From: Labrenzia sp. PHM005
GTDB taxonomy: Bacteria > Pseudomonadota > Alphaproteobacteria > Rhizobiales > Stappiaceae
Length of the DNA stretch: 64,000 bases
Direction of reading: 5' to 3'
NCBI RefSeq assembly: GCF_006517275.1
Contig: NZ_CP041191.1
Span: 1,855,001-1,919,000 of the forward strand
The position numbers and the translations under genes were made by a program. Below the pieces are notes generated by a model that did not search any database, had not been told where the DNA came from, and worked only from the letters and a program-made list of their open reading frames with translations. This document shows positions 1 through 64,000 of this stretch, piece by piece. How positions within the stretch are numbered: the stretch's first letter is position 1; each line of letters opens with the position of its first letter.

Positions 1-28
1 TTGTCGGGCGCTTAAGGGCAGGGCGCGC

Positions 29-835
29 GTGACACTCAAACACTTGCATATTCGTGATGAAGGCGACGGCCGCCCATTGGTCTTCCTTCATGGCTGGACG
101 TGTCCCGGCGTGTTTTTTGATCCGCAAGTGTCGGCCTTGAAAGGTCACGCCCGCTGCATTGTTCCAGACCTTCCAGGACATGGCAGATCGGAGGATTGCC
201 GGCCGCTCACGATTGAGGCATCTGCTGATGCCGTCTATGCCTATTTGGAAGAGAAGGACCTGACGGACGTCGTTTTGTGTGGCTGGTCCATGGGCGCGCT
301 GGTTGCTTATTCGATGATCGAACGGCACGGCGCGGACAGGATTTCCTCCGTGATTGCCGTTGATATGTCACCGAAGGTCCTGAACGACCCAGGCTGGTCA
401 AACGGCACTTTGAGCGGTTTGACGGCAGGCGAAAACGATCATTTCATAACCACAATTGCAAAGGATTGGCACCGCCTGCCGGGCCGGATCGCCCGGCGTC
501 TCTTTGCACGCGGGCAGGAGCCAGAGCTGGAAAGCTTTACGATGGCCAAAGGCGAAATCGCGTCTGCTAATCCGGTTCTTTTGACCGATATGTGGATGTC
601 GCTAACGGCGCTCGACTTTCGCAAGCTAATCCTGAGATTCCCTGTCCCCTTGCATCTTGCAGCCGGTGGCAAGAGCCAGCTTTATGGCCCGGGTGTGCAT
701 GCGTGGTATCAAGAGAATGTGTCGGATTTCCACCTGACGATTTTTGAAAACTCCGGCCATGCGCCGCATCTGGAAGAGCCGGAAAAGTTCAATGGGCTTT
801 TGCGGCAAGTGATCGGCGCTGAAACTGTTGCGTAA
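29..835 (+). CDS. alpha/beta hydrolase
   Basis: Cytoplasmic alpha/beta-hydrolase-fold esterase or lipase-like enzyme of 268 residues. Visible parts are the HGW oxyanion motif near residue 21, the nucleophile elbow GWSMG with Ser87, and the C-terminal catalytic His in SGHAPH near residue 244. Overall architecture resembles BioH-type carboxylesterases, but substrate cannot be read from sequence and biotin genes are not next to it. The start chosen is GTG at 29, preceded by a purine-rich stretch. The frame is open to the window edge, so a longer N-terminus is possible, but another frame ends with TAA at 13-15, which may be the tail of an upstream gene and favours GTG at 29. Confidence 0.8.
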   Translation: MTLKHLHIRDEGDGRPLVFLHGWTCPGVFFDPQVSALKGHARCIVPDLPGHGRSEDCRPLTIEASADAVYAYLEEKDLTDVVLCGWSMGALVAYSMIERHGADRISSVIAVDMSPKVLNDPGWSNGTLSGLTAGENDHFITTIAKDWHRLPGRIARRLFARGQEPELESFTMAKGEIASANPVLLTDMWMSLTALDFRKLILRFPVPLHLAAGGKSQLYGPGVHAWYQENVSDFHLTIFENSGHAPHLEEPEKFNGLLRQVIGAETVA

Positions 836-1162
836 GCTGTTTACATAAACTCTAGATTTCAAATTTTACTTCAACAGCTTGACAGCAAGTCCAGTGGTCA
901 TCTCCGACTCGATCGGGGATCCAATTCACTTTTCTGCAACGGCCAGAGCTTGGTGCGTTTGGAGGGAGTGGGAAGCCTTAAGTCCAATGTCGATCCGTTG
1001 TGCGGAAAGCGGCATTGGATCCCGCATCAGGTGCGGGATGACATCTGAGGATGGTGTGCGGCTGCATTCTTTGCTGTCCCGGCCATCGAGCCGGGACCTG
1101 TTGCCGCGAAGACGGGTCTCGGATCAAGTCCGGGACAGCTCTGGCAATAAATGGGCTGGACC
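836..1162. repeat. Intergenic cluster of palindromic repeats
   Basis: This gene-free stretch holds three hairpin-forming palindromes. The first is ATCTCCGA/TCGGGGAT at 900-920 with one mismatch. The second is the perfect ATCCCGCA/TGCGGGAT at 1019-1039. The third is GTCCCGG/CCGGGAC at 1076-1097, inside a larger unit bounded by GCTGTCCCGG (1073-1082) and CCGGGACAGC (1130-1139). The first is closely similar to a palindrome at 13349-13369. They look like REP/MITE-type dispersed intergenic repeats. An open frame at 879-1166 runs through them and is not considered a gene. Confidence 0.6.
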
Positions 1163-1531
1163 TTAACCTTTCCCGACATCCTCAACATAGACCAGTGCAC
1201 GTCCCTGGCAGATGCGGGTGCCGTCGGGTGTCTCGCAAATGGTTTCCAGATCGACCAGATGTTTTTCCGGGCGCAGGCGGGTAATGGTGACGGAAGCGGT
1301 CAGTTCTTCGCCGACGGGGGCAGGCTGCAAAAACTCCAGGCTTTGTTTCAGATAGTTCGTGCCGCGTCCCGGCAGTTTTACGCCCAGAAGATAAGAAAAC
1401 AGACCGCCAATAAGCGGACCGGGCACGGCGTCGGGTGTGCTGGCATCTGGACCGGCAAGTGCCGCGAAATCCTGCATGTCACTCTGCGTGTAGGAGCGTT
1501 TGATCTCGTCGCGTTGTCCAACTTCAAACAT
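1163..1531 (-). CDS. MaoC-like hotdog protein with degraded active site
   Basis: Hotdog-fold protein of 122 residues related to MaoC / (R)-specific enoyl-CoA hydratases, probably acting on acyl-CoA or acyl-carrier substrates in the cytoplasm. It aligns with the next gene upstream (1531-1920), but the region that should carry the D-x-N-P-x-H hydratase motif reads AGPDASTPDAVPGP, so the catalytic His is not evident. Its ATG shares one base with the upstream stop (TGATG), so the two are translationally coupled and may form a heterodimer in which only the partner is catalytic. It is the last gene of the operon running from the TetR gene. Confidence 0.75.
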   Translation of the reverse strand: MFEVGQRDEIKRSYTQSDMQDFAALAGPDASTPDAVPGPLIGGLFSYLLGVKLPGRGTNYLKQSLEFLQPAPVGEELTASVTITRLRPEKHLVDLETICETPDGTRICQGRALVYVEDVGKG

Positions 1532-1920
1532 CAGGCAGCTCCTTTGAGTGTGCAGCTTCCAGACAAAGTGACTGTGCCGTCCTTTGTCCGGGCGACTTCG
1601 ATCAGGATTTCACCCAGTTGATCCGAGTTCTCTGTGAAGGTCAGGGTCAGTTCCTCATCGGCATAGGACGGGTTCGGAAACATCAGGTTTTGCACCGCGT
1701 GGTCCTGATCCGGATAAAGGTCCTGCAAGTGACCGAACACCCGGGTGTAGAGCAGCATGCCGTGGGAGACTGTCCGGCCGAAGCGCGTGCGCGCGGAAAA
1801 TTCCGGATCGACATGGATCGGATTGTCGTCACCCGACAATTTGGCAAAGGCATCGAAGTCGGCCTGCGTCGGTGTCCAGGTGAATGTTTGTGTCGTTGGC
1901 GCGTCTGCGGTCAGGCTCAT
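1531..1920 (-). CDS. MaoC family (R)-enoyl-CoA hydratase
   Basis: Single-hotdog MaoC-type dehydratase of 129 residues, expected to hydrate 2-enoyl-CoA to (R)-3-hydroxyacyl-CoA. The hydratase signature is intact: SGDDNPIH at about residues 29-36 supplies the catalytic Asp and His, followed by TVSHGML. It lies just downstream of the acyl-CoA synthetase and overlaps the second hotdog gene by one base. The operon also has an enoyl-CoA hydratase and an acyl-CoA ligase, so it probably serves an acyl-CoA degradation route; the acyl substrate is unknown. Confidence 0.8.
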   Translation of the reverse strand: MSLTADAPTTQTFTWTPTQADFDAFAKLSGDDNPIHVDPEFSARTRFGRTVSHGMLLYTRVFGHLQDLYPDQDHAVQNLMFPNPSYADEELTLTFTENSDQLGEILIEVARTKDGTVTLSGSCTLKGAA

Positions 1921-1923
1921 GGG

Positions 1924-3462
1924 TCAGGCCTCCTCCGGGAGTTTTTCTAAAAAGGTGTCTTTCAAAATGTTCTTGCGGACCTTGCCGGCGGCAGTGCGCG
2001 GCAGATCATCTGAAACGGTGAAGGTTTTTGGGATTTTGTAAGGTGCCAATTGCTCGCGGCACCAGACGGGCAGTGTAGAGGTGTCGATCTGTTCTCCTGG
2101 ACGCGGGACCAGGAAGGCTGCGCCAACCTCACCCCATTTGTCGTCGGGAACTCCAATCACCACAGCCTCTAGAACAGCCGGATGGCTGACCAGGACCTTT
2201 TCGACTTCCGCCGGATACACATTTTCGCCGCCGGAGATGTACATGTCCTTGATCCGGTCGACGATGTAATAATATCCGTCTTCGTCGCGCCGGGCGACGT
2301 CACCGGACTTCAGCCAGCCGTCAACGGTGAATGTGGCGATAGTGGCCTCTTTGTTGTCCATATAGCCGGGCGTGATGTTGGGACCGCGAAACTGGACTTC
2401 GCCTTCTCCAGAACCTTCAATGGTCGCGCCATTCGCATCTTGCAGGCGAACGTCAGTCAGGATCTGTGCCTTGCCGACGGAGCCGATTTTTTCAGCAGCA
2501 TGATCGGGGTCCATCAAGAACACGGTTGGGCCGGTTTCGGTCATGCCCATCCCGTTGCAGATGGTCACACCGCGCTTCTGGAAATCGAGAAGCAGATGTT
2601 TGGGCACCGGAGCGCCGCCGCAGCCGAGCGATTGGACCGCTGAGAAGTTAGTATTTGTGAGGGCCTCAGACAGAGCCAGCGCTTGATAGATTGCGGGTAC
2701 TCCGAAAAAGCAGGTGACTTTGCCGGTATCGATCAGGCTCAGCGCGACATCCGGGTCGAACTTCCGTAAGACTGTCGACGCGCCACCATTCAGGAAGATC
2801 GGCAGGGTCGGCAGGTTGATGCCCGCCGTATGAAACAGGGGCAAAAAGTTGATGCCCAGTTCGCCCGTGCTGAGACCTGTCGCCTGGCTGTAGTTGATCA
2901 TGTTGGCGTAGGCCATTCCGGCGGTTTGGATGACGGCCTTTGGAAGACCGGTGGTGCCGGAGGTGTAAAGCAGATACCAGGGGGCGCTCGCTTTTACGGC
3001 TGAGGTGGCCGGAGATGCCGACGTTACCGTTTCAAGCAGGGGATCAAGGGCGCTGGTGCCATTTGCTGCCTGTCCAAGTGGCAATAGGTCCAAATTATCA
3101 CCTGCTGCCAGTTCATTTGCCGCCTCAGAAAAGGCCCCGTCATGAAACAGCAGCTTGGCTCCGGACGCCTCGAGAATGGGTTTGAGTTCGGCAACCGGCT
3201 GGCGCCAGTTCAAAGGCACCAACAGGACACCTGATTTCTGCGCGGCGAACAGCAGCACAAAAAAATCCGGGTGATTGTGGCAAAGGACTGCCATCCGGTC
3301 GCCGTGAGATAACTCTTTGTCCAACAGCAGATTGGCAAGCCGGTTTGCACGGACGTTGATGTCATTAAAAGTATAGCTCAGGCCCGTGTCGTGGTCGGTG
3401 AACGCCACAGCATCGGGTGTCAGCTCCGCCCGTTTGGCGGCCATATCGGTTAAAAACTCCAT
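1924..3462 (-). CDS. Acyl-CoA synthetase (AMP-binding)
   Basis: ATP-dependent acid:CoA ligase of the ANL superfamily, 512 residues from the preferred start. The P-loop motif YTSGTTGLPKAV, the hinge region GWLKSGDVARRDEDGYY, the YISGGENVYPAEVE motif and the C-terminal PRTAAGKVRKN with the adenylation lysine are all present, so it should be active. Start: the open frame begins 15 bases earlier, but ATG at 3462 is preceded by GGGAGGA at good spacing and begins MEFLTDM, a typical family N-terminus. It probably activates a medium/long fatty acid or aromatic acid for the neighbouring hydratases; the exact acid is not readable. Confidence 0.9.
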   Translation of the reverse strand: MEFLTDMAAKRAELTPDAVAFTDHDTGLSYTFNDINVRANRLANLLLDKELSHGDRMAVLCHNHPDFFVLLFAAQKSGVLLVPLNWRQPVAELKPILEASGAKLLFHDGAFSEAANELAAGDNLDLLPLGQAANGTSALDPLLETVTSASPATSAVKASAPWYLLYTSGTTGLPKAVIQTAGMAYANMINYSQATGLSTGELGINFLPLFHTAGINLPTLPIFLNGGASTVLRKFDPDVALSLIDTGKVTCFFGVPAIYQALALSEALTNTNFSAVQSLGCGGAPVPKHLLLDFQKRGVTICNGMGMTETGPTVFLMDPDHAAEKIGSVGKAQILTDVRLQDANGATIEGSGEGEVQFRGPNITPGYMDNKEATIATFTVDGWLKSGDVARRDEDGYYYIVDRIKDMYISGGENVYPAEVEKVLVSHPAVLEAVVIGVPDDKWGEVGAAFLVPRPGEQIDTSTLPVWCREQLAPYKIPKTFTVSDDLPRTAAGKVRKNILKDTFLEKLPEEA

Positions 3463-3509
3463 GTGTCCTCCCAACACCTGGGGTCCAGGTCAGTTATCAC
3501 GCTGAAGGT

Positions 3510-4283
3510 TTATGCGCTTCGTTTTGCAAAGGTGGTCATGCCCGCAAATGTCTCCGGTCTGACGATCAGTTCCAGGAATTTGGATTTCTCATGATCCAGG
3601 CGCTGCTGGACCAGTTTGCACCGGGCTGCGTCCCAGATGTTTTGCCGGGTTGCGGAATGGGTTTGTGAAAACCGTTTGGAAAATTCAGAAACCCAGCTTT
3701 CGATTATTTTGTCGAGTTCAGAGGCTGGGCACAGTTCGGTCACCAGCCCTAAGTCTCTGGCATCAGCGGCCTTGATCCGGGTGTTTAAGTATTGAATTTC
3801 GAGCGCTTTGGATGTTCCAACTTTCTCCGGGAGCAAAGCAGTCCAGCCACCATCAGGACCAAAGCCAACTTCAGAATAATAGGGCTGAACGAAGGCGTGG
3901 TCGGCCATGGCAACCATATCCGCGGCCAACAGAAGTCCAGTCGATCCGCCGGTCACTGGGCCATTGATGGCGGCCAAGACAGGTGCCGGAAAGGCTAATA
4001 GAGCCATGATGACGTCGTGCAGCGAACCAACGAGCTTGTCGGCGTAAGACAAAAGCTGGTCTTCTGAAGTAGCATTTTCCAGAAAACTGCCAACATCACC
4101 ACCCGTCGAAAAACTGCGTCCGCGCGCGGACACTACCAGCGCAGTGGGTTTGTGGGCTTTTGCTCTTTCGATTGCAGTCAGCATCTCGTCGAGCAACGGC
4201 TGGACAAGGGCATTGTGGCGCGCCGGTTTGTTCAGATAGAGCCAAATGGCGCCATCTCTGTCTTCCGTTTCAATGAGGTTCAT
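3510..4283 (-). CDS. Enoyl-CoA hydratase/isomerase
   Basis: Crotonase-superfamily protein of 257 residues. The oxyanion segments are visible: GRSFSTGGDV near residue 64 and NGPVTGGSTGLLLAADM near residue 110, followed by a Glu-containing segment YSEVGFGPDGG that likely supplies the catalytic acid. The frame is open further upstream, but ATG at 4283 fits the family start and overlaps the stop of the TetR gene by four bases (ATGA). This indicates co-transcription with the regulator and the acyl-CoA synthetase. It likely performs the hydration step on the CoA ester made in this operon. Confidence 0.85.
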   Translation of the reverse strand: MNLIETEDRDGAIWLYLNKPARHNALVQPLLDEMLTAIERAKAHKPTALVVSARGRSFSTGGDVGSFLENATSEDQLLSYADKLVGSLHDVIMALLAFPAPVLAAINGPVTGGSTGLLLAADMVAMADHAFVQPYYSEVGFGPDGGWTALLPEKVGTSKALEIQYLNTRIKAADARDLGLVTELCPASELDKIIESWVSEFSKRFSQTHSATRQNIWDAARCKLVQQRLDHEKSKFLELIVRPETFAGMTTFAKRSA

Positions 4284-4921
4284 GGTTTCAAGCCATTGAC
4301 GATCAAATGGTGAGCACTGTCGACCAGCTCGGGAATGGTTTTTTTGGTGTGAAAAACGACCAGCTGCTCGCCGAGAGCGCGGCCGATCCCCATAAGAGCC
4401 CACGCACGAATTTCTGCATCGCCTTCCGAAATCTGACCCTTCTTGACGGCCGCAAGCAGACCGACCCGGTATCCGGTGACGAACTTGGAGTAATACTCCT
4501 GATATGCTGCAGGATCGACAAAGAGGGCTTCTTGAACAATTTTGTAGAGATTGGGATGAGCTCTAACAAAGCGCAAAAAAGCGGTGAGGCCGGCCTTCTC
4601 GACGTCAAGCCGGTCTGTCAGTGATACGGACGATTCGGAAATCGTATGGCGGACAAGGCGGCCCATTTCCAGAACCAGCTCTGAAAACACCTGCTCTTTT
4701 GTTTTGAAGTAAATATAGAAAGTGCCTTGTGCGACTCCGGCTTCGCTGGTGATATGGCCAATGGAGGCGTCGTTATAACCTTTTTCGCCAATGACCCGTT
4801 CGGCGGCAGACAGAATTGCCCGCCGGGTCGCCTCTCCGCGGGCCGTTTTGGGCTGCGGAATCGCTGATTTTCCGGTCGATTTGTTTTGTTTTTGCGAGTT
4901 CGGCGCGGAGGTGGTCACCAT
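4280..4921 (-). CDS. TetR family transcriptional regulator
   Basis: TetR-type regulator of 213 residues. The N-terminal helix-turn-helix spans about residues 27-72 (from TRRAILSAAERVIGEKGY to GTFYIYFKTKEQVF), followed by an all-helical ligand domain. It is the first gene of the leftward acyl-CoA operon and starts at ATG 4921 with GGAAGGA upstream. A perfect palindrome lies about 20 bases upstream of its start, so it probably represses itself and the operon, responding to an acyl-CoA or fatty acid as FadR/PaaR-like TetR proteins do. The ligand is inferred from the neighbours only. Confidence 0.88.
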   Translation of the reverse strand: MVTTSAPNSQKQNKSTGKSAIPQPKTARGEATRRAILSAAERVIGEKGYNDASIGHITSEAGVAQGTFYIYFKTKEQVFSELVLEMGRLVRHTISESSVSLTDRLDVEKAGLTAFLRFVRAHPNLYKIVQEALFVDPAAYQEYYSKFVTGYRVGLLAAVKKGQISEGDAEIRAWALMGIGRALGEQLVVFHTKKTIPELVDSAHHLIVNGLKP

Positions 4922-4941
4922 CGCATCCTTCCAAATTCCTG

Positions 4942-4965
4942 AAACATGAACCAGTATTCATGTTT
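4942..4965. promoter_or_regulatory. Candidate TetR operator palindrome
   Basis: Perfect inverted repeat AAACATGAA-N6-TTCATGTTT located 21-44 bases upstream of the TetR start codon and between two divergent genes. Size and symmetry fit a TetR-dimer operator. Binding by the adjacent regulator is inferred. Confidence 0.6.
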
Positions 4966-5062
4966 TGTGGCTGCGCGCAAGCGGTATTCTGTTTTTAAGG
5001 TTTGGCGATCGCTTGAAGAAGGAACAGAAAACGGCCTATGTCGTATCGTCGCAGCGCCACAA

Positions 5063-5111
5063 TTGATTTTTGTCATGGCCGTAAATTTGATATTCAGTTT
5101 TGAATGAATAT
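5063..5111. promoter_or_regulatory. hemA upstream region: FNR-like half match and palindrome
   Basis: TTGAT-TTTT-GTCAT at 5063-5076 resembles an FNR/FnrL box (TTGAT-N4-ATCAA) with an imperfect right half. ATATTCA-N8-TGAATAT at 5090-5111 is a perfect 7-bp inverted repeat. Both lie 125-180 bases before the hemA start. Oxygen-regulated hemA is known in Rhodobacter, so the FNR-like box is plausible but weak. The remaining stretch to 5238 shows nothing else recognisable except the hemA ribosome binding site GAGGGGAG. Confidence 0.3.
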
Positions 5112-5238
5112 AAGGTGGGCTGCAGGCCAATGATGGTTTGGTTGCTTGCGAATCGATATATGCGGAGCACGGACGCGGTGCTGCGCGCGGGTTTAAAGGA
5201 ACGCTGGGCTGGCCTGGCGGATTGAGGGGAGCCGCATC

Positions 5239-6456
5239 ATGGACGTGACTGCGTACCTGGAAGAGCGCTTAAGTAAACTGCACGACAACGGTAACTACCG
5301 TGTATTTGCCGACTTGGAACGGCATTCCGGCGATTTTCCGAAAGCGACGCGCTACCGTGAAGATGGCTCTACGCAGGATGTGACCGTTTGGTGCTCCAAT
5401 GACTATCTGGGCATGGGGCAGCATGAAAAGGTGACCGGAGCAATGCAGGATGTGCTGGCCAAATGCGGTGCCGGCGCTGGCGGGACCCGTAACATTTCCG
5501 GCACGAATCACTACCATGTCCTACTTGAGCGCGAATTGGCCGATCTCCACGCCAAAGATGCTGCTCTGATCTTTACATCTGGATATGTCTCCAACTGGGC
5601 GGCCCTGGGCACACTTGCTTCCCAAGTCCCGGGCATGATCGTTTATTCCGATTCCCTCAATCACGCGTCTATGATTGAAGGTATCCGCCATGCGCGTTGC
5701 GAGAAGCGGATCTTCAAACACAACGATGTTGCTGATCTCGAGCGCCTGATGGCAGCTGATGATCCCAATGCCCCGAAGATGGTGGCTTTCGAGAGCGTCT
5801 ATTCCATGGACGGCGATATCGCGCCGATCGAGGAAATCTGTGATGTCGCCGACAAGTTCGGGGCGATCACCTATCTCGATGAAGTGCACGCGGTTGGCAT
5901 GTATGGCCCGCGCGGCGGCGGCGTCGCTGAGCGCGAAGGACTGATGGACCGGCTGACCATCATTGAAGGCACTCTTGGCAAGGCCTTTGGCGTGATGGGC
6001 GGCTACATCACCGGTTCTAAGACGGTAATCGACTTTGTCCGCTCCTTTGCATCTGGCTTTATCTTTACAACGGCTCTACCGCCGGCGCTGGCAGCTGGTG
6101 CTGCAGCTTCCATCCGTCATCTGAAGGACAGTCAGGAAGAGCGCGCTGCCCATAAACAGCGGGTAGCGCAAGTACGCGCAGCATTGGACAAACGCGGTAT
6201 CCCGCACATGGAAAACCCAAGCCACATTGTTCCGGTGATGGTGGGGGATGCTAAAAAGTGCAAGTGGATCTCTGACATCCTTCTGGATACCTATGGGATC
6301 TACGTTCAGCCGATCAACTATCCGACTGTTCCGGTCGGAACCGAGCGGTTACGCTTCACACCGACACCATTGCACAGCGATGCCGATATCGAGCATTTGG
6401 CAAACGCGATCAGCGATTTGTGGTCCCAATGCGCCCTGGCACGGGCCGTCGCCTGA
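5239..6456 (+). CDS. hemA: 5-aminolevulinate synthase
   Basis: Pyridoxal-phosphate enzyme that condenses glycine and succinyl-CoA to 5-aminolevulinate, the first step of tetrapyrrole synthesis by the C4 route typical of alphaproteobacteria. Its 405 residues match the family length. Visible are [10 protein letters not shown] near residue 51, [12 protein letters not shown] near 82, [15 protein letters not shown] near 212 and the PLP lysine in GTLGKAFG, Lys248. ATG at 5239 has GAGGGGAG upstream. It is a single-gene unit divergent from the TetR operon and followed by a terminator. Heme demand is high here (hydrogenase, cytochrome b and c partners), but no direct link is visible. Confidence 0.96.
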
Positions 6457-6484
6457 TCAGAAAACTGGCTTGTTACAAGAAAAC

Positions 6485-6514
6485 CCCGCGCTTTAGCGGA
6501 AGCGCGGGATTTTC
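6485..6514 (+). terminator. Rho-independent terminator after hemA
   Basis: Perfect stem CCCGCGCTT (6485-6493) / AAGCGCGGG (6500-6508) with a six-base loop, followed by ATTTTCT. It lies 28 bases after the hemA stop. Confidence 0.75.
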
Positions 6515-6592
6515 TATATCGAGCTTGGTTTGGCAGCGGTGGTGCAAATCATCTGCTGGACAGGTGGCCGCAATGATGGGGCAAGCGAGCTT

Positions 6593-7732
6593 TTAAAGCC
6601 CCATTGAGCTGATCATCTCATCAAATTGGCGGGCGAGAAGTTCAAGGTTCACCTCGGTGCTTGCCGTAAACGCCCGGCCGCGCGGATTTTCCGTGATTGC
6701 CGAACGATATTCAAACTCCAGCTGATGGGCCATCATGGCGTAATGCGGGGTGCCCATGGCTGGACTGAAAAGCTCCAGAACACCGGTCTTGGCTCCGGCC
6801 CTGAAAATCATGTTGGTCAAAGCAGCGCCATGGGCGCCTGCAATGATTGGGGCTTGAGAAAACCTATCGGCCTGTTCCCTGAGCGTGAGCGTTGCCGGAT
6901 CAATCAGTTCAAAGCCAGCGCTTTCTGCGAGCCGGCTGACACGATCTTGATTGCGGAACATCCGGCCGTTCGCCGCATTGCCTGCGCGCAATGTAAAGAC
7001 TGGTTTTCCAGTGTTTTGCGGCGCTTTTTCCCGGAAAACATCGGCAATCCAGGTCATTGTATTTCCGCGGCAGAAATAGGGCAGGGACAAGTAAGCTTCG
7101 TCGACCTGAATGATTTCATTGCGTTTTTGAACCAGAATATCCCGGCCGAAAAAGGCGCCGATCTCCTGAGCTTGCTGGAAAAACGGTCTGTTGGCTGAAA
7201 TCTCGTTGATGAGAAATGGGATCGATTTAGGCAACCCGTGTTGTTCCACGAGCCAGACCTTGTTCATGATGTACATGAAGAAATGGAAGTAGTTATCGCC
7301 GTAAACATGATGCAGCAGAATCGCGTTAGGTAACTTGCGTTCCGGTAGTTTGCGATGCGGCAGAAACAGGGGGCTGCGCTCGCGCTCCGGGAGATCGCTC
7401 GTGCCCCAGAGTACGCGTCCATTGTGAAACAAAACGCCAATTCTCGGGTCGACTGTGCAGGGCGCAAGGGCTTGGTAGAGGCCCTCGGTTTCGCAAATCC
7501 CTTTGCGTTCCGCAGCCCATTCCAGCGCTTGATCCGGCATAGGTGCATCTATTTCAAAACAAAAAGGTGCACTTTTGCGTTCAACGAGGGGGGTCAGGAT
7601 TTCAGAAGGCGCTTGTGTGGGTATGAAGGAATCCCGTGCGCGCAGTAATGATTTTCTTACGCGGTGATACTGGTCACGTAACGGATAGTTCATTCTGCCA
7701 GGGTCTTTTGTTGCGTGTCTGTGTTCTCGCAT
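6593..7732 (-). CDS. GT61-like (DUF563) glycosyltransferase
   Basis: 379-residue protein of the glycosyltransferase 61 / DUF563 type, usually involved in capsule or surface polysaccharide assembly. The diagnostic C-terminal motif is IIAGAHGAALTNMIF near residue 295, with a preceding FTLRAGNAANGRMFRN segment typical of the nucleotide-sugar side. No signal peptide is seen, so it is probably cytoplasmic. ATG at 7732 gives the longest form; a second in-frame ATG at 7693 (MNYPLRDQ) is equally possible because neither has a strong ribosome binding site. It stands alone, without other polysaccharide genes nearby, so sugar donor and acceptor are unknown. Confidence 0.7.
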   Translation of the reverse strand: MREHRHATKDPGRMNYPLRDQYHRVRKSLLRARDSFIPTQAPSEILTPLVERKSAPFCFEIDAPMPDQALEWAAERKGICETEGLYQALAPCTVDPRIGVLFHNGRVLWGTSDLPERERSPLFLPHRKLPERKLPNAILLHHVYGDNYFHFFMYIMNKVWLVEQHGLPKSIPFLINEISANRPFFQQAQEIGAFFGRDILVQKRNEIIQVDEAYLSLPYFCRGNTMTWIADVFREKAPQNTGKPVFTLRAGNAANGRMFRNQDRVSRLAESAGFELIDPATLTLREQADRFSQAPIIAGAHGAALTNMIFRAGAKTGVLELFSPAMGTPHYAMMAHQLEFEYRSAITENPRGRAFTASTEVNLELLARQFDEMISSMGL

Positions 7733-7989
7733 TTCTACTCGGAAACTTCAGAGAAATGCAGGCAAATTTGCAGAAACTCGAGGCGGGTTTTCGGTACCAC
7801 ACTGCGTTGTTTAAGACAATTCTCTGGTCCTTGATCGGTCACTCGTGCCTTTTTTGAAGAGCTCAAAACAGAGCTTTGTCGAAGTTTTCTAAGCAGTTCC
7901 TGACTGTGGTAAGATCCTGCTTGAGTGCTTTTCAATTAACGCTGCGTCAATAGCGTTCGCTTTAACTTTGGGCGAAAGGGTATTTGAAA

Positions 7990-8691
7990 ATGCTCCGTGG
8001 CCTGGCCATAATTGTTTTGAGTTTTTCTTGGGCACACTCTGCCATGTCGGCCGACTGTCCGCCCATTATTGCCGCCATATCGGATGCAGAACTGAACGCC
8101 GTCATCATTCCAAAAACAGAAGCATTGTACAGGCAACTCGGTTGTGAACTCAAACTGACCAAGCTGCCCGGGCGCCGTGGCATTGTCGAATTCAATTCTG
8201 GACGCGTTGATGGAGAGCTGTTCCGGATCCCGATCATTGAGAAACTCTACCAAGTGCCGTTTGTCCGGTCACAGTTTCCGCTCCTTGAAGTACAACAAGG
8301 TGTTTGGATAAAGGCGGGGCGGACACTCAAGCAACGCTCGTTGATCGGATATGTAATTGGCCGGCGATGGCAGGAAGAATTTGCTGAAGATCATCACGAT
8401 AAATACCGTTTCGTGAAATACTCCGGTACAGCTGAAATGAGAACAGACTACCGGGTCGGCCGTCTCGATGGGTTCTTGTCATCTTCGCCAACAATCGAAA
8501 CCCTGATGGAAAGCAATAAACTCTCCGAGCTTCCTGAACTGGCGTTAAAGACCAAAGTCGTTTCCCTTCACCACTACGTTCATGAAACCTATGAGCCCTT
8601 CATGGCGAAGTTCAATAAGTTGCTCGAATTATGCGCAACGGATTGTCAAAAAAGCGGAAATTGCCAGAACAGCACTTGCCCGACCAATTGA
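7990..8691 (+). CDS. Periplasmic solute-binding protein, family 3-like
   Basis: 233-residue exported protein with a clear signal peptide (positively charged start, hydrophobic LAIIVLSFSW, cleavage near AMSA-DC). The mature part resembles type 2 periplasmic binding proteins of the SBP_bac_3 class, as found in amino-acid ABC systems or as sensory solute binders. No permease or ATPase is adjacent. Mature cysteines include a C-terminal cluster (CATDCQKSGNCQNSTC) that is unusual for the family. ATG at 7990 is preferred over the in-frame TTG at 7984 because GAAAGGG lies upstream at better spacing. Ligand is unknown. Confidence 0.65.
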   Translation: MLRGLAIIVLSFSWAHSAMSADCPPIIAAISDAELNAVIIPKTEALYRQLGCELKLTKLPGRRGIVEFNSGRVDGELFRIPIIEKLYQVPFVRSQFPLLEVQQGVWIKAGRTLKQRSLIGYVIGRRWQEEFAEDHHDKYRFVKYSGTAEMRTDYRVGRLDGFLSSSPTIETLMESNKLSELPELALKTKVVSLHHYVHETYEPFMAKFNKLLELCATDCQKSGNCQNSTCPTN

Positions 8692-8797
8692 TGGTCGGAC
8701 GGTTCGGCCATATCTTCTGAGATCGATTTAGATAGAAGGCGACAGGCCTCGAAACTTCAGGAAAAAGAGCGGCTTTTACCGCATTAATTTGCAACGT

Positions 8798-9214
8798 TTA
8801 TTCGCGGATGAGCGTATCGATCATATCAACGATTTGATCAAAAATCGGATCGACAATATCTGTCCCCTCTTCATTTTTATGTTCAGTGCGTAAGACACTA
8901 TCTGAGGTATTGTAAATGTATTTTCGTCCTTTTTTTGTTCTTTTAATGTAATCTAATTCGACCAGTTTGTTCAGCTTCCTGTTTATGGAAGTTTTGTTTA
9001 GGTCAATGAAGCTCGGAAAGCTATTTATATCTGTTTCAATATTTTTTGCATCGTGAATGTATATGATTTGCCTGATCATGACTTCGTCCAAGGTGAGTTT
9101 TGGAGAAATGTCTACAAGCATTTCTGTGATTTTTTCGTGGAGTTCCAATAGCATCGCGGCTTTCCGCTGCTGGCGTAACTCACGCGAGCTGGCAACGGCA
9201 TATTGCTGTTCCAT
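8798..9214 (-). CDS. AT-rich winged-helix (MarR-like) regulator
   Basis: 138-residue protein whose middle part (about residues 40-100) reads as a winged helix: a TLDEVMIRQIIYIH helix, a recognition-helix-like DLNKTSINRKLNKLVELDYI and a wing KRTKKGRKYIYN. This is the arrangement of MarR-type DNA-binding proteins, although the usual dimerisation helices are short. The coding DNA is visibly richer in A and T than its neighbours and rich in Lys and Ile codons, which suggests recent acquisition. AGGAC precedes ATG 9214. No target or ligand can be suggested. Confidence 0.55.
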   Translation of the reverse strand: MEQQYAVASSRELRQQRKAAMLLELHEKITEMLVDISPKLTLDEVMIRQIIYIHDAKNIETDINSFPSFIDLNKTSINRKLNKLVELDYIKRTKKGRKYIYNTSDSVLRTEHKNEEGTDIVDPIFDQIVDMIDTLIRE

Positions 9215-9486
9215 GGCCGGGTCCTAGAGCTTTTATTGATGCAAATTGCCCAGTTCGCATTGTGGGTCTATGCGGCGCGGGTTGCAAACACAGTTTTTGC
9301 CAACAAAATTAGAAAAATAACAAACGGCCGAAAGAAAATAAGAACGGCCAATAAACTGAATACTCAAATTCAGTGGCCCCATCGTAACCTTAAGATCCTG
9401 TCCGCAAGGACCGGTTCATTTGGCCCGCAACAGACGTTCAACGTCAGTTGCGGTGCTCATTTTTGTCACCAAAGAGCCGGCTAAGG

Positions 9487-9888
9487 TTACGTTCCTTCGA
9501 TAAATCTGACTTTATTTGGCCAGAAGGCGTAGTGGTTTGCTAACTTTTGACTTGTCTCTATAGGAGACGTGTAAATCCAGCCCAGTTCCTCGCCCTCAAA
9601 CGCGATGTAGCTCGCGTCGCCTTTAATTGGGCAATGTGTCGACTTTTCCAAACTGTCGAAGTCGCACTTGAGATCTGCTTCAGGCACGTAGATCACTGGA
9701 TCATAGACGCTGCGGCCAATTTCTAGGACGCGCAGGGCATTTTCCGTATCAGCCAGCAGCACATCTCCGGTGAATATCCGGACACGGCGGTTGGCGGGTT
9801 TGATCACCATAAGATGGGTTGGGTTCGCCGGATTGCGGATTGCATCTTCAAATGCCGCGGACTGAAACACGCTGTCTATGGTCATCAT
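9487..9888 (-). CDS. DUF427 domain protein
   Basis: 133-residue cytoplasmic protein of the DUF427 family, whose function is not established. Family-typical segments are VRIFTGDVLLADTENALRVLE, YVPEADLKCDF and STHCPIKGDASY. The product is of normal length for a single-domain member. Two consecutive ATG codons (9888 and 9885) follow GGGAG; the second has the better spacing. It is a single-gene unit between AT-rich intergenic stretches. No neighbouring gene hints at its job. Confidence 0.75.
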   Translation of the reverse strand: MMTIDSVFQSAAFEDAIRNPANPTHLMVIKPANRRVRIFTGDVLLADTENALRVLEIGRSVYDPVIYVPEADLKCDFDSLEKSTHCPIKGDASYIAFEGEELGWIYTSPIETSQKLANHYAFWPNKVRFIEGT

Positions 9889-10079
9889 CTACTCCCATAC
9901 AGTTTCTCTATACGTGGCACCGGATTTTCGATTTGCAATGCGAGTTTGAGTACGAGAGGTGTGCTTCGTTTGGAGTGGTTTTGATAAGAAATGGTCAGAT
10001 GCAATGGTGAGTCGGCTTGCAAAATGCCGAAATTTGCCGATCAAGGAGACGCGTGAAGTGACCTAACTAGGAGAAAACA

Positions 10080-11342
10080 ATGGCCGACCGTCCCGATATC
10101 ATGCTGCGATCCCTCTTTGAAAAGGCAGTTGATGTCGCTGATCCGATGAAAAGCCTTGCACGGTTTTTACCGGAAAAGCCTGCGGGCCGGGTTGTTGTCA
10201 TTGGGGCCGGTAAAGCGTCTGCCAGAATGGCAGAAGCTGTAGAAGCTGAATGGGGCCCTTGCGAAGGTTTGGTGATCACCCGCTATGGCTATGGCCGGCC
10301 GACGCAAGGGATCGAGATTGTTGAGGCCGCGCATCCCGTACCGGATGCTGTCGGGCAAGCAGCGACTGAGCGCTTGCTTGATCTGCTGAAAGGCCTTGGC
10401 GGCGATGTGTTTGTCCTGGCGTTGATCTCAGGCGGAGCATCGGCTCTTCTAACGGCACCGGCCGGAGATATCAGCCTGAGCGATAAGCAAGCGGTCAATC
10501 AGGCGCTGCTCGCGTCTGGCGCCCCGATCGGGCAAATGAACGTGGTGCGCAAGCACCTCAGTAATGTGAAGGGCGGTCAACTGGCAGCAGCAGCCTATCC
10601 GGCAAAGATGCTGTCACTGCTCTTGTCTGATGTGCCTGGAGATGATCCGGCGGAGATCGGGTCCGGTCCGACGGTGGGTGATGAAAGCACGTCAGCTGAC
10701 GTCAAAGCGATCCTGGATCAATGGAAAATCGAAGTTCCGGCCTCCGTGTCAGAGGTTTTGGCTGAACCAACTGGGGTGCTTTCCGCGCAAGACACAAAAC
10801 TATCGGCAGTCACAAACACGATATTTGCGGCACCCTCCCAGTCCTTGGAAGCCGCAAAGATACTTGCCGAGGAGTACGGCTGCGATGTGGAACTTCTGGG
10901 CGATGCGCTGGAAGGCGAAGCCCGTGACATTGCCGCAGAACATGCGCAGATGGCGCTTCAACGGCAAAAGGAGCGTGGGCAGGTGGAAAGGCCTTTGGTG
11001 CTCCTGTCCGGCGGCGAGCTGACGGTAACGCGGCGCGGCGATGGTGTCGGAGGCCCCAACACGGAATATGCGCTTGCATTGGCGAACGAGCTCAACGGTG
11101 CTGCCGGGATCTATGCGATCGCTTGTGATACGGATGGCGTCGATGGGGCCGCGGAGGTGGCCGGGGCTGTCATTGGGCCCGATACACCTGCGAAAATCGC
11201 GGCTTTAGGCGAAACAATGGCGGGCTCTCTGGAGCGCAATGACGCCCATACGTTTTTTAACAAGATCGGCGATCAGGTTGTCACAGGACCAACGCTGACA
11301 AACGTGAATGATTTCCGCGCGATTTACATCTCCAGTGTGTGA
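10080..11342 (+). CDS. Glycerate 2-kinase (MOFRL family)
   Basis: Cytoplasmic enzyme of 420 residues of the DUF4147/MOFRL family, which phosphorylates D-glycerate to 2-phosphoglycerate (older annotations call it TtuD or hydroxypyruvate reductase). The N-terminal domain shows VVVIGAGKASARMAEA near residue 39 and LALISGGASALL near 117. The C-terminal MOFRL domain shows LLSGGELTVTRRGDGVGGPNTEYALALA near 308 and ACDTDGVDGAAEVAG near 348. ATG at 10080 is preceded by AACTAGGAG. A GH63-like hydrolase likely to release glycerate is encoded about 8 kb downstream on the same strand, with a sugar importer between, so the kinase probably completes glycosylglycerate catabolism. Confidence 0.88.
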   Translation: MADRPDIMLRSLFEKAVDVADPMKSLARFLPEKPAGRVVVIGAGKASARMAEAVEAEWGPCEGLVITRYGYGRPTQGIEIVEAAHPVPDAVGQAATERLLDLLKGLGGDVFVLALISGGASALLTAPAGDISLSDKQAVNQALLASGAPIGQMNVVRKHLSNVKGGQLAAAAYPAKMLSLLLSDVPGDDPAEIGSGPTVGDESTSADVKAILDQWKIEVPASVSEVLAEPTGVLSAQDTKLSAVTNTIFAAPSQSLEAAKILAEEYGCDVELLGDALEGEARDIAAEHAQMALQRQKERGQVERPLVLLSGGELTVTRRGDGVGGPNTEYALALANELNGAAGIYAIACDTDGVDGAAEVAGAVIGPDTPAKIAALGETMAGSLERNDAHTFFNKIGDQVVTGPTLTNVNDFRAIYISSV

Positions 11343-11519
11343 GCTGAGGTGCCGCCGGTTGAACCCGCATGGTCGATGCTGTTGCCATGTGTTCTGCTTG
11401 CGCGAAAGACAGAGTACGATACGGAGCTCGGTCTAAGTTAAAGGCCCGTCACAGCTTTTTGCCATCTCCCGTTTTGGGTGCTAGGACAAGTTTAGCGAGT
11501 TTCGGCTGAAGGAAGCCAC

Positions 11520-12701
11520 GTGTCAGAAGTCACCATTACCCGGGCGGTACGGATGCCGGATCAGTTCCGCATAGAGCGGTTTCTATCCAATCCAAAGTTC
11601 GGTCCGCGTCTGTTGTTCTTCAGTGGTGGGACAGCGCTGAATGACGTTGCTCGTTGTTTAAAACGATATACGCACAACTCCATCCACTTGGTGACGCCGT
11701 TCGATTCAGGCGGCAGTTCCCAAGGTCTTCGGCTTGCGTTCAACATGCCGGCGATCGGCGATTTGCGCAGCCGGTTGATGGCCTTGGCGGATGAGACGGT
11801 TCTTGGCCAGCCGGATGTCTTTCGCCTGTTTACACACCGGTTTTCTAAAGCTGCTGATTATGAGAACCTGAATGCCGAGCTTGAGGCGATGATCGCCGGA
11901 ATTCATCCGCTGGTCGGTGTGATTGAGCAACCGATGCGCACACTTATTCAAAACCAGCTCGGGACCTTTCAAGATGCTTGTCCAGCTGACTTTAGTTTGC
12001 GCGGGGCAAGTGTCGGCAATCTCATTCTGGCTGGCGGTTATCTCAATCAAAACCAGCAACTCGAGCCGATCATCTTTCTTGTCGCCAAGCTTGTTGGTGT
12101 GCTTGGAACCGTAAAGGCCGTGTCTGATGACAATCTGCACTTGGCCGCAGAATTGGAAGACGGCGAGGTTGTGATTGGCCAGCACCTTCTCACGGGCAAG
12201 GAGCATGCGCCGCTTGCTTCGCCAATCCGGGACATCTTCCTCAATCACAGCTTGGCAGCCCGTGAACCGGCCATATCCGTTTTTCCTGACCGCAACAGAG
12301 CATTGGTGCAGTCAGCGGATTTGATCTGTTATTCGCCAGGAAGCTTATATACGAGCCTCATCGCGAGCTTTCTTCCACGCGGAGTTGGCCGGGCGATCGC
12401 CAACCGGACCGTGCCAAAGGTCTATGTGCCGAGCCTTGGAGAGGATCCGGAAACCAAAGGCATGTCGATTGCTGACAATGTTGACAGGTTGCTGTTTTAT
12501 TTGCGCAAAGACGCCGGGAGCGACTGCCCAGTTGAGCAGCTTCTGAATGTTGTCATCGCCGATCGAAGCATGCCGGACAGTGATGTTACCGATATCGAGA
12601 AACTTGGTATTACCGTTTTGAGGTTGGATCTGATATCCAGCAAAACAGCCCCTTATTATGATCCGGTGCCTTTGTGTGAGGCACTGGTGTCCCTGACATG
12701 A
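11520..12701 (+). CDS. CofD/YvcK-like protein
   Basis: 393-residue protein of the CofD / YvcK superfamily (2-phospho-L-lactate transferase-like fold). The glycine-rich FFSGGTALNDVARCLK near residue 34, the LVTPFDSGGSSQGLR segment near 58 and IGDLRSRLMAL near 78 match the nucleotide/substrate-binding motifs of YvcK. It most resembles the CofD-related proteins described for the GAK gene set, but no ATP-grasp or HprK-like partner is present here. GTG at 11520 follows GAAGGAAG. It is 28 bases from rbsD and downstream of glycerate kinase, so a carbon-metabolism role is likely. No F420 biosynthesis genes are present. Confidence 0.72.
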   Translation: MSEVTITRAVRMPDQFRIERFLSNPKFGPRLLFFSGGTALNDVARCLKRYTHNSIHLVTPFDSGGSSQGLRLAFNMPAIGDLRSRLMALADETVLGQPDVFRLFTHRFSKAADYENLNAELEAMIAGIHPLVGVIEQPMRTLIQNQLGTFQDACPADFSLRGASVGNLILAGGYLNQNQQLEPIIFLVAKLVGVLGTVKAVSDDNLHLAAELEDGEVVIGQHLLTGKEHAPLASPIRDIFLNHSLAAREPAISVFPDRNRALVQSADLICYSPGSLYTSLIASFLPRGVGRAIANRTVPKVYVPSLGEDPETKGMSIADNVDRLLFYLRKDAGSDCPVEQLLNVVIADRSMPDSDVTDIEKLGITVLRLDLISSKTAPYYDPVPLCEALVSLT

Positions 12702-12729
12702 TTGGCAGCAATAAGCTAAGGAGACGGAT

Positions 12730-13140
12730 ATGAAACGGACACCAATGTTGAACCGTCATATGAGCAAACTGATTGCCTCTCTCGGGCACATGGACGAGAT
12801 CGTCGTTGCCGACGCCGGTTTGCCAATTCCTCAGAACGTAGCTGTGCTCGATCTTGCGGTGTCTCCAGGTGTTCCCAGTTTCTTTGATGTTTTGGATGTT
12901 CTGACAAAGGAACTCATTGTCGAACAGGCGGTTTTCGCCGAAGAGGCCAGTCCGGAACTTGCAACGGAGATTGAAGTCCGACTTGCGCATTGGGCTGCAG
13001 AAACCGGAAAGCCGATTGAGCACTCCCGGGTTTCTCACGACGATTTCAAAACCCGCACCAAACAAGCGCGGGCGGTTATCCGTACGGGCGAATGTACGCC
13101 CTATGCCAATGTCATTCTGGTATCAGGTGTGCCGTTTTGA
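12730..13140 (+). CDS. rbsD: D-ribose pyranase-like sugar mutarotase
   Basis: RbsD/FucU family protein of 136 residues, close to the 139 of E. coli RbsD. Such proteins interconvert pyranose/furanose or alpha/beta anomers of monosaccharides. The catalytic His20 and Asp28 fall at the E. coli positions (SLGHMDEIVVADAG), and the C-terminal TPYANVILVSG motif supplies the Tyr/Asn pair. AAGGAGAC precedes ATG 12730. No ribose transporter or ribokinase is nearby; it lies between the CofD-like gene and the LacI sugar operon, so it may handle the hexose released by the GH63 enzyme. That use is inference. Confidence 0.85.
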   Translation: MKRTPMLNRHMSKLIASLGHMDEIVVADAGLPIPQNVAVLDLAVSPGVPSFFDVLDVLTKELIVEQAVFAEEASPELATEIEVRLAHWAAETGKPIEHSRVSHDDFKTRTKQARAVIRTGECTPYANVILVSGVPF

Positions 13141-13665
13141 TTTGTCTTTATTAGGAGCTTCCGTTTGGGTTTGAGCAGCTGTTAAGTAGCCCAAACGCTA
13201 ATCTTTGCGGCGTAAAAAAGAGCTGACGAAATCGGCTGTTGTTTCGAGCTCAAGTCGTTGGAGAATGGCATTCGCTTATAAAATCCATTGCCAGCGAAGC
13301 CGCACGTTTCAAAGGAAGATAGTCAGCCTGAGCTTGTCCAGTGTGGTCATCCCCGATTTGATCGGGGATCTACTCGCTTTGCCACTTGCCGCAAGTCATG
13401 AGTGATTTTGTTGAAGCTCTGCAAGCGAGTGGTTCCCCGGTCTCCGCTGCGCTGCAACGAGGATGGCAGACGTGGGTGAGATCGGAGCTATTTTTCAGCA
13501 TCCGAGTTTATTTCTAAATGTGAAGGCCTTGCGTTTGTGGGAGTGAGTCAAGGGGTGCGCTTTGCAAAAGTGCAATCCCTAGGTGTAGTGAGGCCGCGAA
13601 ACAACAATTTTCCGAAACAAGAATCCAGATAAGTTTTGCTGTTGCGTCAATATCTTCCCGCTTTG
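13141..13665. other. Gene-free stretch with a dispersed palindrome
   Basis: About 525 bases without a convincing gene. It contains ATCCCCGA-TTTGA-TCGGGGAT at 13349-13369, the same repeat type as at 900-920, including a shared preceding GTGGTCAT. The rest shows no recognised element. The open frame 13205-13405 crosses the repeat and lacks coding character. Confidence 0.5.
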
Positions 13666-13722
13666 CAAAATCGGTTTTGTGAATTCGCAAAACCGATTTT
13701 GTTGACTTCCGAAATCGGTTTT
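13666..13722. promoter_or_regulatory. Three tandem LacI-type operators
   Basis: Three near-identical 12-mers AAAATCGGTTTT (13667-13678), AAAACCGATTTT (13689-13700) and GAAATCGGTTTT (13711-13722) are centred exactly 22 bases apart. The first two form a perfect 14-base inverted repeat around TGAATTCG. Each has the central-CG palindrome style of LacI-family operators. TTGACT at 13702-13707 could be the -35 box, so the third site would block a promoter about 90 bases before the LacI gene. Confidence 0.6.
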
Positions 13723-13807
13723 GGAAGCATTGTTGAAACAAGCGCCACGCCTCTTTGATGCGCGGCAAAGAACAATGACAGGGCCTAATTGGCCCACGGG
13801 AGGATAA

Positions 13808-14896
13808 ATGCCGGGTCACCGCGGTTCCGTGACAATCGATGATGTTGCGCGCCATGTCGGCGTTGCAAAGGGAACCGTGTCCCGGGTCCTGAACAACTAC
13901 ACCGACATTTCTGAGGCGACCCGCAAACGGATTTTGAAAGCTGTTCAGGATCTCGGTTATCAGCCCTCGGCGACCGCACGCAATCTCAAACGCGGCCGGC
14001 AGGACACGCTCGGCATTGTAATTCCGGTCGGCCATGGCAGTGGCGCGGACCCGTTTTTAGCAGAATTCATCGATGGGATCGCTCGCGCGCTCGACGAACT
14101 CGGTTTGGATCTTCTTGTGACGACTGCCCACTCGCGGGAGCACATGATCGAGACCATTCAACGGCTGATCGCCCGCCGGAAAGTTGATGGATTTATCCTG
14201 ACTCGAACCGAAGTCGAAGATCCGCGCATTGCCTTCCTGAGTGAGCAAGGGTTCCCCTTTGTCACTCATGGCCGGTCAAGTTTTCCCGACACCCATGCCT
14301 GGTTTGACATCGACAACGAGAAGGCCTTTGCCGACGGTGTGCGCCACATCTACAGCCTTGGCCACAGCCGGATCGGGTTTCTCGGTGGTTCCCTGGAACT
14401 GAATTTTGCGCAGCAGCGCCGGAACGGCTATCGCGCCGGTCTGGAAGCGCTCGGAGTGGCGCATGATCCGGCGTTGGAGACCTTGCAGGATCTCGATGAA
14501 AAAGGCGGATTTGCCGGAGCTAAAGCGCTTTTGGCAAAACTCGAGACACCGCCGACGGCGTTGCTCTGCGTCACCGACGCTCTGGCGATCGGCGCAATCC
14601 AGTTTTGCCGCAAGTACGGCCTTGAGGTCGGCAAGGATGTGACCGTCATTGGATATGACGGGTTGCCTTTTGGCGAATATCTCGATCCGCCGCTGACCAC
14701 CTTTTCCCAGAGCGCACTCGATGCCGGCAGCCGTGTTGCCCGCATGCTGGTCGACGTTCTGGATGGCAAAGATCCGACAAGCCTGAAAGCGCTTGCCGAA
14801 GCAACCTTGATCCGGCGCGCCTCCGATGGCGCACCGCAAAGAACACCGGAGGCACTGGCTGACGTGCTCCGGCACCGGCTGAACCAACAGCCATGA
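13808..14896 (+). CDS. LacI family transcriptional regulator
   Basis: 362-residue LacI/GalR regulator. The N-terminal helix-turn-helix is clear: VTIDDVARHVGVAKGTVSRVLNN with the hinge helix SATARNLKRGR, followed by a periplasmic-binding-like ligand domain from TLGIVIP onward. It is the first gene of the sugar-transport operon; the binding-protein gene begins 22 bases after its stop. Three operator-like repeats lie 86-142 bases upstream, so autoregulation and control of the transporter are likely. The inducer is probably the transported glycoside or a product. The arrangement is that of AglR with alpha-glucoside transporters. Confidence 0.92.
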   Translation: MPGHRGSVTIDDVARHVGVAKGTVSRVLNNYTDISEATRKRILKAVQDLGYQPSATARNLKRGRQDTLGIVIPVGHGSGADPFLAEFIDGIARALDELGLDLLVTTAHSREHMIETIQRLIARRKVDGFILTRTEVEDPRIAFLSEQGFPFVTHGRSSFPDTHAWFDIDNEKAFADGVRHIYSLGHSRIGFLGGSLELNFAQQRRNGYRAGLEALGVAHDPALETLQDLDEKGGFAGAKALLAKLETPPTALLCVTDALAIGAIQFCRKYGLEVGKDVTVIGYDGLPFGEYLDPPLTTFSQSALDAGSRVARMLVDVLDGKDPTSLKALAEATLIRRASDGAPQRTPEALADVLRHRLNQQP

Positions 14897-14918
14897 CCTG
14901 GCAGTAAGGGAGACTGAT

Positions 14919-16268
14919 ATGATTGGGAGGAGTACTTTCCTGACCTCGACCATTGCGGGTGTGCTCGCACTGGGATTGACCGCGGCTCAGGCAGAAACCT
15001 TGCGTTTCTGGACAACTGAAGAACAGCCGGAGCGCTTGGCCAAACAGGAAGAGATGGCGGCAGCGTTCAAAGAAAAAACCGGCATTGAGATTGATGTTAT
15101 TCCGGTCACTGAATCGGATCTTGGAACCCGCGCGACTGCAGCCTTTGCGGCTGGTGATCTTCCGGATGTGATTTACCATCCGTTGCAGTATGCGCTGCCT
15201 TGGGCAGAAGCGGGCATCTTGGATACAGATGCTGCAACTGAGGTTCTGGAAAACCTGGGAACCGGCACCTTTGCACCCGGCGCGGTGGCCATGGCGTCGG
15301 TGGAAGGCGGCATTGCGTCAGTCCCGGTCGATGGCTGGACTCAAATGGTCGTCTACCGCAAGGACCTGTTCGAAGCGAACGGTCTTGCTGCACCGGACAG
15401 CTACGAAAGCGTCTTGGCAGCCGTTGAAAAACTGCACAATCCGCCGGAAATGTTTGCTTTTGTCGCCGCGACCAAGGTCGACGAGAACTTCATGAGCCAG
15501 GTTCTGGAGCATGTGCTTCTGGCAAACGGTGTCAGCCCGGTCGACAGTAAGGGCTTCAAGGCTCTGGACGAGAAAAAGACTGTGGAAGCGCTCGAATTCT
15601 ACAAGGCCATCGCAAAAGCATCGCCTCCGGGTGATCTTTTCTGGAAGCAGTCTCGTGAGCTGTATTTTGCTGGCAAAGCTGCGATGATCATCTGGTCTCC
15701 GTTCATTCTTGATGAGCTGGCTGGTCTGCGTGACAGTGCACCGCCAACCATTACGGATGACCCGACTTCCAAGGAGCTCGCTTCCAAAACTGGGATCGTG
15801 ACCACTTTGAAAGGTCCGTCCAATCCGGCTGGCGCAGCATGGGGTGACGTCCGCTACTTCGGCATCACCAACGATGCGGATACGGATGCAGCCATGCAGT
15901 TTGTCGAGTTCTCAATGGACGATGGCTATATGTCGACCTTATCAATCGCTCCGGAAGGCAAGTTCCCAATCCGGCGCGGCACCAAGGACAATGCAACAGC
16001 CTTTGTTGAAGGCTGGTCCAAGTTGCCGGTTGGTGTGGACCGTAAGGCGCCGCTCACTGAGCTTTATGATCCTGAAACCATCAGCACGATCGTATCCGGT
16101 CTCGACACCGCTGCACGTTGGGGTGTGAAGGAAGGCCAGCTGTCATTGGCGTCCAAGATCATCAACAGCCAAGTGATCAACCGTCTGGTGCGCGAGTACA
16201 TCGACGGCGAACGGGATGCGGCTCAGACTGTAGCTCAGCTGAACGAAGAACTGGCCAAGATCCAGTAA
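14919..16268 (+). CDS. Sugar ABC transporter substrate-binding protein
   Basis: 449-residue periplasmic binding protein of the SBP_bac_1 (MalE/AglE) type. A Sec signal peptide ends near AAQA-ETLRFW. Typical features are the LRFWTTEEQ start of the mature domain and DLPDVIYHPLQYALPWAE. GGGAGA precedes ATG 14919. It delivers the sugar to the two permeases downstream. Because the operon encodes a GH63 enzyme resembling mannosylglycerate/glucosylglycerate hydrolases, the ligand may be a glycosylglycerate rather than a plain alpha-glucoside. A hairpin follows the gene, as is common after highly expressed binding-protein genes. Confidence 0.9.
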   Translation: MIGRSTFLTSTIAGVLALGLTAAQAETLRFWTTEEQPERLAKQEEMAAAFKEKTGIEIDVIPVTESDLGTRATAAFAAGDLPDVIYHPLQYALPWAEAGILDTDAATEVLENLGTGTFAPGAVAMASVEGGIASVPVDGWTQMVVYRKDLFEANGLAAPDSYESVLAAVEKLHNPPEMFAFVAATKVDENFMSQVLEHVLLANGVSPVDSKGFKALDEKKTVEALEFYKAIAKASPPGDLFWKQSRELYFAGKAAMIIWSPFILDELAGLRDSAPPTITDDPTSKELASKTGIVTTLKGPSNPAGAAWGDVRYFGITNDADTDAAMQFVEFSMDDGYMSTLSIAPEGKFPIRRGTKDNATAFVEGWSKLPVGVDRKAPLTELYDPETISTIVSGLDTAARWGVKEGQLSLASKIINSQVINRLVREYIDGERDAAQTVAQLNEELAKIQ

Positions 16269-16278
16269 CCTCTCCGGC

Positions 16279-16305
16279 GGCCCGCGTTTTATAAGAATGC
16301 GGGCC
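16279..16305 (+). promoter_or_regulatory. Intercistronic hairpin after binding-protein gene
   Basis: GGCCCGC (16279-16285) and GCGGGCC (16299-16305) form a seven-base stem with a 13-base loop, 11 bases after the binding-protein stop. There is no U-run, so it more likely stabilises the upstream mRNA or lowers downstream expression than terminates. Confidence 0.5.
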
Positions 16306-16463
16306 TGCCAATCACTTCTTTGCTTAATCCGTCGGCGCCCGTTTCCGCGTCCGCAGGATGAAACGAGGATGAAGCGAAACGAATTGATTCGGCGGATTGT
16401 CCGGCGAAGCCTAGTGACCGACACACTTTTCTTCCTGTCCGCATCGAAACTTGAAGCAGAAAA

Positions 16464-17768
16464 ATGACCGCTCAAGAGCAGACCATTGCACAGCCGCGGC
16501 CGCCGAAAGGCATAGGGCCGATGCAACGCCGGGAAATGCGGCTTGCCTATTTGATGCTGGCGCCGACCTTCCTGATCATTCTGGCGATTGTTGCCGGGCC
16601 GCTGCTGGCCAATTTCTGGATCAGCTTCAAGCCGGTGCAATTGGCCGACCTCCGGCCGCCGAGTGTCCTTGTTAACGAGCGCATGCGCGGCAAACCGGCA
16701 GCGCCGGGCGATGCGGCAACTCTTGAATACCGGCTGCGCAATTCTTCGCAGGACAAGGAAATCCGCGACGTGGTCCTGCGTGACCAGCTTCCTGCGGGTT
16801 TTGATGTTACCGCCGTGCCAGAAACATGTACGGTGCAAGGCTTAGCCATCACATGTGATATTGGCAATGTGCCGCCGAAGTGGCGTGAACGTCTACGCTT
16901 TGAAGGCACGGTGTCAGAAAGCTATCTGTCCGCCGACCGGCCGGAACGGGCTAGCGTTCCGGAGGTGTCAGGGGATGCCGATAACGTTCTGACGAACTTT
17001 GAATTCACCTTCGAAAACTTCAGCCGGATCTTTGATGCGCACGAGTTCTGGTCGGTGCTCCGGGTGACGTTCTACTACACGATTTTTGGCACCGCCGGAG
17101 CTTTGGTGCTCGGTCTGTTTGCCGCCCAGCTTTTGAACACGTCTTTCAAAGGCCGGGGTTTTCTGCGGGGGCTGTTTCTCTTCCCCTATGTGTCGCCGGT
17201 GATCGCGGTTGCCTTTACCTGGGTCGTTCTGTTCGATCCCTTTTCAGGCACTTTGAATGCGCTTTTGACCAAGATGGGCGTGGTTGCAGATCCGATCAAT
17301 TTCTTCGGCCAGCGCGCTGTCGAGTTTTCGTTCTTCGGCATTCCGATGGAGTTTCCGCTGGCGCTCTCAACGGTGATCGCCTTTGAGGCCTGGCGGTATT
17401 TTCCGCTGTCTTTCCTGTTCATTCTGGCGCGGATGCAGTCTCTCAACACAGATATCTATGAAGCGGCCGAGATGGATGGTGCCACGCCGTTGCAGCAGTT
17501 CTGGTATCTGTCGCTGCCGCAGTTAATGGGCATCCTGTCGGTGTTGTTCCTGCTGCGATTCATTTGGACGTTCAACAAGTTCGACGACATCTTCCTGCTG
17601 ACGGGTGGCAACGCTGGTACGCGGACACTGACCGTCGATGTTTATGAGCAAGGTTTTGCACTCTCCAACCTCGGCGCGGGTGCAGCCGTTGCTGTGGTCG
17701 TCTTTGTGGTTCTGGTGACCTTTGCAACGCTCTTCTTGCACTTCTCACCCAAGGAGGAAGGCCTATGA
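16464..17768 (+). CDS. Sugar ABC permease with large periplasmic domain
   Basis: 434-residue inner-membrane permease of the MalF type. TM1 (LAYLMLAPTFLIILAIVAGPLLA) lies at about residues 28-50. It is followed by a 120-130 residue extracytoplasmic insertion (about 60-185) with a DUF11-like beta-rich texture, including ATLEYRLRNSS, LRDQLPAGFDVTAVPE and ITCDIGNVPP. The remaining membrane helices and the EAA loop (EAAEMDGATPLQQFWYLSLP) come after. The insertion is reminiscent of the MalF P2 loop that touches the binding protein, but sits after TM1 instead of TM3. Its stop overlaps the next start by four bases. Confidence 0.88.
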   Translation: MTAQEQTIAQPRPPKGIGPMQRREMRLAYLMLAPTFLIILAIVAGPLLANFWISFKPVQLADLRPPSVLVNERMRGKPAAPGDAATLEYRLRNSSQDKEIRDVVLRDQLPAGFDVTAVPETCTVQGLAITCDIGNVPPKWRERLRFEGTVSESYLSADRPERASVPEVSGDADNVLTNFEFTFENFSRIFDAHEFWSVLRVTFYYTIFGTAGALVLGLFAAQLLNTSFKGRGFLRGLFLFPYVSPVIAVAFTWVVLFDPFSGTLNALLTKMGVVADPINFFGQRAVEFSFFGIPMEFPLALSTVIAFEAWRYFPLSFLFILARMQSLNTDIYEAAEMDGATPLQQFWYLSLPQLMGILSVLFLLRFIWTFNKFDDIFLLTGGNAGTRTLTVDVYEQGFALSNLGAGAAVAVVVFVVLVTFATLFLHFSPKEEGL

Positions 17769-18994
17769 GACCCGGCAGCGTTCTTATTGCGGCCATCACT
17801 GGCCTGATTTGGGGTGTGACCGCCATGGTGGTCATCGGTGTTACGCTAACGCTGGTCACGGGCGAAGTTGCTCTCCCGCAAGCCACTGCCGCTGGGTTGG
17901 CTGGGCTGCTCGGAGCGTTGGTTTTTGTCTGGCGCCAGACATCGGATGCTGCAGGACTTCCGGCCTGGGCGCTGTCGGCACTGGTTACAACGCTGGTCCT
18001 GTTGGCGGGCACCTTTGCAGCTCCCTTCACCTTGCCGCTCTCAAGCGTTCCGCTCTGGCAAATGGCGGGATTGATCGCCTTTGTTGGCTGTGTAACAGCT
18101 GCAAACAAGGTCAGCCTCGACGGGGCAAGCCTAGGAGCCATGTCGCGCTACCACCGGGAAGTCATTTACATCCGGATCTTCAAGGGTATAGGCTTTGTGG
18201 TGTTCACCATCATCGTGGCGCTGCCGTTTTATGTGATGGTGATGACGTCCCTGAAAAGCCAGCAAACGTTGCTTGCCAATCCGCTGGACCTTTCCATCGA
18301 CCTTTCCCAAGGGTTTGACGGTCTGTTCCGCTCCTATGTGGAGCTGTTCACGAAATTCAATTTTGGGCGTTATCTGATGGTGTCGGCCTTTGTCTCCGTC
18401 GCGACCGTGATCCTGACGCTGCTGTTTTCTGTCCCCGGGGCTTATGCAGTCTCTCGGCTGCGATTCCCAGGCCAAGCGTTTCTGTCCCGCTCGGTGCTGT
18501 TGATCTACATGGTTCCCGCGATCGTTCTAGTGATCCCGCTTTATGCGGTGTTCTCGCAGCTTGGATTGCGCAACACGCTGACCGGTCTTCTGATCGTTTA
18601 TCCGGCAACGACCATTCCCGTCGCGCTCTACATGTTACAGGGCTATTTCCGCGGACTGCCATCGGAACTGGAAGAGGCGGGACTGATGGACGGCCTGTCG
18701 CGGCTGGGTGTCATCTTGAAAATCACCTTGCCGCTCTCCCTGCCGGCGCTGGCCTCCGTGTCGCTTTATGTCTTCATGATTGCCTGGAACGAATTCCTTT
18801 TTGCTTTCATGTTCCTGGACGATCCGGACATCTTCACGCTGTCACGGGGCGTCGTGTCGCTGAATTCCTCGGAGGTACCGCGCCAGCATTTGATGGCCGG
18901 TGCAGTGATCGCGACAGTTCCTGTTCTCTTCATATTCCTTTGGTTCGAACGCTTCCTTGTCCAGGGCCTGACGGCCGGCAGCGTGAAGGGCTGA
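17765..18994 (+). CDS. Sugar ABC permease with extended N-terminus
   Basis: 409-residue MalG-type inner-membrane permease. The C-terminal 270 residues are standard, with a periplasmic loop after TM1, the EAA motif EEAGLMDGLSRLGVILKITLP near residue 300 and SVSLYVFMIAWNEFLFAFMF. The first 115 residues hold about four extra hydrophobic segments (IAAITGLIWGVTAMVVIGVTL, GLAGLLGALVFVW, LSALVTTLVLLAGTFAA, MAGLIAFVGCVTAA) not found in ordinary MalG proteins of about 280-300 residues. ATG at 17765 overlaps the preceding stop (ATGA), so the long start is well supported. Confidence 0.88.
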   Translation: MRPGSVLIAAITGLIWGVTAMVVIGVTLTLVTGEVALPQATAAGLAGLLGALVFVWRQTSDAAGLPAWALSALVTTLVLLAGTFAAPFTLPLSSVPLWQMAGLIAFVGCVTAANKVSLDGASLGAMSRYHREVIYIRIFKGIGFVVFTIIVALPFYVMVMTSLKSQQTLLANPLDLSIDLSQGFDGLFRSYVELFTKFNFGRYLMVSAFVSVATVILTLLFSVPGAYAVSRLRFPGQAFLSRSVLLIYMVPAIVLVIPLYAVFSQLGLRNTLTGLLIVYPATTIPVALYMLQGYFRGLPSELEEAGLMDGLSRLGVILKITLPLSLPALASVSLYVFMIAWNEFLFAFMFLDDPDIFTLSRGVVSLNSSEVPRQHLMAGAVIATVPVLFIFLWFERFLVQGLTAGSVKG

Positions 18995-19037
18995 TCATCT
19001 TCATCAAAGAGCTCCCAAGAAGCTCAAGGAGACTTGT

Positions 19038-20327
19038 GTGTCACAGAACGATCTAGATCAAACCGCCCGCGACATCCTGATCGGCAATGATCAAGGCGGT
19101 TATACGGTTCCCACAAAAGGGCTTTATCCCTACCAGTGGAACTGGGATTCCGTTTTTGTCGCCCGCGGGTTCGCGACTTTCAACCCGGATCGCGCCTGGC
19201 GGGAAATCGAGCTGTTGTTCGAAGGCCAGTGGCGGGACGGCATGGTGCCGCACATCCTGTTCCGTAAGGACGATCCAAGTTATTTCCCCGGGCCGTCTGT
19301 CTGGGGAACCGATGGCGGACCGATCCCAAGCTCGGGTCATTCCCAGCCGCCGGTGGCCGCGACCATTGTGCGTGATCTGCTTGAACTGGACAGCAGTGAT
19401 GCCGCAGCGGGCAGAGCCAAGGGGCTCTTTCCCAAAATCCTGCATTGGCATCGCTGGTACATGCAGTACCGGGATCCGGACGGCCTGGGTGTTGTGGCGG
19501 TTATTCATCCTTGGGAATCTGGTCGGGATAATTTGCCGGATTGGGATGACGCTTTGCGGGCGGTCGAGGTCAAGGATGTCGAGCCTTATGTGCGCAAGGA
19601 TACATCTCACGTCGACCCGGAAATGCGCCCGCACAAGGAAGACTATGACCGGTATCTCTCCATCGTTGCCGCGTGCCGGAAAGTTGGCTGGGATCCGGAA
19701 AAAGTCGCCCGGACGTGTCCGTTCTTCGTAGCTGATCCCGGCATCACCTTTATCCTCTTAAGGGCCTGTCGGGACCTTCTGGCGCTTGCCGGTAAGCTGG
19801 GTCTGAAGGAACATATGGCAGAGATCGAAGGTTGGATTTCCCGTTTGGAAAGCGGTGCGGCCCGGCTTTGGAACCCGGACCTGAAAGCCCATGTTGCGCT
19901 CGATTTGCGGACGGGCAAGCTGACGGATGGTGTGTCGAGCGCGTCCTTTCTGGCGCCTTACGCAGGCCTTTCCGGCCCTGATGTTCTTCCCGCGGTGCAG
20001 GATCACTTCGACCGGATTGGTTCCAAGGTTCGGTATCTGATGCCGTCCTATGACCCGGATCACCCGAAGTTTGAGCATCTGCGGTATTGGCGGGGGCCTG
20101 TCTGGGCGATGGTCAATTTCATGATTTCCAGAGGCCTTTCGGAAGCTGGGGACGCCGTCCGCGCCGAGCGCTTGCGCGCCGATACGGCAGCCCTCATTCA
20201 ATCAGGCGGTTTTGCAGAATACTTCAGTCCGGAAACCGCAGTCGCCGCGGGAGGCGGGTCCTTTTCCTGGACCGCAGCAATCTGGCTTGCCTGGGCAACG
20301 CCATCACACGCAGAACAGGCAGCTTAA
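19038..20327 (+). CDS. GH63-like glycosylglycerate hydrolase
   Basis: 429-residue cytoplasmic (alpha/alpha)6-barrel glycoside hydrolase. YPYQWNWDSVFVARG near residue 30 and HPWESGRDNLPDWD near 157 match the mannosylglycerate/glucosylglycerate hydrolase branch of GH63. Asp164 (SGRDN) and Glu394 (FAEYFSP) sit where the catalytic acid and base are expected, followed by the typical GSFSWTAA. It likely cleaves a hexosyl-glycerate to hexose and glycerate, which fits the glycerate kinase upstream. GTG at 19038 follows AAGGAGAC. Trehalase-like or alpha-glucosidase activity on another solute is the alternative. No signal peptide is seen, so it acts after import. Confidence 0.82.
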   Translation: MSQNDLDQTARDILIGNDQGGYTVPTKGLYPYQWNWDSVFVARGFATFNPDRAWREIELLFEGQWRDGMVPHILFRKDDPSYFPGPSVWGTDGGPIPSSGHSQPPVAATIVRDLLELDSSDAAAGRAKGLFPKILHWHRWYMQYRDPDGLGVVAVIHPWESGRDNLPDWDDALRAVEVKDVEPYVRKDTSHVDPEMRPHKEDYDRYLSIVAACRKVGWDPEKVARTCPFFVADPGITFILLRACRDLLALAGKLGLKEHMAEIEGWISRLESGAARLWNPDLKAHVALDLRTGKLTDGVSSASFLAPYAGLSGPDVLPAVQDHFDRIGSKVRYLMPSYDPDHPKFEHLRYWRGPVWAMVNFMISRGLSEAGDAVRAERLRADTAALIQSGGFAEYFSPETAVAAGGGSFSWTAAIWLAWATPSHAEQAA

Positions 20328-20345
20328 GAGGGCGGGGAGAAAGAC

Positions 20346-21407
20346 ATGGGAGCGATCCAGCTCAAACGCGTCGAAAAATGGTTTGGTGACCTGCAGGTCA
20401 TCAAGGGGATCGATCTCGATATTCAAGACGGCGAGTTCGTGATTTTTGTTGGCCCGTCCGGCTGTGGAAAATCGACCTTATTGCGGTTGATCTCCGGTCT
20501 GGAAGAATCCAGCCGCGGCGGAATCGAGATTGACGGTAAGGATGTCACCGCTTTGCCGCCGTCCGGCCGTGGCCTGTCGATGGTGTTTCAGTCTTATGCG
20601 CTTTATCCGCATATGTCCGTGCGCGAAAACGTCGGTTTCGGATTGAAAACAGCAGGCGTGCCAAAGGCCGAGATCGACCGCAAGGTCAATGGTGCAGCTG
20701 AAATCTTGAAGCTCGATGACTACCTTGATCGGCGCCCGAAGGCACTCTCAGGCGGCCAGCGTCAGCGGGTGGCAATCGGCCGGGCAATCGTGCGTGAACC
20801 AAGTGCGTTTTTGTTCGATGAACCCTTGTCGAACCTTGATGCTGCTCTTCGGGTAGAAATGCGTTTTGAAGTGGCCCGGCTGCACAAGAGCCTCGGCACG
20901 ACGATGATATATGTGACACACGATCAGGTCGAAGCCATGACCTTGGCCGACAAGATCGTTGTGCTGCAATCCGGGGAGATTGAGCAGGTCGGTTCACCGC
21001 GCGAACTCTATGAACGGCCGGACAATCTGTTTGTCGCCCAGTTCATCGGTTCGCCGAAAATGAATGTTCTGCCGTGTTCTGTCGAAGGCGATGCATTTTC
21101 GCTGGATGGCCATGGCGGCGGCCACTATCCGCATTCCAATGCTACTCGATCCCCGGTCAAACTTGGAATCCGTCCGGAGCACATGCATGTAGTTGCACCA
21201 GAAGAGGGGCATTGCACGGGTTCGGTCGAAGTGGCCGAGTATTTGGGCGCTGACACGTTCCTTTATGTAGCGTTGGACGGTTTAGACACCATTTTGGTGC
21301 GTATCAGTGGCAGCGAAACCATTGAAGAAGGCGCGCGTATCGGACTGAAATTCGATGAAAGCCGCATGCATTTCTTTGACAAGGATGATCGGGCCATCTG
21401 GGCATAA
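20346..21407 (+). CDS. Sugar ABC transporter ATPase (UgpC/MsmK type)
   Basis: 353-residue cytoplasmic ATPase of the carbohydrate importer. Walker A is GPSGCGKST near residue 39, the signature is [14 protein letters not shown] near 135, Walker B is AFLFDEP, and the switch His is in VTHDQ near 192. The C-terminal 120 residues form the TOBE-type regulatory domain ([10 protein letters not shown]). It starts 18 bases after the hydrolase with GGCGGGGAG upstream and closes the operon. No terminator is visible after it. Confidence 0.93.
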
Positions 21408-21589
21408 CACATCCAACTCAGATAAGCGCAAGGTGCTCAACTTAAAGGGAAAATTTCAGGAAAAGGGCCATCTGGAAGGGGCTGATCCATAATGGGGTAG
21501 CCTAAGGGTATTGGAAAAAGTACCTACTTTTCCTTTGGTTGCAGTGTTCATAAAATGGAGTGACTGCTGGAAAGGAGACGCTTTCTTTT

Positions 21590-22711
21590 ATGACTGCAGG
21601 TAGATATTTTATATTTGTACTTGTCCTCGCAATTGCGGGTTTTGGTTCGCCTGCTTTCTCGTCCGGTTTCAAAATTACGTTTATCAATCCAGGCGGTGAC
21701 GGCAGCTTTTGGGGGGAAGTCTCCAAAACCATGGCAGCGGCAGCCGGGGATCTCGATATTGATCTGGAGATCCTCAACGCAAACCGGCGCCCTTACGCGA
21801 TGGAGAAACTTCTACAAGAGCGATTGGATCGAGGGGATTTGCCAGACTATTTTGTTCTTGTGAACGAACTCCAAGAAGGCACACGCCTTGCGAAGATGTT
21901 GCGCCAAAAGCCGGTTAAAATACTGTTCCTGCTCAACACGTTGTCAGCATATCAAATGCAGGTTGTCCTGCAGGAGCCTGGCATAGAGAACCAGCTTGTT
22001 GCATCGATAATTCCAGACAATGAAACTGCCGGCTATGAGATGGCCAAGTCTCTCATCTCTGCAGCCAGATCGTTACATTCGGCGTCGCCCGTGCTGCGTG
22101 TTTTGGCTTTGACAGGAGATGAAAGCACACCTGCTGCTCTGGACCGGGAGCAAGGCATGCTTCGTGGTTTGGCGGAGGAGGACAATCTCGAACTGTTGAG
22201 AGCGATCCCGGTAGAATGGAGCAGCGCACTCGCATACGCCAGGGCGAAAAATTATTTGGCGCGGACAACGGTGGACGCCATATGGGCGGCCAACGATGAT
22301 ATCGCTTTAGCAGCTGGGAAAGCGGCGGCAGAACTTGGACTAGTTCCAGGAAAAGACATTGCTCTGGTTGGGCTGAATTGGTCCCGTCCCGGCATGTATG
22401 CAGTATCCACCGGCGCGTTGGCGATGTCTCATGGCGGACATTTTTTTGCTGGCGCTTGGGCTGCAGTGATGTTGTACGACTTTCATCATAGCAGTTCACA
22501 GTACTCTGCCATCGCTCCAGGAAAAGCAGGCTCGGCTGTGGTCAATTTCAAGATGTCTGCGATTACTCCAGAAAACGTCGGTAAATACTTAGAAAAATTG
22601 GGTGACGGCGACTGGTCGAAAATCGACTTCGCCCAGTTTAGCAAAGTCATAACAGGACATACCGGTTATGATTTTTCAGCCCAAGCCATTCTGAATGCTG
22701 CAGGAAACTGA
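21590..22711 (+). CDS. Orphan type 1 periplasmic binding protein
   Basis: 373-residue exported protein with a signal peptide (YFIFVLVLAIAGFGSPAFSS). The mature part is a ribose-binding/LacI-like type 1 periplasmic fold: FKITFINPGGDGSFWGEV at the start, a DNETAGYEMAKSL segment, VDAIWAANDDIALAAGKAA near residue 235 and IALVGLNWSRPG. Such proteins serve ABC importers or act as ligand sensors for histidine kinases and cyclic-di-GMP enzymes. No permease, ATPase or kinase is adjacent. The preferred ATG at 21590 has AAGGAG upstream; an in-frame GTG lies at 21560. Ligand is unknown. Confidence 0.7.
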   Translation: MTAGRYFIFVLVLAIAGFGSPAFSSGFKITFINPGGDGSFWGEVSKTMAAAAGDLDIDLEILNANRRPYAMEKLLQERLDRGDLPDYFVLVNELQEGTRLAKMLRQKPVKILFLLNTLSAYQMQVVLQEPGIENQLVASIIPDNETAGYEMAKSLISAARSLHSASPVLRVLALTGDESTPAALDREQGMLRGLAEEDNLELLRAIPVEWSSALAYARAKNYLARTTVDAIWAANDDIALAAGKAAAELGLVPGKDIALVGLNWSRPGMYAVSTGALAMSHGGHFFAGAWAAVMLYDFHHSSSQYSAIAPGKAGSAVVNFKMSAITPENVGKYLEKLGDGDWSKIDFAQFSKVITGHTGYDFSAQAILNAAGN

Positions 22712-22750
22712 CACTCTGGCTTTCAATTCTGGATGACAGGTTCCGTTTTG

Positions 22751-22769
22751 AACCGTCTTCAATACGGTT
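22751..22769. promoter_or_regulatory. Small inverted repeat before kynA
   Basis: AACCGT-N7-ACGGTT lies 91 bases before the kynA start and is followed by TTTT. It could be a weak terminator of the preceding gene or an operator for kynA; the sequence does not decide. Confidence 0.25.
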
Positions 22770-22859
22770 TTAGGTGGAATTTTGTCCGACCGAGCCGATT
22801 GGTCTTGCGTCTCTCCTTCAGAGCTGAAACGTTTCAGGCAGATTTGGGCGGGAGAAAAC

Positions 22860-23717
22860 ATGAGCAAAAAGAATGATACCCAGTCAGGAGCCTACAATCC
22901 GGAAGCCGAAGGCGCGGAAATGGCGTTTTCCGGCAAGATGTCTTACGGCGACTACCTGGGTCTTGAAAGGATCTTGAGTTCGCAAGCGCCGCTGTCGGAC
23001 GCACCAGATGAATTGCTGTTTATCATCCAGCACCAAACATCCGAACTCTGGATGAAGCTGATGCTGCATGAATTGGAAGGGGCGCGAACCGCGATTTCCG
23101 AAGATCATATGCCGGAAGCCATGAAATTGCTGGCGCGGGTCAGCCGGATCATGGAGCAACTGAACTCGGCCTGGGATGTTCTGCGGACTATGACGCCGAG
23201 CGATTACACCCAGTTTCGCGATTCTTTAGGCCTGTCGTCCGGTTTCCAATCCCTGCAATACCGCTTGATCGAATATGCGCTGGGCAACCGCAACACAGCG
23301 ATGATCCGCCCGCATGAGCATGTGCCGGAGAGCTTGGATTTGTTGAAAGAAGAGCTGGCCAAACCGAGTATTTATCAGGTGGTATTGGAGTTTGCCCGCA
23401 GGCAGGGATTGGATGTGCCGGAAGCGGTAACTGCCACACCGGCGGACCGCCCACACACGGAAGTGCCGGAAATCATGGCGCTTTGGCAGAAGGTCTATCA
23501 AGATCCGGGCAAACACTGGGCGCTCTATGAAGTTGGCGAGAAGCTGGTCGATCTGGAGGATTACTTCCGGCGCTGGCGGTTCAACCATGTCACCACGGTG
23601 GAACGGGTGATCGGTTTCAAACGTGGGACCGGCGGAACTGGTGGGGTGACCTATCTGAAGCGGATGCTGGAAGTGGAGCTCTTCCCCGAACTCTGGCACG
23701 TGCGCACGGAACTCTAA
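22860..23717 (+). CDS. kynA: Tryptophan 2,3-dioxygenase
   Basis: Heme-dependent cytoplasmic enzyme opening the indole ring of L-tryptophan to N-formylkynurenine. Its 285 residues match bacterial members. The distal His lies in IIQHQTSELWMKLMLHE and the proximal heme His in WRFNHVTTVERVIG near residue 240, followed by the GTGGTGGVTYLK substrate loop. The open frame starts 78 bases earlier, but ATG 22860 follows GGGCGGGAG and begins at the family start. Kynureninase and kynurenine formamidase are not adjacent, so the pathway is completed elsewhere. Formamidase would yield formate, a possible substrate of the formate dehydrogenase in this window. Confidence 0.95.
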   Translation: MSKKNDTQSGAYNPEAEGAEMAFSGKMSYGDYLGLERILSSQAPLSDAPDELLFIIQHQTSELWMKLMLHELEGARTAISEDHMPEAMKLLARVSRIMEQLNSAWDVLRTMTPSDYTQFRDSLGLSSGFQSLQYRLIEYALGNRNTAMIRPHEHVPESLDLLKEELAKPSIYQVVLEFARRQGLDVPEAVTATPADRPHTEVPEIMALWQKVYQDPGKHWALYEVGEKLVDLEDYFRRWRFNHVTTVERVIGFKRGTGGTGGVTYLKRMLEVELFPELWHVRTEL

Positions 23718-23855
23718 CGTATTCTTCGACTGTCGAAAGAAATCTGACCAGCCGGACCAAAAATCAAGTTTCCCTCTTCTGCTCCTCTGGGTAAGCTGCG
23801 GTCCAAGGGCCAGCATAAAAAGGCCCGTATTGGTTCTTGAAGAGGGGAATTTCAT

Positions 23856-24992
23856 ATGTTGAAGAGACTTGCGGCAACAGCAAGCGTTTTGGCGATGCTG
23901 ACCGGAGCAGCCGTGGCAGACCCGGTTAAGGTCGGCATGATCACGACATTGTCTGGCGGCGGTGCCGGGCTCGGTATTGATGTGCGCGATGGCTTCAATC
24001 TGGCGGTCAAACAATCCGGCAATGAAAACATCGAAGTGATCATCGAAGATGACCAGCGCAAGCCGGACATCGCAGTCCAGTTGGCGGACAAGCTGGTTCA
24101 ATCTGAAAACGTCGACGTCCTGACCGGCATCATCTGGTCAAACCTTGCTATGGCCGTGGTGCCGTCGGTGACAGCTCAGGGCAAATTCTATCTGTCCCCG
24201 AACGCAGGCCCGTCGGCTCTTGCGGGCAAGGGATGCCATCCGAATTACTTCAATGTGGCTTGGCAGAACGACAACCTTCATGAAGCCGCAGGCGCTTATG
24301 CCAAGGATCAGGGATACAAAAACAGTTTCATTCTGGCGCCGAACTATCCAGCAGGTAAAGACGCTCTGACCGGCTACAAGCGCTTTTACGGCGGCGATCT
24401 TGCAGGTGAGCTCTACACCAAACTCGGCCAGACAGATTACGCGGCTGAATTGGCTCAGATCCGATCTTCTGGTGCTGATAGCATCTTCTTCTTCCTGCCT
24501 GGCGGTATGGGAATTTCGTTCCTGAAGCAGCTTGCTGGCAGCGGCATTGATCTTCCCGTTGTTGGCCCGGCCTTCTCCTTTGACCAGGGGATCCTGCAGG
24601 CTGTTGGTGATGCGGCAATGGGCGTGAAGAACACCAGCCAATGGTCCAAAGACATCGATAATCCGGCCAATAAGGCTTTTGTCGAAAGCTTCCAGGCTGA
24701 GTACGGCCGCCTGCCGTCGCTTTATGCGTCCCAAGGATTTGATACGGCCAATCTTCTGTTGTCTGCGATGGGAAAGGCTGACGTGAAAGATGCCGATGCC
24801 TTCCGCGCCGCGCTGAAAGAAGCCGATTTTGCCTCCACGCGGGGCGATTTCAAGTTTGGTGACAACCACCACCCGATCCAGGACATCTATGTCCGCGAAG
24901 TGATCAAGGAAGGCGATGTCTTCACCAACAAGATCATCGCCACCGGCTTGAGCGATCACTCAGATGCTTATGCGGCTGACTGCAAGATGTGA
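23856..24992 (+). CDS. Orphan LivJ-type substrate-binding protein
   Basis: 378-residue periplasmic protein of the branched-chain amino acid / amide binding class (Peripla_BP_6). The signal peptide ends at AAVA-DPVKVG, and the mature start VKVGMITTLSGGGAGLGIDVRDGF is family-typical. A mature cysteine pair (KGCHP and the C-terminal ADCKM) is visible. No LivHMGF membrane or ATPase genes are adjacent, so it must share a transporter encoded elsewhere. It is monocistronic and closed by a strong terminator, and the internal texture (aromatic-compound-type members) leaves the ligand open. Confidence 0.82.
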   Translation: MLKRLAATASVLAMLTGAAVADPVKVGMITTLSGGGAGLGIDVRDGFNLAVKQSGNENIEVIIEDDQRKPDIAVQLADKLVQSENVDVLTGIIWSNLAMAVVPSVTAQGKFYLSPNAGPSALAGKGCHPNYFNVAWQNDNLHEAAGAYAKDQGYKNSFILAPNYPAGKDALTGYKRFYGGDLAGELYTKLGQTDYAAELAQIRSSGADSIFFFLPGGMGISFLKQLAGSGIDLPVVGPAFSFDQGILQAVGDAAMGVKNTSQWSKDIDNPANKAFVESFQAEYGRLPSLYASQGFDTANLLLSAMGKADVKDADAFRAALKEADFASTRGDFKFGDNHHPIQDIYVREVIKEGDVFTNKIIATGLSDHSDAYAADCKM

Positions 24993-25014
24993 TCATCTCA
25001 TACGTTGATCAATG

Positions 25015-25045
25015 AAACCCGGGCAGCAATGTCCGGGTTTTTTGT
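25015..25045 (+). terminator. Rho-independent terminator
   Basis: Perfect stem AAACCCGG (25015-25022) / CCGGGTTT (25033-25040) with a ten-base loop, followed by TTTGTTT. It lies 23 bases after the LivJ-type gene. Confidence 0.8.
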
Positions 25046-25275
25046 TTCTCCGTATGCGTTGCAGTCCGACGCATCAGGACTGCCCTCGAAAGTTTGAGTG
25101 GTCTTCAGATCGAAAGGTTGATCTTGCTCAAAGACGTTTTCTCGGAACTCTGGGACCGTAGAGCCACCAGCAAATTGATACGTGACGCGGCGGTTTCTCA
25201 TGCTTGGAAGCTCTTTCTATCTAATCGATTTAGGGGAATTTGGTTCTCCGGCTAGGGAAAAGCCAGGAGGTTGCC

Positions 25276-27156
25276 ATGGATAACGGTGAGGGCAATCGCA
25301 ACGGTGTGGCTGCACCAGCTTGTGGGATTACACCGGTTCCCGAAGGTGCCATTCAAGAAATCTGCGAAAAATATGGCAGCGACAAACATCGGATGCTGGA
25401 TATCTTGCGCGAAGTGCAAGACCGTTACCGGTGCATCGCGCCCACAACAATGGACCGGATCGCTTCCCACACCGGCCTGACCAGGATCGAGGTTGAGGGC
25501 GTTGCGAGTTTCTATTCCTTTTTGTCCCTCGCTCCGAAAGGCCGGATCACCATTCGGCTCTGTGATGACATTGTCGACCGCTATTGCGGGCTGGAGGACG
25601 TAACCAAAGCCTTTGAGGAGGTCCTCGGGATCCAAGTTGGACAGACGTCCGGCGACGGCGCCTTTTCCCTCGAACATACGCCCTGCATCGGCATGTGTGA
25701 TCAGGCGCCGGCTGCCATGATCAACGATGTTGTCCTGACCAACCTGACGCCGGAGAGTGCGCGGACGGCGGCGGAAGCGCTAGTGGCCGGTCATAGTCCG
25801 GAGCAACTGATCAGTGAGCGGTTTTCCAGCCTCTCTCCATATGAGCGGGCAACGCGGATGGTGGACAACAACGTCCGCCATGCTGGTGAGGTCCTGCTTG
25901 GCCCAGTGCCGGAGGAGGCGGGGCTTTCCAAGGCGGCCAGCATCACCGCCGCTCAAATCATCTCGGCGGTGGAAGAGAGCGGCCTACGCGGCTGTGGTGG
26001 AGCCGGATTTACGACAGGCAGGAAATGGCGTTTCGCCGCGGCAGAACGATCTGAGAAATCGTTTGTCATTTGCAATGCGGATGAAGGTGAACCGGGCACG
26101 TTCAAAGACCGGGTTCTTTTGACTGAGCGGCCGCACCTTCTGTTTGAAGGCATGACCATTGCCGCAAGGGCGGTCGGGGCAAATGAAGGGATCCTGTATC
26201 TTCGCGGCGAATATGTCTATTTGCGCGAGCACCTAGAACAGGTTCTTGAAGAGCGCCGACGGCGCGGACTTCTGGGCAAAGAGATTCTGGGAACGAAGCG
26301 GTTCGATTTTGACATCCGCATTCAGATGGGAGCAGGGGCCTACATCTGCGGTGAAGAAGGCGCGTTGATCAGCTCTTGCGAAGGCCTGCCAGGCGAACCA
26401 AAAACCCGCCCACCGTTCCCCGTCAACAGGGGCTATCTCGGCTATCCGACTGTGGTCAATAACGTCGAAACTTTCTGTCATGCAGCGCGCATTCTGGACA
26501 AGGGCGCCAAGTGGTTCCACGACATGGGGACGGAAGGCAGCCATGGCACAAAGCTTTTTTCGGTGTGCGGCGATTGCCTCAATCCGGGCATCTATGAACT
26601 GCCCTATGGCCATTCGGTCTGGGAGCTTCTGGAGATGGTTGGCGGTCAAGATGCCGCCGCAGTTCAGGTGGGCGGTCCAAGCGGCACGATGATTGCCCGC
26701 GACAGTTTTCACCGCAAACTCACCTTCGACGATCTGGCAACGGGCGGTGCAATCATCGTCTTCAATGGCCAGCGCAATATCTTGGAGATTGTCGACTACT
26801 ACATGTCCTTTTTTGTGCATGAGAGCTGCGGCTATTGCACACCTTGCCGGGTTGGGAATGTCTTCCTGCAAAAGGCGATCCAGAAATTCCGAAAAGGGCA
26901 AGCCAATCCGGAGGACATTGATTACCTCAAGGATCTGTCTGGCACGATCATCGAGACCAGCCGTTGCGGCCTCGGCATGACATCGCCCAATCCGGTCCTG
27001 TCGACCTTGCAGAATTTTCCGCTGGTCTATTCGGCGATGACCAAACCCAGCAAGGACGGCATCCGGGACACCTTCGACATTCAGTCGGCCATTGATGGCG
27101 CGCGCAAAATCGCCAAACGCCGCTCCTACATCTTTGACAAGGATTTTACCCAATGA
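25276..27156 (+). CDS. hoxF: HoxE-HoxF fusion, NAD-linked hydrogenase diaphorase subunit
   Basis: 626-residue cytoplasmic diaphorase subunit of a NAD-reducing [NiFe] hydrogenase. Residues 20-170 are a NuoE/HoxE-like thioredoxin-fold domain. The rest is the NuoF/HoxF flavoprotein, with GLRGCGGAGFTTGRKW (NAD/FMN site), CNADEGEPGTFKDR, GAGAYICGEEGAL and the [4Fe-4S] ligands ESCGYCTPCRVG plus SRCGLG. In the HoxE part the CxxxC half (PCIGMC) is present. The other pair is spaced C-x7-C (LCDDIVDRYC) instead of C-x4-C. ATG 25276 is preceded by AGGAGG; the longer frame start at 25240 lacks one. The next gene overlaps by four bases. Confidence 0.9.
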   Translation: MDNGEGNRNGVAAPACGITPVPEGAIQEICEKYGSDKHRMLDILREVQDRYRCIAPTTMDRIASHTGLTRIEVEGVASFYSFLSLAPKGRITIRLCDDIVDRYCGLEDVTKAFEEVLGIQVGQTSGDGAFSLEHTPCIGMCDQAPAAMINDVVLTNLTPESARTAAEALVAGHSPEQLISERFSSLSPYERATRMVDNNVRHAGEVLLGPVPEEAGLSKAASITAAQIISAVEESGLRGCGGAGFTTGRKWRFAAAERSEKSFVICNADEGEPGTFKDRVLLTERPHLLFEGMTIAARAVGANEGILYLRGEYVYLREHLEQVLEERRRRGLLGKEILGTKRFDFDIRIQMGAGAYICGEEGALISSCEGLPGEPKTRPPFPVNRGYLGYPTVVNNVETFCHAARILDKGAKWFHDMGTEGSHGTKLFSVCGDCLNPGIYELPYGHSVWELLEMVGGQDAAAVQVGGPSGTMIARDSFHRKLTFDDLATGGAIIVFNGQRNILEIVDYYMSFFVHESCGYCTPCRVGNVFLQKAIQKFRKGQANPEDIDYLKDLSGTIIETSRCGLGMTSPNPVLSTLQNFPLVYSAMTKPSKDGIRDTFDIQSAIDGARKIAKRRSYIFDKDFTQ

Positions 27157-27881
27157 GCGGCACGAAGAAGGAAACCGGCTTCAGTTTTACCATCGATGGG
27201 GTCGAAGTGACCGCTTATGCCGGTCAAACCATCATGGAAGCCGCTGATGAGGCGGGTGTTTATATCCCGCGTCTGTGCGACCACGAGGGTCTGCGTCATC
27301 AAGGCAGCTGCCGGGTGTGCACGGTGAAGGCCGGCGGGCGCAGCGTGTCGGCTTGCACCCAGCCTGCCGCCCCTGGGCAAGCGGTTGAAAACGAGACGCC
27401 GCATCTCAACAAAATGCGCCGCGATCTGGTGGAGATGCTGTTTCACGAAGGCAATCATCTGTGCCCGATCTGCGAGGCGAGCGGGAAATGTGAGCTGCAG
27501 GCAATGGCCTACCGGCTCGACATGACCGAGGCGACCAAGTTCCCCTATCTGGAACCCTGCCGGGCATTGGATGCTTCGCATCCGGATATCGCGCTAGATA
27601 CCAACCGCTGCATCAGCTGCGGACGCTGCATCCGGGCGTCTCAGGATGTAGATGGCAAGGGCATCTTTGGCTATGTCGGCCGTGGCATTCACCGGCGCGT
27701 CGCGGTTAATGGTGCGAACCTTGCGGACACAGATGCGGAGGTGACAGACCATGCAATTTCCAAGGAGGTCTGTCCGGTCGGCTGTATCATCCGCAAACGG
27801 ATCGGCTTCGTAACGCCGATCGGCGAACGGGAGTTCGATAAGGGGCTCATCGGTCATGACATTGAGGAGAAGCGTAAATGA
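27153..27881 (+). CDS. hoxU: NAD-linked hydrogenase diaphorase small subunit
   Basis: 242-residue iron-sulfur electron-transfer subunit homologous to the N-terminal part of NuoG. It has the [2Fe-2S] ligands CDHEGLRHQGSCRVC and a later C, the His-coordinated [4Fe-4S] site (HEGNHLCPICEASGKCEL) near residue 94, and a further ferredoxin-like set CISCGRC with the late EVCPVGC. It passes electrons between the hydrogenase module and HoxF. It overlaps hoxF and hoxY by four bases each (ATGA), which indicates coupled translation of the complex. Confidence 0.92.
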   Translation: MSGTKKETGFSFTIDGVEVTAYAGQTIMEAADEAGVYIPRLCDHEGLRHQGSCRVCTVKAGGRSVSACTQPAAPGQAVENETPHLNKMRRDLVEMLFHEGNHLCPICEASGKCELQAMAYRLDMTEATKFPYLEPCRALDASHPDIALDTNRCISCGRCIRASQDVDGKGIFGYVGRGIHRRVAVNGANLADTDAEVTDHAISKEVCPVGCIIRKRIGFVTPIGEREFDKGLIGHDIEEKRK

Positions 27882-28462
27882 GTGTTTCTGCTCAAACAAA
27901 GCTTCCCAAGGCCCGGATTGCAACAGCCTCGCTGGCCGGGTGTTTTGGGTGTCACATGGCGATCCTCGACATCGATGAACGGCTGATTGCACTCATGAAA
28001 CTGGTCGACGTTGACCGCTCGCCGTTGACCGACAAAAAACGGTTCACCCAGCGCTGTGACATCGGCATCATCGAAGGTGGATGCTGCAACGAAGAAAACG
28101 TGCATGTGCTGCAGGATTTCCGGCGCAATTGCGATGTGCTGATTGCGCTCGGGCAATGCGCGATCATGGGTGGCCTGCCAGCTATGCGCAACGCCATCAT
28201 GCATTCTGATGCGCCTTTGCTGGAATGTCTGGACGAGGCCTATATCACCGGCCGCTACATCCGCAACAAAACCCACAATGTCCCGAATGACCCGGCATTG
28301 CCGTTGCTGCTGGATGAGGTCTATCCCTGCAATCAAGTGGTGAAGATCGACTATCAGATCCCGGGCTGCGCGCCGGGAGGGGACATCATTTTCGATACGC
28401 TGGCAAAGCTGCTCACCGGAAAATTCCGGGGCTTTGAACGCGACATGATCAAATTCGACTGA
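27878..28462 (+). CDS. hoxY: [NiFe] hydrogenase small subunit
   Basis: 194-residue small subunit carrying the [4Fe-4S] cluster next to the active site. The ligand set is AGCFGCHMAILDIDE near residue 21, CCNEEN near 70, GQCAIMGGLPAMRN near 91 and IPGCAPGG near 167. There is no Tat signal and it is much shorter than uptake hydrogenase small subunits, so it belongs to the soluble cytoplasmic bidirectional type (group 3d). It starts inside the hoxU stop and is followed by hoxH after 14 bases. Confidence 0.93.
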   Translation: MSVSAQTKLPKARIATASLAGCFGCHMAILDIDERLIALMKLVDVDRSPLTDKKRFTQRCDIGIIEGGCCNEENVHVLQDFRRNCDVLIALGQCAIMGGLPAMRNAIMHSDAPLLECLDEAYITGRYIRNKTHNVPNDPALPLLLDEVYPCNQVVKIDYQIPGCAPGGDIIFDTLAKLLTGKFRGFERDMIKFD

Positions 28463-28476
28463 CGAGAGGCGACAAA

Positions 28477-29919
28477 ATGGGCGAACCCAGACTGATTGAA
28501 ATCTCGCCGGTCACCCGCGTCGAGGGCCACGGCAAGGTCACCATTCACTTGAATGGGGACAATGAGGTCGATGAAGCCCGGTTGCATATTGTTGAATTCC
28601 GGGGTTTTGAACGGTTTATTCGCGGCCGTTTGATGTGGGAAGTGCCGGTGATCGTGCAGCGGCTGTGCGGGATTTGTCCGGTCAGCCACCATCTGGCTGC
28701 GGCAAAGGCGATGGACATGATTGCCGGGGTCGATCAACTGACACCAACTGCCGAAAAAATGCGCCGGCTGATGCACTACGGTCAGGTGATGCAGAGCCAT
28801 GTGCTGCATTTCTTCCATCTGGCCGCGCCTGACCTTTTGTTCGGCTTTGGCGCACCGGCCGAAAAACGCAATATTTTTGAGGTGATCAAAGAACAGCCGG
28901 AATTGGGCAAACGTGCCGTGCTTATGCGCAAATACGGTCAGGAGATCATTGAAGCAACGGCAGGCAAGAAGATCCATGGCACCGGTGCCGTCCCGGGCGG
29001 CATCAACCGCAATCTGACCATCACTCAGCGGGATCACTTCCTCAGCAGTATTGATGACATGCTTGAGTGGGCGCTCGATGCCGTCAAACTCGCCAAGGAT
29101 TATACGCTGGAGCACGAGGATCTTGTCGCCGAGTTTGGGTCTTTTCCATCGAACTACATGTCCCTGGTTCGTGAGGACGATGGCGCGTTGGACCTATATC
29201 ACGGCAATATCAGAACCTTGAGTTCAACCGGCGATGTGATCTTCGATCAATTGCCCTACAGCCAGTATCATGAGCGGTTGATTGAGGATGTGCGCTCCTG
29301 GTCCTACATGAAATTTCCCTTTATCAAGGAGCTTGGACCGGACGCTGGCTGGTACCGGGTCGGGCCGCTTGCACGCATGAATACGGCGAGCTTCATCGAT
29401 ACGCCGCTGGCTGATGCCGCGCACAAGGAGCTCAAAGCGGTCACCGGTGGCCACCCCAACAATTCCACACTCGCCAACCACTGGGCGCGGATGATTGAGG
29501 TCGTGCATTGTGTCGAAAAGATCCGCGAGCTTCTGAACGATCCGGATCTTCAGGGTGAAGATCTGATTGTCAAAGGTGAGCGGCGCGGCGAGGGGATTGG
29601 TGTCATTGAGGCCCCGCGCGGCAATCTCATCCACCATTACCAGGTCGATGAGAACGATCAGGTGACCTACTGCAATCTGATTGTTTCTACGACGCACAAC
29701 AACGAGGGCATGAATCGGGCGGTGAAAGATGTCGCGGTGAAACACTTGAGCGGACATGACCAGATCACCGAAGGCATGCTGAACCATGTTGAGGTTGCAA
29801 TCCGGGCTTATGATCCATGTCTGTCATGCGCCACACACGCTCTTGGCCAGATGCCGTTGCAGGTTGAGCTGTTTGATGCAGACGGTGTCCTGGTCGACAG
29901 CAAAGCTCAGTCACTTTGA
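28477..29919 (+). CDS. hoxH: [NiFe] hydrogenase large subunit
   Basis: 480-residue catalytic subunit that oxidises or evolves H2 at the Ni-Fe site. The N-terminal ligand motif is RLCGICPVSHH (Cys64, Cys67) and the C-terminal one DPCLSCATH (Cys448, Cys451, His454). A 26-residue tail after His454 is the piece normally removed by the maturation protease, which is encoded next. The HoxFUYH arrangement makes it a NAD-linked group 3d enzyme. Nickel-insertion hyp genes are not in the window. Confidence 0.95.
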   Translation: MGEPRLIEISPVTRVEGHGKVTIHLNGDNEVDEARLHIVEFRGFERFIRGRLMWEVPVIVQRLCGICPVSHHLAAAKAMDMIAGVDQLTPTAEKMRRLMHYGQVMQSHVLHFFHLAAPDLLFGFGAPAEKRNIFEVIKEQPELGKRAVLMRKYGQEIIEATAGKKIHGTGAVPGGINRNLTITQRDHFLSSIDDMLEWALDAVKLAKDYTLEHEDLVAEFGSFPSNYMSLVREDDGALDLYHGNIRTLSSTGDVIFDQLPYSQYHERLIEDVRSWSYMKFPFIKELGPDAGWYRVGPLARMNTASFIDTPLADAAHKELKAVTGGHPNNSTLANHWARMIEVVHCVEKIRELLNDPDLQGEDLIVKGERRGEGIGVIEAPRGNLIHHYQVDENDQVTYCNLIVSTTHNNEGMNRAVKDVAVKHLSGHDQITEGMLNHVEVAIRAYDPCLSCATHALGQMPLQVELFDADGVLVDSKAQSL

Positions 29920-30377
29920 GTAGCAACAAGATGCTTCTAATTGGCTATGGCAATCCTGGGCGCGGAGACGATGGACTGGGGCCAGCGTTTTCCGAAACGA
30001 TGGCGGCAAAAGGCCTGCCGTCTTGGGAGATTGATACCGACTACCAGCTCGTGGCTGAACATGCCTTCGATGTTTCCCAGCACGATCTAGTGGTATTCGC
30101 GGATGCGGAGATCGGCGCCTCTGTTCCTTATTCCTTCCGCGAAATCAAACCCGGCGCTCAAGAGGTTCTGGGCAGCCATAGCCTGGTGCCGGAAACAGTC
30201 CTTGCTCTATGCCAGACACTTTATGGCGCTGAGCCGAGGGCTTATGTGCTGGGCATTTCTGGGAAAGATTTTGGTGAGGTCAAAGAAGGTTTGTCAGCAG
30301 AGGCACAGGCGAATTTGGCCGAGGCCGAGGGCTTCTTCCTGGATTGGGCCGGCAAACTCAGTGCATGTACGGCATAG
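29916..30377 (+). CDS. hoxW: Hydrogenase maturation protease
   Basis: 153-residue endopeptidase of the HyaD/HybD/HoxW family that removes the C-terminal tail of the large subunit after nickel insertion. The family start MLLIGYGNPGRGDDGLG is present, with nickel-binding acidic residues expected from this motif, from FADAEIG near residue 66 and from GSHSLVP near residue 87. It overlaps hoxH by four bases and ends the hydrogenase operon. The next gene is convergent, with 12 bases between the two stops and no evident terminator. Confidence 0.88.
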   Translation: MSSNKMLLIGYGNPGRGDDGLGPAFSETMAAKGLPSWEIDTDYQLVAEHAFDVSQHDLVVFADAEIGASVPYSFREIKPGAQEVLGSHSLVPETVLALCQTLYGAEPRAYVLGISGKDFGEVKEGLSAEAQANLAEAEGFFLDWAGKLSACTA

Positions 30378-30389
30378 TCATGCGGGCCG

Positions 30390-31259
30390 TCAGACGTCGG
30401 GCGTGTCGGTCCGGCTGTCGGTCGTCGGATCGTGAGAATTGCGCAAGGATTCCAGCGTGCGCATGCGTTCTTCAGCCCGGTCCTGATTTTCCCGGGTCAC
30501 TCCGGCGATCAAAACTTCTGCAATTGCCATCAACGCTAGGGATGAATCCCAGGGTGAGGGCACGGCCACTCTGGCAGGCAGAACATGTGCTGCGATCCGG
30601 CCGATGGGCGACATCCAGCTGTCGGTAACCAGTGCGACGGTTGCCCCTTGTTTCGCGGCCGCTTCGGCAAATTGGATGATTTCGGCCTGATAGCGCCGGA
30701 TATCGAAGACCAGGATCACATCCTTAGGCCCAATACCAATCAGCTGATCGAGCCAATTGCCATGCTGACCAGCAACGTGCAGCACGTTTGGCCGGACAAT
30801 CCGCAGGTGTGCGGCGATGTATCGGGCAAGGCTGTCGGTGAACCGGCCGCCAATGATATGAATGGTCTTACGTTCATCAGCCAAGAGTTTGATCAGGCCA
30901 TCCAGCTCTCCCTTCGGCAAATGATCAAATGTCTCGCGGATGTTGTCGATTAGCTGGCCGACATGCGGATCGCCGGCAGTGTCCTGCGCCAGGCTTGTGC
31001 TGCGGGCGAGCGGCGAATTCAGTTGGCTTTCGAGCTCGCCGCGCAGTTTTTTCTGGAATTCCGCAAACCCTGGAAAGCCGAGCCTTGAGACGAATCTCAG
31101 GATCGTCGGCGAGCTGACACCGGCGGCTTTGGCGAACTCTGCAACGGTTCCCAAACCTTGAACCGGATAATTGGCCATCAAGGCGTGTGCGGCCTTTTTT
31201 TCCATTGCTGTGAATTCATCCAGCCGGTCGCGTATGTCTTCCAGAAGCGGTCGGTCCAT
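30390..31259 (-). CDS. RpiR/MurR family regulator
   Basis: 289-residue regulator with an N-terminal HTH_6 domain (residues 15-80; GTVAEFAKAAGVSSPTILRFVSRLG) and a C-terminal SIS domain (about 125-260; KTIHIIGGRFTDSLARYIAAHL). RpiR proteins usually bind a phosphosugar or amino-sugar-like ligand in the SIS fold. It is divergent from the amidohydrolase/TRAP/GS-like operon, and two TGTAW-N6-TTACA repeats lie in the shared gap. It therefore probably represses that operon. ATG 31259 follows GGCAACTGC without a strong ribosome binding site. Confidence 0.88.
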   Translation of the reverse strand: MDRPLLEDIRDRLDEFTAMEKKAAHALMANYPVQGLGTVAEFAKAAGVSSPTILRFVSRLGFPGFAEFQKKLRGELESQLNSPLARSTSLAQDTAGDPHVGQLIDNIRETFDHLPKGELDGLIKLLADERKTIHIIGGRFTDSLARYIAAHLRIVRPNVLHVAGQHGNWLDQLIGIGPKDVILVFDIRRYQAEIIQFAEAAAKQGATVALVTDSWMSPIGRIAAHVLPARVAVPSPWDSSLALMAIAEVLIAGVTRENQDRAEERMRTLESLRNSHDPTTDSRTDTPDV

Positions 31260-31299
31260 GGGCAGTTGCCTTAATTTTTGGCGAGTTGGTCAAAACTGT

Positions 31300-31373
31300 T
31301 TGACAGAACCCTATTCTGTGTATCAGATATTACAGAGATTGGATTAGCCGGCAAGACTGTAACAAACATTACA
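31300..31373 (+). promoter_or_regulatory. Promoter with two RpiR-type operators
   Basis: A -35-like TTGACA lies at 31300-31305. TGTAT-CAGATA-TTACA (31319-31334) and TGTAA-CAAACA-TTACA (31358-31373) share the same TGTAW-N6-TTACA architecture, with centres 39 bases apart. The first would overlap the promoter of the rightward operon that starts at 31407. The half-site resembles those of other RpiR proteins such as HexR. Confidence 0.55.
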
Positions 31374-31406
31374 AAAAATATGCTGGCGCTTTCCCGGGGG
31401 TGATGA

Positions 31407-32201
31407 ATGGGATCAAGCCACCAAAACGGCGGAATGACCCGTGCTGTAGAAGTTTTAAATGCGGAGGGCGCAGGGGAGCTGGTGCTTCTGTGCGACCACG
31501 CGTCAAACCATTTTCCTCCCCCATATGATCAGTGCCTTGGCGTATCCGAAGACGATAAATCCGCGCATATCTCCTGGGATCCGGGCGCGCTGGGTGTCGC
31601 AAAGGCTTTATCGGAGGCGCTCGATTCGCCGCTGGTTTACACAACGGTGTCGCGTCTGGTCATCGACTGTAACCGCGAAGAGGACCGGGAAGATCTGACA
31701 CCGTCCTTGAGCGAACTCACCGAGATTTCCGGGAACCGGGACCTCAGCGAAGAAGAACGTGCGTTTCGTTTGGATCTGGTCCATCGGCCGTTTCACAATG
31801 CGATCGACAAACTCTTGTCTTTACGCAAAGAACGCGGTTTGCCGTCTGCTGTTGTCTCCGTTCACACCTATACGCCGGTCTATAAAGGCAAGCAGCGGCC
31901 GTGGGAAATTGGCTTGATCTCGGAAAGTGACCGCAGCCTGGCCAATCCCGTTTTGGATGGCCTGAACGCGCGCGGTGACCTGACCGTCGGAGACAATGAG
32001 CCATACGCTCCGTCAGATGGGGTGTATTACACCGTCCGCCGTCATGGTGAGGATCGCTCCTTGCCTTGCTTGATGATTGAAATCCGCAATGATGAAGTGA
32101 CAACACCGGACGAAGAGCGGCGCTGGGCAGATCTGCTTGGTCCACTGCTGAAATCCGCGGCACAGGGTGCATTGCAAACAAGCGGGGAAGAGCATGCTTA
32201 A
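31407..32201 (+). CDS. N-formylglutamate amidohydrolase family enzyme
   Basis: 264-residue zinc-dependent amidohydrolase of the N-formylglutamate deformylase family. The metal/active-site motif LLCDHASNHFP near residue 28, SRLVIDCNRE near 82 and the central VSVHTYTPV near 150 are visible. In histidine breakdown this family releases glutamate and formate. Here no hut genes are present, and it leads an operon with a glutamine-synthetase-like ligase. It may therefore hydrolyse a gamma-glutamyl product instead. ATG 31407 follows a GGGGGTGATGA stretch; ATG 31434 is an alternative. The TRAP small-subunit gene overlaps its end by eight bases. Confidence 0.8.
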   Translation: MGSSHQNGGMTRAVEVLNAEGAGELVLLCDHASNHFPPPYDQCLGVSEDDKSAHISWDPGALGVAKALSEALDSPLVYTTVSRLVIDCNREEDREDLTPSLSELTEISGNRDLSEEERAFRLDLVHRPFHNAIDKLLSLRKERGLPSAVVSVHTYTPVYKGKQRPWEIGLISESDRSLANPVLDGLNARGDLTVGDNEPYAPSDGVYYTVRRHGEDRSLPCLMIEIRNDEVTTPDEERRWADLLGPLLKSAAQGALQTSGEEHA

Positions 32202-32790
32202 GGTTGCCCGCTGTTATGTCCATGTGGTTGATGGTTTCAACCGCGGTCTCGGCAAGATCATCATGTGGGGCGTATTTGTCATGGCTGGGATCCTGTTGTG
32301 GTCCTCCATCTCAAAGACGTTCTTCAATCCGTCACTTTGGACCCTGGAAATCGCGCAGTTCGCCATGGTGGCCTACTACGTTTTGGGCGGTCCTTTCTCG
32401 ATCCAGATGGGCTCCAATGTGCGTATGGATCTGTTCTATGCCGAGTGGAGCATAAAGAAAAAAGCCTGGTTCGATGCTTTCACGGTCCTGCTTCTCGTCT
32501 TCTATCTCTGTGTCCTTCTTTACGGCGCTTTGGGATCGACCGCTTATTCTCTTGGATATTTTGGCAAGGAATTCCCGGAGTTCTATTGGAAGCTGATCAC
32601 GGCCTTTTTCACGGGCGGCCCAAGCGCGGCCGGCGAGGTGATGGGCTATATCGAACGCAGTCCAACCGCTTGGCGGCCAGTGCTCTGGCCCATCAAACTG
32701 ACCATGATAATCGGCTTCTTCCTGATGCTTTTGCAGACAATTTCTGAGCTCATCAAAGACATTGCGACCATCCGGGGAGAGACCATCTGA
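32194..32790 (+). CDS. TRAP transporter small permease subunit (DctQ-like)
   Basis: 198-residue integral membrane protein with four hydrophobic segments (IIMWGVFVMAGILLWSSI, IAQFAMVAYYVLGGPFSI, FDAFTVLLLVFYLCVLLYGAL and PIKLTMIIGFFLMLLQTI), as in DctQ proteins. The loop before the last segment is longer than usual. GGGGAAG precedes ATG 32194. The start overlaps the amidohydrolase gene and the stop overlaps dctM (TGATG). It pairs with the large subunit to drive Na+-coupled uptake. Confidence 0.87.
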   Translation: MLKVARCYVHVVDGFNRGLGKIIMWGVFVMAGILLWSSISKTFFNPSLWTLEIAQFAMVAYYVLGGPFSIQMGSNVRMDLFYAEWSIKKKAWFDAFTVLLLVFYLCVLLYGALGSTAYSLGYFGKEFPEFYWKLITAFFTGGPSAAGEVMGYIERSPTAWRPVLWPIKLTMIIGFFLMLLQTISELIKDIATIRGETI

Positions 32791-34130
32791 TGTCTTATGA
32801 GATGATCGCTCTCTTGATGTTCTCGTCGATGATGCTGATGCTGCTCACGGGGCAGCGGGTGTTCGGCGCGATCGGTGGTATTGCGGCTATTGCGGCCATC
32901 AGCTTGTGGGGTGTTGGTGGGCAGGACATTCCGTTCTCCGCGGCGATGAAGCTGATGAAGTGGTATCCGCTTCTGACCCTGCCGATGTTCATCTTCATGG
33001 GCTACGTGCTGTCGGAAACCAAAATCGCCGACGACCTTTACAAGATGTTCCACGTCTGGATGGGGCCGTTGAATGGCGGGCTTGCCATAGGTACGATCCT
33101 GCTCATGGTTCTGATTTCGGCGATGAATGGCCTGTCGGTCGCGGGCATGGCCATCGGCGCGACCATTGCGCTACCGGAACTCCTAAAGCGCGGTTATGAC
33201 AAGCGCATGGTCACCGGTGTCATTCAGGCCGGATCTTCGCTCGGCATTCTGGTGCCGCCGTCTGTTGTTCTGGTGCTTTATGCCATGATCGCGCGCGCAC
33301 CGGTCGGCCAGCTTTGGCTTGCCGGTATTGTGCCGGGTCTGATGATGGCAACCATGTTCATCATTTACATTGCGGTGCGCTGCAAGCTGCAACCAAGCCT
33401 TGGACCAGCCCTCACCATGGACGAGCGCGAGGCCTCCAAGGACGACAAATATCGTCTTTTGCTCGCCGGTCTTCTGCCACTCGTCATTTTCGCCGTGATG
33501 ATGGTGCCCTTCGTCAATGGCTGGACCAGTTTGGTCGAAAGCTCTGCGATTGGAGCGCTAGCAGCGCTGCTGGCATCGATCCTGAAACGCCGGATGACCA
33601 TGGACATTCTCGTCCTATGTCTGCGCAACACATTGGGCATCTCCTGCATGTTCATGTGGATCATTCTGGCAGCGCTCGGCTTCGGCGCAGTTTTTGACGG
33701 ACTTGGCGCGGTCAAGGCGATCGAAAACCTCTTCACCGAACAGCTTGGCCTGTCACCCTGGATGATCCTGATCCTGATGCAGCTGTCGTTCCTGGTCATG
33801 GGAACCTTCCTGGACGACACAGCCATGCTGGTGATTGTCGCGCCGCTATATGTGCCGTTGGTCGCCACGCTCGATCTTGGTATGCCGGTTGGTCAGGTGC
33901 TGATCTGGTACGGAGTGCTTTATACGATCACCACTCAGATCGCCTATATGACGCCGCCGTTTGGCTACAATCTCTTCCTGATGCGGGCGATGGCGCCCAA
34001 GGACATCACCATGCGGGACATTTACGGATCGATTACGCCGTTTGTCCTGGTGATGGCCTTGGCGCTGGCCCTTGTCATGGCTTTCCCGCAAATCGCTCTT
34101 TGGCTGCCGGAATTGGTTTACAGCCGATGA
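32790..34130 (+). CDS. TRAP transporter large permease subunit (DctM-like)
   Basis: 446-residue membrane protein of the DctM class with 12 or more hydrophobic helices. Family features are LMLLTGQRVFGAIG at the N-terminus, AMNGLSVAGMAIGATIALPELLKRGYDKRM near residue 110, GSSLGILVPPSVVLVLYAMIA near 150, and the C-terminal MTPPFGYNLFLMR. It is the transport channel of the system whose binding protein follows after 119 bases. Confidence 0.93.
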   Translation: MSYEMIALLMFSSMMLMLLTGQRVFGAIGGIAAIAAISLWGVGGQDIPFSAAMKLMKWYPLLTLPMFIFMGYVLSETKIADDLYKMFHVWMGPLNGGLAIGTILLMVLISAMNGLSVAGMAIGATIALPELLKRGYDKRMVTGVIQAGSSLGILVPPSVVLVLYAMIARAPVGQLWLAGIVPGLMMATMFIIYIAVRCKLQPSLGPALTMDEREASKDDKYRLLLAGLLPLVIFAVMMVPFVNGWTSLVESSAIGALAALLASILKRRMTMDILVLCLRNTLGISCMFMWIILAALGFGAVFDGLGAVKAIENLFTEQLGLSPWMILILMQLSFLVMGTFLDDTAMLVIVAPLYVPLVATLDLGMPVGQVLIWYGVLYTITTQIAYMTPPFGYNLFLMRAMAPKDITMRDIYGSITPFVLVMALALALVMAFPQIALWLPELVYSR

Positions 34131-34249
34131 CGGGGTGCGCGGGACAACAACAAGATATCCGGAGGAAACGGATTTTACATTTGCGGTTGAATGAGACCCG
34201 GTGAACGGGCGGGCCGCTTGAACTTGAAACCGAAACTAGGGGAACAGAA

Positions 34250-35299
34250 ATGACGAACAGACGTGATTTTCTTAAAAAAGCTGGTACCGGCACAGTTGCC
34301 GCCGCTGGCGCAGTAACTCTGGCCGCACCGGCTGTCCATGGTCAGACACCGATCAAGTGGCGTCTTCAGACCTATGCCGGTCCGGCACTGGCTGAGCACG
34401 TGATCAAGCCGCACATTGATGCCTTCAACAAGGCTGCCAATGGTGAAATGGAAATTGAACTCTACACCGCCGACCAGCTGGTCCCGACTGGTGAATTGTT
34501 CCGTGCCATGCAGCAGGGCACTATCGATGCGGTTCAGTCTGACGACGATTCCATGGCATCTCCGACCGAAGTCACTGTTTTCGGCGGTTACTTCCCGTTT
34601 GCATCCCGCTATTCCCTCGACGTGCCGGTTCTGTTCAACCAGTACGGCCTGAAGGAAATCTGGGAAGCTGAATACGCAAAAGTTGGCGTCAAGCACATCT
34701 CTGCAGGTTCCTGGGATCCGTGCCACTTCGCCACCAAAGACCCGATCCGCTCGCTGGCTGATCTTAAAGGCAAGCGCGTCTTTACTTTCCCGACAGCTGG
34801 CCGCTTCATGGCTCAGTTCGGCGTTGTTCCGGTCACCCTGCCTTGGGAAGACATCGAAGTTGCCGTTCAGACCGGCGAACTCGATGGTATCGCCTGGTCG
34901 GGCATCACCGAAGACTACACCGTCGGTTGGGCCGATGTGACCAACTACTTCCTGACCAACAACATCTCCGGTGCCTGGGCTGGTTCCTTCTTCGCCAACC
35001 AGGAACGTTGGAATGAGCTGCCGGATCACTTGAAAACCATGCTTCAGCTGGCCATGGACGCATCCCACTACTATCGCCAGTGGTGGTACTGGGGCGGCGA
35101 AGCCAACCTGCGCGTCAATGGCACTAAGATGGAACTGACCTCCATTCCGGACGAAGAGTGGGCAACTGTTGAAACAGCCGCATTGAAGTTCTGGGATGAA
35201 ATCGCAGCTGAGTCTGAAACCAAGGCGAAAGTTGTCGAGATCTTCAAGAAGTACAACGCGGATATGCAGAAGGCCGGCCGGCCTTACCGCTATGGCTAA
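34250..35299 (+). CDS. TRAP transporter substrate-binding protein (DctP-like)
   Basis: 349-residue periplasmic binding protein. It carries a twin-arginine signal (NRRDFLKKAG, hydrophobic VAAAGAVTLAAPA, cleavage near AVHG-Q), so it is probably exported folded. The mature part is a DctP fold (IKWRLQTYAGPAL, YTADQLVPTGELFRAMQQGTIDA, DLKGKRVFTFPTAGRFM). The conserved ligand-carboxylate Arg is hard to place by eye, and the substrate may be an amino alcohol, polyamine or gamma-glutamyl compound given the neighbours. GGGGAAC precedes ATG 34250. A strong hairpin follows it. Confidence 0.88.
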   Translation: MTNRRDFLKKAGTGTVAAAGAVTLAAPAVHGQTPIKWRLQTYAGPALAEHVIKPHIDAFNKAANGEMEIELYTADQLVPTGELFRAMQQGTIDAVQSDDDSMASPTEVTVFGGYFPFASRYSLDVPVLFNQYGLKEIWEAEYAKVGVKHISAGSWDPCHFATKDPIRSLADLKGKRVFTFPTAGRFMAQFGVVPVTLPWEDIEVAVQTGELDGIAWSGITEDYTVGWADVTNYFLTNNISGAWAGSFFANQERWNELPDHLKTMLQLAMDASHYYRQWWYWGGEANLRVNGTKMELTSIPDEEWATVETAALKFWDEIAAESETKAKVVEIFKKYNADMQKAGRPYRYG

Positions 35300-35354
35300 T
35301 GCACGCCTGGGACTGGCCGCGTCGCTGTGCTGATGCGGTCCGTTCCTGCAACTA

Positions 35355-35385
35355 CCGGTCCGGATCTTAGAACCGTCCGGACCGG
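35355..35385 (+). promoter_or_regulatory. Hairpin after TRAP binding-protein gene
   Basis: Perfect ten-base stem CCGGTCCGGA / TCCGGACCGG with an 11-base loop, 55 bases after the stop. No U-run follows, so it is more likely an mRNA-stabilising or attenuating hairpin than a full terminator. Confidence 0.5.
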
Positions 35386-35436
35386 GACTTTCTAAACTGA
35401 AACAAAACAACAAACCGCCCTACAGGGATCCGACAC

Positions 35437-36804
35437 ATGCCTGGCAATCTGACCTTTGATGCACTGAAATCTCTCGTTTCCACCGGCGAGATCGACACGG
35501 TGCTCACCTGTATCGTCGACATGCAAGGGCGGCTGATGGGCAAGCGTTTCCATGCCCAGCACTTTGTCGACAGTGCTTATGAGGAAACCCATTGCTGCAA
35601 CTACCTCCTGGCGACCGACCTGGAGATGTACACGGTGGAAGGCTATGCCTCGACCAGCTGGTCAGGTGGTTATGGTGATTATGTCATGAAGCCGGATCTG
35701 TCGACGATCCGCTTAATGCCTTGGCTGGAAGGCACCGCGATGGTGATCTGCGATGTGCTGGATCATCACACACATAAAGAAGTTCCGCATTCACCACGCG
35801 CCATGCTGAAGGCACAGGTTGCCCGCATGAGCGAGCTTGGCCTGACACCTGTCATGGCAACCGAATTGGAGTTTTTCCTGTTCGAGAAGAGCTTCGACGA
35901 GCTGCGTAAGAGTGGTTACCGGGATATGGAGCCGATCTCCGGCTACAATGAAGATTACCACATCCTTCAGACGACCAAGGAAGAGGATGTGATGCGGCCG
36001 ATCCGCAACGGTCTTTATGGCGCGGGCATTCCGGTTGAAAACACCAAGGGTGAAGCCGAAGCCGGTCAGGAAGAGCTGAACATAAAATACGCGCCAGCAC
36101 TCGATACGGCCGAATATCACACGATCTCCAAGCATGCGGTGAAGGAAATCGCCTGGGCCAAGGGCCGCTCTGCGACGTTCTTGCCGAAATGGCGCAGCGA
36201 TAAGGTTGGGTCTTCGTCCCACGTGCACCAGTCGGTGTTCGACAAAGACGGCAACAATGTCTTCTGCGATGCCAACGGCGAACACGGCATGTCCGAAATG
36301 ATGCGGCACTACCTTGCCGGCCTCATCAAATACGCACCGGACTACACTTATTTTCTGGCGCCTTACATCAACAGCTACAAGCGCTTCCAAAAAGGCACCT
36401 TCGCCCCGACCAAAACGGTCTGGTCGATCGACAACCGCACCGCTGGTTTCCGCCTGTGCGGTGAAGGCACCAAGGCGCTGCGGATTGAATGCCGGATCGG
36501 CGGGTCGGATCTGAACCCTTATCTGGCGCTTGCGGTTCAGATTGCTGCAGGCCTGAAAGGTATTGAAGAAATGCTGCCGCTCGACAAGCCGACGTCCGGC
36601 GACGTTTATGAAGCAAAAAAAGCCAAGGAAATTCCGCATACCTTGCGCGATGCGCGCGACACCATGCGCAAGTCGAAATTCCTGCGGGAAGCTTTCTCCG
36701 ACGCAGTGATCGATCACTATGCGCGTGCGGCGGAATGGGAAATCGAAGAGTTCGACCGGGCCGTGACCGATTATGAAATCGCCCGGGGTTTTGAAAGAGC
36801 CTAA
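35437..36804 (+). CDS. Glutamine-synthetase-like gamma-glutamyl-amine ligase
   Basis: 455-residue ATP-dependent ligase of the glutamine synthetase superfamily. Metal and substrate motifs are intact: MATELEFFLF near residue 139, GEAEAGQEELNI near 205, GSSSHVHQS near 260 and RIECRIGGSDLNPYLA near 350. The N-terminal VDMQGRLMGKR motif is typical of PuuA-like enzymes that glutamylate amines rather than ammonia. The adenylylation Tyr segment of GlnA-I is not apparent. With ALDH, iron ADH and an amidohydrolase in the same operon, it probably makes a gamma-glutamyl derivative of an amino alcohol or monoamine. Confidence 0.85.
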   Translation: MPGNLTFDALKSLVSTGEIDTVLTCIVDMQGRLMGKRFHAQHFVDSAYEETHCCNYLLATDLEMYTVEGYASTSWSGGYGDYVMKPDLSTIRLMPWLEGTAMVICDVLDHHTHKEVPHSPRAMLKAQVARMSELGLTPVMATELEFFLFEKSFDELRKSGYRDMEPISGYNEDYHILQTTKEEDVMRPIRNGLYGAGIPVENTKGEAEAGQEELNIKYAPALDTAEYHTISKHAVKEIAWAKGRSATFLPKWRSDKVGSSSHVHQSVFDKDGNNVFCDANGEHGMSEMMRHYLAGLIKYAPDYTYFLAPYINSYKRFQKGTFAPTKTVWSIDNRTAGFRLCGEGTKALRIECRIGGSDLNPYLALAVQIAAGLKGIEEMLPLDKPTSGDVYEAKKAKEIPHTLRDARDTMRKSKFLREAFSDAVIDHYARAAEWEIEEFDRAVTDYEIARGFERA

Positions 36805-36806
36805 CA

Positions 36807-38192
36807 ATGACAAACAAAGTAACCTGTGTTTCCCCGATTGACGGTTCCGTCTATGCGGAACGTCCGGTGTTGTCTCCAGAAGAAGCGCGTGCGGCCGTTG
36901 CCCGGGCCAAGTCGGCCCAGCTTGAGTGGCAGAAGCGTCCGCTGAGCGAGCGGATTTCATTGGTCTTGGCTGGTGTCGCCAAGGTTGGTGAGATGAACGA
37001 TGAGATCGTTCCGGAACTTGCTCATCAAATGGGCCGTCCGGTCCGCTATGGCGGTGAATTCGGCGGCTTCAACGAGCGCGCCACCTATATGGCCGAGATC
37101 GCCGAAGAGGCTCTGGCGCCGATTGAAGTGGCCGACGATGCGTCCTTCAAACGCCTGATCAAGCGCGTTCCACATGGTGTGGTTCTGGTCGTAGCGCCTT
37201 GGAACTATCCTTACATGACGGCGATCAACACGGTCGCCCCTGCTCTGATCGCGGGTAATTCCGTTGTCTTGAAACATGCTTCCCAGACGCTGCTCGTCGG
37301 TGAGCGCATGGCGAAGGCTTTCCACGAAGCTGGTGTCCCGGCTGATGTTTTCCAGAATGTCTTCCTCGATCATGGCACAACGTCTGCACTGATTGCTGAA
37401 AAATCCTTCGGCTTTGTCAACTTCACCGGCTCCGTCGGTGGCGGTCAGGCGATGGAAAAGGCAGCGGCCGGTACCTTCACCGGCGTTGGCCTGGAACTCG
37501 GTGGCAAGGACCCGGGTTATGTCATGGAAGATGCCGATCTGGATGCTGCCGTCGACACGCTGATCGATGGCGCGATGTTCAATGCCGGCCAGTGCTGCTG
37601 CGGTATTGAGCGCATCTATGTGGTCGAAAGCCTCTATGACGCCTTTGTCGAAAAGGCGGTGAAGATCGTTGATGGCTACAAGCTCGGCAATCCGCTGGAT
37701 GAAGACACAACCATCGGCCCGATGGCCCATGCCCGCTTTGCGGCTGAAGTCCGTGCTCAGACGAAAGAGGCGATTGCGGATGGCGCCAAGGCTCTTATCG
37801 ATCCGGCCCAATTCCCGGAAGACGATGGCGGCGCCTATCTAATGCCGCAAATCCTGGTCAACGTCGATCATTCCATGCGCGTCATGCGCGACGAGAGCTT
37901 CGGCCCGGTTGTCGGCATCATGAAAGTCAAGGACGACGCGGAAGCTATTCGTTTGATGAACGACAGCAACTTCGGTCTGACGGCTTCACTCTGGACTAAG
38001 GATACCGCACGCGCCGAAGCGATTGGCGATCAGATCGAGACGGGAACCGTGTTCCTGAACCGCGCGGACTATTTGGACCCGGCGCTGTGCTGGACAGGCT
38101 GCAAGGACACCGGCCGCGGTGGTGGTCTTTCCATCATCGGGTTCCACAATCTGACCCGTCCGAAATCCTATCACCTCAAGAAAGCTCAATAA
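36807..38192 (+). CDS. Aldehyde dehydrogenase
   Basis: 461-residue NAD(P)-dependent aldehyde dehydrogenase. The Rossmann segment VVAPWNYPYMTAIN lies near residue 130, the catalytic Glu in LELGGKDPGYV near 233 and the nucleophile in NAGQCCCGIERIY near 268. It starts two bases after the ligase stop and is followed by the iron ADH after one base. In the proposed route it oxidises the gamma-glutamyl amino-aldehyde (as PuuC does) to the acid. Confidence 0.92.
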   Translation: MTNKVTCVSPIDGSVYAERPVLSPEEARAAVARAKSAQLEWQKRPLSERISLVLAGVAKVGEMNDEIVPELAHQMGRPVRYGGEFGGFNERATYMAEIAEEALAPIEVADDASFKRLIKRVPHGVVLVVAPWNYPYMTAINTVAPALIAGNSVVLKHASQTLLVGERMAKAFHEAGVPADVFQNVFLDHGTTSALIAEKSFGFVNFTGSVGGGQAMEKAAAGTFTGVGLELGGKDPGYVMEDADLDAAVDTLIDGAMFNAGQCCCGIERIYVVESLYDAFVEKAVKIVDGYKLGNPLDEDTTIGPMAHARFAAEVRAQTKEAIADGAKALIDPAQFPEDDGGAYLMPQILVNVDHSMRVMRDESFGPVVGIMKVKDDAEAIRLMNDSNFGLTASLWTKDTARAEAIGDQIETGTVFLNRADYLDPALCWTGCKDTGRGGGLSIIGFHNLTRPKSYHLKKAQ

Positions 38193-38193
38193 G

Positions 38194-39339
38194 ATGGTGC
38201 TGACTGCCAATTGGTCATATCCAACCGCCATGCGCTTCGGCGCGGGACGCATTTCGGAAATCGCTGATGCCTGTAAGGCATCTGGCATCTCCAAGCCGCT
38301 GCTTGTGACCGACAAAGGTCTGGCAAGCATGGACATCACCACCAAGACCCTGGACCTCCTGGATGCAGCCGGTTTGGGCCGAGGCTTGTTTTCAGACGTT
38401 GATCCCAATCCGACCGACCTGAATGCGGCGGAAGGCGTTAAAGTCTATCAGGAAGGCGGCTATGACGGCGTTGTTGCTTTTGGCGGCGGCTCCGGGTTGG
38501 ACCTTGCCAAAGTGATTGCCTTCATGGCGGGGCAAACCCGTCCGCTTTGGGACTTTGAAGATGTTGGTGACTGGTGGACTCGCGCCAATGCCGATGCCAT
38601 CGCGCCGATTGTTGCCGTTCCAACCACAGCCGGTACCGGGTCGGAAGTTGGCCGCGCCAGCATCATCACCAAGGTTGATACGGCCGAGAAGAAAATCATC
38701 TTCCATCCGAAAATGCTGCCATCCGTGGTCATCTGCGATCCGGAACTTACGGTTGGCATGCCGAAATTCCTGACGGCTGGTACCGGGCTTGATGCCTTCG
38801 CGCATTGTGTGGAAGCCTACTCCAGCCCGCATTACCATCCGATGAGCCAGGGCATCGCTCTGGAAGGCATGCGGCTGGTCGTGGACTATCTGCCGCGGGC
38901 CTATGCGGACGGCACGGATCTTGAAGCACGCGGCCACATGATGTCGACGGCTGCCATGGGCGCAACGGCGTTCCAGAAGGGCCTCGGTGCGATCCACGCG
39001 CTCAGCCATCCGATCGGTGCGGTGCACCACACCCACCACGGCACGACGAATGCTGTGTGCATGCCGGCGGTTCTGCAGTTCAACAAGTCTGCCATCGCAG
39101 AACGGTTCGACAAGGCCGCAGGTTATCTTGGCATCGAAGGCGGTTTTGACGGCTTCTGCGCGTTCGTCGATGAGTTCAACGCATCGATGAACATTCCGAA
39201 GACCTTGACCGACCTCGGCGTCAAGGATGCGAACATCGAAGAGCTGACGGCTGCCGCCCTTCGCGACCCAAGCACCGGCGGCAACCCGATCGAAATGACG
39301 GTAGAGAACACGCGGGCGCTTTTTGAAGAGATCATGTGA
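38194..39339 (+). CDS. Iron-containing alcohol dehydrogenase
   Basis: 381-residue group III alcohol dehydrogenase. The NAD(P) motif GGGSGLDLAK lies near residue 91, VPTTAGTGSEV near 144, and the metal ligands in DAFAHCVEAY near 200 and HALSHPIGAVHHTHHG near 268, where several His occur in a cluster. It is the last gene of the RpiR-controlled operon and is closed by a strong terminator. It probably converts an alcohol group, perhaps of a gamma-glutamylated amino alcohol, to the aldehyde used by the preceding enzyme. Confidence 0.92.
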   Translation: MVLTANWSYPTAMRFGAGRISEIADACKASGISKPLLVTDKGLASMDITTKTLDLLDAAGLGRGLFSDVDPNPTDLNAAEGVKVYQEGGYDGVVAFGGGSGLDLAKVIAFMAGQTRPLWDFEDVGDWWTRANADAIAPIVAVPTTAGTGSEVGRASIITKVDTAEKKIIFHPKMLPSVVICDPELTVGMPKFLTAGTGLDAFAHCVEAYSSPHYHPMSQGIALEGMRLVVDYLPRAYADGTDLEARGHMMSTAAMGATAFQKGLGAIHALSHPIGAVHHTHHGTTNAVCMPAVLQFNKSAIAERFDKAAGYLGIEGGFDGFCAFVDEFNASMNIPKTLTDLGVKDANIEELTAAALRDPSTGGNPIEMTVENTRALFEEIM

Positions 39340-39363
39340 TTTCAGGTTTTTCGTTAGAAGATC

Positions 39364-39390
39364 AAAGGGCGCCATTCGGCGCCCTTTTTT
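39364..39390 (+). terminator. Rho-independent terminator of the RpiR-controlled operon
   Basis: Perfect ten-base stem AAAGGGCGCC / GGCGCCCTTT with an ATTC loop and a run of six T. It lies 24 bases after the iron ADH stop. Confidence 0.9.
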
Positions 39391-39411
39391 AATACTAACG
39401 ATGCCAGACTT

Positions 39412-39517
39412 CTTGTCGCCCCAGCGAAGGCTGGGGCCTAGTAACCTCATGAAATAGCTTTTTAGCGCCCATACGCGTCACGGAGTACTGGGTCCCAGCC
39501 TTCGCTGGGGCGACAAG
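39412..39517. repeat. Long inverted repeat (MITE/REP-like)
   Basis: CTTGTCGCCCCAGCGAAGGC-TGGG (39412-39435) is repeated as its exact complement at 39494-39517, 58 bases apart, and the similarity continues imperfectly a few bases inward. Each 24-mer also contains its own short palindrome CCCAGCGAAGGCTGGG. It fills the gap between two convergent operons. Confidence 0.7.
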
Positions 39518-39528
39518 AGATAACGGCC

Positions 39529-40011
39529 TCAATGCCCACCCATGTCCCCATGCACAGCGACCATGTCCAGCTCTGCCGCCTGGGGTTTGATTGCCGAAAA
39601 CCCTTCGTGGATGCCTTCGTCTGACAATTCACGCTGGACGGCGAGAAGGGTGTTGTCGTCGTGTTCGGTGCACATTTCGGCCATGTAGGTGAGTTCTTCA
39701 GCTGCAACACCGCGGGCAGCGTCAACGGATGGGGCGCCGTAGATGTCGACAAAATGCTGGGCCAGCCGGGTCACCAGCGTATCGAATTCGGTTTCCTCAA
39801 TTGGCGTGATGGCTACAAAGGTCACCCGGCCAAACGTCTCCAGGCCGAGCCAGCCGTTGGTGAAGGCCTGCCGGGCTTTGCCGGTCAGCTCGGCTTCGGT
39901 CCAGTCTGAAAACTCAAAGCCGCCGGAGAGGCACCATTCTCCCGTGCGGGCCGGGGAGAAATAAACATTCTGATCACTCTCATCGAGGTGGATCGCACGG
40001 GCGAGTTTCAT
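39529..40011 (-). CDS. DUF6505 family protein
   Basis: 160-residue acidic cytoplasmic protein that I place in the DUF6505 family by its start (MKLARAIHLDESDQNVY) and its company. Function is not established. It is the last gene of a leftward run DUF6494-Mrp-lipoate-ligase-like-DUF6505, whose stops and starts overlap by a few bases. The run lies beside the formate dehydrogenase genes and probably contributes to cofactor or cluster assembly for that enzyme. No catalytic motif is visible; a late His/Asp-rich tail (VAVHGDMGGH) could bind metal. Confidence 0.65.
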   Translation of the reverse strand: MKLARAIHLDESDQNVYFSPARTGEWCLSGGFEFSDWTEAELTGKARQAFTNGWLGLETFGRVTFVAITPIEETEFDTLVTRLAQHFVDIYGAPSVDAARGVAAEELTYMAEMCTEHDDNTLLAVQRELSDEGIHEGFSAIKPQAAELDMVAVHGDMGGH

Positions 40012-40715
40012 GATGTTCCCTCAAGTAGAGTTGTCAGCGGGATGAGTTTGGTGGTGTCGCCGGTTCGAAGCAGCATTCCGAAGTCTTCATCGAGACCGAC
40101 AAAGGTTCCGGCCTCTCCGCCAATTTCGATCTCTTCACCAAGATTTTGTGCCAACCCGCGCCAGTCGGAATGGATCGGGCGCGCGCCGTCCTCCTGCCAG
40201 CGGTTAATCCAATAGAGCGTGTGCCGGACCCAGCTTTCAAGGAGCTGATCAGGTGTGATCTCGCTGCAGCCTTCTTCCATCAAATAGGTGTGGTTGGGGT
40301 TCTCGCCGGGATTTCCCTCCGGGCTCTCAATATCGAGTTCCAAACCGACAACCAGCCAATCCGGCGTCGCGGAAGGTTCTGTTCCAGACGCCCGGACCCG
40401 CAACCGCCCGCAGGTGGCACCATTCACCCGGATGTTGCCATCCCACTCCAGATGGACAGCAACCTCCGGGGGAGCCAGTGCGCCGAGCGCGGCCTGAAAT
40501 CCAAGGCCGCAGACGGGAAGCATGGTCATGGCCTGTTCCAAAGGAACTTCAGGCGTGAAGATCAGGGTTGCGCGCAACGTGCCGCCGTCAAGATTGTAGA
40601 CGACCGTTCCCGGATCCGTCCCGATGACTGCCAGGGCAATGGCTTTGTCGAAGGGATCCGCTTGCCCTTCCAGCGGTACACCTTGGAAAAGCGGCGGAAA
40701 TTGCAGCTCGCTCAC
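40008..40715 (-). CDS. Biotin/lipoate ligase-like protein with DUF4444 tail
   Basis: 235-residue protein resembling the biotin/lipoate A/B ligase fold (N-terminal FDKAIALAVIGTDPGTVVYN, central LEWDGNIRVNGATCGRLRV near residue 92) with a small C-terminal beta domain (EEIEIGGEAGTFVGLDEDFGMLLR) of the DUF4444 type. The canonical catalytic motif of BirA, GRGRxG, is not apparent, so activity is uncertain. It overlaps both Mrp and DUF6505 by four bases. A role in formate dehydrogenase maturation is inferred from the conserved neighbourhood. Confidence 0.68.
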   Translation of the reverse strand: MSELQFPPLFQGVPLEGQADPFDKAIALAVIGTDPGTVVYNLDGGTLRATLIFTPEVPLEQAMTMLPVCGLGFQAALGALAPPEVAVHLEWDGNIRVNGATCGRLRVRASGTEPSATPDWLVVGLELDIESPEGNPGENPNHTYLMEEGCSEITPDQLLESWVRHTLYWINRWQEDGARPIHSDWRGLAQNLGEEIEIGGEAGTFVGLDEDFGMLLRTGDTTKLIPLTTLLEGTS

Positions 40716-41836
40716 GCAGGCACCTCCTCAGCTGCCAATTGGGCGTTGAGCGCATCGGCGAGCTTGATGAAAGCAGCGGACTCGGGCGCATCCGGCGACT
40801 GGATCACAGCTGGGGTGTCGCTGTCAGCTGCAGTGCGGATGGACAGGTGCAGCGGAATTTCTGCCAGAACCGGAACCCGTAATTCGGCCGCTTCTTTCGC
40901 GACGCCGCCATGACCGAAGATATGTTCTTCATGGCCGCATTTGGAGCAGATGTGCGTTGACATGTTTTCCACCATGCCGAGGATGGGCACCTTCATTTCC
41001 TGGAACATGCTGATGCCCTTGCGCGCGTCCAGCAGAGCAATGTCCTGCGGTGTTGAGATGATCACAGCACCATCGACGGCGAATTTCTGGGACAAGGTCA
41101 TCTGCACATCGCCGGTGCCGGGCGGCAGATCGACAATCAAGATGTCGAGCGCTCCCCACTGAACCTGGGTCATCATTTGTTGAAGTGCGCCCATGAGCAT
41201 TGGCCCGCGCCAGACGACAGCCTTGTCCGCCGGGATCATCAAACCGATCGACATCAAGGTGACGCCGTGATTGCGCAAGGGCAGGATCGTCTGCCCGTCT
41301 GGCGAAGACGGCCGTCCTTTGATCCCAAGCATTTCCGGCTGCGATGGTCCATAAACGTCGGCGTCCAGCAGGCCAATTTTCAGGCCTTGGGCAGCGAGGG
41401 CGCAAGCAAGGTTCGACGCCACCGTCGACTTGCCGACACCACCCTTGCCGGAGGCGATAGCGATAATCTTTTTGATCCCCGGAACCCGCTGCGGGCCGGA
41501 AGTTCCTGGCGCTGCCGGGATTGGCTTGATCGGTTTGAGTTCACCGGGCTGCGGCGCGGTCTCTGGTGCGGCCTGAGCACTTGGTTGATCAGAATGGGAC
41601 GTGAGAATGACCTGCGCCGACTTACAGTCGGCGAGATTTTGCAGTTTGGCGGTCGCCTCTTCCCGGAGTTGCTCCATCTCATCAACCCGGCTTGGGTCGA
41701 TGTTGAGCACAAAGCGGACAACACCATCGTTAACAGTGAGCCCCCGCATCATGCCGGTCGCCAGCAAGTCTTCGCCCGTTGAAGGGTCAAAAACAGTTTT
41801 CAGGGTCTCAATGACAGTTTCGCGCGATAACGGCAC
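40712..41836 (-). CDS. mrp: Mrp/NBP35 family P-loop ATPase
   Basis: 374-residue iron-sulfur carrier ATPase (ApbC/Mrp). The N-terminal 90 residues form a MIP18/DUF59-type domain, then a proline-rich linker. The deviant Walker A ASGKGGVGKST is near residue 135 and the Walker B-like DILIVDLPPGTGD near 235. The cluster-binding C-x2-C pair is present in HICSKCGHEE near 300. It sits in the formate dehydrogenase accessory run, so it probably supplies [4Fe-4S] clusters to the dehydrogenase or polyferredoxin, though it may serve the whole cell. Confidence 0.9.
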   Translation of the reverse strand: MPLSRETVIETLKTVFDPSTGEDLLATGMMRGLTVNDGVVRFVLNIDPSRVDEMEQLREEATAKLQNLADCKSAQVILTSHSDQPSAQAAPETAPQPGELKPIKPIPAAPGTSGPQRVPGIKKIIAIASGKGGVGKSTVASNLACALAAQGLKIGLLDADVYGPSQPEMLGIKGRPSSPDGQTILPLRNHGVTLMSIGLMIPADKAVVWRGPMLMGALQQMMTQVQWGALDILIVDLPPGTGDVQMTLSQKFAVDGAVIISTPQDIALLDARKGISMFQEMKVPILGMVENMSTHICSKCGHEEHIFGHGGVAKEAAELRVPVLAEIPLHLSIRTAADSDTPAVIQSPDAPESAAFIKLADALNAQLAAEEVPA

Positions 41837-41837
41837 G

Positions 41838-42032
41838 TTAGCTCTGCCCCTTTATTTCGCCTTCAACGACATGCTCCATCCCGAGCTCTTCGATCGTCAA
41901 CACGGCTTTGATTTTAAAGTTCTTGCCCGCCGGTCCACCTGCTTCGCGTACCGCATTTTCAATAGCTTGCTGGGAGGTGACCCCAACCTGTTTTAAAAAC
42001 TTGCGCATCGACATGTTAAAATCATCGTTCAT
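41838..42032 (-). CDS. DUF6494 family small protein
   Basis: 64-residue soluble protein, assigned to DUF6494 by its pattern (MRKFLKQVGVTSQQAIENAVREA followed by KIKAVLTIEELGMEH). Function is unknown. It is the first gene of the leftward accessory run, one base before Mrp, and divergent from a cytochrome c gene. AGAACCAAAT lies upstream of ATG 42032 without a strong ribosome binding site. Its constant company with formate dehydrogenase accessory genes suggests a scaffold or assembly role, which is inference. Confidence 0.7.
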   Translation of the reverse strand: MNDDFNMSMRKFLKQVGVTSQQAIENAVREAGGPAGKNFKIKAVLTIEELGMEHVVEGEIKGQS

Positions 42033-42087
42033 TTGGTTCTCCCGGTATTTGTAACATGCATTGACGTATCGGCACCTGCGCTCCTAG

Positions 42088-42107
42088 GCTGGCGTATTAA
42101 TACCAGC
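42088..42107. promoter_or_regulatory. Palindrome between divergent accessory genes
   Basis: GCTGG-N10-CCAGC contains the perfect ten-base palindrome GTATTAATAC at 42094-42103. It lies between the DUF6494 and cytochrome c starts, 18 bases before the cytochrome GTG, and could be an operator or overlap a -10 region. Confidence 0.3.
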
Positions 42108-42125
42108 TGCGTGAGGGAGGAGCGC

Positions 42126-42884
42126 GTGTGCTGCCGTTTATTTTTATTGGCTCTGATTGGAGTGGGTCTGATCGTGGGATCTCCCGCCAGAGCAATTGCG
42201 GCTGGATCTTTCCAGCTGAGCGTGCCGCAGGATCTGCGCGATAGCGGTTTTCTGAAATATCTTCTGCCGCGGTTCTCGCTCAAAACCAACACCCGTATTG
42301 AACTGGTGGATGCCGGAACACCTGCCGATGCGGACCTTTCCGATGGGGCGGATGGAACGCCCGTATTTGAAGGTCTCGGCAAAGTCTGGGTCTTAGCTGT
42401 AAAAGTGGACGCGCCAGGTGTTGTGCGGTTTGAAGAGTGGCTCACAGGGGATGTCGGCCGGCGGACGATAGATGGTTTTCCGGCTAAGAATGGTGTTTCG
42501 TTTGCCGCAGCCGCTGCCCGTGCTGTGGAAGTGGACCCGGGTCTGATTGCCGGCGATGCCGGGCGCGGTGAAAAACTGGCGGTCCTGCATTGCGGCCGTT
42601 GCCATCGGGTCAATGCAGCAAAGCGGATCTCAGGAATTGGGTCGACGCCGTCGTTTGCCATTATGCGCAGTTTCGCTGACTGGCAAGCGCGGTTTGAGGG
42701 GTTCTTTGCGATCAACCCCCATCCGTCTTTTACCGTGATCAAAGACGTCACCGAGCCCTTCGATGAAACCCGGCCGCCTGCGATCGTACCGGTGGAAATG
42801 ACTATGGGCGAACTGGATGCGATCATGGCTTTTGTATCGCGTATTCCGCCGGCCGATCTTGGAGCGCCGCTCAAAGTCCAATAA
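42126..42884 (+). CDS. Periplasmic cytochrome c family protein
   Basis: 252-residue exported protein with one heme-binding motif HCGRCH near residue 157. The open frame begins far upstream, but GTG at 42126 follows GGGAGGAG and starts a good signal peptide (CCRLFLLALIGVGLIVGSPARAIAA). The first 140 mature residues have no recognised domain and the cytochrome portion follows; a Met ligand may be in PVEMTMGEL. It faces away from the accessory run and toward the polyferredoxin gene. It may accept electrons from the periplasmic formate dehydrogenase, which is inferred from position. Confidence 0.75.
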   Translation: MCCRLFLLALIGVGLIVGSPARAIAAGSFQLSVPQDLRDSGFLKYLLPRFSLKTNTRIELVDAGTPADADLSDGADGTPVFEGLGKVWVLAVKVDAPGVVRFEEWLTGDVGRRTIDGFPAKNGVSFAAAAARAVEVDPGLIAGDAGRGEKLAVLHCGRCHRVNAAKRISGIGSTPSFAIMRSFADWQARFEGFFAINPHPSFTVIKDVTEPFDETRPPAIVPVEMTMGELDAIMAFVSRIPPADLGAPLKVQ

Positions 42885-42900
42885 TCCTTCAGGCTCACGG

Positions 42901-44859
42901 TCAATGGTCACGCCGGATATAATCGTCGGTTGTGCGCACACGCGGGCGTTCACCAGCGGCAAACGGGTTGTTTTCGCTGTGATAAGCCGCATTGACCCGG
43001 CAGTCGTCACACATCTGAATGAGACGTGCCGCGCCACCTTCCTTGAACATGGAGTGTTTTCCAGCCAGCTTTTCGATCATCCGTTCGACTGTCGAGCGCA
43101 CCCCAAACGGCTTGCCGCATTCGATGCACTCAAACGGTTGTTCTTCCTTCAGGACAATCGGCGTCAGTGCTGTGTCGCTTAAGTTGAGCTGTGGCACCAA
43201 CGATAAGGCACTTTCCGGGCAGATCGTGGTGCAAATGCCGCATTGAAGGCAGGCATCTTCCTGGAACTTGAGCTGCGGCTGATCAGGATTTTCCTTAAGG
43301 GCACCAGAGGGGCACAAAGACACACAGGACAGGCACAAGGTGCAGGCATCGGCATTCGTCGAAACCGCGCCATAAGGCGCTCCTGTCGGCAACTCTATTA
43401 CAGTATCTGCTTCATTCAGCGCCTTGGCCGCAAGACGCGTAACTTGTCTGCGGGACCCGAGCGGTAGGATCGGCGATTTGGCGGATGCTTCCTCTTGCTC
43501 AATATACAACTCGGCTTCCAGTTGATCCGGATCGACTGGTTCGATGAGTTTGATCTGCTGGTTTCCTGAAATTGCGGTCGCCAACTCTGCCTGGAAGGGC
43601 AGGCCATCCTTTTCGGTTTGCGGTGACAGGAGCACAGTCACCGAGGAAAATCCGCAGGCTAAAGCTGCCAGGGCCTCGGCGTGTCCGAAGGCCGCCAGGG
43701 CCGAGACTTCCATTGGAAGGACATCTGCCGGCAAGCCTTTGCCATAGCGTGCGGAGAGCCGGATCAGTTCTGCGCCATGGTTTGCGTCGTGCACCAGCAG
43801 GCGGGGCGGCTCGTTGACTGCCTTTCGCCATGTGGCGGCGAGAGTTTCTATCCGCTTGAAAATGTGCTGGGGTGCGGGCGCATCGTAAGACACGGCACCG
43901 GACGGGCAGACTGCAGAGCAGGTGCCGCAGCCGGCGCACACCATCGGATCAATCGTTATATGATCCCCAGCAGGTGTGATCGCGCCGGTCGGGCAAAGGT
44001 CCAGGCATCTGCTGCATCCCGGCTTTTGCGCCCGGGAATGGGCGCAGAGATCTTCGTTCAGCTTGACGTAAATCGGTTTTTCGAACGTGCCAATGAGCTG
44101 AGAGGCTTCAAGAAGTGCATTCGCATAGGCCTCTTTATTGCCCGGATCGGCGCGCAAATAGCCTTCACGCTTTTCAGCCGCCGGGAACAAAGGTGGCTCC
44201 CTGCGCAGATCAACGATGATATCGCAGGTGCTGCGGGCACCGCTGCGTGGATCGGTCCAGTTCAGTGGTCCGCGTCCACCGGGGACCCGTTCCTGCAATG
44301 CATCGAAGGATACATTAAATCCGCCCAACGCTCCGGTCGCCGATTTCACCCGGCCGCGCACGACATCGAAGCGGCGATCATCCCCAACCGGGATTTCGTC
44401 TTCGGGGGCGATGAGAACTGTAACACTCAGAGTTCCACAGAGGCTGCGGGCCGCCGAAAGGGCGATATCCGCTTCTCCAAAGATAAGACATGTGCCTTCA
44501 GACGTAACGTCGACAACCTTTTCGACAGGCGTGGGCATGATGGCATCGGCAATCAGAGCTGCCATCTTCGGTGTCGGAGTGGCTTCATCAGCACTCCAGC
44601 CAGCACGGTCGCGTATATCAACGAATAGTGGATCATTGACACCGAGGTCTGCTGCCAGGTCTTCGAAGGTGGTGCGCTCCTGCTGACACGCAATCAGAAC
44701 ATCTCCGGATTGCAAGGCTGATTCGGCATCGGCGGCCTCTGCCCGGCATAAGGCAGTATGTACTTTGGAACACGTTAAACCCGTAAGTTTTTCAATCTGT
44801 TCTGCATCGATCGACTGGCTTTTCAGGCAGTCGCACAGCAGAAGTTTGGCGTCCGTCAT
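42901..44859 (-). CDS. Multi-cluster 4Fe-4S protein of the formate dehydrogenase region
   Basis: 652-residue cytoplasmic polyferredoxin without membrane segments. At least four cluster motifs are visible: CAHSRAQKPGCSRCLDLCP and CAGCGTCSAVCPSG (residues about 270-315), then CTLCLSCVSLCPSG and CLQCGICTTICPES (about 515-565). Further Cys pairs near the C-terminus (CIECGKP and MCDDCR) could bind a metal. The N-terminal 250 residues have no recognised motif beyond scattered Cys. It is convergent with the cytochrome c gene and divergent from DUF3305. It likely takes part in electron transfer or cofactor insertion for formate dehydrogenase. Confidence 0.82.
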   Translation of the reverse strand: MTDAKLLLCDCLKSQSIDAEQIEKLTGLTCSKVHTALCRAEAADAESALQSGDVLIACQQERTTFEDLAADLGVNDPLFVDIRDRAGWSADEATPTPKMAALIADAIMPTPVEKVVDVTSEGTCLIFGEADIALSAARSLCGTLSVTVLIAPEDEIPVGDDRRFDVVRGRVKSATGALGGFNVSFDALQERVPGGRGPLNWTDPRSGARSTCDIIVDLRREPPLFPAAEKREGYLRADPGNKEAYANALLEASQLIGTFEKPIYVKLNEDLCAHSRAQKPGCSRCLDLCPTGAITPAGDHITIDPMVCAGCGTCSAVCPSGAVSYDAPAPQHIFKRIETLAATWRKAVNEPPRLLVHDANHGAELIRLSARYGKGLPADVLPMEVSALAAFGHAEALAALACGFSSVTVLLSPQTEKDGLPFQAELATAISGNQQIKLIEPVDPDQLEAELYIEQEEASAKSPILPLGSRRQVTRLAAKALNEADTVIELPTGAPYGAVSTNADACTLCLSCVSLCPSGALKENPDQPQLKFQEDACLQCGICTTICPESALSLVPQLNLSDTALTPIVLKEEQPFECIECGKPFGVRSTVERMIEKLAGKHSMFKEGGAARLIQMCDDCRVNAAYHSENNPFAAGERPRVRTTDDYIRRDH

Positions 44860-44957
44860 TATGCGCGCGTCCTCTCCCCCGGCATCTCGTTTCCGGCCTC
44901 TCCCAAGCGGAAATCAAAACACCAACTCCATAAACAAGGGCGGTGAGGGGCGTACGT

Positions 44958-45000
44958 CAAGTGTCCTTTAGAAGGACTTGAATTTTGCCGACGCTGCGTC
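44958..45000. promoter_or_regulatory. Palindromes in divergent promoter region
   Basis: CAAG-TG-TCCTT-TAG-AAGGA-CTTG (44958-44980) is an almost perfect palindrome with a two-base bulge. GACG-CTG-CGTC (44990-45000) is a second small one. They lie between the polyferredoxin and DUF3305 starts, where a regulator of the formate dehydrogenase genes would be expected to bind. Confidence 0.35.
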
Positions 45001-45051
45001 AGCATAAGAGGGGAGAGAAAGTGCCGGCTTGTTCGGTGCGAGGGAGGATGC

Positions 45052-45627
45052 GTGTCCGTGAATACAGAAAGGACCCGGTCGATGCCGGTCGGCGTGGTCG
45101 TGCGCCGATTGCCGGGCGTGACCAAATGGCAGAAGTGGTCCTGGCGGGCGGTCTCGCTTCTTCCAGGCGCTGGAAACGCCGATTGGCAAGTGCTGCGTGA
45201 AGAAGGCGATGCCGTCGAATACCACGCTGCCACTCTTCCTCTGGAGCTTCACCGTGCGGATGCGGAAGCTTATTTGGCAGCACTCTCTGACAAGATCCCC
45301 TCCCTTTATGTTGTCATGCGACCGGCCGAACAGCTGGACCATGACGTCCCGATGGAAGTCGTGCTTGTCACCGCGTCGGCCTATGAAGGGCAAGACTATG
45401 CAGACACCAGCGAAGTTCTGGTTGAGAAGGTGCCGATGCCGCCTGGGCTGATCGCCTGGGTTCGGGACTTTGCTGAAGCACATCACGAAGAAGAGATTTT
45501 TATCAAACGTAAGCGCGACAAAAAACGGATCGACTTGGAAGAAGAAGGCATAGGCGATCCACGTATCCGCCAACTCGCAGATGTTTACAGGTCTCCTCGC
45601 GGCAAATCGAAGGATGTCTTGCAATGA
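45052..45627 (+). CDS. DUF3305 domain protein
   Basis: 191-residue cytoplasmic protein of the DUF3305 family, found beside formate dehydrogenase genes in proteobacteria. Family segments are MPVGVVVRRLPGVTKWQKWSW near residue 11 and the basic IFIKRKRDKKR near 150. Biochemical function is not established. GTG at 45052 has GGGAGGA at good spacing. It overlaps the DUF3306 gene by four bases and opens the rightward formate dehydrogenase operon. Confidence 0.85.
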   Translation: MSVNTERTRSMPVGVVVRRLPGVTKWQKWSWRAVSLLPGAGNADWQVLREEGDAVEYHAATLPLELHRADAEAYLAALSDKIPSLYVVMRPAEQLDHDVPMEVVLVTASAYEGQDYADTSEVLVEKVPMPPGLIAWVRDFAEAHHEEEIFIKRKRDKKRIDLEEEGIGDPRIRQLADVYRSPRGKSKDVLQ

Positions 45628-46301
45628 CATCCGGTTCTAACGATCCAACAGACTTTTGGTCCCGCCGCAAGGCTGCGGTGCGGCAGTCGGAAGAACTGGA
45701 GCGGCAAGAGCTGGAAGCGGTTGAGGCCGCTAAAGGCCGGGCTGAGCTGGAGGAAAAGAGCGATGCGGAAATCCTGGCGGAGCTGGAACTTCCCGATCCG
45801 GATACCTTGAGCGAAAAAGATGATTTCAAACCATTCTTGGCGTCTGCTGTGCCAGAGCGTTTGAAACGCCGGGCACTCAGGCGGATGTGGGGTCTCAATC
45901 CTGTTCTCGCCAACCTGGATGGCCTCGTCGAATATGCGGAAGACTACACTGATGCCGCGACAGTGATCTCCAACATGCAGACCGTTTATCAGGTCGGCAA
46001 AGGCATGTTCGATCGGTTTGCTGAAGATCTAAAGGACGAAGGTGACGGGCAGGATGTTGAAACTGGAGTAGAAGAGCCCGAAGAATACGCAAATAATGAT
46101 GCAGTGCGGGAAGGTCAGAATATGGCATTGCACCAAAGTACAGGTGAAAAAGAAACAGCATTTGTGCAATTGACGCAAGGAGATGCCTTGATGCAAGATG
46201 CCAACTTGCGCGATGAGTGCGTGCCTTCGGTTGAGCCGTTGGCGGTGGAAGAGGAGGAAATACCTCCCAGGCGCCGCCGGATGCGGTTTGATTATTCTTA
46301 A
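45624..46301 (+). CDS. DUF3306 domain protein
   Basis: 225-residue acidic protein of the DUF3306 family. It starts with the characteristic DPTDFWSRRKAAVRQ and contains PERLKRRALRRMWGLNPVLANLDGLVEYAEDYTD near residue 75. The tail is low complexity, Glu-rich, and ends in an RRRRMRFDYS-like basic segment. Its function is unknown, but it is a regular partner of DUF3305 in formate dehydrogenase loci. The four-base overlap with DUF3305 points to a complex. Confidence 0.85.
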   Translation: MTSGSNDPTDFWSRRKAAVRQSEELERQELEAVEAAKGRAELEEKSDAEILAELELPDPDTLSEKDDFKPFLASAVPERLKRRALRRMWGLNPVLANLDGLVEYAEDYTDAATVISNMQTVYQVGKGMFDRFAEDLKDEGDGQDVETGVEEPEEYANNDAVREGQNMALHQSTGEKETAFVQLTQGDALMQDANLRDECVPSVEPLAVEEEEIPPRRRRMRFDYS

Positions 46302-46357
46302 ATATCTAGCCGGAGGTGTAGGGGCCAACTTATCGCGTATGAGGGAGGAAACGGCGC

Positions 46358-46966
46358 ATGGCCGCTGTTGTGACGGAATATGTAATCGACCCGGAAGACC
46401 AGGCGAGAGCAGACTTATATAATTTTTTGGGTGTTTTGCTGGTTTCGCCAGCGGATCAAGAGTTGCTGCGCCAAATCGCCAGTTTGCAAGGCGATGATAC
46501 GCCCTTGGGATCTGCGCTTCGTATTCTTGCAAAGGTCTCGGCAGTCACAACTCCGGAAACCGCGGAACGCGAATTCAATGCGCTTTTCATCGGCCTTGGC
46601 CGCGGAGAGTTGCTTCCTTATGCCAGCCACTATCTCACCGGGTTTTTGAATGAGAAGCCCTTGGCGAATCTCCGCCAGGCGATGTCTGAGCGTGGAATTG
46701 AACGTGCCGAGGGCAAAAAAGAGCCGGAGGACCATATCGCATCCCTCATGGAAATCATGGGTGGTTTGATTGTGGGGCGCTTTGGAACGGTGACGTCTGT
46801 TGCCGAACAAAAAGTATTTTTCAAATCACATGTCGGCCCTTGGGCCATACACTTTTTCAGCGATCTGGAGGCTTCTGGAACATCCGTGTTCTATTCGGCG
46901 GTCGGCTCGCTGGGGCGGCAATTCATGGAGATCGAAGACCAGGCATTTGAGATGCTGCCCAACTAG
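46358..46966 (+). CDS. TorD/DmsD-like redox enzyme chaperone
   Basis: 202-residue helical chaperone of the TorD family. Members bind the twin-arginine signal of molybdenum or tungsten enzymes and prevent export before cofactor insertion. Typical segments are ARADLYNFLGVLLVSPADQELL near the start, EFNALFIGLGRGELLPYASHYLTGF near residue 68 and DHIASLMEIMGGLI near 128, followed by HVGPWAIHFFSDLE. GAGGAAACGGCGC precedes ATG 46358. Its client is very likely the formate dehydrogenase alpha subunit encoded 0.4 kb downstream. Confidence 0.87.
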   Translation: MAAVVTEYVIDPEDQARADLYNFLGVLLVSPADQELLRQIASLQGDDTPLGSALRILAKVSAVTTPETAEREFNALFIGLGRGELLPYASHYLTGFLNEKPLANLRQAMSERGIERAEGKKEPEDHIASLMEIMGGLIVGRFGTVTSVAEQKVFFKSHVGPWAIHFFSDLEASGTSVFYSAVGSLGRQFMEIEDQAFEMLPN

Positions 46967-47056
46967 GTTGCCAGCGGTTTTCTGCTGGCGGCATTGGAGT
47001 TCACGTAGGCAATTTAGGGCGGCATTTCCGCCCGCTAGGAGAGGAGGATTGCGACG

Positions 47057-47260
47057 ATGAAACGACCCGATAAAGGGGCGCCTGAGCGAAGTTCAGGACG
47101 CCGGGATTTCTTAAAATTGGCGGCCATATCCGGGCCCGTCGCAGCAGCTGCTGTGGCGAGCGGTGGTGCTTCTGCGGAAGCAGCTGAGCCAGATCTGTCT
47201 TCGGACAAAATGCAAGATACAGCGCACACCCGCGCATATCTCGACAGCGCCCGGTTCTAA
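47057..47260 (+). CDS. Formate dehydrogenase region TAT-signal peptide protein
   Basis: 67-residue protein consisting almost entirely of a twin-arginine signal (GRRDFLKLAA, hydrophobic ISGPVAAAAVA) and a 25-residue mature tail that ends in HTRAYLDSARF. Such minimal TAT-targeted proteins are known as a family in formate dehydrogenase loci. Their role is not settled, but export of a partner or assembly help is proposed. GAGGAGG lies upstream of ATG 47057. It is 103 bases before the alpha subunit. Confidence 0.87.
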   Translation: MKRPDKGAPERSSGRRDFLKLAAISGPVAAAAVASGGASAEAAEPDLSSDKMQDTAHTRAYLDSARF

Positions 47261-47363
47261 CTGGACCCTGTGACACCCCGGCCGATGGTTGCGTGACGCC
47301 CGATGGCCGGTTCACTGAATAAACCCAGCCATATCGATTTCGATATTAGCAAGGTAGGGCAAG

Positions 47364-50255
47364 ATGCTTAGGAAAAAGACCAATGGGGTTGCGCGACGCC
47401 CCCAGGGTGCAAGTATCCTTAGAGACGCTGCACATAAATCGGTAGACCGCCGGACTTTCTTGAAAGGCTCCGGTGTTGCCGCAGGCGGTCTGGCCGCCAT
47501 CACCGCCATGGGCGGATCTGTTACCAAAGCCCAGGCGCAAGCCGGCTCCGGTGCCGTTCAAAACGTAAAATCTGTCTGCACACACTGTTCCGTTGGCTGT
47601 ACGGTCATCGCGGAAGTGTCCAACGGCGTATGGGTCGGGCAAGAGCCCGGATGGGACAGCCCCTTCAATCTCGGTGCGCATTGCGCAAAAGGTGCTTCGG
47701 TGCGCGAACATGCGCATGGCGAACGCCGCCTGAAGTATCCGATGAAAAAGGAAGGTGGCGAGTGGAAACGCATCAGCTGGGACGAGGCGATCAACGAGAT
47801 CGGCGACCAGATGATGAAAATCCGCGAAGAAAGCGGACCTGATAGTGTGTATTGGCTCGGTTCGGCCAAACACAACAACGAACAGGCCTATCTGTTCCGC
47901 AAGTTTGCTGCCTACTGGGGCACCAACAACGTGGATCACCAGGCCCGTATCTGTCACTCGACAACGGTTGCCGGCGTAGCCAACACATGGGGCTACGGCG
48001 CCATGACCAACAGCTACAACGATATCCATAATTCCAAGGCGATTTTCATCATCGGCGGAAACCCGGCTGAAGCACACCCGGTTTCGCTCTTGCATGTTCT
48101 GCGGGCCAAGGAACAGAACAACGCTCCGCTGATCGTTTGTGATCCGCGGTTTACCCGGACCGCAGCACATGCCAACGAGTATGTCCGCTTCCGTCCCGGT
48201 ACGGACGTTGCCCTGATCTGGGGTATTCTCTGGCACATCTTCGACAACGGCTGGGAGGACAAAGAGTTCATCCGCACCCGTGTCTGGGGCATGGATCAGA
48301 TCCGTGAAGAAGTTGCCAAGTGGAACCCGGAAGAAGTTGAACGGGTCACTGGTACGCCGGGCAGCCAGCTGAAGCGCGTTGCGCGGACGATGGCCAACAA
48401 CCGGCCGGGCACCGTGATCTGGTGCATGGGTGGCACCCAGCACACCAACGGCAACAACAACACCCGCGCTTACTGCATCTTGCAGCTCGCCCTTGGCAAC
48501 ATGGGCACGAGCGGCGGCGGCACCAACATTTTCCGTGGCCACGACAACGTTCAGGGCGCAACAGATCTTGGTGTTCTGTCGCATACGCTGCCGGGTTACT
48601 ACGGCCTGAGTGCAGGTGCATGGGGGCACTGGTCCCGCGTTTGGGAAGAGGATCTTGATTGGCTGAAAGGTCAGTTCGCAAAGACGACTGGCGCCGACGG
48701 CAAAGAAAAGAACCTGATGAACCTGACCGGTATTCCGGTGAGCCGCTGGATCGACGGTGTTCTGGAAGATCCTGCGAATATGGACAATCCGGACAAGGTT
48801 CGGGCCATGGTGCTTTGGGGCCACGCTCCGAACTCCCAGACCCGTATGTCGGAAATGAAAAAGGCAATGGAAATGCTGGACACGCTGGTCGTCATCGACC
48901 CGTATCCGACAGTTTCCGCCGTGCTTCATGACCGGACCGATGGTGTCTATCTGCTACCGGCCTGTACCCAGTTCGAAACCCGTGGGTCTGTGACTGCGTC
49001 GAACCGTTCGCTGCAGTGGCGGGACAAGATTGTCGACCCGCTGTTCGAGAGCCTGCCAGATGAAGTCATCATGGCGAAGTTTGCGAACAAGTTCGGCTGG
49101 GGCGATCGTCTCTTCCGCAACATTGAAATGGAAGATGCCGAAACACCGAATGTGGAGGACATCACCCGCGAATTGAACCGTGGTCTGTGGACGATCGGCT
49201 ACACCGGTCAGTCTCCGGAACGCATCAAGTCGCATATGGAAAACCAGCACACCTTCGATCGCACGACTCTACAGGCGATCGGTGGGCCGAACGACGGCGA
49301 ATACTACGGTATGCCGTGGCCGTGCTGGGGCACTCCGGAAATGAAACACCCGGGCACTCCGAACCTTTACGACATGTCCAAGCCGGTTGCCGAAGGCGGC
49401 CTGAGCTTCCGGGCAAGGTTTGGTGTGGAGCGCGATGGCCAGAACCTGCTGGCTGATGGCGTTTCGAACCCAGGTGCGGAAATCCAGGACGGTTATCCGG
49501 AATTTACCATGCAGATGCTGATGGATCTCGGATGGGATGGCGATCTGACCGATGAAGAGCGGGCGTCGATTGAGGCGGTTGCCGGTCCGAAGACCAACTG
49601 GAAGACCGACCTTTCGGGTGGTATCCAGCGGGTAGCCATCAAACATGGCTGTTCACCGTTCGGTAATGCCAAGGCACGCGCAGTGGTCTGGACCTTCCCG
49701 GATCCGATCCCGCTGCACCGCGAGCCGCTCTACACCCCGCGCCGGGATCTGGTAGCAGATTATCCGACCTATGAAGACCGGAAATTCTACCGCCTGCCGA
49801 CGCTTTACGCTTCCATCCAGAAGCAGGACTTCTCCAAGGATTATCCAATCATCCTGACGTCCGGCCGACTGGTGGAATATGAAGGCGGCGGCGATGAAAC
49901 CCGGTCCAATCCGTGGCTCGCGGAGCTGCAGCAAGACATGTTCGTCGAAATCAACCCAAGAGATGCCAACAATCTCGGAGTTCGTGATGGCGCGCAGGTC
50001 TGGGTTGAAGGGGCAGAAGGTGCCAAGGTCAAGGTTATGGCCATGGTGACCGAGCGGGTCGGTGAGGGCGTTGCCTTCATGCCGTTCCACTTCGGCGGCC
50101 ACTACCAGGGTGAGGATCTGAGATCCAAATACCCGGCTGGCGCTGATCCGTATGTCCTTGGTGAGAGCACCAACACCGCTCAAACCTATGGCTATGACTC
50201 GGTCACACAGATGCAGGAGACCAAAGCGACTCTCTGCAAAATCTGGGCCGCGTAA
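47364..50255 (+). CDS. fdhA: Formate dehydrogenase alpha subunit (Mo/W-bisPGD)
   Basis: 963-residue catalytic subunit that oxidises formate to CO2. It has a TAT signal (DRRTFLKGSG, residues 28-60), so it acts in the periplasm. The [4Fe-4S] ligands are Cys72, Cys75, Cys79 and Cys107. The metal ligand is Cys197 (ARICHSTT), with the essential His198 next to it. No in-frame UGA is present, so this is the cysteine form rather than selenocysteine. The C-terminal dinucleotide-binding domain begins near residue 815 (PIILTSGRLVEYEGGG). With a tungstate importer 5 kb downstream, tungsten in place of molybdenum is possible. Confidence 0.95.
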   Translation: MLRKKTNGVARRPQGASILRDAAHKSVDRRTFLKGSGVAAGGLAAITAMGGSVTKAQAQAGSGAVQNVKSVCTHCSVGCTVIAEVSNGVWVGQEPGWDSPFNLGAHCAKGASVREHAHGERRLKYPMKKEGGEWKRISWDEAINEIGDQMMKIREESGPDSVYWLGSAKHNNEQAYLFRKFAAYWGTNNVDHQARICHSTTVAGVANTWGYGAMTNSYNDIHNSKAIFIIGGNPAEAHPVSLLHVLRAKEQNNAPLIVCDPRFTRTAAHANEYVRFRPGTDVALIWGILWHIFDNGWEDKEFIRTRVWGMDQIREEVAKWNPEEVERVTGTPGSQLKRVARTMANNRPGTVIWCMGGTQHTNGNNNTRAYCILQLALGNMGTSGGGTNIFRGHDNVQGATDLGVLSHTLPGYYGLSAGAWGHWSRVWEEDLDWLKGQFAKTTGADGKEKNLMNLTGIPVSRWIDGVLEDPANMDNPDKVRAMVLWGHAPNSQTRMSEMKKAMEMLDTLVVIDPYPTVSAVLHDRTDGVYLLPACTQFETRGSVTASNRSLQWRDKIVDPLFESLPDEVIMAKFANKFGWGDRLFRNIEMEDAETPNVEDITRELNRGLWTIGYTGQSPERIKSHMENQHTFDRTTLQAIGGPNDGEYYGMPWPCWGTPEMKHPGTPNLYDMSKPVAEGGLSFRARFGVERDGQNLLADGVSNPGAEIQDGYPEFTMQMLMDLGWDGDLTDEERASIEAVAGPKTNWKTDLSGGIQRVAIKHGCSPFGNAKARAVVWTFPDPIPLHREPLYTPRRDLVADYPTYEDRKFYRLPTLYASIQKQDFSKDYPIILTSGRLVEYEGGGDETRSNPWLAELQQDMFVEINPRDANNLGVRDGAQVWVEGAEGAKVKVMAMVTERVGEGVAFMPFHFGGHYQGEDLRSKYPAGADPYVLGESTNTAQTYGYDSVTQMQETKATLCKIWAA

Positions 50256-50270
50256 GGGAGGAGAGAACGA

Positions 50271-50879
50271 ATGGCACTTGGTGGACAAGCGAGGGCTAAG
50301 TTCCTCTGTGACGCTGAGCGGTGTATCGAATGCAACGCCTGCGTGACCGCCTGTAAAAACGAGCATGAAGTGCCCTGGGGCATCAACCGCCGCCGCGTCG
50401 TCACCATCAATGACGGCAAACCTGGCGAACGGTCGATCTCCGTGGCCTGCATGCACTGTTCGGACGCGCCCTGTATGGCGGTGTGCCCGGTCGATTGTTT
50501 CTACCAGAACGAAGAAGGTGTGGTCCTTCACTCCAAGGACCTGTGCATAGGCTGCGGCTACTGCTTCTATGCTTGCCCCTTCGGTGCTCCGCAGTTCCCG
50601 CAAGCGGGCAACTTCGGTTCACGTGGTAAGATGGACAAATGCACCTTCTGTGCAGGTGGTCCGGAAGAGAACCATTCGACCGCAGAATTCGCGAAATACG
50701 GCCGCAACCGTATCGCGGAAGGCAAACTGCCGCTGTGTGCAGAAATGTGCTCCACAAAAGCCTTGCTTGCAGGGGACGGCGACGTTGTGTCGGCGATCTA
50801 CCGTGAGCGTGTGGTTGCCCGTGGCTTCGGCTCCGGCGCCTGGGGCTGGGGCTCTGCATACGGCCAAAGAGGCGGTTAA
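50271..50879 (+). CDS. fdhB: Formate dehydrogenase iron-sulfur subunit
   Basis: 202-residue electron-transfer subunit with four [4Fe-4S] ligand sets: CIECNACVTACKNEH near residue 23, HCSDAPCMAVCPVDC near 62, CIGCGYCFYACP near 94 and CTFCAGG plus CAEMCSTKALL (122-166). It lacks the C-terminal membrane helix of the E. coli FdnH subunit. It has no own signal and is probably co-exported with the alpha subunit. AGGGAGGAG precedes ATG 50271. Confidence 0.94.
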   Translation: MALGGQARAKFLCDAERCIECNACVTACKNEHEVPWGINRRRVVTINDGKPGERSISVACMHCSDAPCMAVCPVDCFYQNEEGVVLHSKDLCIGCGYCFYACPFGAPQFPQAGNFGSRGKMDKCTFCAGGPEENHSTAEFAKYGRNRIAEGKLPLCAEMCSTKALLAGDGDVVSAIYRERVVARGFGSGAWGWGSAYGQRGG

Positions 50880-51021
50880 GCCAGGTCATCTGAACCCGTC
50901 TGGATGATGTGTCCAGGCGGGGACCTGTCTCACGTCCTTCTGAAGATTTCAAACATGTGCGGGGCGGCCATGCAGCCGCCCTGCGTGTCTCCGACTGATG
51001 TACTCGTGTGAGGTTCCAGAC

Positions 51022-52245
51022 ATGAAACGCCTGGCTCTGATTATGGCTGTCCTGTTTGCATTCATGACCCAAGTGGTTGCGCAGGATTCTGGCGCGGGTG
51101 ACGGCGCTATGGATCGTTCGGCAACAGGGGGAGCTCAGACACTTGAAGACATCCTGAAGCGTCAGCGCGGCGAAAAAGTCGACTACGATTTCAAAAGAAA
51201 TGCTACCGGCGATCCTAACTCTGCGGCTGGTATATCCTCACAAATGGGGACGCTGGGCGGTGTGTCCGACCCTGAACTCTGGCGGGCCCTGCGCTACGGG
51301 TCTGCAGACATCACCGTTTCTTCCGGCGGGAAGCCGGCAACTGTGCTGATGCAGGACGGCGGCATGCGCTGGCTGGAATGGCGCAAGGGTCCGTTGGCGA
51401 CCTATGGCGGCATCCTGCTGCTGGCTACACTCGCTTTTCTCGGTTTGTTCTACCTCTTGCGCGGGAGAATCCGCATTGACGGCGAAAAAACCGGACAGAC
51501 GATTACCCGATTCAAGGCAATCGAACGCTTTGGGCACTGGCTTCTTGGCGGATCTTTCATACTGCTCGGCCTGACGGGCCTGATTACCCTGTTTGGCCGG
51601 ATGCTGATTATTCCGCTGATCGGCCATGATGCGTTCTATCCGATTGCCCACTTATCAAAGTGGGTCCACAACAACGTCTCCTGGGCCTTCATGCTGGGGC
51701 TGGTGATGGTCTTTGTCATGTGGGTTGCCCACAACATCCCGAACAAGACGGATCTGAAATGGATTGCCGTGGGTGGTGGCCTCCTCAAAAAAGGTGTTCA
51801 CCCGCCAGCCAAGAAGTTCAATTTTGGCCAGAAAATGATTTTTTGGAGCGTGATCGTTTTTGGTGCGCTTATCTCGATCACCGGGCTGTCCTTGTTGTTC
51901 CCCTTCCAGATGCCGATGTTTGCTGCTGTATCTGATGCTTTAAACGCTACTGGCCTGCCGCAGCTTCTTGGTTTTGGAACTCTGCCAACCGAACTTGCGC
52001 CACATGAGGACATGCAATTGGCGCAGTTGTGGCACGCGATCCTGGCATTCATCCTGATGGCCATTGTGCTTGCCCATATCTACATCGGCTCGGTCGGTAT
52101 GGAAGGTGCCTATGATGCCATGGGCACGGGCGAGGTGGAGTTGCAGTGGGCACGCGAACACCACGGCCTCTGGGTCAAGGAAGTCGAAGCAGCTGAAGCA
52201 AACGAAAAGGAACGGGACGCCGCCGGGGCGGTTCCGGCTGAATAG
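51022..52245 (+). CDS. fdhC: Formate dehydrogenase cytochrome b subunit
   Basis: 407-residue gamma subunit. A signal peptide (RLALIMAVLFAFMTQVVAQ) is followed by about 95 periplasmic residues and five hydrophobic segments (GGILLLATLAFLGLFYLL, WLLGGSFILLGLTGLITLF, AFMLGLVMVFVMWVAH, MIFWSVIVFGALISITGLSLLF, ILAFILMAIVLAHIYIG). Conserved His in FGHWL, WVAHNIP and LWHAI would bind two b hemes and pass electrons to quinone. It is longer than E. coli FdnI because of the N-terminal domain. ATG 51022 has GAGG upstream; the in-frame ATG 24 bases earlier lacks one. Confidence 0.9.
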   Translation: MKRLALIMAVLFAFMTQVVAQDSGAGDGAMDRSATGGAQTLEDILKRQRGEKVDYDFKRNATGDPNSAAGISSQMGTLGGVSDPELWRALRYGSADITVSSGGKPATVLMQDGGMRWLEWRKGPLATYGGILLLATLAFLGLFYLLRGRIRIDGEKTGQTITRFKAIERFGHWLLGGSFILLGLTGLITLFGRMLIIPLIGHDAFYPIAHLSKWVHNNVSWAFMLGLVMVFVMWVAHNIPNKTDLKWIAVGGGLLKKGVHPPAKKFNFGQKMIFWSVIVFGALISITGLSLLFPFQMPMFAAVSDALNATGLPQLLGFGTLPTELAPHEDMQLAQLWHAILAFILMAIVLAHIYIGSVGMEGAYDAMGTGEVELQWAREHHGLWVKEVEAAEANEKERDAAGAVPAE

Positions 52246-53667
52246 ATGCGTCCGGGTTTTATCCGTGCATCCTTTCACGTTTTATCAATGCTGGAAGCGC
52301 CGTTGATTAGCTGTCTAAATAAAAATCGGATGTGGCATGGGTTTCTAGTTGCCGGGGCGGTGGTTTTCAGTGGCCAATCGCAACTGGCGGCAGCCGCCGA
52401 TTTTCAAACCCTGAAAGGCCATGGCGGACCGGTGATGGATATATCGGTTGCCAAGGAAAATGGCCTTGTTGCGACTGCAAGCTTCGATAACTCTGTCGGT
52501 GTCTGGTCCGGCCGCATGCCTCAGTGGCTGGAAGGCCATGAGGCGGCCGTCAAGGCGGTGACCTTTGTTGATGAGGAACGCCTTGTCTCGGCTGGCGACG
52601 ACAACGATCTGATCCTCTGGGATCTGAAAGCCGGATCTCAAACCAAGCTCGAAGGTCATACAGCAAAAGTCGTTGGGATCGCTGTTTCGCCGGACAAAAA
52701 ACTTATCGCCAGTGCCAGTTGGGATTCGCGTATTGGCCTTTGGCCGGTTGCGGGCGGTGAGCCTCAATTCCTCAACGGTCATTCGTCGGGCGTGAATGCG
52801 GTCGCATTTTCCCGAGATGGGCGCTCGCTTTATTCGGGGTCGGTTGATGGCTCCGTCATCCTTTGGGACTTGGATAGAAGAGCCGAAAAACGCGTAATCG
52901 ACCGCAATGGGTTTGGCATCAATGTGCTGGCCCTCGGCGGTGGGGACCAAGGACCCGCGAGCTGGCTTGCTTACGGCTCTCAAGACGGTGTCACCCGGAT
53001 GATCGACTTGAACACCGGTGAGCGCCTGAACGAGTTTTCCTTGGACCGGCGGCCGATCCTCGGGCTGACGGTCAGTCCGGATGGTAGGCGGCTCGCGACA
53101 GGGGACGGGCAGGGGTATATCACCGTTTTTGATACAAAATCCTGGCGGATCGAAACCGACTTCCGGGCCGCACTTAAAGGACCGATTTGGGCCCTGGCTT
53201 TTTCCCAGGACGGCAGAATTCTTCATGCTGGCGGCATCGAAAACATCGTCTATTCGTGGCCTGTCGCAGACCTTGCCAGTTTTGATCCAATGGCTACCGA
53301 GACACCGCTTTTCCTCCGCAAGCCAGAGGAAATGAGCAACGGCGAACGGCAATTTGCCCGCAAGTGTTCGATCTGTCACTCGCTCACGGATGACGGCATT
53401 CGCAAGGCCGGTCCTACGCTCCATAAGGTCTTTGGCCGGAAAGCCGGCACCCTGCCTGGATACAGTTATTCGGAAACGCTTCTAACGTCTGATATCATCT
53501 GGTCGGACGAAACCATCGATCAGTTGTTTTTAGATGGACCCGATCACTATATTCCGGGTTCCAAGATGCCGATGCAGAGGATTGTCTTGCCGGAAGACCG
53601 CAAGGACCTCGTGGAATATTTGAAAACGGCAACGGTCTCTGACCAGGCCGGGGAAGGACACCAATGA
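52246..53667 (+). CDS. WD40 repeat - cytochrome c fusion protein
   Basis: Up to 473 residues. A signal peptide (GFLVAGAVVFSGQSQLAAAA) is followed by a seven-bladed WD40-type propeller (about residues 55-370, with repeated LxGHxxxV...xSxxWDxxxxLW units). A class I cytochrome c follows (residues 378-473), with heme motif CSICH and Met ligand in PGSKMPMQ. It is immediately downstream of the cytochrome b subunit and is probably a periplasmic acceptor or docking partner for the formate dehydrogenase. Start uncertain: ATG 52246, 52288 and 52330 all lack a clear ribosome binding site. The stop overlaps the next small gene by four bases. Confidence 0.82.
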   Translation: MRPGFIRASFHVLSMLEAPLISCLNKNRMWHGFLVAGAVVFSGQSQLAAAADFQTLKGHGGPVMDISVAKENGLVATASFDNSVGVWSGRMPQWLEGHEAAVKAVTFVDEERLVSAGDDNDLILWDLKAGSQTKLEGHTAKVVGIAVSPDKKLIASASWDSRIGLWPVAGGEPQFLNGHSSGVNAVAFSRDGRSLYSGSVDGSVILWDLDRRAEKRVIDRNGFGINVLALGGGDQGPASWLAYGSQDGVTRMIDLNTGERLNEFSLDRRPILGLTVSPDGRRLATGDGQGYITVFDTKSWRIETDFRAALKGPIWALAFSQDGRILHAGGIENIVYSWPVADLASFDPMATETPLFLRKPEEMSNGERQFARKCSICHSLTDDGIRKAGPTLHKVFGRKAGTLPGYSYSETLLTSDIIWSDETIDQLFLDGPDHYIPGSKMPMQRIVLPEDRKDLVEYLKTATVSDQAGEGHQ

Positions 53668-53792
53668 AAGCCATGCTGACCGCCTTTGCGGCCATCGTTG
53701 TGATTGCGATTGGCGCCAATCAAGTTCTGGACCGGGCCGGCTTTTCCAGTGCCGATCAGACAACCGGCAATGCTGTTCGACTCGGGAATTAG
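53664..53792 (+). CDS. 42-residue small membrane protein
   Basis: Tiny gene whose ATG overlaps the stop of the WD40-cytochrome gene (ATGA). The product starts MKAMLTAFAAIVVIAIGANQ, one hydrophobic helix, and ends with a polar tail FSSADQTTGNAVRLGN. It is probably a single-span inner membrane or anchored periplasmic peptide. GGGAAGGACACC lies upstream as ribosome binding site. The position at the end of the formate dehydrogenase operon suggests a small accessory subunit. Function is unknown. Confidence 0.65.
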   Translation: MKAMLTAFAAIVVIAIGANQVLDRAGFSSADQTTGNAVRLGN

Positions 53793-53849
53793 GTCCGCTG
53801 CTTGTTGAAATCACAAGCGGTAGCGCACCTTTGACCAGTGCCAGTGTGC

Positions 53850-54896
53850 CTACTTTTGCCGGCTTGAGATAAGGGCCTGGAAATCCGGGTCGTTTTGAAG
53901 GGGTTGAAGCGCCCAGAAATTCTCTAGCCAGGCCGTTTGCCCCTGCCAATCGCTTTCAAGCAAAAAGCGGATGTTGTCGAGTGCCCGTTGGTTGTCACCT
54001 GCCATGACGCTTGCTCCCGCGGCGGGGAAACGGCACCAATTGATATCGGCGCTTGCCTGTTCAAAGTGAGTGGCGAGTTCTGCGCAGTATGCAGAATCCA
54101 GATCACCGATGTTTTCCGCGGGCAACCTGCAGCTATAAGCGGTGTAGCGATCCAGTTCGGTAAGGCCGATTGACTTGGCGGTTGCAATCGACCCTTTGTT
54201 GGACGCATGCGTATGCCATTCAATATCGGCAATTCCACGCTGAAGACAGGCATGAATCGTTGCGGATGCGGCAGCCTGGGCAAGTCCTAGCCGCCTATAT
54301 TTTGAGGATGTTCGAACGCCAATTTCGCACCGTGATCCACACACGCTGTCTGTCAGGCAATGGCTGACGATTTGTTTGTTGTGGAGCGCGCAAACGCCGA
54401 CCGCATTCTCAAAAAACGCATCTGGTGAACGCCATTCCTCGACCGCGCGTCGGAATAGGTCCAAGTTGCCAGGATTCCGGTCAAACAAGTTTCTGTCTAC
54501 CGGTACAAATTCAAATCCAGCAGGCGATTGGATAAGCACAGGCTGCGGAATGCCAGATGCAAAACCGAAACGGAGCCGTGGGTGGGGCAACGAGAATTTG
54601 TTGCTCCAGACCTGATCAAGAAGCGGACACCAATTGTCTTCACAATAAAGGTAGGCCCAGTCTGGAATGATTGCCCTGATCTTTTCCAAACTGTGCTCGG
54701 CAGGCTTCGGTTCACCTGCAAGAAAAAACATATCGCCGATAACAACAATCGCCACTTCCGGATTGGTGCGGTGGTCGACCCAAATGTCTCCCTGAATGGT
54801 TCCGTTTAGAACGGAAAGAATAGCAACGTGTGTGCTGGCGAGATCAGCCAGTGTGGTTTGAGCCGCCGAAACGGCGGGTTTTTCGAGCTTGAACAT
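53850..54896 (-). CDS. GNAT-type acetyltransferase
   Basis: 348-residue protein whose central part matches the GNAT_acetyltran (PF12746-like) type. Family features near residues 175-225 are HCLTDSVCGSRCEIGVRTSSKYRRLGLA, the R-x-x-G-L-A acetyl-CoA loop, and QRGIADIEWHTHASNKGSIATAKSIGL. The first 120 residues are probably the family's N-terminal domain. It is unusually Cys- and Trp-rich. It is a monocistronic leftward unit inserted between the formate dehydrogenase operon and the tungstate transporter, so it need not be related to either. Substrate is unknown. ATG 54896 lacks a strong ribosome binding site. Confidence 0.72.
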   Translation of the reverse strand: MFKLEKPAVSAAQTTLADLASTHVAILSVLNGTIQGDIWVDHRTNPEVAIVVIGDMFFLAGEPKPAEHSLEKIRAIIPDWAYLYCEDNWCPLLDQVWSNKFSLPHPRLRFGFASGIPQPVLIQSPAGFEFVPVDRNLFDRNPGNLDLFRRAVEEWRSPDAFFENAVGVCALHNKQIVSHCLTDSVCGSRCEIGVRTSSKYRRLGLAQAAASATIHACLQRGIADIEWHTHASNKGSIATAKSIGLTELDRYTAYSCRLPAENIGDLDSAYCAELATHFEQASADINWCRFPAAGASVMAGDNQRALDNIRFLLESDWQGQTAWLENFWALQPLQNDPDFQALISSRQK

Positions 54897-55134
54897 GGGT
54901 GTGCGATCCTATGGCTGCAACGCATTGAAGCTGCGCAATAGGTTAAGAGAACTGGAACAATGTCAGAGATGTTCCGATGACGTCCGGTATGTGCTAGCCG
55001 GCATCCAGCGTGGTGGTATCTATCATCTTGGCACCTCGCTTTTTCTGTTCAATTCATCGCACGAGGAGTTTAGGCGCTATGGTTGGTTCTAACAAGGGTT
55101 TTGGTTTGTTGGTGTATCAGCATGTGGTGAGGAA

Positions 55135-55971
55135 CTAGCTGGATCCCTTGTTCGCATTTGCAAAAAATAGCTGCTGGCCATCAATCTTATACGTGGATAT
55201 GGCGGTTTGGCCCTCTTTCGACAGAAGCCAGGCGATAAACCGTTGTCCCATGGCGGCCTTGATATGCGGATGGGCTTCCGGGTTCACCAGGATCACGCCA
55301 TACTGGTTGAACATCTTCGGATCTCCCTCAACAGCGATTTCATGCGTGCCTTTGTTGCCGAAAGCGATCCAAGTGGCCCGGTCAGTCAGAACATAAGCGC
55401 CCATGCCGGTGCCCGTATTGAGCGTTGCGCCCATTCCGGACCCGGTTTCCCGATACCAGCTGCCCGATGCCTGTGCGGGGTCGATCCCGGCAGCCGTCCA
55501 GAGCCGGAGTTCTGCCTTGTGCGTGCCGCTGTCATCGCCGCGCGAGGCGAAGGTTGCTTTGGCTTCTGCAATTTTTGTGAGGGCGGCAGAAACATCGGTT
55601 AAACCGGAAATACCGGCTGGGTCGCTGGCAGGGCCGACAATCACGAAGTCGTTGTACATGACATCGGCGCGGGACACGCCGTAACCGTCGGCAACAAACT
55701 TCTCTTCAGACGGTTTGGAATGCACAAAGAGGACATCGCCGTCTCCATTTGCGGCGTTTTTGATCGCCTGTCCGGTGCCGACCGCAACCACACGCACTTC
55801 GATCCCCGATTTTGCGGTGAACTTTGGCAAGAGGTCGTCAAAGAGGCCGGAGTTCTGTGTGGAGGTCGTTGACTGAACAATAATGAACTTGTCTTCAGCT
55901 GCTGCTGATTGAACAAAACCGACCGCGGCAGTAGCGGCGAGAACAAGTTTAAGAAACAATCGTTTGGACAT
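55135..55971 (-). CDS. tupA: Tungstate-binding periplasmic protein
   Basis: 278-residue binding protein of the TupA family. The signal peptide (FLKLVLAATAAVGFVQSAAA) is followed by IIVQSTTSTQNSGLFDDLLP. TTST-x2-SGL is the anion-binding motif of TupA, distinct from ModA. Later motifs such as DVLFVHSK and SRGDDSGTHKAEL also fit. ATG 55971 is preferred over the frame start 21 bases earlier. It is the last gene of tupBCA. Tungstate specificity is inferred from the family; molybdate is the alternative. Confidence 0.92.
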   Translation of the reverse strand: MSKRLFLKLVLAATAAVGFVQSAAAEDKFIIVQSTTSTQNSGLFDDLLPKFTAKSGIEVRVVAVGTGQAIKNAANGDGDVLFVHSKPSEEKFVADGYGVSRADVMYNDFVIVGPASDPAGISGLTDVSAALTKIAEAKATFASRGDDSGTHKAELRLWTAAGIDPAQASGSWYRETGSGMGATLNTGTGMGAYVLTDRATWIAFGNKGTHEIAVEGDPKMFNQYGVILVNPEAHPHIKAAMGQRFIAWLLSKEGQTAISTYKIDGQQLFFANANKGSS

Positions 55972-56010
55972 GAAGTAGATCCTGAAAATCAAAAAGGGTG
56001 GAGCGGTGTT

Positions 56011-56790
56011 TCATTGAGAGGTGTAGAGGCGTCCATCGCGCCACGCGCGTGCGGGCTCACTTTTGGGGATCGTCAACACGCGGCCCGCAGTTCCGGTTTC
56101 TGCAACCCGGCCATCTTGCAAGAAGACGACGTCCTGCCCCAATCGGCTGGCCTGACCGGCATCATGGGTGACAAGAACGATGGTGATACCCTTGGCGTTT
56201 GCGTCGAGAATCAATTGTTCGATGGCAGCCGTCGAAGCTGGGTCGAGGCTCGCGGTGGGTTCGTCCAGAAACAACAAATCTGGCTCGCAGGCGAGGGCAC
56301 GGACGGTGGCAAGGCGTTGCTGTTCCCCTCCGGACAGCACTCGTGCCGGGCGGTGTGCTAAATGCGCGAGCCCTGCCGCGTTCAACGCCTGATGGATCAG
56401 GCCTTCACATTTAGGCCTTTTGTGACCCCGCACCCGCAGAGCGAATTTCAGATTGGCTGCCGCTGATCGGCGTAGGAGGACCGGCCGCTGAAAGACCATC
56501 GCTTGAGCTTGCCGGGCCATTTTGTCGAGCTTGCGGTCCTGCCAAAAAATTTGCCCGTGAGTCGGTATGATCAAGCCGTGTAGCAAGCGCAGAAGCAGGC
56601 TCTTTCCGGCGCCGTTTGGCCCCATGATGACGGTCCGGGATCCGCGCCGGATCTGAAGGTCGATGTTGGAAAGAAGCTGATGACCGGACGTTTCAAACCC
56701 AAGACCACGCGTTTCCAGGAGGATTTCGCGAGTGTCTGGAACCGGACTTGCAGACGGGGCCGATTGAGTGTCGAGGGTCATGTTACGCAT
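56011..56790 (-). CDS. tupC: Tungstate ABC transporter ATPase
   Basis: 259-residue ATPase. Walker A is GPNGAGKSLL near residue 58, the signature is LSGGEQQRLATVRALA near 155, Walker B is LLFLDEPTASLDPAS and the switch His is in VTHDAG. The first 25 residues are a poorly ordered extension. ATG 56790 overlaps the permease gene by eight bases, which argues for this start and translational coupling. It powers the TupAB importer. Confidence 0.92.
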   Translation of the reverse strand: MRNMTLDTQSAPSASPVPDTREILLETRGLGFETSGHQLLSNIDLQIRRGSRTVIMGPNGAGKSLLLRLLHGLIIPTHGQIFWQDRKLDKMARQAQAMVFQRPVLLRRSAAANLKFALRVRGHKRPKCEGLIHQALNAAGLAHLAHRPARVLSGGEQQRLATVRALACEPDLLFLDEPTASLDPASTAAIEQLILDANAKGITIVLVTHDAGQASRLGQDVVFLQDGRVAETGTAGRVLTIPKSEPARAWRDGRLYTSQ

Positions 56791-57490
56791 AAGCAGCCCT
56801 CACAGCTGAGGCCCGAAGGGTCATGACAAGCGCATTGACAGTAAACGCGATTGTTAAAAGCACCACGCCAAGTGCCAGAGCTAGCTCCAAATTGCCCTTA
56901 GAGGTTTCAAGCGCAATGGTCGTGGTCATCACCCGGGTGACGTGATTGATGTTGCCTCCGACAATGATAACGGCACCAACTTCCGCAACAGCCCGGCCAA
57001 AACCTGCCAGCGCGACAGTCAACAAGCTATAGCGTGCGTCCCATAAAAGAGCCGTCACCCGGTCGAACGGTCCAACACCCATCGACGCAAACTGCTCCGA
57101 GTACTCCAAATTGAGGTCTTCAACGACTTGCCGGGTCAGCGCTGCAACAATCGGTGTCACCAGAACCGTTTGAGCGATGATCATCGCGGTCGGTGTGTAG
57201 AGCAGGCGCAATGGGCCAAGCGGGCCGGAAGCTGACAGCATCAGATAGACGAGCAGGCCGACAACAACAGGCGGCAATCCCATCAAGGCATTGAGAATAA
57301 TGGTTAAAAGTGTCCGGCCGGGAAACCGGAACGCGCCTGCCAATGCCCCTAGAGGGAACCCAATCAGGCAGGAAACCACGACGGCCGTCAGGGTGACCCG
57401 CATGGACAGGCCAATGATTTCGATCAGGTCTGGATTAAACGCGAATACCAAGCCAAAGGCTCCAGCCAACACGCTCCAGAAGCTGTCCAT
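56783..57490 (-). CDS. tupB: Tungstate ABC transporter permease
   Basis: 235-residue membrane protein of the TupB type, with about five hydrophobic helices (VTLTAVVVSCLIGFPLGALAG, IILNALMGLPPVVVGLLVYLML, IIAQTVLVTPIVAAL and others). The EAA-like loop GFGRAVAEVGAVIIVGGNINH near residue 165 docks the ATPase. The frame is open 57 bases further, but ATG 57490 follows GGGAGGA and begins MDSFWSVL. It is the first gene of the leftward tup operon. Confidence 0.9.
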   Translation of the reverse strand: MDSFWSVLAGAFGLVFAFNPDLIEIIGLSMRVTLTAVVVSCLIGFPLGALAGAFRFPGRTLLTIILNALMGLPPVVVGLLVYLMLSASGPLGPLRLLYTPTAMIIAQTVLVTPIVAALTRQVVEDLNLEYSEQFASMGVGPFDRVTALLWDARYSLLTVALAGFGRAVAEVGAVIIVGGNINHVTRVMTTTIALETSKGNLELALALGVVLLTIAFTVNALVMTLRASAVRAAYA

Positions 57491-57560
57491 TTCCGCTATT
57501 TCCTCCCGATTTTCGGAGAAAATAACACAAAATGCATAAAACTGCACACTGTCCTTTCGT

Positions 57561-57590
57561 CCAGATGTTTGTCATTTGCGACATGGCCGA
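57561..57590. promoter_or_regulatory. Small inverted repeat upstream of tupB
   Basis: TGTC-ATTTGC-GACA (57570-57583) lies about 80 bases before the tupB start in the divergent-free gap. It could be an operator for a tungstate or molybdate regulator but does not match a ModE box. The call is weak. Confidence 0.2.
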
Positions 57591-57620
57591 GGACGCTGGA
57601 CTGTGATTGTTGGGCATGAA

Positions 57621-57653
57621 ACAAAAAAGCCTTGCTTCGGGCGGAGCAAGGCT
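57621..57653 (-). terminator. Rho-independent terminator of the tct operon
   Basis: On the minus strand the perfect stem AGCCTTGCT/AGCAAGGCT (57645-57653 with 57628-57636) has an eight-base loop and is followed by TTTTTTGT. It ends the leftward operon whose last gene is the citryl-CoA-lyase-like gene. Confidence 0.85.
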
Positions 57654-57708
57654 AACAGAAGGCGGCCTGGCACCGGATGGAACGCTCAGGCAATTTGTGG
57701 GCGGGCTC

Positions 57709-58503
57709 TTAGTCCTTGGAGGTTGAGCCTTCGTCGTATGTCCAACGGTATTCTGGTGGTGTTGGTCCTTTGTTGCGGCCGCCCTGTTCGGTTTGTTCCC
57801 AAGCATGTGCCAGAATGCCGACAGACCGGGAGAGGCCGAAGAACCCTCTTGCCAGCGGAGCAGGGCAGCCCAGCTCGGCATAGATGACGGCTGTTGCGCC
57901 ATCAATGTTCATTGGAACTGGTTTGCTGCGCTCTTCTGCGAGCTTGTTTTCGATGGCACGGCCGATTGCAGCGTAGTTCCCTGAAACTTCGCCAGCAGCT
58001 GCTGCCTCCTCAACAAGGGCCAGCAATCGTGGCGCTCTCGGGTCCACGGGCTTGTGAAATCGGTGGCCGAAACCTGGAATGAACCGCCCGTGCTCTGCGC
58101 GCCAGGTATTCAGCGTTTCTTCAAGTGAATGCAGACCGGTTTCTTCAATTCTACGGTAGAGCTCGACCGCCTGCTCGCCTGCGCCGCCATGGACATTCCC
58201 CAGCATGTTCAGCCCAGTTGCCATGGCCGATTGCAGTCCGATCCCACAAGTGGCTGCCATGCGCGCGGCCGCAATAGATGGCGCTTGCGGTCCGTGGTCG
58301 ACGGCCGCAACAAGGGCGGCTTCGAATAAGTGCGCCCGGTGACTGGAAATCTCCTTACCTGTGACCATCAACCAGATCATTTGGGCAAAGCCAGTGTTGC
58401 CGATCAGGTCTTCGACGGGACGACCACGCAAGGCAATCCGGCCTGGCTCCATATCGATGATGGATGTTCGCCACCAATCTGAAACGTCATTTCGATCGCT
58501 CAC
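57709..58503 (-). CDS. Citrate synthase-fold protein, citryl-CoA lyase-like
   Basis: 264-residue short member of the citrate synthase superfamily, the size of free-standing citryl-CoA lyase rather than the about 430 of citrate synthase. The three catalytic residues are kept: His105 (NVHGGAG), His147 (FGHRFHKPVDPR) and Asp201 (NIDGATAVI). Citryl-CoA lyase splits citryl-CoA to acetyl-CoA and oxaloacetate. GTG at 58503 overlaps the CoA-transferase stop (GTGA). With a CoA-transferase and a tricarboxylate transporter in the operon it probably cleaves an imported tricarboxylate CoA ester. Methylcitrate or citramalate variants are possible. Confidence 0.8.
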   Translation of the reverse strand: MSDRNDVSDWWRTSIIDMEPGRIALRGRPVEDLIGNTGFAQMIWLMVTGKEISSHRAHLFEAALVAAVDHGPQAPSIAAARMAATCGIGLQSAMATGLNMLGNVHGGAGEQAVELYRRIEETGLHSLEETLNTWRAEHGRFIPGFGHRFHKPVDPRAPRLLALVEEAAAAGEVSGNYAAIGRAIENKLAEERSKPVPMNIDGATAVIYAELGCPAPLARGFFGLSRSVGILAHAWEQTEQGGRNKGPTPPEYRWTYDEGSTSKD

Positions 58504-59693
58504 ACCACACCCTCCTTGCGCAACTTCCTGATTTCTTCAGACGGCAAACCCAATTCGCCGAGGATTTCCTCAGTATGTGCGCCAAGCTCTGGTGGCGGGG
58601 TCGGGACGGAGGGGCGTTTGCCATCCATCATGGCGCCAATACGAACCAGGTCGATCGGCCGTCCGATCCCGGGTGGTTCTTCAAAGTGGCCAAGAAAGTC
58701 ACGATCTGTGATTTGTGGGTGGGAGAGGACCTCAGGCACGGTCAGAACGGCTCCTGCGGGCACGCCCAACCTGTTGAGCTCTTTGGCCCAGGTCCGGGCC
58801 GGGCGCGTTGTCAGCACTGTTTCTAGCTCTGCTTTCAGGCGCAGCCTGCTGTGTTTGCGGTCTTCGCGTGTGGCAAATTCCGGGTTGCCGATCAGATCTT
58901 CCCTGCCGAGGTGTCTGGCCAGGATCTCCCACTGCTCGTCCTTGTTCGCAGCAATGTTGATCAGGCCGTCTGCACACTGGAACGCGCCGGATGGAGCAGA
59001 CGTTGGATTTTCATTGCCGTTGGGTGTCGGGGCGACACCGCCGATCAAATGGTTGGAAACCACCCAGCCCATGGTGGCAAGCACCGATTCCAGCATGGAG
59101 ACATCAATAAACGTGCCGCGGTTTTCGGCATTCAAGGCAGACGCAATCGCCATGGCCGCGGTCAGTCCGCCCACTGTGTCGGCCAGCGGATAACCGACCC
59201 GTAACGGGGCACTCTCAGCATCACCGGTGATCGACATGACCCCAGACGCGCCCTGAACAATCTGGTCATAAGCCGGGCGGTGTGCCCAGGGACCATCCTG
59301 CCCAAAGCCGGAAATCGCGCAATAGATGAGGTGCGGTGCATCTTTTTGCAGTGTTTCATAACCGACACCGAGCCGGTCCATGACCCCTGGCCGGAAGTTT
59401 TCGACCAGGACATCTGCTTGAGCGACAAGCCGTTTGAGCAAGTCTTTGCCGCGTGGATCTTTTAAATTCAGCGTCAGAGATTTCTTGCCGGCATTTTGCG
59501 CCAGAAAACTGATGCCCATGCCTTTGGCAGAGAGGTCGGGATCCGCGCCAAGATTGCGGGCGAGATCTCCCCGCCCGACTGTCTCGATCTTGATCACTTC
59601 CGCGCCCAGATGTGCCAGTTGGTGGCAGGCAAAGGGTCCAGCAAGCACATTGGTTAAGTCAAGTACCTGGATCCCTTCAAGCGGTTTGGTCAT
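58500..59693 (-). CDS. Family III CoA-transferase (CaiB/BaiF)
   Basis: 397-residue CoA-transferase of the formyl-CoA transferase class. Features are LDLTNVLAGPFACHQLAHLGAEVIKIE at the start, NLKDPRGKDLLKRLVAQADVLVENFRPG near residue 76, a likely catalytic Asp172 (PLADTVGG) and FIDVSMLESVLA near 195. It moves CoA from a donor such as succinyl-CoA to a carboxylate, here probably the one imported by TctABC. ATG 59693 follows GGAAGG. It is 27 bases after tctA and overlaps the lyase gene. Confidence 0.9.
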   Translation of the reverse strand: MTKPLEGIQVLDLTNVLAGPFACHQLAHLGAEVIKIETVGRGDLARNLGADPDLSAKGMGISFLAQNAGKKSLTLNLKDPRGKDLLKRLVAQADVLVENFRPGVMDRLGVGYETLQKDAPHLIYCAISGFGQDGPWAHRPAYDQIVQGASGVMSITGDAESAPLRVGYPLADTVGGLTAAMAIASALNAENRGTFIDVSMLESVLATMGWVVSNHLIGGVAPTPNGNENPTSAPSGAFQCADGLINIAANKDEQWEILARHLGREDLIGNPEFATREDRKHSRLRLKAELETVLTTRPARTWAKELNRLGVPAGAVLTVPEVLSHPQITDRDFLGHFEEPPGIGRPIDLVRIGAMMDGKRPSVPTPPPELGAHTEEILGELGLPSEEIRKLRKEGVV

Positions 59694-59720
59694 CTCCGAC
59701 CTTCCGTTGCGCTGCTCATC

Positions 59721-61238
59721 TCAATCACCGTCAGCAACGCCTTCCGCCCGGGCACGGGCCCTGCGGGCGCGGTAACTCGGCAGGATCACGAGGATTGCCG
59801 CCAGAACCAGAAGTCCTAGTGTCATCGGCCGTTCCAAAATGAATCCAATGCCATCATAGAGCTGCATGGACCTGGAAAAATTGTCTTCCAGCATGGAGCC
59901 GAGGATGAAGCCGATCAGAAGCGGTGCCAGTGGGTAATCCGCAAAGCGCAGCACTGTCGCGCAGATGCCGAAGCCAACCAGGATCAGGAGTTCGGTCGCG
60001 TTGTTCTGACCGATGTAGGCGCCCATCAAAGTGAAGAACAAAATGAAGGGGATCAGGAAGTTCCGCGGAACTGCCAGAACCTTGGCGATGTACGGAATCA
60101 GCGGCAGATTGAGGATCAGGAGGATCACATTGCCGAGATACATGGAAATGATGACCGCCCAGAAGATTTCCGGCTGATCGACCATCAGGCGCGGACCTGG
60201 AGAGACGTTCAGGGCAATCAGAGCACCGAGCAGGATTGCGGTGGTGCCGGACCCGGGAATACCAAGCGTTAGCAGCGGCACGAAGGAGCCTGTGCAAGCG
60301 GCGTTGTTGGCGCTTTCCGGGGCTGCCAGACCTTTAACCGAGCCCTTGCCGAATTGATCCTGTTCTTCCTTGGGAGCGATGTTGCGCTCTACGGCGTAGC
60401 CGAGGAAGGATGCAATGGTTGCCCCTGCGCCCGGCAAAACCCCGATCAGGAAGCCTTGGATTGATTGGCGGCCGATGACCGGTGTGATCGCCTTGGCTTC
60501 CTCCTTGGTAATACGCAAATCCTTGATCTCACCATCGCCGCCATCTGTCTTAGACCGGCTCGGATCAAGAACGAGGTAGAGGGCTTCGGGCAAGGCAAAC
60601 ATGGCCATTGCAAGTGTGATAAAACCGAAACCTGATTGCAGATCCATCATCCCCATGGTGAAGCGCGGCATGTTGAACAAAGCGCCTTCACCGACGGTTG
60701 CCATGATGAGGCCGAGAATGGTCATCAAGAGAGCTTTGATTACCTGGCCGGTTCCAGCAAAAGCGGCAATGGCGGAAAGACCAACAACCATCAGCGCGAA
60801 ATACTCAGCTGAATGAAATAGCAGGGCGACGGTTGCCAGAGCAGGCGCAAAGATCATCAAGAGGATGGCACCAATGGTGCCACCGGAGAAGGATGAAATT
60901 GCAGCTACGGTCAGAGCCTTGCCGGCTTTGCCTTGGCGCGCGAGCGGATAACCGTCAAAACTGGTTGCAACGGTTGAGGCAACGCCTGGTGCGTTGATCA
61001 GAATTGAAGACGTTGAACCGCCGAAGATCGCACCGTAATAAACGCCGGCGAGCAGAATGAGGGCGGCAGATGGGTCGCCGATGGAAATCGCGACCGGGAT
61101 CATGATCGCGATGATCGACATCGGCCCAAGCCCAGGCAGCATTCCTATGAAGGTGCCGATCAGACACCCGCCGACAACCATCAGCAAGTTGGTGACGGAA
61201 AAGGCCGTGCTCAGCCCGATAAAGATTCCTTCGAGCAT
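59721..61238 (-). CDS. tctA: Tripartite tricarboxylate transporter large subunit
   Basis: 505-residue membrane protein of the TctA family with about 12 hydrophobic helices. The signature GTFIGMLPGLGPMSIIAIMIPVA lies near residue 29. Further family motifs are GFLIGVLPGAGATIASFLGYAVER near 262 and PLLTLGIPGSGTTAILLGALIAL near 320. It is the transport channel of the three-part citrate/tricarboxylate importer. The preceding tctB ends one base upstream of its start, so they are co-translated. Confidence 0.93.
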   Translation of the reverse strand: MLEGIFIGLSTAFSVTNLLMVVGGCLIGTFIGMLPGLGPMSIIAIMIPVAISIGDPSAALILLAGVYYGAIFGGSTSSILINAPGVASTVATSFDGYPLARQGKAGKALTVAAISSFSGGTIGAILLMIFAPALATVALLFHSAEYFALMVVGLSAIAAFAGTGQVIKALLMTILGLIMATVGEGALFNMPRFTMGMMDLQSGFGFITLAMAMFALPEALYLVLDPSRSKTDGGDGEIKDLRITKEEAKAITPVIGRQSIQGFLIGVLPGAGATIASFLGYAVERNIAPKEEQDQFGKGSVKGLAAPESANNAACTGSFVPLLTLGIPGSGTTAILLGALIALNVSPGPRLMVDQPEIFWAVIISMYLGNVILLILNLPLIPYIAKVLAVPRNFLIPFILFFTLMGAYIGQNNATELLILVGFGICATVLRFADYPLAPLLIGFILGSMLEDNFSRSMQLYDGIGFILERPMTLGLLVLAAILVILPSYRARRARARAEGVADGD

Positions 61239-61239
61239 G

Positions 61240-61734
61240 TCAGCCTCCGTTTCTAAAGAAGAATGGCAAGGGGCTCAGGAAAATCCCAAGAACCTGGTCA
61301 ACAAGGTACCAGACAACGCCTGCGGCGATGGCTGAAGCCAGTGCCATCGTAACGTAACGCCGTTCGCCGAGGATGTAGGAGCCCAGGAACAAGAAACCGA
61401 CGGTCGACAGCAAGAAGCCTGCAGGGCGCAAAAGCAAAGCATAGGCCACCATCAGGACGAGCAAAGCGATTGCCTGGCCGAGTTTGTAGTCGGTCAATCG
61501 ACGGTAGTTGATTTCAGATGGTTTGGGCTCGCCGCTGCTCTTTTCAAAGCCTAACAAGATCAGCAAGGAACATATGATCGCCAGAACCGACAGTATTTTC
61601 GGGAATGTCGAAGGCCAAATCGGGTTCCTGCGCATGAATGGCGCAAGAGCGTCGTCCATGGTGAAAAACGCCGTGTATCCATAAGCAAGACAGATCAACA
61701 AAATGATCATGGCGATCCATCGATCGAGCGCCAT
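61240..61734 (-). CDS. tctB: Tripartite tricarboxylate transporter small subunit
   Basis: 164-residue protein with four hydrophobic helices (WIAMIILLICLAYGYTAFF, ILSVLAIICSLLILLGF, AIALLVLMVAYALLL and ALASAIAAGVVWYLV), as in TctB. The frame is open further upstream, but ATG 61734 has GGGGAGGA at good spacing and begins at the family start (MALDRW). It is placed between the binding-protein gene and tctA. Confidence 0.88.
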   Translation of the reverse strand: MALDRWIAMIILLICLAYGYTAFFTMDDALAPFMRRNPIWPSTFPKILSVLAIICSLLILLGFEKSSGEPKPSEINYRRLTDYKLGQAIALLVLMVAYALLLRPAGFLLSTVGFLFLGSYILGERRYVTMALASAIAAGVVWYLVDQVLGIFLSPLPFFFRNGG

Positions 61735-61855
61735 GGCGTCCTCCCCAGTGTTTTGATTTTTGAGTATGCACCGTGTCGGAGCCATTGGAAACGGAACCCG
61801 ACATAATAAACAAGGCGGCGCAAGCTTATGCCGCGCCGCCAGTCAGTCTGGTTGA

Positions 61856-62842
61856 TTAAAGGAAGCCGAGCTTCTTCATCAGATCGCCGATTTCCTTTTC
61901 CTGAAACTCCAGAAACTTGAGGAAGTCATCACCTGGCGTGTGGATGTTCACCCAGCCGTTGCGGGCACGGACTTCTTCCCAGGCATCAGTTGAGTACATC
62001 TTCGCGATTGCATACTGGTAGGCTTCAAGCTTGTCTGCCGGCAGGCCGGGGGCTGCGAAGAAACCACGCCAGTTGACAAAGTGCGTATCAATGCCCTGCT
62101 CCTTCATTGTCGGCGCATCTTTGTAAGTGTCTACGCGTTCGTTAGACGTTACGCCGATGATTTTGACTTCGCCCGCGTTTGCAAGGTCAACTGCTTCCGA
62201 GAAACCGGTCGACAGAGCAGCGATCTCACCGGAAAGCAAAGCGGCCATAGCTTTTCCGCCAGCATCATACGGGATGTATTTGAAAGCTGTCGGGTCTTCA
62301 CCAGCTGCCTGCATCGCCATGGCCGCAACCAAGTGATCCATGCCGCCAGGCACAGAACCGCCGCCAATCGCTGTACCAGACGGATCAGCTTTATAGGCTG
62401 CGATCAGGTCTGTCATGGAGTTGATAGGGCTGTCTTTGCCAACAACAAGCGCAGCGTAATCACCGATGGTTCCTGCAACGAGTGTCAGGTCGCGGAAGTT
62501 CTGCGGGAAAACGCCTGTCAGGGACCGAATGACGATCGGGGTCGAGTTGACCATGAGCGTGCCATGGTTGGAGGCAGCATTTTCGATCAGGTAGCCGATG
62601 GCCTTGCCGCCGCCGCCGCCAGACATGTTTTCGTAGGAAGCTGTGCCAACGAGGCCAGACTTCGTAAGAGCTTCACCAGTTCCACGTGCAGTGCCGTCCC
62701 AACCGCCACCTGCACCACCAGGGATCAGGAAGTGAATGGAATCGACAATCTTGTGGTTGTCTGCCATCGCAGGCATAGCAAATGTCATGGAAGCTGCTGC
62801 CGCAGCCAGAACGACCCGGCGGGTCATTTTCATAAGTGTCAT
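61856..62842 (-). CDS. tctC: Tripartite tricarboxylate transporter binding protein
   Basis: 328-residue periplasmic receptor of the TctC family. The signal peptide (RRVVLAAAAASMTFAMPAMA) is followed by IHFLIPGGAGGGWDGTARGTG. Such a GGxxDxxAR-type loop binds the carboxylate. ATG 62842 follows GGAGGA, whereas the longer frame starts at a GTG without a site. It is the first gene of the leftward operon and divergent from the two-component regulators, which probably control it. Confidence 0.92.
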   Translation of the reverse strand: MTLMKMTRRVVLAAAAASMTFAMPAMADNHKIVDSIHFLIPGGAGGGWDGTARGTGEALTKSGLVGTASYENMSGGGGGKAIGYLIENAASNHGTLMVNSTPIVIRSLTGVFPQNFRDLTLVAGTIGDYAALVVGKDSPINSMTDLIAAYKADPSGTAIGGGSVPGGMDHLVAAMAMQAAGEDPTAFKYIPYDAGGKAMAALLSGEIAALSTGFSEAVDLANAGEVKIIGVTSNERVDTYKDAPTMKEQGIDTHFVNWRGFFAAPGLPADKLEAYQYAIAKMYSTDAWEEVRARNGWVNIHTPGDDFLKFLEFQEKEIGDLMKKLGFL

Positions 62843-63028
62843 GTTTTCCTCCACATGGTCCGGCCCTTTGGTGGGCCGATTAGAGCCGCTGGACCGCAGG
62901 TGCGGACCCTCCCAGCGGGCTTGCTCTCAGCCTAACGCCGAACCCTGTCATCAACCTGTCACCCTATGCCGCCGCGCTTGCATGTGCCGATCAAGCGGGG
63001 CAAGAGTGAAAGAAGGAGGATGAAAAAA

Positions 63029-63700
63029 GTGCGTTTGCTGCTGGTTGAAGACACATTTGACATGGCCGAGGCGATTATGATCCGGCTGGACCGGAGCGGT
63101 ATTGCCTGTGATCTTGCAAAGACGCTGGACGAAGCCCGGTCGCTGCTCGATGTGCAGCGCTACGATGTGATCGTTCTGGATTTGAATTTGCCGGATGGCC
63201 TCGGGACAGACCTTCTTAAAGAGATGCGCGCGAAAGCTGACCGCACACCGGTTCTGGTACTAACGGCAGAATTTTCCGTTGATGACCGGGTGTCCACGCT
63301 GAATTCCGGCGCGGATGACTATCTGGTGAAGCCGTTTGACCATCGTGAATTGGAAGCCCGTATCCAGGCCCTTTTCCGGCGCGAAAAAGGCGACAAGGCC
63401 GAAGAGATTTTGCTCGGAGATCTAACTTTTAATGCCACTGCCCGCGTCGTTCGGCACAAGGACACGCCGGTTAATCTGACACGGCGGGAATTTTCCCTTT
63501 TGGAACTTCTCATCCGCAACCGGGGCAAAATCCTAAGTAAGGAACGGCTCTTTGAGGGTGTATTCAGTTTTCAAGATACCGACGTCAGCATGAACGCTTT
63601 GGAGCTTTACATTGCGCGCTTGCGTAAAAAACTGTCTGGCAGTTCGGTGCGCATCGAAACCCAAAGAGGGCTTGGCTACAAGCTGGAAACAGATGGCTAG
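63029..63700 (+). CDS. tctD: Response regulator (TctD-like, OmpR class)
   Basis: 223-residue response regulator. The receiver domain has the acidic pocket in VEDTF, the phospho-Asp in VIVLDLNLPDG near residue 50 and Lys in YLVKPFD near 100. The C-terminal winged helix (about 125-220) ends in TQRGLGYKLE. It should activate the divergent tctCBA operon when phosphorylated. Start: GTG 63029 is preferred because AAGGAGG (63013-63019) is nine bases upstream; ATG 63020 touches that site directly. The next gene overlaps by eight bases. Confidence 0.9.
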   Translation: MRLLLVEDTFDMAEAIMIRLDRSGIACDLAKTLDEARSLLDVQRYDVIVLDLNLPDGLGTDLLKEMRAKADRTPVLVLTAEFSVDDRVSTLNSGADDYLVKPFDHRELEARIQALFRREKGDKAEEILLGDLTFNATARVVRHKDTPVNLTRREFSLLELLIRNRGKILSKERLFEGVFSFQDTDVSMNALELYIARLRKKLSGSSVRIETQRGLGYKLETDG

Positions 63701-64000
63701 CCTTCTCAACAGATTGGGGGCGACCTCACTCACGGCCCGAGTTGCGCTGGGAGTGACCTTTCTGTTGGCATTCGGCGGTGTGATCGTCTCGGTCGCCGCA
63801 TTTGCATACGGCCGGGAAGCCGCGCGGTCCGCCTACGACCGGCTGTTGGTGGGAGCTGCGAATGATATTGCTTCTGCGATTGCCGTTGTGGACGGCAGTC
63901 CGGTTCTGGTTTTGCCTCATTCTGCTTTTGAACTTCTCGCACTCGCCCCTGATGACCGCATCGGTTATCGGATCTTGGGACCGGATGGAGAAACGCTCAC
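63693..64000 (+). CDS. tctE: Sensor histidine kinase (TctE-like), N-terminal part
   Basis: Partial: the frame is open to the window edge, giving about 102 residues. The start has a cytoplasmic stretch MASLLNRLGATSL and one membrane helix (VTFLLAFGGVIVSVAAFA), followed by an extracytoplasmic part (SAYDRLLVGAANDIASAI). This matches the N-terminal 2CSK_N sensor type of TctE. HAMP, dimerisation and ATPase domains lie outside. It overlaps tctD by eight bases, so the two form a two-component pair, likely sensing the tricarboxylate imported by TctABC. Confidence 0.8.
   Translation, partial: MASLLNRLGATSLTARVALGVTFLLAFGGVIVSVAAFAYGREAARSAYDRLLVGAANDIASAIAVVDGSPVLVLPHSAFELLALAPDDRIGYRILGPDGETL

Follow-up and report, generated by a model that had tools for sequence, protein, structure and literature searches.

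A predicted mannosylglycerate and/or glucosylglycerate import and breakdown cluster with a linked glycerate 2-kinase in Labrenzia sp. PHM005

The stretch of DNA analysed here, 64,000 nucleotides of Labrenzia sp. PHM005 that we call the window, carries nine genes on the same (+) strand between positions 10080 and 21407. The original prediction, made from the sequence alone, had placed a glycerate 2-kinase upstream of, and on the same strand as, a hydrolase within a sugar ABC operon, and these genes proved real at the positions it gave. The block opens with a DUF4147/MOFRL glycerate 2-kinase (10080..11342), a CofD/YvcK-superfamily protein of the "GAK system CofD-like" type (11520..12701) and an RbsD-type D-ribose pyranase/sugar mutarotase (12730..13140). 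It continues with a LacI-family regulator (13808..14896), an extracellular solute-binding protein (14919..16268), a MalF/UgpA-like permease (16464..17768), a MalG-like permease with ~140 extra N-terminal residues (17765..18994), a GH63-type glycosylglycerate hydrolase (19038..20327; PF22422, 389.8 bits, cut-off 27) and a MalK/UgpC-type transport ATPase (20346..21407).

A gap of 667 bp separates the first three genes from the LacI gene, and it holds three tandem palindromes, predicted LacI-type operators, at 13666-13679, 13688-13701 and 13710-13723 (spacing 22 bp). Operator-like palindromes are conserved across relatives. Using a threshold of at least 6/7 palindromic positions with a central CG, which weaker sites escape, we found no such operator within 400 bp upstream of the kinase, CofD or RbsD genes, nor upstream of the kinase in any of the 31 rows of the genus comparison. 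Because of the gap and the missing operators, the kinase, CofD and RbsD genes are probably a second transcription unit, separate from the LacI-led operon. A single operon running from kinase to ATPase is thus unsupported, as is co-regulation of the kinase by the window's LacI protein.

To place the hydrolase we compared it with characterised GH63 enzymes. The closest was Thermus MGH (2z07; phmmer 389 bits, E 2.5e-115, 47% identity over 409 positions), followed by the mycobacterial GgH (203 bits, 33% identity), and the E. coli alpha-glucosidase YgjK gave only ~30 bits. Since the match to Thermus MGH has this E value and the gene order is kept in other genera, the locus lies far beyond chance. 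Against the NCBIfam GgH equivalog NF047898 the hydrolase scores 344 bits, below the cut-off of 550, which its Meiothermus and Deinococcus relatives do not reach either, and we therefore file it as a PF22422 family member only.

The active site agrees with the layout first predicted, a GH63-like enzyme with Asp164 and Glu394. These residues, acid and base respectively, are the counterparts of Asp182 and Glu419, the catalytic residues of M. hassiacum GgH according to the portion of PMC6608630 consulted, and the pair is present in 79/79 hydrolase sequences compared. The same portion gives 11 substrate residues as strictly conserved in characterised enzymes, among them the glycerate contacts Tyr36, Trp40, Tyr88, Arg216 and Tyr375 (M. 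hassiacum numbering). We found that the window hydrolase keeps the catalytic pair and all 11 substrate residues, glycerate contacts included (Y30, W34, W36, D37, Y82, Q103, G162, D164, R197, Y203, Y350, W351 and E394). Among the residues named in that portion that could be mapped, 21/27 are identical and 6 differ, one of these being the mycobacterial sugar contact Gln434, where the window hydrolase, Thermus MGH and all 79 sequences have Phe. For 17 of the 21 the comparison extended to Thermus MGH, and all 17 are identical in the three enzymes. Each of the 17 is conserved in 77 to 79 of the 79 sequences, most of the exceptions coming from one locus (L155) with a hydrolase divided between two reading frames; the hydrolase of one genus genome (G629) is in two pieces. 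A differently built PF22422 protein (24% identity) also has the catalytic pair, but the positions matching Y36, Y88, Q115, W177, R216 and Y222 are substituted or gapped. Judged from sequence, these results support placing the hydrolase with the mannosylglycerate/glucosylglycerate hydrolases and not with plain alpha-glucosidases.

The kinase passes the gathering score for both Pfam domains (PF13660, 270 bits; PF05161, 109.9 bits) and is filed by these domains only because its 221 bits against the NCBIfam equivalog NF041176 fall below the cut-off of 550. It is the only glycerate 2-kinase copy found in the window's genome. Kinase and hydrolase operon occur in identical order and orientation in 26 of the 31 genus genomes with this operon type (the window and 25 of 30 others), counts that are not independent as the genomes are related to one another. 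Exceptions are three genomes with the kinase elsewhere (G612, G613 and G637), one in which the block is rearranged (G617) and one in which it is interrupted by contig ends (G634). In two genomes (G610 and G614) the kinase match contains stop codons, and in R. denhamense (G606, L203) the kinase, CofD and RbsD genes lie apart from that genome's hydrolase operon. Gene contexts were drawn mechanically from the longest ORFs, which small or overlapping genes may escape; in some genomes opposite-strand ORFs appear inside the block.

We then asked whether kinase, LacI and transporter occur together elsewhere, and found that they do, including in another phylum. Beyond the genus set the kinase lies near the hydrolase in L046 (58%), directly 3' of the ATPase, in L275, in L283 on the divergent strand, and in Maritalea (L288), Limimaricola (L289) and Deinococcus (L284). 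Among 42 genome loci of other genera it is close by in only 3, the other 39 having none nearby; in L045 it is 12.8 kb away on the opposite strand, and L043 has a partial kinase at the locus edge. If the loci are independent and a kinase occurs once per 4.5 Mb, the chance of finding one in 5/47 loci not chosen for it is 2e-6. The six plasmid records are non-random: H1-H5 head a list of 102, and H14, chosen for DUF4147 in its annotation, is excluded from this estimate; the other 96 plasmid records are outside the sample. This synteny, in 26/31 genus genomes and in Maritalea, Limimaricola, Deinococcus and three further genomes, supports the joint pathway of import, cleavage and glycerate phosphorylation that had been proposed.

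The transporter components are similar to those of Mal and Ugp systems. By eye, the MalF/UgpA-like permease has an extra stretch of ~115 residues after its first hydrophobic segment, to which no Pfam match was found. In 33/42 other-genus loci the hydrolase is found together with a binding protein of this type. We found no close relative of this protein with a known ligand, and its structure model (pLDDT 39.5) was set aside.

The CofD and RbsD genes had been suggested as further steps of the pathway, and this stands only in part. The CofD-like protein scores 502.5 bits against TIGR04357 (GAK system CofD-like; cut-off 340), and its single-copy gene adjoins this operon, rather than a locus of the uncharacterised GAK system, in 31/31 genus genomes with the operon type, a linkage that is new. 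At 70% identity or more it is present in all 31 versus 1/14 without the operon type; a Fisher test on these counts overstates certainty because congeneric genomes are not independent samples. The GAK ATP-grasp gene (TIGR04356) is present in 31/45 genus genomes and was not found in 5 of the 31 operon-type genomes. These include the window's (best 24.7 bits, cut-off 300), which we thus do not credit with an intact GAK system. For the HprK-related kinase (TIGR04355), a tblastn search with one relative gave no match within the 64 kb window. Among solved structures, those of UPF0052/YvcK type come nearest in fold to the CofD-like protein (2o2z and 2ppv, which we take to be YvcK orthologues; E 5.8e-20, TM 0.81 on target), and CofD 3c3d ranks behind (E 2.2e-9, TM 0.65). 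Since the YvcK-type structures are closer in both sequence profile and fold, a role as an F420-type (CofD 2-phospho-lactate) transferase was rejected as first choice. The gene appears to have moved into the glycosylglycerate gene set from another system; of 474 relatives, the best 80 supplied the CofD loci named in our comparison, some of them truncated by contig ends. RbsD reaches 169.9 bits against PRK11797 (cut-off 93), has His20 and Asp28, presumably catalytic, and is the only copy found in the window's genome (search to E 1e-10). A close RbsD copy is missing in 8/31 operon-type genomes, as counted by a dedicated search and not from ORF contexts.

We propose that the cluster imports and catabolises mannosylglycerate and/or glucosylglycerate and feeds glycerate into metabolism (rough probability 0.85). 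The solute-binding protein and ABC transporter would carry the intact glycosylglycerate into the cell, where the hydrolase, predicted to be cytoplasmic, would cleave it with inversion to hexose and D-glycerate. Glycerate 2-kinase would convert D-glycerate to 2-phosphoglycerate, which would enter lower glycolysis; no hexose-processing gene was found among the ten proteins scanned. LacI would repress the import/hydrolase operon via the three tandem operators, and the adjacent kinase, CofD and RbsD unit would probably be transcribed separately.

A narrower reading, in which mannosylglycerate is the only substrate and glucosylglycerate incidental, seems to us quite possible, if short of even odds. 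Mannosylglycerate is known from red algae as digeneaside, and the hydrolase is closer to Thermus MGH than to mycobacterial GgH, with the invariant Phe at the Gln434 position. One locus (L275) unites the hydrolase with an SDR dehydrogenase, an SMP-30 type lactonase, a mannonate dehydratase, a PfkB kinase and a glycerate kinase, a set that suggests a route from mannose via mannonate to KDG, and an AGE-family isomerase/epimerase adjoins the hydrolase in L283, follows the ATPase in L280 and lies ~8 kb away in Limimaricola (L289). However, AGE epimerases act on other sugars too, and none of these mannose-route helpers is in the window. In Meiothermus (L285), moreover, the hydrolase is paired with a phosphorylase of GH13_18 type that has the TETN motif described for glucosylglycerate phosphorylase, which points to the glucosyl compound there; a search for a second motif, PYxLN, found none.

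That the kinase, CofD and RbsD genes are mere neighbours, functionally unrelated to the import operon, is unlikely. It would fit the 667 bp gap without a shared operator, the separate location in R. denhamense, the three genomes with the kinase elsewhere and the uneven presence of RbsD, but the kinase is again linked to the hydrolase, at differing positions, in other genera and in a second phylum, and CofD follows the operon type closely, albeit among related genomes. The same recurrent kinase, superfluous for an ordinary disaccharide, argues with the retained glycerate contacts and the ~30 bits to YgjK against an import of some other alpha-glycoside (di- or oligosaccharide) cleaved by a broad alpha-glucosidase or trehalase-like enzyme. 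We consider this very improbable, even though public annotation calls the hydrolase's relatives "trehalase family glycosidase", PF22422 includes other hydrolases (matches in 7/14 control genomes; a 612-residue example in L275) and the ABC parts are Mal/Ugp-like.

Our reading of the cluster as a glycosylglycerate pathway gives a concrete account, open to testing, of how marine bacteria may use mannosyl- and glucosylglycerate from other organisms as food; the two solutes occur in red algae, picocyanobacteria and many heterotrophs. It also suggests better names for genes annotated "hypothetical protein" or "trehalase family glycosidase" beside such transporters, and gives the CofD-like protein of the GAK system a definite metabolic context. 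More speculatively, and with considerable doubt, that protein could be a GlmR/YvcK-type carbon-partitioning protein whose gene moved out of the GAK locus in an ancestor of this Roseibium lineage and joined the glycosylglycerate cluster to serve gluconeogenic growth, because growth on glycerate-yielding solutes would be gluconeogenic and demand a stronger push into the synthesis of UDP-sugars and cell wall. If so, species with the CofD-like gene and without the GAK ATP-grasp are a natural experiment on this protein alone. Our literature search found no paper naming the GAK system together with CofD, none on mannosylglycerate catabolism with a glycerate kinase and none on GH63 with an ABC transporter in Labrenzia, and the cluster is not described in the consulted portions (supplements excluded) of PMC6608630, PMC5507952, PMC10608839, PMC11009771, PMC7178133 and PMC6171935.

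Among known systems the nearest enzyme is the T. thermophilus MGH (TTHA0978; 2z07, 4wva-c), with its 47% identity and 17/17 compared active-site residues identical. The window enzyme sits in an ABC/LacI operon. In E. coli, mngAB takes up mannosylglycerate by a PTS, and a GH38 enzyme cleaves the phosphorylated form inside the cell. The window cluster is predicted to share this logic of uptake and intracellular cleavage, with an ABC transporter and a GH63 enzyme in place of PTS and GH38. The CofD-like protein has its nearest folds in YvcK-type structures, the type of B. subtilis GlmR/YvcK (PMC6171935, in part), the structural match being at ~23% identity; in the window, in contrast, the gene is linked to a catabolic cluster. 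As far as the consulted portion of PMC6608630 goes, M. hassiacum GgH has family, catalytic pair and glycerate contacts in common with the window enzyme but differs at 33% identity and in Gln434, here Phe, and it mobilises the cell's own glucosylglycerate following nitrogen starvation. Finally, the gene sets of GH13_18 glucosylglycerate phosphorylases, as presented in the consulted portion of PMC7178133, similarly combine a glycosylglycerate-cleaving enzyme with a nearby glycerate kinase, but cleave by phosphorolysis, whereas the window enzyme is predicted to act by hydrolysis.

Comparison of the cluster hydrolase with characterised enzymes confirmed that it groups with mannosylglycerate hydrolase (MGH) and glucosylglycerate hydrolase (GgH), by phmmer, by residues and in a tree. 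The closest solved relative in phmmer was the Thermus MGH (E 2.5e-115) and the second the mycobacterial GgH (E 7e-59), while the alpha-glucosidase YgjK gave only about 30 bits. We mapped onto the hydrolase 27 residues named in the accessible text of PMC6608630. Of these 21 are identical, including the catalytic D164 and E394, and all 11 substrate residues described there as strictly conserved across characterised enzymes are kept. The six differing positions are the counterparts of Tyr191, Ser214, Gln215, Met432, Gln433 and Gln434 (GgH numbering); at the sugar contact Gln434 both the window hydrolase and the Thermus enzyme have Phe. According to the same text glycerate is held by Tyr36, Trp40, Tyr88, Arg216 and Tyr375, and we found their counterparts conserved in 78 or 79 of 79 sequences, window included. 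The row deviating at four N-terminal sites is L155 (genome G629), where the hydrolase match is split in two pieces.

As a control we used a 612-residue PF22422 protein of locus L275 (4568–6406), whose cluster carries both a hydrolase homologue and this second, longer hydrolase. The control is 24% identical and keeps the catalytic pair; it differs or is gapped at the counterparts of Tyr36, Tyr88, Gln115, Trp177, Arg216 and Tyr222. A FastTree of 50 sequences, rooted on this protein, placed the Thermus MGH and mycobacterial GgH among the cluster hydrolases, with low support at several deep nodes. Against the NCBIfam GgH equivalog the window hydrolase scores 344 versus a cut-off of 550, and Meiothermus and Deinococcus relatives likewise fall under it. 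The hydrolase was therefore filed in the family and not in the GgH equivalog.

The gene set (window 10080–21407, forward strand, in a host genome of 6.19 Mb) encodes a DUF4147/MOFRL kinase, a CofD/YvcK-like protein, an RbsD-type protein, LacI, a binding protein, two permeases, the GH63-type hydrolase and a transport ATPase. Of 199 order genomes searched, 28 carry the hydrolase (E up to 1e-40), as do 18 of the 398 genomes of a phylum sample (E up to 1e-80); the window's own genome and G041 are common to both. Surroundings were read at 27 order loci and 15 phylum-sample loci; genome G562 of the phylum sample was left out because its match score equals that of G564. The same binding-protein type lies beside the hydrolase at 22 and 11 of these loci, respectively, and the usual order is LacI, binding protein, permease, permease, hydrolase, ATPase. 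In the window an insertion of about 115 residues, as judged by eye, follows the first hydrophobic segment of the MalF-like permease (16464–17768). This stretch gave no Pfam match, and its position resembles that of the MalF P2 domain. A lone periplasmic sugar-binding-type protein (21560–22711) follows the ATPase, and the four closest genomes (L129–L131, L156) have 55–56% relatives in that position.

Three tandem LacI-type candidate operators, spaced 22 bp, precede LacI in the window. A scan of the window allowing up to 2 mismatches found 3 sites (two exact, one with a single mismatch), all grouped before LacI, versus 1.3 expected; 16 of 100 shuffles also reach 3. The palindrome [CAT][AG]AAA-N-CG-N-TTT[TC]G occurs near the LacI start (400 bp upstream to 60 bp downstream) in 46 of 53 rows. 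Upstream of the kinase and of CofD a LacI-type palindrome was found in 0 of 31 rows each.

We searched 87 family genomes, 45 of them from the genus, for kinase and hydrolase. The hydrolase is at least 70% identical to the window's in 31 of the 45 (type A, window's genome included). In the window and 25 of the 30 other type-A genomes the kinase lies ahead of CofD, LacI, transporter and hydrolase on one strand, extra ORFs interrupting this block in some. The block is cut by contig ends in G634, in a pattern compatible with the standard arrangement, and rearranged in G617; in G612, G613 and G637 the kinase is located elsewhere. Stop codons fall inside the kinase match of G610 and G614 (L075, L145), which may mean a broken kinase in these two genomes. 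Kinase relatives in the genus occur in other neighbourhoods as well, and CofD is present at only one of 15 further kinase loci read. Among 42 genome loci outside the genus, the kinase was within 7 kb of the hydrolase at three (L046, L275 and, on the divergent strand, L283), and the other 39 had no close kinase; a linked kinase is therefore common only in some lineages. Among plasmid records it was within 7 kb in two of the best 5 of 102 (Maritalea L288, Limimaricola L289). A Deinococcus peraridilitoris plasmid (L284), chosen separately for its annotation, has in a row binding protein, permeases, ATPase, hydrolase, kinase, with a 4-bp overlap, and a ROK sugar kinase.

Gene content in relatives gives mixed signs as to the hexose. 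L275 reads as a set for converting mannose to KDG: there the hydrolase is joined with mannonate dehydratase, an SDR dehydrogenase, a lactonase of the SMP-30 type and a kinase of the PfkB type. An AGE-family isomerase adjoins the hydrolase in L283, follows the ATPase in L280 and lies about 8 kb away in Limimaricola. Meiothermus L285 encodes a sucrose-phosphorylase-like protein with the TETN motif, a mark of glucosylglycerate phosphorylase in the accessible text of a review (PMC7178133). No helper gene of these types was found in the window. In a profile search the binding protein matched E. coli YcjN best (101.5 bits; next 94.9), and a single-sequence search swapped these top two. The ycj operon presumably holds a glucosylglycerate phosphorylase. 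An E. coli enzyme with that activity is listed in the part of PMC7178133 available.

The RbsD-type gene is the sole copy detected in the window's genome. A close copy (at least 74%) occurs in 23 of the 31 type-A genomes, and the gene is clearly dispensable. Since the hydrolase family acts with inversion (accessible text of PMC6608630), a role for RbsD as mutarotase of the released beta-hexose is conceivable.

The window's CofD-like gene is of the type (TIGR04357) belonging to the GAK system, an uncharacterised set with an ATP-grasp gene and an HprK-related kinase. In Thalassovita gelatinovora (L236) both an ATP-grasp gene (454 bits against a cut-off of 300) and HprK-related kinase B (320.6 against 200) are divergent from CofD. 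Among the best 80 of 474 CofD relatives the best named are mostly Labrenzia/Roseibium. Of the 56 non-Roseibium-group loci in these 80, 28 have an ATP-grasp gene within the stretch read, which is short at some loci, none a nearby glycerate kinase or RbsD, and one the hydrolase operon. This one is Fluviibacterium sp. MJW13 (L248:9941–18937), where a GAK-type CofD faces the operon with one unassigned ORF between, a second adjacency outside Roseibium. Within the genus CofD is single-copy in 36 of 45 genomes and lies 1.9–2.2 kb from the ATP-grasp gene in four (G607, G611, G624, G639). It lies by the hydrolase operon in all 31 type-A genomes; in G617 it sits with the kinase and binding-protein half, and in G634 the adjacency runs up to the contig end. 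In 19 type-A genomes measured on one contig its distance to the ATP-grasp gene is at least 29 kb. All 31 of the 45 genus genomes with an ATP-grasp gene also have CofD; five with CofD by the operon gave no ATP-grasp match (window's genome, G602, G614, G623 and G629, the last in 680 pieces). As the simplest reading of these gene positions, CofD would have moved from the GAK locus into the cluster, and some species would afterwards have lost one or more further GAK genes.

In R. denhamense (L203, G606) kinase, small ORF, CofD and RbsD lie together, apart from its other-type hydrolase operon, and the kinase-CofD-RbsD unit can therefore stand alone. There (L203:3182–9590) it is preceded by an enzyme resembling pyruvate oxidase/acetolactate synthase and by a gene of which one part is dioxygenase-ferredoxin-like, perhaps a different pathway. 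In a close relative a Dabb-domain gene (L130:4326–4637) lies between kinase and CofD; L129, L131 and L203 have an ORF there, alike in size and place, and no remnant of the Dabb-domain gene was detected in the window.

The AlphaFold model of the CofD-like protein (pLDDT 90) matched UPF0052/YvcK-type structures best (TM 0.81 on target) and CofD lower (0.65). In the accessible text of PMC6171935 B. subtilis GlmR/YvcK is required for growth on gluconeogenic carbon, which by analogy tentatively suggests a similar task for the CofD-like protein. Its gene's relocation is the less expected part of the finding. A literature search did not find a description of the ABC/GH63/kinase arrangement. The original prediction, that a glycosylglycerate is imported and cleaved and the glycerate phosphorylated, describes a real finding that, taken as a pathway inference, has good support and in which known enzymes and known pathway logic are extended to this arrangement.
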